From contig DTRM01000071.1 of the NCBI GenBank assembly GCA_012965975.1, positions 1-32,925 of the forward strand: 32,925 nucleotides of DNA, given 5' to 3'. The notes under the pieces are model-generated. The model was not told where the DNA came from. It made no database searches and worked only from the letters and a program-made list of their open reading frames with translations. Shown one piece after another: positions 1-32,925 of this stretch. The stretch is from Chromatiaceae bacterium. GTDB taxonomy: Bacteria; Pseudomonadota; Gammaproteobacteria; DTRM01. Position 1 is the stretch's first letter. Each line of letters opens with the position of its first letter. Made by a program: the position numbers and the translations under genes.

Positions 1-555
1 GCCGATCGTGAGCGCTATCAAACGGTTTACGCCGAGGAGCCTGGCGCGGTGGCCGCGCCGACGGCAGGATTGCACTTTGATCAAAGCCTGCTCGACGCAG
101 TGAGTAACAAGGGCGTGGGGTTGGCGCGAGTCACCCTGCATGTGGGTGCGGGCACGTTTCAGCCCATGCGTTGTGATTCGATCCTTGATCACGTGATGCA
201 CTCAGAGCACATCGAGGTGAGTCAGAGGGTCTGCGATCAGGTCCGCGAGACGCGGCAGCGAGGTGGGCGGGTCGTGGCGGTCGGTACCACCAGCGTGCGT
301 TGTCTGGAGTCGGCCTGGAATGGTGAGCGGCTGCTGCCAGTTTGTGGCGACACCAATATCTTCATCTACCCCGGTTACGAGTTTGGTGTGGTGGATGCAT
401 TGGTGACGAATTTCCATCTGCCAGAATCCACCTTGATGATGCTGGTCAGCGCCTTTTCCGGCCAGGATTTGGTGATGTCGGCTTATTGCCATGCCATCGC
501 GCAGAGATACCGGTTTTTTAGTTATGGCGATGCGATGTGGATGACTCGAAAATAA
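1..555 (+). CDS. queA: S-adenosylmethionine:tRNA ribosyltransferase-isomerase QueA, 3' part
   Basis: QueA transfers and isomerises the ribosyl group of S-adenosylmethionine onto preQ1 in tRNA to make epoxyqueuosine, a late step of queuosine synthesis. The frame is open from base 1, so the gene enters from the left. The GTG at 49 in the ORF track is an internal valine, because the upstream codons already read [10 protein letters not shown], which is family sequence. About 184 C-terminal residues are present out of a usual 345 or so. Recognisable blocks are [31 protein letters not shown] and [17 protein letters not shown], ending in a typical short tail. It precedes tgt, the preceding enzyme of the same pathway, as in many Gammaproteobacteria. 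No terminator with a U-run in the plus direction follows it. Confidence 0.96.
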
Positions 556-576
556 TGTAAGTGATTAATTTCAGAC

Positions 577-610
577 AAAAAAAAGCGCGGCAAATGGGGG
601 AGCCGCGCTT
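577..610 (-). terminator. Intrinsic terminator of the putative small RNA
   Basis: The perfect 9-bp inverted repeat AAGCGCGGC/GCCGCGCTT has a 10-base loop. On the minus strand it is followed directly by eight Ts. In the plus direction the stem is followed by AAAAAC, so it would not work as a terminator for queA. Confidence 0.75.
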
Positions 611-649
611 AAAAACTACTACCAAGGAGGAGGTAGTTGTCTGATGAAC
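577..649 (-). ncRNA. Putative small RNA with C-rich, anti-Shine-Dalgarno loop
   Basis: This is seen directly; it is not a family I can name. The minus strand of the queA-tgt gap carries a TTGACT-N17-TAAAGT promoter, a start near 649, and a 9-bp GC-rich hairpin followed by eight Ts. The implied transcript is about 73 nt with two hairpins. The first is ACTACC/GGTAGT around the loop TCCTCCTT. The second is the terminator stem AAGCGCGGC/GCCGCGCTT around TCCCCCATTT. The first loop is the exact complement of a consensus Shine-Dalgarno sequence. C-rich loops of this kind are known in Xanthomonas sX13 and in the alphaproteobacterial CcsR 'cuckoo' RNAs, so base-pairing with mRNA ribosome binding sites is a reasonable inference. 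No open reading frame is apparent in the transcript. Start and end are estimates to within a few bases. Confidence 0.6.
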
Positions 650-656
650 GAGACCA

Positions 657-685
657 ACTTTAGAGATCAGGGCTGTGGAAGTCAA
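657..685 (-). promoter_or_regulatory. Sigma-70-type promoter of the putative small RNA
   Basis: On the minus strand TTGACT (685-680) and TAAAGT (662-657) are separated by 17 bases. This gives five of six matches at -35 and four of six at -10. There is no minus-strand protein gene downstream before the terminator, which points to a non-coding transcript. Confidence 0.5.
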
Positions 686-709
686 CAATTAACATAAGTA
701 ATAACCGAG

Positions 710-1909
<1,200 letters not shown>

Positions 1910-1949
1910 TTTCAGGTGGACCAGATTAATGTATCGCGGCGTCTGCGTG

Positions 1950-1958
1950 TGGCATAAT
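1950..1958 (+). promoter_or_regulatory. Possible extended -10 promoter for yajC-secDF
   Basis: TGG followed by CATAAT gives an extended -10 element about 30 bases before the yajC start. There is no good -35 hexamer. The tgt-yajC gap is 78 bases, so yajC may instead be read through from tgt. Confidence 0.3.
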
Positions 1959-1987
1959 GGCACGCTTTATTCTCAGGGGACCTCTCG

Positions 1988-2320
1988 ATGAGCTTCTTAA
2001 TATCTGACGCGATGGCCGAAGCCGGTTCGGCGGGCATGCCGCAGGGTGACTTGATGGGTTTTATCCCGTTAATTGTCATTTTCATTATTTTTTACTTTTT
2101 GCTGATTCGCCCACAGGCGAAGAAGGCCAAGGAACACAAAGCCATGGTCGCAACTTTGGGGAAAGGTGATGAAGTTATCACCAGTGGTGGGCTGATTGGC
2201 AAGATCACCGTGCTGGGTGATGAGTTTGTTACGGTTGAGGTCGCCGATAACACGCAGGTGCATGTGCAGCGTCCGGCGGTAACCAGCGTTGTTCCCAAGG
2301 GCACGATCAAGAGCTTGTAG
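1988..2320 (+). CDS. yajC: Sec translocon accessory protein YajC
   Basis: YajC is a small inner-membrane subunit of the SecDF-YajC complex, which assists preprotein export through SecYEG. The 110-residue protein has the family layout: a short polar N terminus, one hydrophobic helix (about residues 22-40, ending FYFLLIRPQ), the basic RPQAKKAKEHK stretch, then a small beta-rich cytoplasmic domain with GDEVITSGGLIGKI. The start is supported by AGGGGA eight bases upstream of the ATG. It is followed after 15 bases by secD, the usual operon order. No anomalies are seen. Confidence 0.96.
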   Translation: MSFLISDAMAEAGSAGMPQGDLMGFIPLIVIFIIFYFLLIRPQAKKAKEHKAMVATLGKGDEVITSGGLIGKITVLGDEFVTVEVADNTQVHVQRPAVTSVVPKGTIKSL

Positions 2321-2335
2321 AGCAGGATTGTTCAT

Positions 2336-4189
2336 ATGAACCAATACCCCATGTGGAAGTACGTGATGATCGTGGTGATCATATTCAGCGGCGTGCTGTA
2401 TGCGCTGCCGAATCTGTTCGGCGCAGATCCCTCGGTGCAGATATCAACCACGCGCGGCGCCGAGATAACGGAAGAAACACTGGCGACTCTGGAGTCCACT
2501 TTGGGTGAGCGTAACTTATCGCCGCGTGGCTCTGAGTTGGAAGACGGACGAATGCTGCTTCGCTTCAACGATACCACTGAGCAGTTGCTGGCCTATGAGG
2601 TCATCAAAGAATCGCTTGGCCAAAATTATATCGCGGCACTGAATCTGGCGCCGGCAACCCCCGACTGGTTGCGTTCGGTGGGCGGTGAGCCCATGTATCT
2701 GGGCCTGGACCTGCGTGGCGGTGTGCACTTCCTGATGGAAGTGGACATGGATGCTGCCGAGGCACAGGCGGTACAACGGTATTTTGGTGATCTGCGCAGT
2801 GAACTTCGCAAAGAGAAGATTCGCTATCTGCGTGATCGACGACCGGGAAAGGATGCTTCCTTCAAGTTTCGTGATCAGATCGTGCGTGACGAAGCCTTGG
2901 TGGTGCTTGAGCGTGCCTATCGTGATTTGGCGTTTTCCAGCAGCGAAGAGGCGGGTGAGTTTTATCTAGAGTTTGTGATTTCGTCGGAGGAAAGTCGCGA
3001 GATTCGCAAGTTTGCGCTGGAACAGAACATGACCACGTTGCGTAATCGTGTGAATGAACTGGGCGTCGCCGAGCCAGTGGTTCAGCAGCAGGGAAACAAT
3101 CGTATTGTGGTGCAGTTGCCCGGTGTTCAGGATACGGCAACGGCGAAAGAGATTCTTGGTGCGACCGCGACGCTGGAATATCGACTGGTCGATACCGATC
3201 ATGATGTACAACAGGCTGTTGATGGCCGTGTTCCGCCCGGGTCAGAGCTCTATAAGAGACGCGATGGTTCCCCGGTCTTGCTCAAGAAGTCGGTCATTGT
3301 CACCGGTGATCAGATTATTAATGCCGCGTCGGGCATCGACTCACGCAACGGCAGTCCGATGGTCAGCGTGACCCTCGATGCAAAGGGTGCGAAGAAGATG
3401 GGTGACTTCACACGAGAGAATGTCGGTCGATCCATGGCGGTGGTGTTTGTGGAACACAAAACCGAGACGCGCATGGTGGATGGAGAGAAGGTCAGACACC
3501 GACGCATAGTAGAGGAAGTGATTAACGTCGCAACCATTCGTGAATATTTCAGCAAGCGTTTTCAGACAACGGGTCTGGACAATACGACCGAAGCTCACAA
3601 CCTGGCTCTGTTGTTACGCGCGGGTGCGTTGGCGGCTCCCATCGAAATTGTTGAGGAACGTACCGTCGGCCCTAGTCTGGGTAAGGACAATATCGATCAA
3701 GGTTTCATGTCGGTAATGATCGGGTTTATTGCGGTGCTGGTATTTATGGCCGTTTACTATCGAACTTTCGGGATTGTTGCGAATGTCGCGTTGGCACTTA
3801 ATCTGGTGTTAATGATTGCGGTGTTGTCGATGTTGCAGGCGACGCTTACCTTGCCTGGTATTGCCGGTGTCGTGCTAACCGTCGGCATGGCGGTTGATGC
3901 CAATGTGCTGATTTTTGAGCGAATTCGGGAAGAGATTGCGAACGGAAGCAGTCCTCAGGCGAGTATTCATGCCGGTTATGAAAAGGCATTTTCGACTATT
4001 GCCGATGCGAATATCACCACATTGATCGCCGCCGTAGTGTTATTTAGTTTTGGTACCGGGCCGATCAAGGGCTTCGCCGTCACTTTGTCCATTGGCATTG
4101 TTAGCTCAATGTTTACTGCGATTGTGGGTAGTCGTGCACTGATTAATTTGATCTACGGCAGGCGTCGTCTGTCGAAATTATCGATTTAG
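2336..4189 (+). CDS. secD: Protein translocase subunit SecD
   Basis: SecD works with SecF as a proton-driven factor that pulls preproteins from SecYEG on the periplasmic side. At 617 residues it matches the E. coli length of 615. It has an N-terminal membrane helix (about 8-26), a large periplasmic P1 region including YLGLDLRGGVHFLMEV, and a C-terminal block of five membrane helices (from about 455). The block carries the conserved VGMAVDANVLIFERIREE motif, whose Asp is needed for proton coupling. It starts 15 bases after yajC and ends 12 bases before secF, consistent with one transcript. Confidence 0.97.
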   Translation: MNQYPMWKYVMIVVIIFSGVLYALPNLFGADPSVQISTTRGAEITEETLATLESTLGERNLSPRGSELEDGRMLLRFNDTTEQLLAYEVIKESLGQNYIAALNLAPATPDWLRSVGGEPMYLGLDLRGGVHFLMEVDMDAAEAQAVQRYFGDLRSELRKEKIRYLRDRRPGKDASFKFRDQIVRDEALVVLERAYRDLAFSSSEEAGEFYLEFVISSEESREIRKFALEQNMTTLRNRVNELGVAEPVVQQQGNNRIVVQLPGVQDTATAKEILGATATLEYRLVDTDHDVQQAVDGRVPPGSELYKRRDGSPVLLKKSVIVTGDQIINAASGIDSRNGSPMVSVTLDAKGAKKMGDFTRENVGRSMAVVFVEHKTETRMVDGEKVRHRRIVEEVINVATIREYFSKRFQTTGLDNTTEAHNLALLLRAGALAAPIEIVEERTVGPSLGKDNIDQGFMSVMIGFIAVLVFMAVYYRTFGIVANVALALNLVLMIAVLSMLQATLTLPGIAGVVLTVGMAVDANVLIFERIREEIANGSSPQASIHAGYEKAFSTIADANITTLIAAVVLFSFGTGPIKGFAVTLSIGIVSSMFTAIVGSRALINLIYGRRRLSKLSI

Positions 4190-4201
4190 AGAAACAACCG
4201 T

Positions 4202-5152
4202 ATGCAGCTTATACCGCTTAACACCAAAATCGATTTCATGCGCAATCGCAAGATTGCGATGGTGCTATCGACGTTGCTGATTTTGGCCTCCATCGCGTTG
4301 ATGGCAACACGTGGGATGAATTTTGGCATCGACTTTACCGGCGGCACGTTGATCGAAGTCGGCTTCACCGAGAACGCCGATCTTTCCAAGGTTCGTGACG
4401 TACTGGACAAGGGCGGCTACGGTGATGCGACGGCGCAAAATTTCGGCACGGCAAAAGATGTGTTGGTCAGGTTGGCGCCGCGCGAAGGTCTGGATACCGC
4501 ACAGTTGAGTAATCTGGTAGTGGATACACTGGAAGCCGGACTTGATACGCAACTGGATGTACGCCGGGTTGAATTTGTAGGGCCGCAGGTGGGAGAGGAA
4601 CTCACCGAGGATGGTGGCTTGGCCATGTTGTATGCGCTGTTCGGTATTCTGATTTATGTCAGCCTGCGGTTCGAGTGGCGTTTTTCCCTCGGTGCCATTG
4701 CCGCGTTGATTCATGATGTGTTGATCACGCTGGGTTTGTTTTCAGCGCTGCAGCTTGATTTCGATTTGCCGGTGCTTGCCGCACTGTTGGCAGTGATCGG
4801 TTATTCGCTAAACGACTCCATCGTGGTATTTGATCGTATTCGCGAGAATTTTCGTAAAATGCGCAAAGGCTCATCGACCGACGTGGTCAATCGTTCGTTG
4901 AACCAGACCTTGTCGCGTACTGTGATCACTTCCGCGACCACGTTGTTGGTGTTGGCTGCGTTGTTTTTTTTGGGTGGTGAGATTATCCATGGGTTTGCAT
5001 TGGCATTACTGTTTGGTGTGGTGATCGGAACCTATTCATCAATTTATATTGCCAGCAGCACCCTGTTGGCCATGGGTATCAGCAAAGCCGATCTGGCTCA
5101 GATCAAGAAAGAAGGCGAAGGCGTCTCCGGGACTGGCGGGGATCAGGTCTAG
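4202..5152 (+). CDS. secF: Protein translocase subunit SecF
   Basis: SecF is the partner of SecD in the export-assisting membrane complex. The 316 residues are close to the E. coli 323. It shows the N-terminal helix (about 18-36), the NFGIDFTGGTLIEV motif at the start of the periplasmic region, and five C-terminal membrane helices. GYSLNDSIVVFDRIREN is the counterpart of the SecD conserved block. The Shine-Dalgarno sequence is weak (AGAGAAA), suggesting coupling to secD 12 bases upstream. No terminator is evident after the stop. Confidence 0.97.
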   Translation: MQLIPLNTKIDFMRNRKIAMVLSTLLILASIALMATRGMNFGIDFTGGTLIEVGFTENADLSKVRDVLDKGGYGDATAQNFGTAKDVLVRLAPREGLDTAQLSNLVVDTLEAGLDTQLDVRRVEFVGPQVGEELTEDGGLAMLYALFGILIYVSLRFEWRFSLGAIAALIHDVLITLGLFSALQLDFDLPVLAALLAVIGYSLNDSIVVFDRIRENFRKMRKGSSTDVVNRSLNQTLSRTVITSATTLLVLAALFFLGGEIIHGFALALLFGVVIGTYSSIYIASSTLLAMGISKADLAQIKKEGEGVSGTGGDQV

Positions 5153-5237
5153 TTTCCCGCTGAGTCTGTCTCTTAGTTGTTGAATTAGCAGATAATCATC
5201 CTAAAGCGCAAGGTGTGCACTGGCCTTGCCAGCCATT

Positions 5238-5268
5238 TGGCCACGCTGCGCGCCGATCGGTATATACT
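5238..5268 (+). promoter_or_regulatory. Possible promoter of the rhodanese gene
   Basis: TATACT at 5263-5268 is a good -10 hexamer. The only -35 candidate is TTGGCC at 5238-5243, 19 bases away. It lies inside the longer rhodanese frame in the ORF track, which favours the later TTG start. Confidence 0.3.
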
Positions 5269-5310
5269 AGACCGACTATCCACACAGTTAACTGTGCGGG
5301 GGCAACGGAT

Positions 5311-5766
5311 TTGTGCGAGTACAGACACGCTGTTAGCTCCTGTCTCGCAGGGGCTATTTTACTCGGCATCGCGGGTGTGGCGATGGGTAGCGGTGCGGAT
5401 GAAAATCAGCCACCGCCCAGCCCGGAATTTATCGAAGGCGCCACGATTCTGGATGCCAGCTCGGTTATTGAAACCGCGGCAGTCCTCGAAGAGCTGGTCG
5501 TGATCGATGCGCGTATCCGCGGTGATCGGGGACATGGCTATATTGATGGCTCGATCAGTCTGCCGGACAAGGAGACCGACTGTGCGTCACTGGCTCCCCT
5601 GATCCCCTACAAAAACCATCCTGTTTTGTTCTATTGCAATGGCCCCAAATGTGGTCGTAGCGCGCGTTCGAGCCAGATCGCTCTGGCTTGCGGTTATACC
5701 CGGATATTCTGGTTTCGGGGTGGCATAGAAGAATGGATGAATGAAGGTTTTCCCTTGGTTCACTAG
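5311..5766 (+). CDS. Exported rhodanese-domain protein
   Basis: Rhodanese domains carry sulfur as a persulfide on a loop cysteine. The domain here runs from about residue 40 to the end and has VVIDARIRGDRGHGYIDGS, then FYCNGPKCGRSARSS as the active loop, and RGGIEEW near the C terminus. The CNGPKC form is common in exported single-domain rhodaneses. The track starts at a GTG (5215), but the first 32 codons look non-coding and contain the likely -10 element. I prefer the TTG at 5311, preceded by GGGGGC. That gives 151 residues whose N terminus (SSCLAGAILLGIAGVAMGSG) reads as a signal peptide or membrane anchor. Substrate and partner are unknown. It lies between secF and a GGDEF-EAL gene, where Pseudomonas has a different small gene. 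Confidence 0.75.
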   Translation: MCEYRHAVSSCLAGAILLGIAGVAMGSGADENQPPPSPEFIEGATILDASSVIETAAVLEELVVIDARIRGDRGHGYIDGSISLPDKETDCASLAPLIPYKNHPVLFYCNGPKCGRSARSSQIALACGYTRIFWFRGGIEEWMNEGFPLVH

Positions 5767-5788
5767 CCAGGGTTTTAACCATCAGCTC

Positions 5789-8155
5789 ATGAGTAAACCT
5801 CTATCCAGTCGCCACCCGCTTCGCGCCAGTCTGGGTGCAACCATATTAGTGATGGGTGTGTTCAGCATCCTGATGGTGTTTGTTGCCGGTGAGGTCTACC
5901 GCGGACTCATTGTGGACAATCGACAGGCTGCAATCGTTGATCGTGTTGAGATTGAATCTTCGCGAGTCATTGGCCAGCTAAAGCGAAATGCGGAGCAGTT
6001 AGGCCTGACGGTGCAGGGCGGCAAGGAGTTTCGGCGGGTGTTCAAGGCGCTGGACGTGGGCGCTTTGCGCAATAGCCTGAAGGATCACTTCTACCAGTAC
6101 TTTGTCACCGCGGAGGTACTGAGGCTGGTCGAACTGAGTGTGTTCGACAAGAACATGAATCCTGTGGTGTCCGCTGCGGGGCGCGGTGGGCAACCGGTGG
6201 CTGATGGATTTTGTGCCCAGACGATGGCGCGCGTAATACAACGCCAGGGAGCCGACCGACTCAAGGTTCATTCCGAACTGTGTTATGACGCCGGCGCACC
6301 GTATTTGATGCTTGTCGTTCCTGTTGGGGCTTTTCGCCCCATCGGTTTTCTCCGGGTGATTACGGATCCATCGTTTAATCTGATCTCGATGGAGCAGTCA
6401 TTGGATATGCCAGTGCGATTGGAGAATTTGTCCGGTCAGATCCTGTATTCATCCGACGCATGGCAGGATTCAGCGCCGGATGAGGCGCTGGTTACCGCCG
6501 AGTATTTGCTGCGTACCAGCGACGGTAATCCCGCCATGAAGATTTGGGTGCAGAGGGATATGCGCGCGTTTTTTGATCATCTGGCACAGACACGATTGTG
6601 GATTATGGGGATCGTCGCGATTGCTACCCTGTTAACGGTGTTGGCCGCGTTTGGTATTTTGCAAAGAGTAGTATTCAAGCCCCTGCAGCATTTAACCAGT
6701 GAGTTGCGCAGGGTCGGTCACTGTTGGGAAGCAGCGCAGCAGTTGGATAGTTCGGCCATAAGCGGACTCGACAATGTCAGCGAGTTTGCGGAGCTGCGAG
6801 AGTTATACGAAACCTTGGGCGAAATGGCCCTGACCGATTCCCTTACCAGTTTGCCCAACCGCCTGGCATTTGAGCGTGAGCTCGACGTCGTGTTGACCGA
6901 TGCGCGGACTCAGAGTGCCCATCATGCGTTGGCGTTTATGGATCTTGATCAGTTCAAGGTGGTTAATGATACCTGTGGACATGCAGCCGGCGATGAGCTG
7001 TTGAGGCAACTCGCTGTGGTGATGAACAACGAGATTCGCGGCGCGGATATGTTGGCGCGCTTCGGTGGTGATGAATTCGGCCTATTGTTGCGCAACTGCC
7101 ACATTGAGCAAGCGTACAAGATTGCCGATCAGATTCGTTCCAGAGTCGAGGAGTTTCGTTTTATATGGGAAGACAAGAGTTTTGCAGTGGGGGTCAGCGT
7201 TGGCCTGCTTCCTATTGCGGCATCGGGATTGACCAGTTCAGGACTCTTTAGTCTGGCGGACGCTGCTTGTTATACCGCCAAGGATCAGGGGCGTAATCGT
7301 ATTCACGTGTTGCGTCCCGAGGATATGAATAATCCGGAAAATACCAATCATATGCAGTGGGTTGCTCGCATTACTCGAGCGATTGATGAGGATGGATTCT
7401 GTCTTTTTGCCCAGCCTATTGTGCAAGTCGGTAAACTCGACAGACCGGTCGAGCACTACGAGATGTTGATTCGTATGCGCGCTGAAGATGGTGAGATGAT
7501 TCCGCCGATGGCGTTTATTCCCGCGGCTGAACGTTACGGCATTATGCCATCGATAGATCGATGGACCGTGCGTGCCGCGACCAACTGGGTGGCTCAGCGT
7601 TCGCGAGAGGGCAAGCCACAGTGTATCTGCAGTATTAACCTGTCGGCACTGTCGATTTGTGATCAACGTTTTCTGACCTTCGTGATCAATCTTCTGGATG
7701 AGTCAGGTGTTGATCCTCACAATATCTGCTTTGAAATAACCGAAACCGCGGCGATGGCGAACATGGCGCACGCGATTCGTTTTCTATCGGTCCTCAAGAG
7801 TATGGGGTGCCGGTTTTCGCTCGACGATTTTGGTATTGGTCTGGCTTCATTCTCTTATTTAAAGCAACTGAAGGTCGATTTTCTCAAAATCGACGGGGTC
7901 TTTATTCGTGATGTGGCGACCGATGCGGTGGACTTTGCGATGGTGGAATCAATTAACCATGTGGGTCATGTCCTTGGGGTCAAAACCATTGCCGAGTGTG
8001 TATCTGATCAGGAGATCTTGGACAAATTGACAGAAATCGGTGTCGATTACGTGCAGGGAGCCGTGGCGGGGATGCCGGTTTCAGTCGCAGATATTGATGA
8101 GAGTGTACCTCGTCCACGGCTGGATGTAATCGAAGGCGGACAGAACCCATCGTAG
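5789..8155 (+). CDS. Membrane GGDEF-EAL protein (cyclic di-GMP turnover)
   Basis: GGDEF domains make cyclic di-GMP and EAL domains degrade it. From the ATG at 5789 (788 residues) there is a membrane helix (about 12-36), a periplasmic region of about 240 residues with no domain I recognise, a second helix (RLWIMGIVAIATLLTVLAAF), a short linker, a GGDEF domain and a C-terminal EAL domain. RFGGDEFG is intact, and RGAD five residues before it is a complete inhibitory site. The EAL signature reads EMLIRM; FEITET, DDFG, FLKIDG and VQG supply the expected metal and catalytic residues. Both domains therefore look capable of activity. The track's earlier ATG (5741) would overlap the rhodanese by 26 bases and add a polar stretch, so 5789 is preferred. 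It resembles the GGDEF-EAL protein at 18815-21799. Confidence 0.88.
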   Translation: MSKPLSSRHPLRASLGATILVMGVFSILMVFVAGEVYRGLIVDNRQAAIVDRVEIESSRVIGQLKRNAEQLGLTVQGGKEFRRVFKALDVGALRNSLKDHFYQYFVTAEVLRLVELSVFDKNMNPVVSAAGRGGQPVADGFCAQTMARVIQRQGADRLKVHSELCYDAGAPYLMLVVPVGAFRPIGFLRVITDPSFNLISMEQSLDMPVRLENLSGQILYSSDAWQDSAPDEALVTAEYLLRTSDGNPAMKIWVQRDMRAFFDHLAQTRLWIMGIVAIATLLTVLAAFGILQRVVFKPLQHLTSELRRVGHCWEAAQQLDSSAISGLDNVSEFAELRELYETLGEMALTDSLTSLPNRLAFERELDVVLTDARTQSAHHALAFMDLDQFKVVNDTCGHAAGDELLRQLAVVMNNEIRGADMLARFGGDEFGLLLRNCHIEQAYKIADQIRSRVEEFRFIWEDKSFAVGVSVGLLPIAASGLTSSGLFSLADAACYTAKDQGRNRIHVLRPEDMNNPENTNHMQWVARITRAIDEDGFCLFAQPIVQVGKLDRPVEHYEMLIRMRAEDGEMIPPMAFIPAAERYGIMPSIDRWTVRAATNWVAQRSREGKPQCICSINLSALSICDQRFLTFVINLLDESGVDPHNICFEITETAAMANMAHAIRFLSVLKSMGCRFSLDDFGIGLASFSYLKQLKVDFLKIDGVFIRDVATDAVDFAMVESINHVGHVLGVKTIAECVSDQEILDKLTEIGVDYVQGAVAGMPVSVADIDESVPRPRLDVIEGGQNPS

Positions 8156-8167
8156 GGGCGGTTTTCG

Positions 8168-8962
8168 CTAAGCGAACCCGGGTTCGAAGCGTTTCTGTAC
8201 GCACTCCAGCAGCAGGGCCTGTACCTTGGGGCCGCCGGCAATCACATTACCTGACTCCAGAAAGGTCTGTTTGCTGCCAAAGTCGGTGACAATACCACCA
8301 GCTTCCTGAATCAATAAGGCACCTGCGGCGATATCCCAAGTGCACAGGTTCATTTCCCAAAACCCATCGAGACGGCCAGCGGCCACATAGGCAAGATCCA
8401 GTGCCGCCGATCCCGGTCGACGGATACCCGCCGTGGCGAGAATCAGTTCGCGAAAGATGTCCAGATAGGCATCGAGGTGTTCGTGGTTGCGATAAGGAAA
8501 GCCCGTGCCCAGCAGCGCACCGGACAAGTCGATCCGCGAACTAACCCGCATACGTCGGTTGTCGAGCCAGGCGCCCGCACCAGCCGATGCGGTAAATAAC
8601 TCGTCGCCCCATGGGTCGTAGACCACCGCTTGATCGAGCACGCCTTTGTGACGCAGCGCGATCGAAACCGAGAATTGCGGAAACCCATGCAGATAATTGG
8701 TGGTGCCATCGAGTGGGTCAATAACCCATTGATACTCGTCGCCGCGGTGGGAGCCGCTTTCTTCGGCGAGAATGGCATGATTGGGATAGGCCTTGCGCAG
8801 AGTGTCAATAATCACCGCCTCGGCCATGCGATCGACCTCGGAGACGAAGTCATTCCGGCCCTTATCCGTGATTTTCAGACTATCCAGACGATTAACGTGC
8901 TGGATGATGACTTTGCCGGCATCACGAGCGGCGCGAACAGCGATGTTGAGCATGGGGTGCAT
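8168..8962 (-). CDS. suhB: Inositol-1-monophosphatase family protein SuhB
   Basis: SuhB hydrolyses inositol monophosphate in vitro; in E. coli it also acts in rRNA transcription antitermination with Nus factors. The metal-binding motifs ILAEESG, WVIDPLDGTTNY and the C-terminal WDIAAGALLIQEAGG are present, with GSAALDLAYVAAGRLDG in between. The track begins at 9013, but the family N terminus is MHPMLNIAVRAAR, which places the start at 8962 (264 residues). There is no clear Shine-Dalgarno sequence before that ATG. It is divergent from trmJ and convergent with the GGDEF-EAL gene, with only 12 bases between the stops. Confidence 0.95.
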   Translation of the reverse strand: MHPMLNIAVRAARDAGKVIIQHVNRLDSLKITDKGRNDFVSEVDRMAEAVIIDTLRKAYPNHAILAEESGSHRGDEYQWVIDPLDGTTNYLHGFPQFSVSIALRHKGVLDQAVVYDPWGDELFTASAGAGAWLDNRRMRVSSRIDLSGALLGTGFPYRNHEHLDAYLDIFRELILATAGIRRPGSAALDLAYVAAGRLDGFWEMNLCTWDIAAGALLIQEAGGIVTDFGSKQTFLESGNVIAGGPKVQALLLECVQKRFEPGFA

Positions 8963-9045
8963 GGGGAGGGGACAATACAAGGAAACCCCCCGACTTGCCA
9001 GCACTTGTGTCATGACCGGCGTGCCAATTACTATGAGACTCTAAG

Positions 9046-9786
9046 ATGAGTTCCAATATCCGCATTGTATTGATCGAAACCAGCCACCCGGGCAACATCG
9101 GTGCCGTCGCGCGCGCGATGAAGACGATGTGCCTGGACTCTCTGGTATTGGTATCACCGAAGATTTTCCCCAGTGCCGAGGCGACCGCGCGCGCATCCGG
9201 TGCCGATGATCTGCTCGCAAATGCGCAGGTCTGTGATTCGCTGGATGAGGCGCTGCACGGTTGCCATTTGGTGATCGGTGCCAGCGCGCGTGAGGATCGG
9301 GCGCTTAGGTGGCCCGTGGTAAAGCCGACTGAGGGCGCTCAACATCTGTGCGCGGAAAGCCTGCGAGGTCCCGTCGCGATGATCTTCGGGCGCGAAAACA
9401 GTGGTTTGAGTAACGACGAATTAAGTCGCTGTCACCAATTGATGCACATACCGACCAATCCGGACTTTGCGTCGCTGAATCTGGCCGCCGCGGTGCAGCT
9501 GGTGGCCTGGGAGATTCGACAAGTGCAGTTGCAAGGTACGGCCACGGTCGACGATGATGATGCACATGAGCCCGCAACTTCTGACGAAATGGAACGATTC
9601 TATGTTCATCTGGAACAGACCATGATCGATATTGGCTTTCTGGATCCGCAAAGCCCACGCTATCTGGTGCCGCGCATGCGCCGATTGTTCAACCGCGCCC
9701 GACCCGAACAGACCGAAATTAACATACTCAGAGGTATCCTGACGGCGTCCCAGCGCCATGTGCCGAAAGAGTCGGAGGTTTCCTGA
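9046..9786 (+). CDS. trmJ: tRNA (cytidine/uridine-2'-O-)-methyltransferase TrmJ
   Basis: TrmJ methylates the ribose at position 32 of the tRNA anticodon loop. The 246 residues equal the E. coli length. The N terminus IRIVLIETSHPGNIGAVARAM is diagnostic. The knotted SPOUT S-adenosylmethionine site is formed by IFGRENSGLSNDEL and IPTNPDFASLNLAAAVQL. The C-terminal helical region (about 170-246) ends RRLFNRARPEQTEINILRGI as in the family. It stops three bases before cysE, so the two are probably co-transcribed. The 83-base gap to suhB must hold both divergent promoters; I could not place either convincingly. Confidence 0.96.
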   Translation: MSSNIRIVLIETSHPGNIGAVARAMKTMCLDSLVLVSPKIFPSAEATARASGADDLLANAQVCDSLDEALHGCHLVIGASAREDRALRWPVVKPTEGAQHLCAESLRGPVAMIFGRENSGLSNDELSRCHQLMHIPTNPDFASLNLAAAVQLVAWEIRQVQLQGTATVDDDDAHEPATSDEMERFYVHLEQTMIDIGFLDPQSPRYLVPRMRRLFNRARPEQTEINILRGILTASQRHVPKESEVS

Positions 9787-9789
9787 CCC

Positions 9790-10569
9790 ATGTTTTCGAG
9801 AATCAAAGAGGATATCCGTTGCACCTTCGACCGAGACCCAGCGGCGCGTACGACCTTTGAAGTGATCACCGCTTACCCCGGGTTTCATGGCGTTCTGTTT
9901 TATCGTTTTGCACATCGGCTGTGGAACATCGGCTTAAAGTGGCTGGCGCGCATTGTGTCCAATCTGGCGCGGTGGTTTACCGGGATTGAAATTCATCCGG
10001 GCGCCCACATTGGCCGTCGTTTTTTTATCGATCACGGCATGGGTGTGGTAATCGGCGAGACCGCAGTGATTGGTGATGACTGCACGCTCTATCATGGGGT
10101 AACGCTGGGTGGTACATCATGGAACAAGGGCAAGCGTCACCCGACCTTGGGCAATGGTGTAGTGGTGGGTGCGGGCGCCAAGGTATTGGGCCCGATTTTG
10201 ATTGGCGATGACGCGCGTATCGGTTCCAATGCGGTGGTGGTGAAAGAGGTACCCGCCGGTGCAACGGTGGTGGGTGTACCCGGCCACATTGTGCAGAAGA
10301 AACCAAAATCGACCGAAGAAACCGAGCAGGATCGGCATCGGGCTAAAATGGCCAGCAAGCTCGGCTTTGATTCCTACGGTGCGACCCGGGATGCCCCCGA
10401 TCCCGTTGCGCAAGCGATTAACCTGATGCTCGATCACATTCACATAATGGATCAACGCATGCAGAAAATGAGCAGTGCGATGGAGGCCATGGGGGCCGAG
10501 ATCGATGATCCGGTCATGCCGGAGATAGAGGATTGTGAGCTGGATGACGACGATCAGGGCGATCGATAG
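9790..10569 (+). CDS. cysE: Serine O-acetyltransferase
   Basis: CysE makes O-acetylserine, the carbon skeleton for cysteine. This is the shorter form of the family (259 residues): a helical N-terminal domain (1-75), then a left-handed beta helix of hexapeptide repeats (about 75-175). The catalytic region contains [20 protein letters not shown] and [10 protein letters not shown]. The tail after about residue 175 is long and acidic (ending [11 protein letters not shown]), with a predicted helix rich in Met and Gln. In many Gammaproteobacteria this gene sits between trmJ and iscR; here trmJ is present but iscR is not. Confidence 0.94.
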
Positions 10570-10696
10570 ATCTCAGTTGTACCAGCGCATGCCGAGTGTT
10601 GTGTATCCCGGTCGCCTGCCAAACCAAGAATTCCCTACTGTCATACATGGTTATTAGTCTTGAAATGGCGTAAAATAGCACCATTATTGAGTCGTG

Positions 10697-10726
10697 GTCT
10701 CCGCAATGGGAGACGCTCTCCGGAGA
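10697..10726 (+). promoter_or_regulatory. iscA leader with mutually exclusive pairings over the Shine-Dalgarno
   Basis: GTCTCC (10697-10702) can pair with GGAGAC (10709-10714). Immediately after is the palindrome TCTCCGGAGA (10717-10726), whose right half GGAGA is the ribosome binding site eight bases before the iscA ATG. The upstream GTCTCC can also reach the same GGAGA. This layout would allow switching between exposed and hidden states, which is inference. A weak promoter (TTGAAA 10660-10665, CATTAT 10682-10687) precedes it. Confidence 0.35.
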
Positions 10727-10734
10727 ATAAGATT

Positions 10735-11058
10735 ATGGCAGTTACATTGACCCAGAGCGCCGCTGAACATGTCGCGCGTATGCTGGAAGGTAAAAAATCC
10801 ATGGTGGGTTTACGTTTTGGCGTGAAGTCGTCCGGCTGCTCAGGATTCGCGTATATTGTTGATTTCGCAAGTGAAATTGAAGATGACGATGAGGTTTTTG
10901 AGGATCACGGTGTCAAGGTGGTGGTCGATAAACAGAGTCTGACCTTCGTCGATGGGACCGAGATTGATTTTACCCGCGATGGCATCAATGAAGGCCTGCG
11001 CTTCAATAATCCCAACATGAAGAACGAATGCGGCTGTGGCGAGAGCTTCAACATCTGA
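10735..11058 (+). CDS. iscA: A-type iron-sulfur carrier protein IscA
   Basis: IscA-type proteins bind iron or Fe-S clusters and deliver them to target enzymes. From the ATG at 10735 (GGAGA eight bases upstream) the protein has 107 residues, exactly the IscA size. It begins MAVTLTQSAAEHV. Three conserved cysteines are present: one in SSGCSGFAY and two in the C-terminal NECGCGESFNI, and VFEDHGVKVVVD is also typical. Similarity is to IscA rather than ErpA or SufA. It stands alone between cysE and rlmN, without iscR, iscS, iscU, hscB, hscA or fdx. The longer track start (10660) would include the regulatory leader and is rejected. Confidence 0.93.
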   Translation: MAVTLTQSAAEHVARMLEGKKSMVGLRFGVKSSGCSGFAYIVDFASEIEDDDEVFEDHGVKVVVDKQSLTFVDGTEIDFTRDGINEGLRFNNPNMKNECGCGESFNI

Positions 11059-11116
11059 TATCACCTGAAAATTCAGTCTCTTAAGGTGCAAATAGCGGCC
11101 TAAGTGGTTACAATCG

Positions 11117-11162
11117 ACCCGTTACCCTTACCCGATGTGGGCACGTGCCTGTGACGGGTTTT
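11117..11162 (+). repeat. Nested palindrome between iscA and rlmN, possibly a weak terminator
   Basis: ACCCGT (11117-11122) pairs with ACGGGT (11154-11159), followed by a short run of Ts. Inside the loop is the perfect 10-base palindrome GGCACGTGCC (11140-11149). This could be a terminator for iscA or a protein binding site; neither is clear. Confidence 0.25.
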
Positions 11163-11220
11163 CCGATGCCTGGGTTTGCCCGCATTCCACCTGATCTTTG
11201 AGTATTGACGAATACAGAGC

Positions 11221-12336
11221 ATGAACGCGATTCCGGAATCTGTTGACGTCGCGCTGGACAGCCCGGCAAAGACCAACCTGTTGAATTTCGACAAACCTTC
11301 GTTGGAGGATTTTTTCACCGAGTTGGGTGAGAAACCCTTTCGTGCGACGCAGGTGTTGAAGTGGCTTTATCATCAGCGCGTCACTGACTTTGAGGCGATG
11401 ACCAATCTTAGTGCCGCACTCAGACACCAGTTGGTCGATATCGCCGATTTTTGTCTGCCTGAAATAATCACCGAACAACTGTCAGACGATGGCACCATCA
11501 AATGGGCCTTGCGTCTGGATGTTGGCAACGACATTGAGATGGTCTTTATCCCCGAAGGAACGCGCGGCACCTTGTGCATTTCGTCGCAAGTGGGTTGTGC
11601 GCTGGCGTGTACGTTTTGTTCGACTGCGCGGCAGGGGTTTAACCGAAACTTGTCGACCGCGGAGATTGTCGGTCAGTTGTGGTTGGCGATTGAGCGTATC
11701 CCCTTAGGGCGTCGGGTAACTAATATTGTTTTCATGGGCATGGGCGAACCGTTGTTGAATTTTGACAATGTGGTGCGTTCCGCACAGTTAATGAAAGACG
11801 ATCTTGCGTTTGGACTGGCGCGTAAACGCATTACCATTAGCACCTCGGGTATTGTTCCCGCGATTGATCGTTTGCGTGAGGTCACCGACGTTGCACTGGC
11901 GGTGTCGTTACATGCGCCAAACGATGAACTACGCGATGAACTGGTGCCGATCAATAAAAAATATCCGATTCGAGAGTTGCTGGCCGCGTGCAAGCGCTAC
12001 GCGACGGTGAACCCGGGTGGAAAAATCACGTTTGAATACGTGATGCTGGAGGGTGTCAACGATTCTCCGGAGCTGGCACATGAATTGGTGCGCGTGTTGT
12101 CCCATGTGCCATCCAAGGTTAACCTGATCCCGTTTAATTCGTTTCCCAACAGTGGTTATCAAACCTCATCGCAACAAGCCATTGATCGATTTCGGGATAT
12201 TCTGTCAAAGGCAGGCTTTATGACCGTGACACGCAAGACGCGTGGCGATGATATTGATGCGGCCTGTGGGCAATTGGTCGGCAAGGTGGCGGATCGCAGT
12301 CGTCGTTACCGACGTTTCGAAGGGAAACCTCAATGA
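11221..12336 (+). CDS. rlmN: Dual-specificity RNA methyltransferase RlmN
   Basis: RlmN is a radical-SAM enzyme that methylates C2 of A2503 in 23S rRNA and A37 of some tRNAs. At 371 residues it is close to the family norm. It has the N-terminal helical domain ([19 protein letters not shown]), the 4Fe-4S motif CALACTFC, the SAM-binding GMGEPLLN, and the C-terminal [10 protein letters not shown] holding the second catalytic cysteine. It overlaps pilF by four bases (ATGA), so the two are translationally coupled. The Shine-Dalgarno sequence is weak. Confidence 0.97.
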
Positions 12337-13079
12337 TACGACTCTTTCCACTGATCTTGGTCGTCGGCGCAATGCTGTCGGCGTGTACAGCGCAACCCGT
12401 GAGCCAAGGTCCCGGTGCCGATAATGCGGCGGACACCTATGTGCAGTTGGGTGTTTCCTATCTGCGTGAGGGGCGTCTTGAGGCATCGTTGGATCGATTG
12501 CAGCGGGCATTGGCGATTAGCCCGAATATGGCGTCGGCCCACGATGCGATTGCGACCCTGTATGAGCATCTGGGGGAGCTGGAAAAGGCGGAAAAACATT
12601 TTCGACGCTCCGTAAAGCTGGCCCCCGACACTGCGCGAGGGCATAACAATTACGGCCGCTTTCTCTGTGCCTTGGGCGAAATGGATCCAGCTCAGGAACA
12701 ATTTTCCGTGGCCTACAATAACCCGCTGTATCAACGTCCATGGGTAGCATTGACGAATGCGGGTGTGTGCGAACTCAAGGCTGGGGATGAGATTGAGGCG
12801 GAGCGATTGTTTCGCCGAGCGTTGCAACGTAACCCCATGTTTGCGGCGACTCTGGGGCAGATGCTCGCGTTGACCTTCCAGCAGAAAAGCTATCTCTCGG
12901 CGCGGGGTTACCTGCAGCGTTACTGGGAAGTTGCTCCGCGCAGCGCCCAAAGTCTGTGGATTGGTATTCAAACCGAAGAAATCCTCGGTGATGTCGACGC
13001 GGTTGCGAGTTATGCACTGCTGCTGAAAGCCAAATTTCCGGATTCTGAACAGGTCATGTTGCTACGGCGGCGAGAGTAG
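12333..13079 (+). CDS. pilF: Type IV pilus biogenesis/stability lipoprotein PilF (PilW)
   Basis: PilF/PilW is the outer-membrane pilotin that helps assemble the type IV pilus secretin. The 248 residues start with a lipoprotein signal; the lipobox is LSAC with Cys18. A series of tetratricopeptide repeats follows (from about residue 30), for example [21 protein letters not shown] and [21 protein letters not shown]. Length and position between rlmN and ispG are those of PilF. Its presence implies type IV pili encoded elsewhere. The stop is followed five bases later by ispG, leaving no room for rodZ, which usually sits here. Confidence 0.9.
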
Positions 13080-13084
13080 AGTCG

Positions 13085-14176
13085 ATGAATGCGGATCAGC
13101 CAGGTGTGAAACGTCGACCTAGCCGTCAGGTGATGGTGGGGTCGGTTGCGGTCGGTGGTGATGCCCCGATTGCGGTGCAGAGTATGACCAACACCGATAC
13201 CTGCGATGTGAATGCCACCGTTGAGCAGGTCGTTGCATTGGCGCAGGCGGGCGCAGATTTTGTTCGCGTGTCAGTGCCAACGTTGGAAGCCGCCGATGCG
13301 TTTCGTAAAATCCGTCAGGCGGTTCCGGTGCCACTGGTTGCCGATATCCATTTTGATTACAAGATCGCGCTGCGGGTGGCGGATGCCGGTGCCGATTGCC
13401 TGCGCATTAATCCCGGCAACATTGGCCGTGAGGATCGGGTACGCGCTGTGGTCGAGAGTGCGCGTGACCACGGGATTCCTATTCGTATCGGTGTCAACGC
13501 CGGTTCGCTGGAAAAGGATCTGCAAAAGAAGTATGGCGAACCGACCTCGTCGGCGTTGGTAGAGTCCGCCTTTCGTCACATCGATATTCTCGAACGACTG
13601 AATTTTCACGACTACAAGATCAGCCTCAAGGCGTCGGACGTGTTAATGACGGTGCCGGCCTATCAAGAGCTGGCAACGCAGACCGATGCGCCGCTGCATT
13701 TGGGTATCACTGAGGCCGGTGGTATGCGAGCTGGCAGCGTCAAGTCCGCGATCGGTTTGGGCCTGTTATTGTCGCAAGGCATTGGCGACACCATTCGCGT
13801 ATCGCTGGCGGCTGATCCCATTCAGGAAATCAAAGTCGGCTTTGATATTTTGAAGAGCCTGCATTTGCGTACGCGTGGGATAAATTTGATCGCGTGTCCG
13901 TCGTGTTCTCGACAGAATTTTGATGTAATCAAGGTCGTGAACGAATTGGAAGAACGAACTGAGGATATTTCTGAGCCGATGGATGTTGCCGTGATTGGTT
14001 GTGTCGTCAATGGGCCAGGCGAGGCTCGCGAGGCGACTATTGGTCTGACGGGTGGTTGCCCAAACCTGATGTACCGCGGCGGCAAGCCATTGAAGAAGGT
14101 GGATAACGAGACACTAGTTGACACGCTCGAGGCAGAGATCCGTGCGAGTATCCGTCACTCGCCGGAGAAACCATGA
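13085..14176 (+). CDS. ispG: 4-hydroxy-3-methylbut-2-enyl diphosphate synthase (flavodoxin type) IspG
   Basis: IspG catalyses the penultimate step of the MEP isoprenoid pathway using a 4Fe-4S cluster. The 363 residues align with E. coli IspG (372): [10 protein letters not shown] near the N terminus, [28 protein letters not shown] and RINPGNIG in the barrel. The cluster cysteines lie in [10 protein letters not shown] and [11 protein letters not shown]. As an Fe-S enzyme it depends on cluster assembly, which is notable given that only iscA of the isc operon lies nearby. The last four bases overlap hisS (ATGA). Confidence 0.97.
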
Positions 14177-15447
14177 GCGCCAGGATCCAAGCCATACGCG
14201 GGATGCACGACCTTGTGCCCGAGGGGATGGCCTGTTGGCAGCGGTTGGAGTCTGCAGTGCGAGAAATTGTCGATGCCTACGGCTATCAGGAAATTCGCTT
14301 CCCGGTATTGGAGAAAACCGAACTGTTCAAGCGTTCCATCGGCGAAGTGACTGATATTGTCGAAAAGGAAATGTATACCTTCGACGACCGCAATGGAGAC
14401 AGCCTGACACTGCGCCCGGAAGGGACCGCCGGTTGTGTGCGAGCCTGTATTGAAAACGGCCTGCTGCACAATCAGGTGCAAAAACTTTGGTACATGGGTC
14501 CGATGTTTCGCCATGAGCGACCGCAAAAGGGACGCTATCGCCAGTTCTACCAGATTGGTATTGAGACCTTCGGTCTGGCCGGGCCGGACATTGATGCCGA
14601 GTTGATTTTGATGGCACGACGCCTGTGGCAGCGACTCGGCATATTGGATCAGCTTGAGTTACAGATTAATTCGCTAGGCACCAGTGCTGATCGCAAGACC
14701 TACCGCGTGGCATTGGTGGACTATCTGCAACAACATCGCGAGCAGTTGGACGATGACAGTCTGCGCCGCATGGAAACCAATCCAATGCGCGTGCTCGACA
14801 GCAAGAATCCCGAGGTGCAGAAGGTGGTCGCGAGCGCGCCGTCGCTGGTGGACTACCTCAATGAGGAAGCGCGGGCAGATTTTGAGGGTCTTAAGTCAAC
14901 GCTGGAGGCCTGCGGGGTTGCGTACACGATTAACCCGCGCCTGGTACGTGGGTTGGATTATTATTCGAAGACGGTGTTCGAGTGGGTGACGGATCGCCTC
15001 GGCGCACAAGGTACGGTGTGTGCCGGTGGACGTTATGACGGTCTGGTCGAACAGTTGGGCGGCAAACCCGTACCGGCGATTGGTTTCGCGATGGGTCTTG
15101 AACGACTGGTCGCCTTGCTGGAGGAGGCGGGTGATTGCCCGCAACGGACGCCGGATGTGTATTTGGTATTGGTGGGGGATGTGGCCATCAGCCAGGGTGC
15201 ATCACTGGCAGAGTCACTCCGTGATGATTTACCCCGGCTTAAGTTGGTACAGCACTGCGGTGCGGGTAGCTTCAAGAGTCAGTTCAAAAAAGCTGATCGC
15301 AGTGGTGCCGGTTATGCGTTGATATTGGGTGATGACGAAGTAGAACAGGGCACTATTGGTGTCAAACCCCTGCGTGGGCAGGGCGATCAGGTGACGGTGC
15401 CCATTGCGGAACTAGCGCGGCATCTGTCCGACATGATTTCAGACTAA
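14173..15447 (+). CDS. hisS: Histidyl-tRNA synthetase
   Basis: HisRS charges tRNA-His. The 424 residues match E. coli (424). The class II motifs are visible: [10 protein letters not shown] at the N terminus, motif 2 in [17 protein letters not shown], the HisRS signatures [15 protein letters not shown] and CAGGRYDGL, and motif 3 in GFAMGLERL. The C-terminal anticodon-binding domain runs from about residue 325. The ATG overlaps the ispG stop, and yfgM follows after 17 bases. Confidence 0.97.
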
Positions 15448-15464
15448 CGAATTGGGAGTAAATT

Positions 15465-16130
15465 GTGGCAATTGATCAGGATGAAGAAGAACAGGTCGAG
15501 GCACTGAAAAAGTGGTGGGACGAGAACGGCAAGTCGTTGGTGATCGGGCTGGTTCTGGGTCTGGGTGCGGTCTACGGTTATCGTGAGTATGAGGACAGTC
15601 TGTATTTTCAGTCGCAACAGGCGTCCAACGCATTCGAAGAACTACGCCTGCTCAGCGAGAGTGAAGAGGGAAAATACCAAACCGCCGAGATCGTTGCGCG
15701 CTCCGAGCAGTTACGAGAACAGCATGCAACCTCTGCCTATGCAGATTTTGCGGGGTTGACTATGGCGCTGGCGCAGATTAACGCCGGAGATGCCGTGGCC
15801 GCGCGTGCGACGCTGGAGAGCGTGGTGAGTGTCACCTCGATACCGGAATTGAAACACATGACGCAGTTGCGTTTGGCGCGTTTGTTGCTGGGTGAGGGTG
15901 ATCTCGATGCGGCAATCGCCTATCTGGATGCGGTGCCTGAGACGTCGTTCACCTCGCTGCGTGCCGAGTTGCTGGGTGATATTCGTCGTCAACAAGGCGA
16001 TATAGAACAGGCTCGTGTGGCTTATATCACCGCGCTAGCGATGGCAGTCGATAACCAGTACGTGGTGTTGCAGATGAAGCTGGATGATCTCGGTGTGGTC
16101 GTCTCCTCGCCGGCGGGAGCAACCGAATAA
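15465..16130 (+). CDS. yfgM: YfgM family protein (SecYEG ancillary subunit)
   Basis: YfgM is a membrane-anchored TPR-like protein associated with SecYEG and periplasmic chaperones. The 221-residue protein starts with GTG, preceded by GGGAG at a good distance. It begins with an acidic segment (DQDEEEQVEALKKWWDENG), followed by a single membrane helix (about 25-45, LVIGLVLGLGAVYGYREY) and a periplasmic helical-repeat domain. The hisS-yfgM-bamB-der order is the usual one. No anomalies are seen. Confidence 0.93.
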   Translation: MAIDQDEEEQVEALKKWWDENGKSLVIGLVLGLGAVYGYREYEDSLYFQSQQASNAFEELRLLSESEEGKYQTAEIVARSEQLREQHATSAYADFAGLTMALAQINAGDAVAARATLESVVSVTSIPELKHMTQLRLARLLLGEGDLDAAIAYLDAVPETSFTSLRAELLGDIRRQQGDIEQARVAYITALAMAVDNQYVVLQMKLDDLGVVVSSPAGATE

Positions 16131-16133
16131 CTC

Positions 16134-17297
16134 ATGATGATGCGTAGGCCATTATTGATCCCGCTGGCGTTGCTTTTGGGTGGATGCTCGTGGTTTGGTG
16201 GCGGTTCCGACAACCTCGAACCGCCTGCTGAGCTCACCGATATCGTCAACCCACCACCTGTGCGGGTGCTGTGGAAAACCGGTGTCGGTGATGGCTCCGG
16301 TAAGCTCAAAAACGGATTGGTGGCCTCGGTATCAGCGGACCAGGCCTTGGTGGCGGATTACGAAGGCAAGGTGTTCGCACGCGACCGCCATACGGGTCGT
16401 GCGCTATGGAAATACGATGCCGATATCGCGCTGTCGGCAGGCCCGGGCGTGGATGCCGAGCTTGCGGTTGTCGCCAGCCATGAAGGCGATGTGATCGCAC
16501 TTGATCGTGACGCTGGCGCGATGCGTTGGAGTACCAAGGTCAGCAGCGAGGTACTCAGTGATCCGCTGGTTACCTCGGTCGTCATCGTGCGCAGCGTCGA
16601 TGGCAACGTGACGGCACTGGATCGGAGCAGCGGTGAGCAGTTGTGGCAGTACCGCCATCCCGTCCCGGTGCTGAGCTTGCGCGGTACGGCGTCACCGGTG
16701 GTGGTGGATGATGTCGTGTTGATCCCGTTTGCCAGCGGCAAGCTGGTCGCGTTGAATGTCCATACCGGATCGGTTATTTGGGAAAAACGTATCACCATAC
16801 CGCGGGGACGCTCGGAGCTTGATCGAATCGTCGATCTCGATTCGACGCCGGTGGTGGCCAACGGCGTGATCTATCTGGGTGGCTATCAGGGTAGTGTCAG
16901 CGCGGTCGTGGTGAGTTCCGGTGTGGTGCTATGGGAACGGGAGTTATCGACGTTTCAGGGATTGGCGATTGCAGGCCCCCGGCTTTTGGTCACCGATAAC
17001 CGGGCCGAGGTGTGGGCACTGGACATTAATACCGGCGCAGCTCTGTGGAAGTCCGATGTGTTGCATGGGCGCAGGCTGACCGCACCCGTTGTACACGGCG
17101 ATTTTGTTGTGGTCGGTGATTTCGAGGGCTACCTTCACTGGCTGTCTCTGGCCGATGGTGAGTTGATTGCCCGTGTGCATATCGACGGAGACGGGTTTGA
17201 TATTGCCCCGATTGTGGTCGGTGACACGGTTCTGGTTTATAGCAAGGGGGGGAGTCTCGCCGCCCTCGCACCTCCCGGCTTGGCCGCGGCTCCCTAG
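16134..17297 (+). CDS. bamB: Outer membrane protein assembly factor BamB
   Basis: BamB is a lipoprotein subunit of the BAM complex that inserts beta-barrel proteins into the outer membrane. The 387 residues have a lipobox LGGC (Cys about 18) and then an eight-bladed propeller of PQQ-like repeats, for example VFARDRHTGRALWKYDAD, VIALDRDAGAMRW and VWALDINTGAALWKSD. Three consecutive methionine codons at the start leave the exact start uncertain by a few residues; 16134 lies three bases after the yfgM stop. It is followed after 22 bases by der. Confidence 0.95.
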   Translation: MMMRRPLLIPLALLLGGCSWFGGGSDNLEPPAELTDIVNPPPVRVLWKTGVGDGSGKLKNGLVASVSADQALVADYEGKVFARDRHTGRALWKYDADIALSAGPGVDAELAVVASHEGDVIALDRDAGAMRWSTKVSSEVLSDPLVTSVVIVRSVDGNVTALDRSSGEQLWQYRHPVPVLSLRGTASPVVVDDVVLIPFASGKLVALNVHTGSVIWEKRITIPRGRSELDRIVDLDSTPVVANGVIYLGGYQGSVSAVVVSSGVVLWERELSTFQGLAIAGPRLLVTDNRAEVWALDINTGAALWKSDVLHGRRLTAPVVHGDFVVVGDFEGYLHWLSLADGELIARVHIDGDGFDIAPIVVGDTVLVYSKGGSLAALAPPGLAAAP

Positions 17298-17319
17298 CGT
17301 CGCCGTTGGTCGTTGTCTT

Positions 17320-18714
17320 ATGCTTTCCGTTATCGCCATCGCCGGTCGGCCCAATGTAGGTAAGTCGACCCTGTTCAACCGCCTTACGCGCACTCGAGAC
17401 GCGTTAGTGGCGAACAAACCGGGTCTCACACGGGATCGCCAGTACGGGATGGCGAACATCGATGATCGCAATTGTTTGATCGTAGATACCGGTGGCTTGA
17501 GTGGCGACGAGGCGGGTATTGATGCGTTGATGGCAAAGCAGGCGAGGGCGGCGATCGACGAAGCTGACCTGGTCTTGTTTATGGTCGATGCGAAGGATGG
17601 CCTGACCAGTCTGGATGAGGACATTAGCCAGTTTCTGCGTCAGAGTTCGAAGCCGGTGCTGTTGGTCGTCAACAAAATCGATGGCCATGATCCTGCGGTG
17701 GTCAGCGCCGAGTTTCATGCGCTGGGTCGAGGCGAGATGATGCCGATTACCGCGTCGCAGGGTGGCGGTATTCGCGACCTTGGCGCACGTATCCTCGAAT
17801 CACTTCCCGCGCCGATAGCCGAGGACGTTGAAGCCGAGGTCGAGCAAGGTATTCGAGTCGCCTTCGCCGGACGCCCGAACGTTGGCAAGTCGACCATGTT
17901 GAATCGTATGCTGGGTGAAGAACGTGTGATCACCTATGATCAGCCCGGCACCACACGAGACAGTATTTTTGTTCCGTTTGAGCGTGATGGTCAGCGTTAT
18001 ACCTTGATCGATACCGCCGGTGTGCGTCGTCGTGGCAAGGTGTTTGAGGCGGTTGAGAAGTTCAGTGTGATCAAAACCCTGCAAGCCATCGAGCAGGCGC
18101 ATGTGGTTGTCTTTCTGGTTGATGCGCAAGAAGGTATTGTCGATCAGGACGCGACCTTGCTCGGTTTTATTCTCGAGCAGGGACGTTCACTGGTGTTGAC
18201 CGTGAACAAATGGGATGGCTTGGATTTCGATCATCGGGATTTCGTCAAGCGCGAGCTTGATCGTCGTCTTCCTTATCTTGATTTTGCCAAGCCTCATTAC
18301 GTCTCCGCGCTGCACGGTTCCGGTATTGGCAATCTGTTTGACGACATCCGTATTGCCCACGCATCCGCGATGCGGGCAATGTCCACCTCAGAATTGAATC
18401 GGGTACTCGAACAGGCATTGGATGCGCATCAGCCCCCGCTGCGTCGAGGCCGACGTATCAAGCTGCGTTACGCGCATCAGGGTGGCTACAACCCACCACG
18501 GATTGTTATTCACGGAAATCAAACCGAAGGCCTGCCGGAGTCGTATCGCCGCTATCTGGAAAAGGCCTTTCGCAAGGCCTTTGATTTGGTCGGAACACCC
18601 GTACGGCTAAGTTTTCGCACCGGCGACAACCCGTTCAAAGGCAAGCCGAACAAGCTTAAGGAAAGAATCGCAGAACAGCGTGGGCGCACACCGAAGAAAA
18701 CACGTAGTCGATAG
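17320..18714 (+). CDS. der: Ribosome biogenesis GTPase Der (EngA)
   Basis: Der is a tandem GTPase needed for maturation of the 50S ribosomal subunit. The P-loop GRPNVGKST occurs twice, near residues 8 and 188. Each is followed by its switch motifs (DTGG and DTAG) and by VNKIDG or VNKWDG. A C-terminal KH-like domain ends with KPNKLKERIAEQRGRTPKK. The track starts at 17167 inside bamB; the family start MLSVIAIAGRPNVG is the ATG at 17320, giving 464 residues. The Shine-Dalgarno sequence is weak, so translation may be coupled to bamB. It is the last gene of the run; a palindromic repeat follows. Confidence 0.97.
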   Translation: MLSVIAIAGRPNVGKSTLFNRLTRTRDALVANKPGLTRDRQYGMANIDDRNCLIVDTGGLSGDEAGIDALMAKQARAAIDEADLVLFMVDAKDGLTSLDEDISQFLRQSSKPVLLVVNKIDGHDPAVVSAEFHALGRGEMMPITASQGGGIRDLGARILESLPAPIAEDVEAEVEQGIRVAFAGRPNVGKSTMLNRMLGEERVITYDQPGTTRDSIFVPFERDGQRYTLIDTAGVRRRGKVFEAVEKFSVIKTLQAIEQAHVVVFLVDAQEGIVDQDATLLGFILEQGRSLVLTVNKWDGLDFDHRDFVKRELDRRLPYLDFAKPHYVSALHGSGIGNLFDDIRIAHASAMRAMSTSELNRVLEQALDAHQPPLRRGRRIKLRYAHQGGYNPPRIVIHGNQTEGLPESYRRYLEKAFRKAFDLVGTPVRLSFRTGDNPFKGKPNKLKERIAEQRGRTPKKTRSR

Positions 18715-18749
18715 AGGGGGCTTGTTCGTGGTCGAGCGATGACCTGGAT

Positions 18750-18792
18750 GCGGGTCCCTTCGCCCTCCGGGGAAGGACAGGATGAGGGGGGT
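18750..18792. repeat. REP-like palindromic element downstream of der
   Basis: CCTTC-G-CCC, a TCC loop and GGGGAAGG form a hairpin with one bulged base (18757-18776). It is followed by ACAGGATGAGGGGGG. The layout resembles the abundant 'CCCTCTCCC..GGGAGAGGG..GTGAGGG' intergenic palindromes of Proteobacteria. It lies between the convergent der and GGDEF-EAL genes and could serve as a transcript end for either. Confidence 0.4.
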
Positions 18793-18814
18793 ATATTGGG
18801 GGTAACGATTTCCC

Positions 18815-21799
18815 TTAAGCGACGTTCTGAATCAGGTCTTCCAGCGGCATGGGTTTGGCTACCGCATATCCCTGCGCATAATCGATACCGATACGACGCA
18901 GTTCATCAACTATGGCGATAGACTCGGCAAACTCAGCGACCGTCTGTAATCCCATCTTATGCGCAACCGTATGCAAGGCTTCCACCATCGCATGATCGGC
19001 ACTGTCTTCCAGTATGCGGCGAATAAATCGGCCATCAATTTTTAGAATGTCGACCGGCATGGTCTTGAGATAGCCAAATGACGACAAGCCACTGCCAAAA
19101 TCATCGAGTGCAAACTTGCAGCCCAGTTTCTTCAGGTCACGCATGGCCTCGCATGAGCGAGCCAGATTGGCGATGGCAGCGGTTTCGGTGATTTCAAGGC
19201 AGATACGATCTGCGGGTACTTCATACTCCGCCAGCTTGTCGCGGACAAACTGCATGAAGCCGTTGTCTCCCAAGGTAGCACCGGAGACATTGATGGACAG
19301 ATGGAAGTTGTTCCAGCGTGAGTTGCCGCCGTAGAGTCGCGTACTGGACTCCAGTGCGTGTTCGAATACCCAGCGGTCGATGGCTGGCATCAAGTTATAG
19401 CGTTCTGCGGCGGGAATGAACGCACCCGGCGACACGATGATTCCATTTTCATCGAGCATGCGAACCAGAATTTCCCCATGTTCCGGAATGCCGCTCAGAT
19501 CTTGGCCCAGTCGTTGAAAGGGCTGGAAAAACAGTACAAACCGGTCGTCATCGAGCGCCTCGGTGATCTTGGAAGACCACTGCATTTCAGACTGTCGCTT
19601 CGATAGTTCAGAGTCATCGGTGTGAAATACATGAACCCGGTTACGACCGGCATCCTTGGCGGCATAACAGGCGGCATCCGCGAAAGACAGGATTTCGTCA
19701 ATACTCTGACTTTCATCGCTGACCGACACCATGCCGATACTGACACCAATCGTGAAGGCTTTGCCTTGCCAGCGATAGCGAAACTCTTCTACCTTGGAGC
19801 GGATGTTTTCGGCGATTCGTGTCGCGGGTTCTTCCGGGCAATGGGTCAATAGGATGCCAAATTCATCGCCACCGAGACGTGCCAGAGTATCGAGTGCTCG
19901 TAATTGGCTCGACAAAATCTCACAGAGTTCTTTGAGTAGTTGATCGCCGGCGATATGGCCACAGGTATCATTGACGATCTTGAACTGGTCGAGATCCAGA
20001 TAGAGCAATTGATGTTCGGTTTTTTCTGACTGTGCATCGCTCAGCGCGTTACCCAATCGGCGTTCAAACTCTTGGCGATTAACCAGTCCGGTGAGGGCGT
20101 CGTGACTGGCCTGGAATGACAGTTTGTTCTGCAATTTGCGTTCAATGGTGACATCACGGAATACCAGTACGGTCCCGATTATGTCGCCGTCACGATCACG
20201 GATCGGAGCCGCCGAATTACTGATCGCCAGATTCTCCATACCCGGTCGAACCAGCAGCGCGGCATTGGTCAGGCTAATATTGCGGCCCTCTTTCAGGCAC
20301 AGATTGGCAGGATCATCGAGTGGCTCACTGGTCACTTCATCAATCATGTGAAACACTTCGGACAAGTCACAGTTTTTGGCTTTCTGGATAGTCCAGCCGG
20401 TGAGTTTCTGGGCCAGTTTGTTCATCGAGGTGATGGTTCCGGCGGCACTGGTGGTAATCACCGCATCACCGATCGATTCCAGCGTGACTTCAGCCAGTTC
20501 CTTCGACACCTCGAGTTCTATCGTGCGTGCTTCAACCCTGTTTTCCAACGATTCATTGGCGCTCTTGAGTTCGGTCGCAGAGCGGTTGAGTGATGCACGC
20601 ATGGCATTGAAGGAGCGTGTCAGTTGTCCCAGTTCATTCTCTGCAATGATCGGTAAATCAGTAGTCAGCTTCCCTGACGCAAGCTCCCGGGTCGCGGTTG
20701 CCAGCGCGATCAGCGGTCGGCTGATGCTGATCGCATGGCGTCGTGACAGTATCGATGCCGCGCCAACCATTATCACAATCAGAACCAGCATGATCGCGAT
20801 CGAGAACCGGGTCACCTGATCAATATGCTCGGCGTGATTGTTCAGTTCGGTGTTCTGGGTTTGGCTTAAGGTCTCCAGCAGTGCGGTAACCTCGCGCGAG
20901 AGTGGTGTTGTCTGACTCTCTAGCAGGCCGCGCGCACGACTGCCGAGCCTCGAGGAATCTTCGCGCAGTATGCGGACCGACAACAAACGATAGGAGTTAA
21001 ACATGGCTCGCATTCGATGCGCCTGAACCACTATATCCGGACCATGCCCCAACATCTTTTTGAACATTTTACGGAAGGATATATTTGCCGATCCCAACGA
21101 GTTGCGTACGCTTATCTCATTTTCCGAGTCGGGTTCCCGCGCGTAGGTATACATCTGATTGTGTGCGATCAGAAACAGGTTCATAAACCGGGCGAGATCA
21201 ATCTCAATATCCGACTCAATCAAGCCGGGGTCATCCGCTGCGCTCACCAGAAACTCGGCGGCAGCCATTTCAAACAGTTCGCCGATCGGAATCATATTCT
21301 GTCGATAAAAATACAGGGCCGGTAGATCCCCGGGTGTGTTGGCGAGTTGTTCCACCCACCATTGGGATTCGTGGACATCCACCAGTTTTTGGCGAATTTC
21401 AGCGAGGTGGCGTGTGGCTTGGGATTCCGGGGCGCGCTCGCTCACTTCCTGTAGCGCAGCAAGTCCGGGATAGATGTCCTCATGCCATGCGGTGTGTCGC
21501 TCCGAGACGAACTGCTTGTCCGCGATTGCGACCCAGCCGTTCAGGGCGTTCAGGGAACGATGCACGCCCGACAGAACCTTGGCCGAGGCCTGCGCAGCGG
21601 GTCCGGTATCGTGGGCGAGTTGTTGCGTGCTACGACTAATATAGAGTGTGATGCCGAGGGCGACTGCAAGCAAAACCACGCCCACAATCGCGACGGTCAT
21701 GTGCGAGTGAACCAGACGTGCGGTCAGGGTGGTGGAATGTGTCCAGTCCCAAATGGCCTCGCGAGCCTGATCTGACGTTGTCTTCCAACCGGCGTCCAT
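18815..21799 (-). CDS. Membrane PAS-GGDEF-EAL protein (cyclic di-GMP turnover)
   Basis: This is a 994-residue signalling protein. In order it has a membrane helix (about 33-55), a long helical periplasmic sensor region (about 56-330), a second helix (IAIMLVLIVIMVGAAS), a HAMP segment (RPLIALATATRELASG), a PAS domain (about 440-560, TLESIGDAVITTSAAGTI), GGDEF (LGGDEFG) and EAL. RALD five residues before GGDEF is an intact inhibitory site. The EAL signature is EILVRM; LEITET, DDFG, ILKIDG, VAEF and AQGYAVAKPMP complete the active site. Both activities look possible; net direction cannot be told. The start is one base after the stop of the exported protein gene upstream, suggesting the two act together. 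Its GGDEF-EAL half resembles the protein at 5789-8155. Confidence 0.92.
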   Translation of the reverse strand: MDAGWKTTSDQAREAIWDWTHSTTLTARLVHSHMTVAIVGVVLLAVALGITLYISRSTQQLAHDTGPAAQASAKVLSGVHRSLNALNGWVAIADKQFVSERHTAWHEDIYPGLAALQEVSERAPESQATRHLAEIRQKLVDVHESQWWVEQLANTPGDLPALYFYRQNMIPIGELFEMAAAEFLVSAADDPGLIESDIEIDLARFMNLFLIAHNQMYTYAREPDSENEISVRNSLGSANISFRKMFKKMLGHGPDIVVQAHRMRAMFNSYRLLSVRILREDSSRLGSRARGLLESQTTPLSREVTALLETLSQTQNTELNNHAEHIDQVTRFSIAIMLVLIVIMVGAASILSRRHAISISRPLIALATATRELASGKLTTDLPIIAENELGQLTRSFNAMRASLNRSATELKSANESLENRVEARTIELEVSKELAEVTLESIGDAVITTSAAGTITSMNKLAQKLTGWTIQKAKNCDLSEVFHMIDEVTSEPLDDPANLCLKEGRNISLTNAALLVRPGMENLAISNSAAPIRDRDGDIIGTVLVFRDVTIERKLQNKLSFQASHDALTGLVNRQEFERRLGNALSDAQSEKTEHQLLYLDLDQFKIVNDTCGHIAGDQLLKELCEILSSQLRALDTLARLGGDEFGILLTHCPEEPATRIAENIRSKVEEFRYRWQGKAFTIGVSIGMVSVSDESQSIDEILSFADAACYAAKDAGRNRVHVFHTDDSELSKRQSEMQWSSKITEALDDDRFVLFFQPFQRLGQDLSGIPEHGEILVRMLDENGIIVSPGAFIPAAERYNLMPAIDRWVFEHALESSTRLYGGNSRWNNFHLSINVSGATLGDNGFMQFVRDKLAEYEVPADRICLEITETAAIANLARSCEAMRDLKKLGCKFALDDFGSGLSSFGYLKTMPVDILKIDGRFIRRILEDSADHAMVEALHTVAHKMGLQTVAEFAESIAIVDELRRIGIDYAQGYAVAKPMPLEDLIQNVA

Positions 21800-21800
21800 A

Positions 21801-22823
21801 TCAGCGAACCCCCCGGGCGAGTTTGGGTATGCCCGTTGTTAGTTGCACCAACTGGTCGAGCTGGTTCATCAATATCCCAGTGCGCTGATAGACTTCCGCG
21901 GCCGTTTTGGGTCCTGGATCAAAGGCTGGCACGGCGGGTTGCAAGCGATCATTGGATGCGTGCAGATAGCTCAGTTCCGAAACGATCAGCGATGACAGAT
22001 GGAATACACTGGCGGTAAAGTTCGAGCTGATGTCCAGATCGCTGGCATCGAGATCGAGAACCTGTGTATTACTATTTTGGGCAATCAAGCGAATACGCTC
22101 AAAGCACTGGGTGAGCCGTATCTGCATATCCGGGGGCGAGATGGTCAGGTTGGGCGTGTCGGCCTCCGGGATTCGATGCGTACCGGGGTACTGTGACAGT
22201 AATTTACTCGCATAGCCGATGGCTAGCGTGACCTGCGAAAAGACATCCCTCGGTTGGTCGGGATGATGCACGATCTGATTCAGAATACTGTTCGCTTCGA
22301 CCATGAGATTGAATGCGTCACTGAGCGTGCGGTCGGGTTGGGTTATCTCCGCATCCAGCGGCGGTGGTGTGATGCCAAGGGTTTCGCTCACCAGTTCGAT
22401 GCGGGTGCGAGACAGTTCAATCATTTCCAATACATCCGCTGCCACCACATCGATGCGTTTGGTCTTGGGCGCCAGTTGCCGCGTGTAGGTGATATCAAAC
22501 GCCAGTTGGTCCGACAGACGATAGAGGGTTTGCGCCTGAAACAGCATTTCACGGGGCTCGGCGTTGTCTACGTGGATTCGCGCCTTGGGCAGTTGCACGG
22601 GATTCAGTTGCTCAAGGATGTAGCGCAGATGGTGGGTAGCCATGGCTACCTCGACGTAGACATCCTTTGGCGTGATGTCATCGGTAGCGGCCCATGTGTT
22701 GGGTGCCCACAGGCTGGCCAGAACCGACAGCAGCAAACCCAGAAAGGCCGGGCCCGGATGTGGTCTATGGCTCAGAGAGTGTTCTTTTTGTAATGATTTG
22801 TTGAAAAAATACTGCACAATCAA
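21801..22823 (-). CDS. Exported helical protein of unknown function, coupled to a GGDEF-EAL gene
   Basis: I do not recognise this 340-residue protein. It has a signal peptide (PAFLGLLLSVLASLWAPNTWA, cleavage likely before ATDD) and then a predominantly helical sequence with no cysteine at the cleavage site and no further membrane segment, so it is probably periplasmic. The start is unsure: TTG at 22823 and GTG at 22817 are both possible and neither has a strong Shine-Dalgarno sequence. The stop is one base before the ATG of the PAS-GGDEF-EAL gene, so they almost certainly share an mRNA and are translationally coupled. A periplasmic partner that modulates the sensor region of the GGDEF-EAL protein is the natural hypothesis, but no family evidence supports a ligand. 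Confidence 0.8.
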   Translation of the reverse strand: MIVQYFFNKSLQKEHSLSHRPHPGPAFLGLLLSVLASLWAPNTWAATDDITPKDVYVEVAMATHHLRYILEQLNPVQLPKARIHVDNAEPREMLFQAQTLYRLSDQLAFDITYTRQLAPKTKRIDVVAADVLEMIELSRTRIELVSETLGITPPPLDAEITQPDRTLSDAFNLMVEANSILNQIVHHPDQPRDVFSQVTLAIGYASKLLSQYPGTHRIPEADTPNLTISPPDMQIRLTQCFERIRLIAQNSNTQVLDLDASDLDISSNFTASVFHLSSLIVSELSYLHASNDRLQPAVPAFDPGPKTAAEVYQRTGILMNQLDQLVQLTTGIPKLARGVR

Positions 22824-22941
22824 CCGCTTATATAATTGAGCGTGGTTTCACTTATCTAGCCCCGTACATCGGCCAAAAAGTCCTCAGGCTTTAGTTATAT
22901 TAGAGATACGCGTACCGCGCAGAATCCTCGAAAACCGGGTG

Positions 22942-23766
22942 TTAGCGCAGCAGCAGGGCGGGATCAATCCGGGTCTGGTTGAGGTACACGCTCCAGTGCA
23001 GGTGGGGGCCGGTGGCGCGGCCGGTCTGGCCGACGCGGCCGAGCATTTGTCCGCTCGACAGGTGGTCTCCGGTGGAGACCAAAACCTTGCTGAGGTGAGC
23101 GTAGGAGGAGAGCAAGCCCTGTCCATGATCAAGAAACACGGTGTTGCCCGAAAAGAACAGGTCTCCCGTCAATATCACCACGCCACCGAGGGGCGCGACC
23201 ACGGGTGATCCCTCAGCGGCCGCTATATCCAGTCCGCTGTGCGGCTTTCTCGCCTGCTCGTTGTAAAACCGCTTGAGGCCGAAGGCACTGCTGCGTCGGC
23301 CCTCGACCGGTAATTGTAACTCGAGGTCGGAGAAGGTCGTGTCGCGCCAAATTTTGCGCGCGTGACCGAGGCGTTCACTTTCCTTGCGGATGCGGTCATA
23401 GTCACGTTTTTCCGGGTTGACCTTGCGTTTGTCTTTGATCGTAATGTGTTGCTCCGGATAGTCTTTCGCGACGACCTGAAAGCGGCTTTGGACCTCGGCC
23501 TGTTGCGGGCGTTTCCATCCTAGATGATGTTCACCGGTGCTCGCATCCAGCGGGACACCAATCAGCGCAGTCCAGCGTCCTTCGTGTTCGGTAATGAGCA
23601 CCGGGTGTTTGCGGTAATGGGCAGTGGGGCGTGGTTCAGAGGATGCGTTCAGCGTGACAACGGCGATGCCACCGGGAACGGCTTGTGCGTTGGGTAGCCA
23701 TTGCGCGACGGCAGGTGCCGCGATCAGACTGTATAGTAGCGCTCCGACCATCCAGCGTTTAGTCAT
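22942..23766 (-). CDS. M23 (LytM-type) metallopeptidase, exported
   Basis: M23 enzymes cut peptide cross-links in peptidoglycan, or, when inactive, activate amidases. The C-terminal LytM domain (about residues 165-274) has both zinc motifs, HSGLD and HLH, so it is probably catalytic. Also seen are PLGGVVILTGDLFFSGNTV and SSYAHLSKV. The track begins at 23841, but the signal peptide starts at MTKRWMVGALLYSLIAAPAVA, giving a start at 23766 and 274 residues. This ATG overlaps the xseA stop by eight bases (ATGACTAA), so translation is coupled. An N-terminal domain of about 100 residues precedes a basic, Lys/Arg-rich linker. The exact cell wall target is unknown. Confidence 0.9.
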   Translation of the reverse strand: MTKRWMVGALLYSLIAAPAVAQWLPNAQAVPGGIAVVTLNASSEPRPTAHYRKHPVLITEHEGRWTALIGVPLDASTGEHHLGWKRPQQAEVQSRFQVVAKDYPEQHITIKDKRKVNPEKRDYDRIRKESERLGHARKIWRDTTFSDLELQLPVEGRRSSAFGLKRFYNEQARKPHSGLDIAAAEGSPVVAPLGGVVILTGDLFFSGNTVFLDHGQGLLSSYAHLSKVLVSTGDHLSSGQMLGRVGQTGRATGPHLHWSVYLNQTRIDPALLLR

Positions 23767-25108
23767 CGACGGTTTCCTCGACCCGACACAGCAATGAGCC
23801 GTTACCCAGCCGAGTGCGGATACGTTCACCGGTATTGACATCGGTGTGTTGCCTGATCACTTGATGCCGATCATTTTCAACAATGGCATAACCACGCGAC
23901 AGGGTAGCCAGCGGGCTGACCGCATTGAGCGTGGAACTGATCGCAGCGAGCTGACCACTCTTGCGATCAACGCAAATGCTGAGTGCGCGTTGCATGCGCG
24001 CCTTCAGCTCTCCTTGTGATTCCTTCAATACCGCCAGTTTTCGACGCGGAGTCTGCTGCATCAATCGCTGTAGCAAATGTTGGCGACTGAGTTTGGCTTG
24101 TGAGAGGGTGGATGCCCAGACCGAGCGCTGACGTTGATCCAGTTCATCAAGGCGCTGCGTCCAGTTCTGAATTTGTTGGCCCGGATGACGATTATGAATA
24201 CGCTTGCTTAGCCAGCCGAGCGTTTCGCTCTTGCGCTCGATGTGTTGTGTTAGCAGCGCGCTTATCCGGTTTTCGAATGACGAAATCTGCCCGAGCCACT
24301 CGGCTTGATCGGGACCCACTAACTCAGCGGCCGCCGACGGTGTTGCCGCGCGTTGATCGGCGACAAGATCGGCGATGGTGAAGTCTGTCTCGTGACCAAT
24401 GCCGCTGACGACCGGGATTGTGGAGGCATGGATCGCGCGCGCAACGATCTCTTCGTTGAATGCCCACAGATCCTCGAGTGAACCACCCCCGCGAGCGACA
24501 ATCAGAACCGAACATTCCGCGCGTTGGTTGGCCAGTTCGACGCAAGCGGCGATCTCAGCTGCGGCCCCGGCACCTTGTACCGCAGTGGGATAGATCAATA
24601 GTGGCAGACTCGGCGAGCGTCGTTGCAACACGCTGATAATGTCATGCAGTGCGGCACCGCTTGCCGAGGTGATGATGCCCACGCGTTCGGGCACAGGGGG
24701 CAGGGGCCGTTTGTGTTTTTCATCAAACAGGCCCTGCGCAGCCAGTGTCTTTTTTAGTTGTTCGAAAGCCAGTTGCAGCGCACCATCGCCAGCCGGCTGC
24801 ATGTCTTCAATAACCAGTTGAAAATCACCGCGCGCTTCATACAGACTGACACGGGCATGGGCGAGCACTTGCTGGCCATTTTCCGGTGTAAAATCGAGGC
24901 GTCGGTTGTTGCCGCGAAACATCGCACAGCGCACTTGGGCGCGCGCGTCTTTCAGACTGAAATAGATGTGCCCGGACGCGGGTCTCGCCAGATTGGATAT
25001 TTCTCCTTCAACCCAAGCGTAGGGCAAGGTGCCCTCGATCAGTTCCTTGATCTCGGCGTTGAGTGCCGAAATGGAGAAGATGGTTGTGGAGGCAGGAGGG
25101 GTTGGCAT
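23759..25108 (-). CDS. xseA: Exodeoxyribonuclease VII large subunit
   Basis: XseA with XseB degrades single-stranded DNA. The 449 residues have the N-terminal OB fold (LPYAWVEGEISNLARPASGHIYFSLKD), the catalytic core with GIITSASGAALHDI, LIYPTAVQGAGAA, RGGGSLEDLWAFN and SGIGHETDFTIADLVAD, then a long coiled-coil region and a C-terminal domain ending in the conserved LSRGYAIV segment. There is no strong Shine-Dalgarno sequence at the ATG; a perfect 7-bp hairpin lies just before it. xseB is not in the window. The M23 peptidase gene overlaps its end. Confidence 0.96.
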   Translation of the reverse strand: MPTPPASTTIFSISALNAEIKELIEGTLPYAWVEGEISNLARPASGHIYFSLKDARAQVRCAMFRGNNRRLDFTPENGQQVLAHARVSLYEARGDFQLVIEDMQPAGDGALQLAFEQLKKTLAAQGLFDEKHKRPLPPVPERVGIITSASGAALHDIISVLQRRSPSLPLLIYPTAVQGAGAAAEIAACVELANQRAECSVLIVARGGGSLEDLWAFNEEIVARAIHASTIPVVSGIGHETDFTIADLVADQRAATPSAAAELVGPDQAEWLGQISSFENRISALLTQHIERKSETLGWLSKRIHNRHPGQQIQNWTQRLDELDQRQRSVWASTLSQAKLSRQHLLQRLMQQTPRRKLAVLKESQGELKARMQRALSICVDRKSGQLAAISSTLNAVSPLATLSRGYAIVENDRHQVIRQHTDVNTGERIRTRLGNGSLLCRVEETVDD

Positions 25109-25113
25109 GGAGC

Positions 25114-25132
25114 CAACAATAAAAGATTGTTG
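25114..25132 (-). promoter_or_regulatory. Perfect hairpin just upstream of the xseA start
   Basis: CAACAAT/ATTGTTG with a five-base loop ends five bases before the xseA ATG, where a Shine-Dalgarno sequence would normally be. It could limit translation initiation or be an operator. There is no U-run after it, so it is not a terminator. Confidence 0.3.
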
Positions 25133-25209
25133 CGGTCAGGTCTATGCGGCGGATCTTTTCCTGTTGATTTAGCACTGGGATTACGTGCCATTAGATGGGC
25201 GTCGCTCTT

Positions 25210-25248
25210 TCGCATCCCTGCGACCGCGGCGTACCTACATCCTGTAGG
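25210..25248. repeat. Tandem palindromes with CATCC-type loops
   Basis: Two perfect small hairpins stand side by side: TCGCA-TCCC-TGCGA (25210-25223) and CCTACA-TCC-TGTAGG (25234-25248). The stem ends and loops share the form CATCC(C)TG, which recurs in the guaB-guaA gap. This is consistent with a dispersed intergenic repeat family. Confidence 0.4.
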
Positions 25249-25249
25249 C

Positions 25250-25274
25250 AAAAAAAGGCCGGCAAACGCCGACC
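25250..25274 (-). terminator. Intrinsic terminator of the small lipoprotein gene
   Basis: On the minus strand GGTCGGC-GTTT-GCCGGCC (7 bp including one G-T pair) is followed by seven Ts. It begins 21 bases after the stop codon of the small lipoprotein gene and separates it from xseA. Confidence 0.75.
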
Positions 25275-25295
25275 TTTCTCTGTCTTAAGCTAAGG

Positions 25296-25619
25296 CTATT
25301 TCAAATAGCTTGGATGGCCGGCATTTTTCTCTGCCATGGCCTGATCGTGGCCCGCATTGCCCTGCCATTCAGCCTTTTTCGCTAGCTTGATGGCACCGGC
25401 AAAATCACCGCCTTTGGCTGCGGCATCCGCTTTTTTCAGGAACTTGCCAATGTCGCGCCATTCGCCACCCACGGATTTGGCTTTGGTCTGTGCGGCCTTG
25501 GCGGCGGCAACGGCCATGTTATAACCCGCCTGATCGGCCTTGCCACTGCCGGCCGTTGCGCAACCCGCAGACAGCGCAGCAGTCAGAATCAAGGAACCTA
25601 CGAAAGAAAGTTTTTGCAT
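25296..25619 (-). CDS. Small lipoprotein resembling SoxXA-binding proteins
   Basis: From the ATG at 25619 the protein has 107 residues; AAGGAGA stands at the right distance upstream, so the longer track start (25739) is rejected. It has a lipoprotein signal with lipobox SAGC, then a small Ala/Lys-rich helical domain containing GGEWRDIGKFLKKADAAAKGGDFAGAIKLAKKAEWQG. The pattern 'EWRD-x2-K-x-L-x2-A-x3-A-x-G-x-F-x2-A-x2-L-A-x2-A' is, to my recollection, that of proteins annotated as SoxXA-binding (SoxK-like), but no sox genes are in the window, so a sulfur-oxidation role is only a guess. It has its own strong promoter and its own terminator, so it is a single-gene unit. Confidence 0.8.
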   Translation of the reverse strand: MQKLSFVGSLILTAALSAGCATAGSGKADQAGYNMAVAAAKAAQTKAKSVGGEWRDIGKFLKKADAAAKGGDFAGAIKLAKKAEWQGNAGHDQAMAEKNAGHPSYLK

Positions 25620-25719
25620 GTTGGGTATTCTCCTTAAGTATTGGTGTTTTCTTATAATGGGTAGCAGCCCTGAGGCTGGGGGATTGTCCGTCAATACGAC
25701 GTGCAACGTATGTGTCGAA

Positions 25720-25747
25720 TTTATAGTTATTGGACGCATTGTGTCAA
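25720..25747 (-). promoter_or_regulatory. Sigma-70 promoter of the small lipoprotein gene
   Basis: Minus-strand TTGACA (25747-25742), a 16-base spacer and TATAAA (25725-25720) give a near-consensus promoter. Transcription would begin near 25712, leaving a leader of about 93 bases. Confidence 0.65.
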
Positions 25748-25904
25748 ATTTGATTCCAATATTATAGACAGTTTTACCCCAATTGGTCCCCGGTCAGAGG
25801 CCGAAATCGACCCGCATCGAGTTATTTTATTGCTTTCAAAGGCTTACCCACCCAAAAATATCACGGTTTGGTAGCTCATTCATGACGAAAATCCGATTAA
25901 ATGG

Positions 25905-25933
25905 TTTACCCGAAACCCTCCAAATTCTATAAT
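25905..25933 (+). promoter_or_regulatory. Sigma-70 promoter of guaB
   Basis: TTTACC (25905-25910), 17 bases and a perfect TATAAT (25928-25933) precede guaB. A start near 25940 excludes the upstream ATG at 25901 used in the ORF track. Confidence 0.7.
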
Positions 25934-25969
25934 CGATCGATTCAATTCTGCTTGGAGCAAATCCGCCGT

Positions 25970-27439
25970 ATGAGAATCATTGAGGAAGCCCTCACCTTCG
26001 ACGATGTTCTGTTAATCCCCGCCCATTCTACGGTGTTGCCACGCGAGGTTGATCTCGTTACCCAGCTCACCACCGATATTCAGCTCAATATCCCGATGCT
26101 GTCTGCGGCCATGGATACGGTGACGGAGTCGAGGCTCGCTATTGCCCTGGCTCAGGAAGGTGGCGTTGGCATTATCCACAAGAACATGACCAACGAGGCG
26201 CAGGCCAAGGAAGTTCGCCAAGTCAAACGATTTGAAAGCGGTGTGGTGGGCGATCCGATTACGGTGCCGCCCACCATGTCAATTCAAGAGGTGATGGAAC
26301 TCACTCGTTCCAGCAATATTTCGGGTGTTCCAGTGGTGGATGGCGAGGAACTTGTCGGTATCGTCACCAGTCGTGATTTGCGGTTTGAAAAGCGTTACGA
26401 CGAGCCGGTTTCCACGGTGATGACACCGAAGGATCGTCTGGTCACGGTACGTGAAGGCGCAGGCAAGAAGGAAGTGATCAGTCTGTTGCAGGAGCACCGT
26501 ATTGAAAAGGTGTTGGTGGTCGATGATGGGTTTCATCTGCGTGGGATGATCACCGTCAAGGACATCCAGAAGGCCAAAGATAATCCGAACGCCTGCAAGG
26601 ATGATTTAGGTCGCTTGCGAGTGGGTGCGGCAGTGGGTACCGGCGAAGGCACGGAAGAACGTATCGAGGCATTGGCCGAAGCCGGTGTCGATGTGGTCGT
26701 AGTGGACACGGCGCACGGTCATTCTCAAGGTGTGCTTGATCGAGTCAAATGGGTGGCAAAACACTTTCCTGAACTGCAAATGATTGGTGGTAACATCGCG
26801 ACCGCAGCAGGCGCCAGAGCACTAGTGGATGCAGGCGCACACGCAGTCAAGGTAGGCATTGGCCCGGGCTCAATCTGTACCACACGCATTGTCACCGGTA
26901 TCGGCGTTCCGCAAATAACGGCGATCGCCAACGTCGCTGACGAACTCAGAAAAAGCGGCATCCCATTGATTGCCGACGGCGGCATTCGCTATTCCGGTGA
27001 TATAGCCAAGGCACTGGCTGCGGGTGCCTACAGTATTATGGTGGGTAGCCTGCTCGCCGGTACGGAAGAAGCACCGGGTGAGGTTGAGCTTTACCAGGGA
27101 CGTTCCTACAAGTCATACCGAGGTATGGGCTCAATGGGTGCGATGACCGCGAAGGAAGGTTCCAGTGATCGTTATTTTCAGGACAAGACCTCCGATGCGG
27201 AGAAACTCGTGCCTGAGGGTATCGAAGGTCGCGTACCTTACAAGGGTTCCATGTTGACCATCGTGCATCAAATGCTAGGCGGTATCCGCGCCAGCATGGG
27301 CTACACCGGTTGTAAAGATATGGCAGAGATGCGCAGCAAGCCAGAATTCGTAAAAGTTTCCGGCGCAGGTATGTCAGAAAGCCATGTGCACGATGTCACC
27401 ATCACCAAGGAAGCTCCAAACTATCGTCCGCGCAGTTAA
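25970..27439 (+). CDS. guaB: Inosine-5'-monophosphate dehydrogenase
   Basis: GuaB oxidises IMP to XMP, the first committed step of GMP synthesis. From the ATG at 25970 it has 489 residues (E. coli 488). It begins [21 protein letters not shown]. Two CBS domains occupy about 95-205. The catalytic cysteine lies in [15 protein letters not shown]; the IMP-binding [12 protein letters not shown] and the flap [10 protein letters not shown] follow. GGAG lies 12 bases before the ATG. The track start at 25901 precedes the predicted transcription start and is rejected. guaA follows after a 183-base gap holding palindromes. Confidence 0.97.
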
Positions 27440-27479
27440 TGGATCGGTTGGAGGAGAAACCATTTGGTCGTCAGCACCC

Positions 27480-27590
27480 AAACCCGTGGGACGCCGTGAA
27501 TACATCCCTGGCCGCTTTACGCCGCCCTTGCATAGGCATGTGCGGCGTAGGCTTGACGGCAGCATCGCTGCTGACGGCCAAATGGCCTTA
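27480..27590. repeat. Palindromic repeat cluster between guaB and guaA
   Basis: The gap holds the 8-bp inverted repeat TACGCCGC (27518-27525)/GCGGCGTA (27542-27549) and then GCAGC-ATC-GCTGC (27559-27571). Upstream is GGGACGCCGTGAATACATCC, and the text GGCTTGACGGCAGCATCGCTG follows the first repeat. From memory this wording is typical of a widespread gammaproteobacterial intergenic repeat. It lies within a likely guaBA transcript, so it may act as an mRNA structure affecting the balance of the two products (inference). Confidence 0.5.
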
Positions 27591-27622
27591 CCTATTTAAA
27601 TTTTTGTTTCGCAGGATTTTTA

Positions 27623-29197
27623 ATGTCTGATATTCATGCTGATCGCATTCTGATTCTCGATTTCGGGTCCCAGTATACGCAACTGATAGCCCGTCGTGTG
27701 CGCGAGGCTGGCATCTACTGTGAGATTCATCCTAACGACATGGCCGTGGATGCGTTGACGTCCTTTTCGGCAAGCGGTGTTATTTTATCGGGTGGTCCGG
27801 AAACGGTGTTGGGTGATGATACGTTGAGAGCGCCCGACGAAGTGTTTGGACTGGGCGTTCCAGTATTAGGTATCTGTTACGGCATGCAAACCATGGCGGC
27901 GCAACTTGGTGGTGAAGTCGAGGCGTCAGCCAAACGTGAGTTTGGTTATGCCCAAGTTCGTGCACGTGGTCATTCAGCACTGTTGAAAGATATCGAAGAC
28001 CATACCAGCGACGAGGGTTACGGTCTGCTGGATGTGTGGATGAGTCACGGCGATCGTATTTCTGCGTTGCCCGATGGGTTCACGGTGATCGCCAGTACCG
28101 ACAGTGCACCACTGGCTGGAATGGCCGATGAGTCGCGTCGCTTCTACGCTTTACAGTTTCACCCCGAGGTCACGCATACGTTGCAAGGTCAGCGTATTCT
28201 TGAACGGTTTGTGCACGACATCTGTGGTTGCGGCAGCCTCTGGTCGCCCGGCAGTATTATTGATGACAGCATCGCCAGAATTGGTAAACAAGTAGGTGAT
28301 GGCAAGGTCTTGTTGGGCCTGTCCGGTGGCGTGGATTCCTCGGTGGTTGCGGCGATGTTGCAGCGCGCGATTGGCGATCGCCTGACCTGTGTGTTTGTCG
28401 ATAATGGTTTATTGCGCTTGGATGAAGGGGATCAGGTTATGGCCACCTTCGCCGAGCACATGGGCGTCAAGGTGATTCGAGTGGACGCGGAAGATCGTTT
28501 TCTGAACGCATTGGCGGGTGAGGCCGATCCTGAGAAAAAGCGCAAAATCATCGGTAATCTTTTTATAAAGATTTTTGAAGAGGAATCGGAAAAACTCACC
28601 GGCATCGATTTCCTTGCACAAGGCACTATTTATCCGGATGTGATTGAATCCGCCGCATCCTCCACCGGCAAGGCCAAGGTCATCAAGTCGCACCACAATG
28701 TGGGTGGTCTGCCCGAGCACATGACACTCGAATTGGTTGAGCCGCTACGCGAGTTGTTTAAGGATGAAGTGCGCAAGATTGGTGTGGAGTTGGGTTTGCC
28801 TCACGACATGGTCTATCGGCACCCATTCCCAGGCCCCGGTCTTGGGGTGCGGATCCTGGGTCAGGTCAAAAAGGAGTACGCCGATTTATTGCGTCAGGCC
28901 GATGCGATATTCATGGAGGAATTGCACGCCCACGATCTCTATCACAAGGTCAGTCAGGCCTTCGCCGTGTTTCTGCCCGTACGTTCCGTCGGCGTGATGG
29001 GCGACGGTCGGCGCTATGACTACGTGGTCGCGTTAAGAGCAGTGGAAACCATCGACTTCATGACGGCGCGTTGGGCACATCTGCCGTATGACTTTCTGGA
29101 TCTGATGTCGCGGCGCATTATCAACGAAATCGACGGTATCGCCCGCGTGACCTACGATATCTCCGGCAAGCCACCGGCCACGATTGAGTGGGAATAA
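27623..29197 (+). CDS. guaA: GMP synthase (glutamine-hydrolysing)
   Basis: GuaA converts XMP to GMP using ATP and glutamine-derived ammonia. The 524 residues match E. coli GuaA (525) nearly throughout. The glutamine amidotransferase domain has [10 protein letters not shown] (nucleophile Cys) and FHPEVTHT (His/Glu). The ATP pyrophosphatase P-loop is [10 protein letters not shown]. The C-terminal dimerisation domain includes [13 protein letters not shown] and ends [11 protein letters not shown] as in the family. The start has GCAGGA upstream. It is downstream of guaB and likely shares its promoter. Confidence 0.98.
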
Positions 29198-29216
29198 GCT
29201 GACTGCTTGGTGAACT

Positions 29217-29663
29217 ATGGATGACCACACGTGGATGGCTCGCGCACTCGAACTCGCGGAACAGGCAGGTCGTGAAGGTGAAGTCCCCGTTGGGGCGCTG
29301 GTGGTTCAGGACCATGAAATCATTGGTGAGGGTTGGAATTCACCCATAGTTCGCCATGATCCAACCGCGCATGCCGAGGTCTGCGCGCTGCGAGCAGCGG
29401 GTGAAACGATTGGCAATTACCGCCTGACCGGCGCAAGTCTGTTCGTTACATTAGAACCCTGTGTGATGTGTCTGGGCGCAATTATTCATGCCCGTATTGC
29501 GCGTGTCGTGTTCGCGGCATCCGATCCCAAGCGCGGCGCAGCGGGTGGTGTAATGCGATTGTTGGAGAACTACCCCGCGAATCACTTGCCCGAGGTTTCG
29601 GGTGGCTTGATGGCTGCAGAAAGTGGAGATATATTGCGCGAGTTTTTTCGCCAACGTCGATAG
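29217..29663 (+). CDS. tadA: tRNA-specific adenosine deaminase TadA
   Basis: TadA deaminates adenosine-34 of tRNA-Arg(ACG) to inosine and is usually essential. The 148-residue protein has the zinc site HAEVCALRAAG (His, catalytic Glu) and LEPCVMCLGAI (two Cys), plus PVGALVV near the N terminus. It lies 19 bases after guaA. mltF is adjacent, as in many relatives, but is convergent with tadA, with 21 bases between the stops. Confidence 0.96.
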   Translation: MDDHTWMARALELAEQAGREGEVPVGALVVQDHEIIGEGWNSPIVRHDPTAHAEVCALRAAGETIGNYRLTGASLFVTLEPCVMCLGAIIHARIARVVFAASDPKRGAAGGVMRLLENYPANHLPEVSGGLMAAESGDILREFFRQRR

Positions 29664-29684
29664 AAGATAGAAGTCGGTGTGTTG

Positions 29685-31094
29685 CTAGAGCGCTGGTGAC
29701 AGGGCAGGATAGCTGAACTCTGACTCCTCTTCCGGCTCTGCATATTGCTGGACAGTCCAAGTCAAGATGTCGTGATAGCTGCGAATGTTGTCAACATAGC
29801 GCACCGATTCGCGCCCTCTGGCATAGCCATACCGGGTTTTCTTGTACCACTTCTTCTGGTTCAACAGAGGCAATGACTTCTTCACGTCCACCCAGAGATC
29901 GGGGTTGTTACCGCCAGCTTGGGTGAGTCGGCGGGCATCTTCCAAATGCCCAAAACCAATATTGTAGGCAGCCAGCGCCATCCAGGTTCGATCCGGTTCC
30001 TGAATCCGTTGCGGGATCTTGTTTTTAACCCGCGCGAAGTAACGCGCACCGCCATGAATACTTTGAATGGGATCCGTACGTTTCTTGACCCCCATCTGCT
30101 TCGCCGTTGCCTGCGTTAGCATCATGATGCCGCGAACCCCCGTGGGCGACACCGCCTTTGGATTCCAGTGTGATTCTTGATATCCGATGGCGGCGAGTAG
30201 ACGCCAGTCGAGTTCATTCGTTTTCGCGGCTTTCACAAACTCCGGCTGGTACGGAATGAGTCGCGAGAACATATCGCGGCGAAAGGCACGTCGATCAACA
30301 TAGTTGAACTGCTCCGCATGGCCATAATGGCGCTCAATGAGATGGGCAAGCTCGCCGGAGTCCTGTATGTCTTTGAGAAAGGTTTGTGCGGCGTCATAGA
30401 GTGACGTGTCTTTGCCTTTGCGGAAGGCCCAGCCCAACGGTTCCGGGTCAGTGAGATCAAAGGCAACGCGTAGTTCCGGGTAGTAGTTTCTGTGTAGTGC
30501 CACCTCGTTGGAATCTGCAACCGTATAGTCAATCAGACGCTCCTTCAATAGAAAGATTAAGTCCTCAATTCCATGGTCGGAATTCTCGGTCCAGCCAAGC
30601 GAGGGGAGACCTCTTTTTTTGCGCTGAAGATTTTCAACATGACTGCTACCGGCCACGACTTCGAGTGTGTAGCCCTCAAGATCGGCAAGGGTTTTTGGAT
30701 GCGGAATTCCCTTGAAGTACAGTAATTGTTGGGTAATCTGCTGATAACTGGTTGTAAACCGCACCCGTTTTTTACGAGCCTCGGTAATGGTCAGTCCTGC
30801 GGCCGCAAAATCCGCTTCACCGGCAGAGATGGTGGGGAGGATAGTTTCGAATGAATTCGGGACGATAAACTCGACCTCGACGTCGAGAGACTCGGCAAAA
30901 CGCGACACCAGATCGTACTCAAATCCGGCTGGCCCCTCGACACCCTCGTAGTAGGTAGTGGGGCTATTGCGGGTCATAATCAGAAGGTTGCCGCGCAGGT
31001 GTACCTGATCAAGCAGAGGCAGTTCTCGCGCGCTTTCGCAGCCGCCAAGCAGCAGGACGGTAAGGATCAGGGATAAACGAAGAGGCAAAGTCAT
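29685..31094 (-). CDS. mltF: Membrane-bound lytic murein transglycosylase F
   Basis: MltF cleaves the glycan strands of peptidoglycan. The 469 residues start with a lipoprotein signal (lipobox LGGC, Cys19). An amino-acid-binding-like domain (about 30-265, GFEYDLVSRFAESL and ADFAAAGLTITEARKKRV) is the regulatory half. The lysozyme-like SLT domain (about 280-430) has catalytic Glu in AIGYQESHWNP, with GVRGIMMLTQATA and AAYNIGFGH. Domain order and length are those of MltF. It is divergent from the tRNA-Ser gene. Confidence 0.95.
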   Translation of the reverse strand: MTLPLRLSLILTVLLLGGCESARELPLLDQVHLRGNLLIMTRNSPTTYYEGVEGPAGFEYDLVSRFAESLDVEVEFIVPNSFETILPTISAGEADFAAAGLTITEARKKRVRFTTSYQQITQQLLYFKGIPHPKTLADLEGYTLEVVAGSSHVENLQRKKRGLPSLGWTENSDHGIEDLIFLLKERLIDYTVADSNEVALHRNYYPELRVAFDLTDPEPLGWAFRKGKDTSLYDAAQTFLKDIQDSGELAHLIERHYGHAEQFNYVDRRAFRRDMFSRLIPYQPEFVKAAKTNELDWRLLAAIGYQESHWNPKAVSPTGVRGIMMLTQATAKQMGVKKRTDPIQSIHGGARYFARVKNKIPQRIQEPDRTWMALAAYNIGFGHLEDARRLTQAGGNNPDLWVDVKKSLPLLNQKKWYKKTRYGYARGRESVRYVDNIRSYHDILTWTVQQYAEPEEESEFSYPALSPAL

Positions 31095-31146
31095 CTGTAC
31101 AAGTGTACCCGTTACCAGGATTTTTCCCTACCCGATGCGGATAGTT

Positions 31147-31152
31147 TAGAAT
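31147..31152 (+). promoter_or_regulatory. Possible -10 element of the tRNA-Ser gene
   Basis: TAGAAT lies 25 bases before the mature tRNA. No good -35 is seen at the right distance. Confidence 0.3.
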
Positions 31153-31177
31153 AGTCCTTTCCGGACATCCGGAATCT

Positions 31178-31270
31178 GGAGAGGTACCGAAGCGGCCATA
31201 ACGGCACCGACTCGAAATCGGTTGGGGGCTTTAACGCCCCACAAGGGTTCGAATCCCTTCCTCTCCGCCA
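31178..31270 (+). tRNA. tRNA-Ser (anticodon CGA)
   Basis: The 93-base sequence includes an encoded CCA. The acceptor stem is GGAGAGG/CCTCTCC. The anticodon arm ACCGA-CTCGAAA-TCGGT gives anticodon CGA, reading UCG. There is a long variable arm (GGGGGCTTTAACGCCCC) as in serine tRNAs, and a T arm AGGG-TTCGAAT-CCCT. An integrase gene ends 15 bases beyond the 3' end, so this tRNA is probably the attachment site of the neighbouring element. Confidence 0.97.
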
Positions 31271-31285
31271 TTTCAATGACTTACG

Positions 31286-32317
31286 TCACTGCACTCCTTT
31301 CACTGTTGCTTCGTCATTTTCAAAACGTAGCCAGATCGTAGCTATATTTTGCGATGCACCCCTTAAATGGTCGCCTGCAAGGTGTGCATATCGCAATACC
31401 ATCTTGTAGGTTCGCCATCCACCCAACTCCATCAGCTCTTGCAAACTGGTCCCAGATTGAACGTGCCATGAAGCCCATGTATGTCGAAGATCATGGAAGC
31501 GAAAGTTCTCGATTCCTGCTTTCTTCAGTGCCTTCGCCCAAGTATCAGAGTTAATGCCCTTCAAAGCCTTGCCGTGATACGAAAACACATGGGTTTTATG
31601 TTTGCCCAATCGTCTGCGAATGACATTAATTGCCGTGGCATTCAGTGGAACCACAAGATCCCGCTTGCCTTTCATTTCATCCGAATAAAACCAAGCTACT
31701 TTTCTGGTCATATCAATCTGATCCCAGCGTAACTGTCGGACGTTTTTGGATCGAAGCCCTGTGGCCAGTGCAAAATCCATCATGTCCGCAAGATGCGTGG
31801 GTAAGGCTTTCATTAAGGCAACGGCTTCGGTTGGGGTGATCCATCGCACACGCTTGTCAGGCTCTCTACGCATGTTTAGCGTAGGGGCTTTGGTAATCCA
31901 GCACCATTCCCGTTCGGCCTTCCTGAGGATTGCACGAACGGTTGCGAGGTATCGATTGATCGTGCCCGCTGCCCTATGGGACTTGTTACGCATGATCTGG
32001 TCGATCGACTCCCGGGTGATGCTGTTTAACGACTTCCCTGCAAGATGTTGATGTAACCACCGCAAACGTCCCTTGTCGCCTTCATGGTCGCGTTTGTGGG
32101 TTGTTTCTTCCAGATACCGTAGGACTGCTTCATCCCAAAGGTAGTCTGGTTGTTCGCCCAACATGGCTTGTCGCCATAACTGAGCTTTGAGGTGATCGTG
32201 GTACTCCTTTGCTAAGGTTCTGTCAGAAGTCCCAGTACTTTCCTGCACCGTTTTTCGGTTTGGGATCGAGATCTTGCACCAGTAATGGGGACTGTCTTTT
32301 CGCTTATAGATGGACAT
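31286..32317 (-). CDS. Tyrosine recombinase / integrase
   Basis: Phage-type integrases join element and host attachment sites through a tyrosine intermediate. The 343-residue protein is complete: an N-terminal arm-binding region (SIYKRKDSPHYWCKI), a core-binding helical domain (about 60-160, AAGTINRYLATVRAIL) and a catalytic domain. The catalytic residues are Arg in ATGLRSKNVRQLRW, Lys in MKGKRDLVVPL, His-x-x-Arg in FHDLRHTWASW, Trp in LGGWRTY and the nucleophile Tyr in VLRYAHL. The ATG at 32317 has a strong AAAGGAGT six bases upstream, so it is a genuine start even though it lies inside the preceding HTH gene. It stops 15 bases from the tRNA-Ser gene. Confidence 0.95.
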   Translation of the reverse strand: MSIYKRKDSPHYWCKISIPNRKTVQESTGTSDRTLAKEYHDHLKAQLWRQAMLGEQPDYLWDEAVLRYLEETTHKRDHEGDKGRLRWLHQHLAGKSLNSITRESIDQIMRNKSHRAAGTINRYLATVRAILRKAEREWCWITKAPTLNMRREPDKRVRWITPTEAVALMKALPTHLADMMDFALATGLRSKNVRQLRWDQIDMTRKVAWFYSDEMKGKRDLVVPLNATAINVIRRRLGKHKTHVFSYHGKALKGINSDTWAKALKKAGIENFRFHDLRHTWASWHVQSGTSLQELMELGGWRTYKMVLRYAHLAGDHLRGASQNIATIWLRFENDEATVKGVQ

Positions 32318-32514
32318 GATTCACTCCTTTCATGCACCACCCGTCCATGGGCAGCATACTCGCCTTTTAAATAGTCTTCCAAATGGGGTTGCCAGAAGAC
32401 CCAATTCTTGCCGGGTTTGTTGCCAGGTATTTGGCCTGACTTTGCTTTTCGCCTGAGGGCTTCGGGGTTCATTTTCAGGAACTTGGCAGCGGTAATAAGG
32501 TCAAGGGTCGACAT
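32212..32514 (-). CDS. Excisionase-like helix-turn-helix protein
   Basis: Residues 3-50 (LITAAKFLKMNPEALRRKAK, then SGQIPGNKPGKNWVF and HLEDYL) form a MerR/excisionase-type HTH with its wing. This family includes recombination directionality factors and small regulators. The second half is Ser/Arg-rich without a recognisable fold. Its last 106 bases overlap the integrase gene in another frame, and its ATG overlaps the upstream stop by one base (TAATG). Xis-like control of integrase direction is the likely role, by position and domain. Confidence 0.75.
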   Translation of the reverse strand: MSTLDLITAAKFLKMNPEALRRKAKSGQIPGNKPGKNWVFWQPHLEDYLKGEYAAHGRVVHERSESCPSISEKTVPITGARSRSQTEKRCRKVLGLLTEP

Positions 32515-32882
32515 TACGGTGCTGCTGTGACGTCCAGCAGGGTCACAATTGGGCTACAGCCAGACCGGCGTTCACAGGTGATCAACTTTGCCTGTTCCAT
32601 CACGTCCAACGCGCGGGACTTGGCGTGCCGGTCAACACCAAACAGCCGCAGCACGCCATTGGACAGTGGCAGCGTTGTTGATCGCCGTAAGCCGGCCTGG
32701 AACCACAGAACGATGCCCACATGCAGAGCCTTTCCGGGCAGGCTGCCAGCTTGGGCCAGCCAATCCAGAGAAATCGGTCCTTTCACGAACTTCCCTCGGG
32801 ACTTGTAGCCCGTCCGTTTGCTACCCTTCGAGGTTTTAGGGATGAACGGCTGTTGGCCCAATTTGAAGCGACTCGGGTCCAT
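32514..32882 (-). CDS. Probable winged-helix protein of the integrative element
   Basis: This protein has 122 residues. The basic N terminus (1-35) is followed by KGPISLDWLAQAGSLPGKALHVGIVLWFQAGLRR, then a segment resembling a winged helix (LSNGVLRLFGVDRHAKSRALDVMEQAKLITCERR) and SPIVTLLDV. I recall similar proteins beside integrases in proteobacterial islands, but no function is established to my knowledge. DNA binding is inferred. Both ends overlap neighbouring genes by TAATG or its equivalent, so all are translated as one chain. Confidence 0.65.
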   Translation of the reverse strand: MDPSRFKLGQQPFIPKTSKGSKRTGYKSRGKFVKGPISLDWLAQAGSLPGKALHVGIVLWFQAGLRRSTTLPLSNGVLRLFGVDRHAKSRALDVMEQAKLITCERRSGCSPIVTLLDVTAAP

Positions 32883-32925
32883 TATTTTTCAGCGCCCAGG
32901 TCAGCGACAGCGCGTTCGAGTTCGG
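32882..32925 (-). CDS. 3' end of a further element gene
   Basis: On the minus strand the window edge opens in a frame reading ELERAVADLGAEK and then TAA, whose last base is the first base of the next ATG (TAATG). It is too short for the ORF track. The TAATG overlap matches the one between the next two genes, which supports it as real. Product unknown. Confidence 0.5.
   Translation of the reverse strand, partial: ELERAVADLGAEK

What the first reader, a model, noticed from the sequence alone, without database searches (positions are those of the whole stretch)
577..685. Unannotated small RNA with anti-Shine-Dalgarno loop between queA and tgt
The minus strand of a 235-base gap holds TTGACT-N17-TAAAGT, then about 73 bases, then a 9-bp GC-rich hairpin with an eight-T tail. 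The RNA would have two hairpins with pyrimidine-rich loops: TCCTCCTT, the exact complement of AAGGAGGA, and TCCCCCATTT. Known RNAs with C-rich loops (sX13 of Xanthomonas, CcsR of Rhodobacter) regulate many mRNAs by pairing with ribosome binding sites. I know of no such RNA described at the queA-tgt junction.
Basis: partly seen in the sequence, partly recalled or inferred. Interest (0 to 1): 0.75.

Follow-up and report, generated by a model that had tools for sequence, protein, structure and literature searches.

The report
Divergent double-hairpin ribosome-site-mimicking small RNA
A short stretch between two tRNA-modification genes looks like the gene of a small regulatory RNA whose loop copies the ribosome's own mRNA-binding sequence; it is a divergent member of a widespread group of such RNAs that we found in over a third of sampled relatives, uncatalogued in the RNA database we searched, and related to known 'double-hairpin' RNAs of Burkholderia and Bordetella.

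Summary
In detail: minus strand 685-577 carries TTGACT-N17-TAAAGT, a hairpin with loop UCCUCCUU, and a 9-bp terminator hairpin (loop UCCCCCAUUU) ending in eight T. It is not an isolated oddity. A covariance model built only from copies upstream of rplM-rpsI in other gammaproteobacteria finds this site as the best place in its 2.1-Mb genome (47.8 bits, E 1.5e-8; next 25.2). A similar model hits 145 of 369 genomes of the class. Two seats recur: upstream of and codirectional with rplM (63/63), and antisense beside queA/tgt, as here (12 other loci, including two Ca. Thiodiazotropha). The closest Rfam family is RF02278, the 'Betaproteobacteria toxic sRNA' / double-hairpin RNAs (B. cenocepacia ncS27; B. 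pertussis S17 is related), but nearly all copies, and this one (25.2 vs 50 bits), miss its cut-off. Best reading: a trans-acting, probably Hfq-assisted sRNA that hides Shine-Dalgarno sites, of a gammaproteobacterial branch not catalogued in Rfam 15. Caveats: the window's 5' domain is strongly diverged (alone 11.1 bits, E 0.35), transcription is not shown, targets are unknown.

The parts
657..685 (-). sigma-70-like promoter TTGACT-N17-TAAAGT (-35 at 685-680, -10 at 662-657)
   Evidence: family copies share TTGACA-N17-GAAAAT with upstream TATTA; the window version is diverged
577..651 (-). predicted sRNA, about 73-76 nt (start about 650, inferred from the -10 box; end in the T-run)
   Evidence: transcription itself not shown
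618..637 (-). hairpin 1, stem ACUACC/GGUAGU, loop UCCUCCUU (631-624), anti-Shine-Dalgarno loop
   Evidence: family counterpart CCAUC-CUCCUUU-GGUGG; duplex with AAGGAGGAGGUAG -24.1 kcal/mol
577..610 (-). intrinsic terminator, 9-bp stem AAGCGCGGC/GCCGCGCUU, second pyrimidine loop UCCCCCAUUU (601-592), T8 tail
   Evidence: all 8 model pairs of the terminator show changes on both sides in 92 aligned copies
1..555 (+). queA (5' end cut by the contig), convergent with the sRNA
   Evidence: Pfam PF02547, E 6e-86
791..1909 (+). tgt, divergent from the sRNA
   Evidence: Pfam PF01702, E 3e-163

Best explanation
The element is the gene of a short trans-acting small RNA, a diverged copy of a gammaproteobacterial branch of the double-hairpin, C-rich-loop sRNAs. 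It is transcribed from its own promoter away from tgt and ends at its own terminator before queA. The open loop UCCUCCUU has the same core as the ribosome's anti-Shine-Dalgarno tail (CCUCCUU) and would pair with purine-rich ribosome binding sites of a subset of mRNAs, blocking translation start, probably with Hfq. Shown here: sequence, structure, conservation, covariation, syntenic seats, presence of hfq. Inferred: transcription, mRNA pairing, repression, Hfq use (the last from the Bordetella relative).
For: rplM-only model R2 finds the site as best of the whole genome, 47.8 bits, E 1.5e-8, next 25.2; R1 48.4 bits. BLASTN 82% identity over 88 nt to an rplM-linked copy, E 3e-15. Family in 145/369 class genomes at E<=0.001. 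Same seat and same antisense orientation beside queA/tgt in 12 other loci; three genomes (two Ca. Thiodiazotropha and a Chromatiales MAG) carry both a queA-tgt and an rplM copy, as paralogues do. Stem covariation 0/500 shuffles and far above slid controls. Conserved promoter. hfq in the genome, 104.7 bits. Relatives S17 and ncS27: Hfq-dependent RBS-blocking repression, growth effects (PMC11722255; PMC5688073). In 157 sampled gene starts, 21 have >=6 nt exact complement to hairpin 1 against 4 inside genes.
Against: The 5' domain taken alone is barely recognised (R3 11.1 bits, E 0.35, though best in the window); the leading CUCCUCC is missing and the stem is in another register, so much of the score comes from the terminator. 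The promoter lacks the family's TATTAGAAAAT element. No expression data. Four other queA-tgt copies (L204, L209-L211) also have a rewritten 5' domain. Alignment A4 was fitted to the model structure.
Confidence: 0.77

Rival explanations
1. A decayed or decaying copy: the locus descends from the sRNA family but the 5' pairing domain has eroded, leaving a terminator for minus-strand transcription and no regulator.
For: 5' domain alone E 0.35; CUCCUCC leader lost and promoter element diverged.
Against: The hairpin is a well-formed stem (CUACC/GGUAG) with a perfect 8-nt anti-SD loop; promoter 9/12 and full terminator kept; a similar CUACC-UCCUCCUUU-GGUAG hairpin occurs in another genome (L132).
Confidence: 0.12
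2. A cis element only: a terminator or antisense RNA acting on the 3' end of queA, not a trans regulator.
For: Convergent with queA; the T-run lies about 20 nt from the queA stop; orientation is the same in all 13 loci.
Against: The plus strand has no T-run after the hairpins; the same RNA sits upstream of rplM in most genomes and elsewhere in others, so queA cannot be the common target.
Confidence: 0.06
3. A small plus-strand gene: AAGGAGGAGG followed by ATG encodes a 17-residue peptide, and the anti-SD loop is just its ribosome binding site read backwards.
For: In the window an ATG follows the perfect SD with a 17-codon frame.
Against: No comparable reading frame in most other queA-tgt loci; promoter, covarying stems and T-run all point to the minus strand.
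Confidence: 0.02
4. A member of the ErsA (Pseudomon-1) family rather than of the double-hairpin family.
For: Rfam RF01719 gives 27.7 bits, slightly more than RF02278 at 25.2.
Against: 27.7 is far below its cut-off of 50, and no other locus of the set is matched by RF01719 while all six tested are matched by RF02278.
Confidence: 0.03

Closest known systems
RF02278 Betaproteobacteria toxic sRNA / double-hairpin RNAs (B. cenocepacia ncS03, ncS05, ncS27, ncS62; bdhR1)
   Same: Two hairpins, CU-rich open regions complementary to ribosome binding sites, terminator as second hairpin, about 60-90 nt, several copies per genome (PMC5688073)
   Different: Window copy 25.2 bits and six tested relatives 28-36 bits against a cut-off of 50; rplM and queA-tgt seats; window lacks the 5' CUCC leader
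S17 of Bordetella pertussis
   Same: Hfq-dependent, CU-rich 5' region and first loop cover RBSs; related in sequence to RF02278 RNAs (PMC11722255)
   Different: Processed from a 190-nt precursor, seat between BP3151 and coq7; betaproteobacterial
sX13 of Xanthomonas
   Same: C-rich loops repress mRNAs with G-rich motifs near the start codon (PMC3771888)
   Different: Three stem-loops with CCCC motifs, polA seat, Hfq-independent; resemblance of mechanism, no homology shown
ErsA / Pseudomon-1 (RF01719)
   Same: Two-hairpin layout with C-rich loops; weak match 27.7 bits
   Different: Below cut-off; other loci of this family do not match it

Membership tests
RF02278 Betaproteobacteria toxic sRNA | score at or above the curated gathering cut-off (50 bits) | tested here: not met
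   window 25.2 bits; 2 of 369 class genomes reach the cut-off
RF02278 Betaproteobacteria toxic sRNA | two hairpins, the second an intrinsic terminator with U tail | tested here: met
RF02278 Betaproteobacteria toxic sRNA | unpaired CU-rich stretch complementary to RBS | tested here: met
   loop UCCUCCUU open in the ensemble, duplex with AAGGAGGAGGUAG -24.1 kcal/mol; the 5' CUCCUCC stretch is absent
RF02278 Betaproteobacteria toxic sRNA | growth inhibition when overexpressed | not testable with these tools
   needs an experiment
Gammaproteobacterial rplM-linked double-hairpin RNA (defined here, models R1-R3) | match to a model built from rplM-linked copies only | tested here: met
   47.8 bits, E 1.5e-8 in 2.1 Mb, next 25.2
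Gammaproteobacterial rplM-linked double-hairpin RNA (defined here, models R1-R3) | 5' domain CUCCUCCAUCCUCCUUUGGUGG | tested here: inconclusive
   UCCUCCUU-GG kept, CUCCUCC leader and stem sequence changed; R3 11.1 bits, E 0.35
Gammaproteobacterial rplM-linked double-hairpin RNA (defined here, models R1-R3) | one of the two recurrent seats in the recurrent orientation | tested here: met
   antisense beside queA/tgt, as in 12 other loci
sX13 | three stem-loops with C-rich loops, polA neighbour | tested here: not met
   two hairpins, queA-tgt neighbours; description from PMC3771888
ErsA / Pseudomon-1 (RF01719) | gathering score 50 bits | tested here: not met
   27.7 bits

The most novel reading that the evidence does not exclude
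An ancient, widespread anti-Shine-Dalgarno riboregulator of gammaproteobacteria, missed by Rfam, whose main seat just upstream of the L13-S9 operon (63 of 63 codirectional) with a conserved special promoter ties the supply of an SD competitor to ribosome production; the queA-tgt copies are a second, separately evolving paralogue that retargets by rewriting its 5' hairpin.
Probability: 0.2. Interest if true: 0.7.

Novelty: new variant of a known kind. Interest (0 to 1): 0.5.

Why it matters
It extends a class of RBS-blocking sRNAs, known experimentally from a few Betaproteobacteria, to a large part of the Gammaproteobacteria, with two fixed genomic seats that make orthologues easy to find and test. 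It also shows that an Rfam family is too narrow: a model made here recovers 145 of 369 genomes where the curated cut-off recovers 2. The link to the L13-S9 operon is a testable lead on coupling of ribosome supply and translation control.

Tried and rejected
Plus-strand small ORF with perfect SD: not conserved. ErsA membership: below cut-off, not matched by relatives. sX13 membership: different layout and seat. Own-genome rplM copy: could not be tested, because S9 (and L13) are not found in the incomplete assembly. Literature searches for an rplM- or queA-tgt-linked sRNA found none in the held library, which lacks most subscription journals. The similarity beyond the T-run (GTCTGAAAT) was first taken as a sign of descent, but GCCT-like letters follow other terminators too, so it is not used.

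Full report
Observation. The gap between queA (ends 555) and tgt (starts 791) carries on its minus strand exactly what was described: TTGACT-N17-TAAAGT at 685-657, a hairpin ACUACC-UCCUCCUU-GGUAGU at 637-618, and a terminator AAGCGCGGC-UCCCCCAUUU-GCCGCGCUU ending in eight T at 577. The fold is much stronger than shuffles (z -5.6; 0 of 500). No Rfam family reaches its cut-off here.

Relatives. A BLASTN search of 56 genomes of the same class gave clear matches, the best 82% over 88 nt (E 3e-15). The sRNA-like copies with a clear neighbourhood lay upstream of rplM-rpsI and not at queA-tgt. Scanned against Rfam, all six tested copies hit RF02278, Betaproteobacteria toxic sRNA, at 28-36 bits (cut-off 50), and the window hits it at 25.2. 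RF02278 at E<=0.01 rings in 138 of 369 genomes of the class, where about 4 are expected by chance, but only 2 reach the cut-off. In the window's own genome the window site is the best RF02278 place, ahead of the next by 5 bits.

Anatomy of the family. Copies share GACUCCUCCAUCCUCCUUUGGUGG, folding as CCAUC-CUCCUUU-GGUGG, followed by a terminator whose stem varies and whose loop is usually pyrimidine-rich. On 92 aligned copies, 98% of stem cells pair; 10 of 13 pairs have changes on both sides; no shuffle of 500 and no slid register comes near (the alignment was fitted to the model, and most of the covariation is in the terminator). Upstream, 66 of 98 copies have a TTGAC-like box, and 36 of 98 carry TATTAGAAAAT with at most one mismatch where 0.3 is expected.

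Models. R1 (18 copies, window left out) hits the window at 48.4 bits and 145 of 369 genomes at E<=0.001. R2 (16 rplM-linked copies only) gives 47.8 bits, E 1.5e-8, for the window as best of the genome, next 25.2. R3 (5' domain only) gives just 11.1 bits, E 0.35, still the best of the window. So the window RNA reads as a family member with a rewritten 5' hairpin: the CUCCUCC leader is gone, the stem moved register, the UCCUCCUU core stayed.

Seats. Of 90 RF02278 loci read, 58 hold rplM, often also a 2Fe-2S ferredoxin-like gene. In all 63 rplM-linked copies measured the RNA is upstream and codirectional, 90-594 nt away. Beside queA/tgt I find 12 further copies, all antisense to those genes as in the window: G140, G349, G253, G015 and four MAGs L204, L209-L211, and L214-L217, among them Ca. 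Thiodiazotropha taylori and endoloripes with the canonical 5' domain. In those two and in the Chromatiales MAG of L217 an rplM-linked copy exists too, so the queA-tgt copy is a paralogue at a second recurrent seat. In the window's genome L13 and S9 are not found in the 89%-complete assembly, so its rplM seat cannot be seen.

Mechanism. The loop has the core of the 16S anti-SD tail (own knowledge) and pairs well with SD sequences (-24.1 kcal/mol with its full complement, -13.0 with the plain consensus). hfq is present. In B. pertussis, S17, related to RF02278, is Hfq-dependent and represses a target through RBS-covering single-stranded regions (PMC11722255); in B. cenocepacia, ncS27 overexpression slows growth, and 55-80% of predicted interactions of these RNAs fall around start codons (PMC5688073). 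In 226 kb of this genome, 21 of 157 gene starts have at least 6 nt of exact complement to hairpin 1, against 4 of 157 inside genes (starts were predicted by SD strength, so this is biased upwards): a subset with strong SDs, not all genes, would be affected. Transcription, pairing and repression are inferences.

Rivals. A plus-strand peptide, a queA cis element and ErsA membership are disfavoured. A decaying copy is the serious rival, because the 5' domain and the promoter element are diverged; against it, the hairpin is well formed with a perfect loop.

Verdict. Right in kind, wrong in isolation: a divergent member of a widespread gammaproteobacterial branch, not catalogued in Rfam 15, of the double-hairpin, RBS-blocking sRNAs. 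I found no description of the rplM- or queA-tgt-linked branch in the held literature, which does not prove there is none.

Noticed in passing
family copies, e.g. L008, L011, L083, L107, L110, about 40-60 nt upstream of the conserved 5' domain: Promoters share TTGACA-N11-ATATTAGAAAAT and often ACATACTGATT downstream; the box at -10 spacing is GAAAAT, which suggests a special or regulated promoter.
   Followed up: partly
G000:C153:9470-9555 (L243, minus strand): A possible second paralogue in the same genome: GACTCCTCCC... and a terminator with a C-rich loop, 25.2 bits with R2 (E 0.0088).
   Followed up: partly
window 569-576 and many relatives: The letters after the T-run are often GCCTG/GTCTG, also at some unrelated terminators; a downstream terminator feature may exist.
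   Followed up: partly
window 31178-32317: A tRNA gene (plus strand) lies 18 nt from a phage-type integrase gene (minus strand), as at the edge of an integrated element.
   Followed up: no
G283:C3, G262:C3, G176:C27, G144:C83: Two or three tandem copies of the RNA about 100-150 nt apart.
   Followed up: no
L204, L209, L210, L211 (queA-tgt junction): Four related MAGs keep promoter and terminator at the same seat but have a different 5' part (AGUAC/GUACU possible stem) with CCUCC in a long loop, as if the pairing domain were re-evolving.
   Followed up: partly
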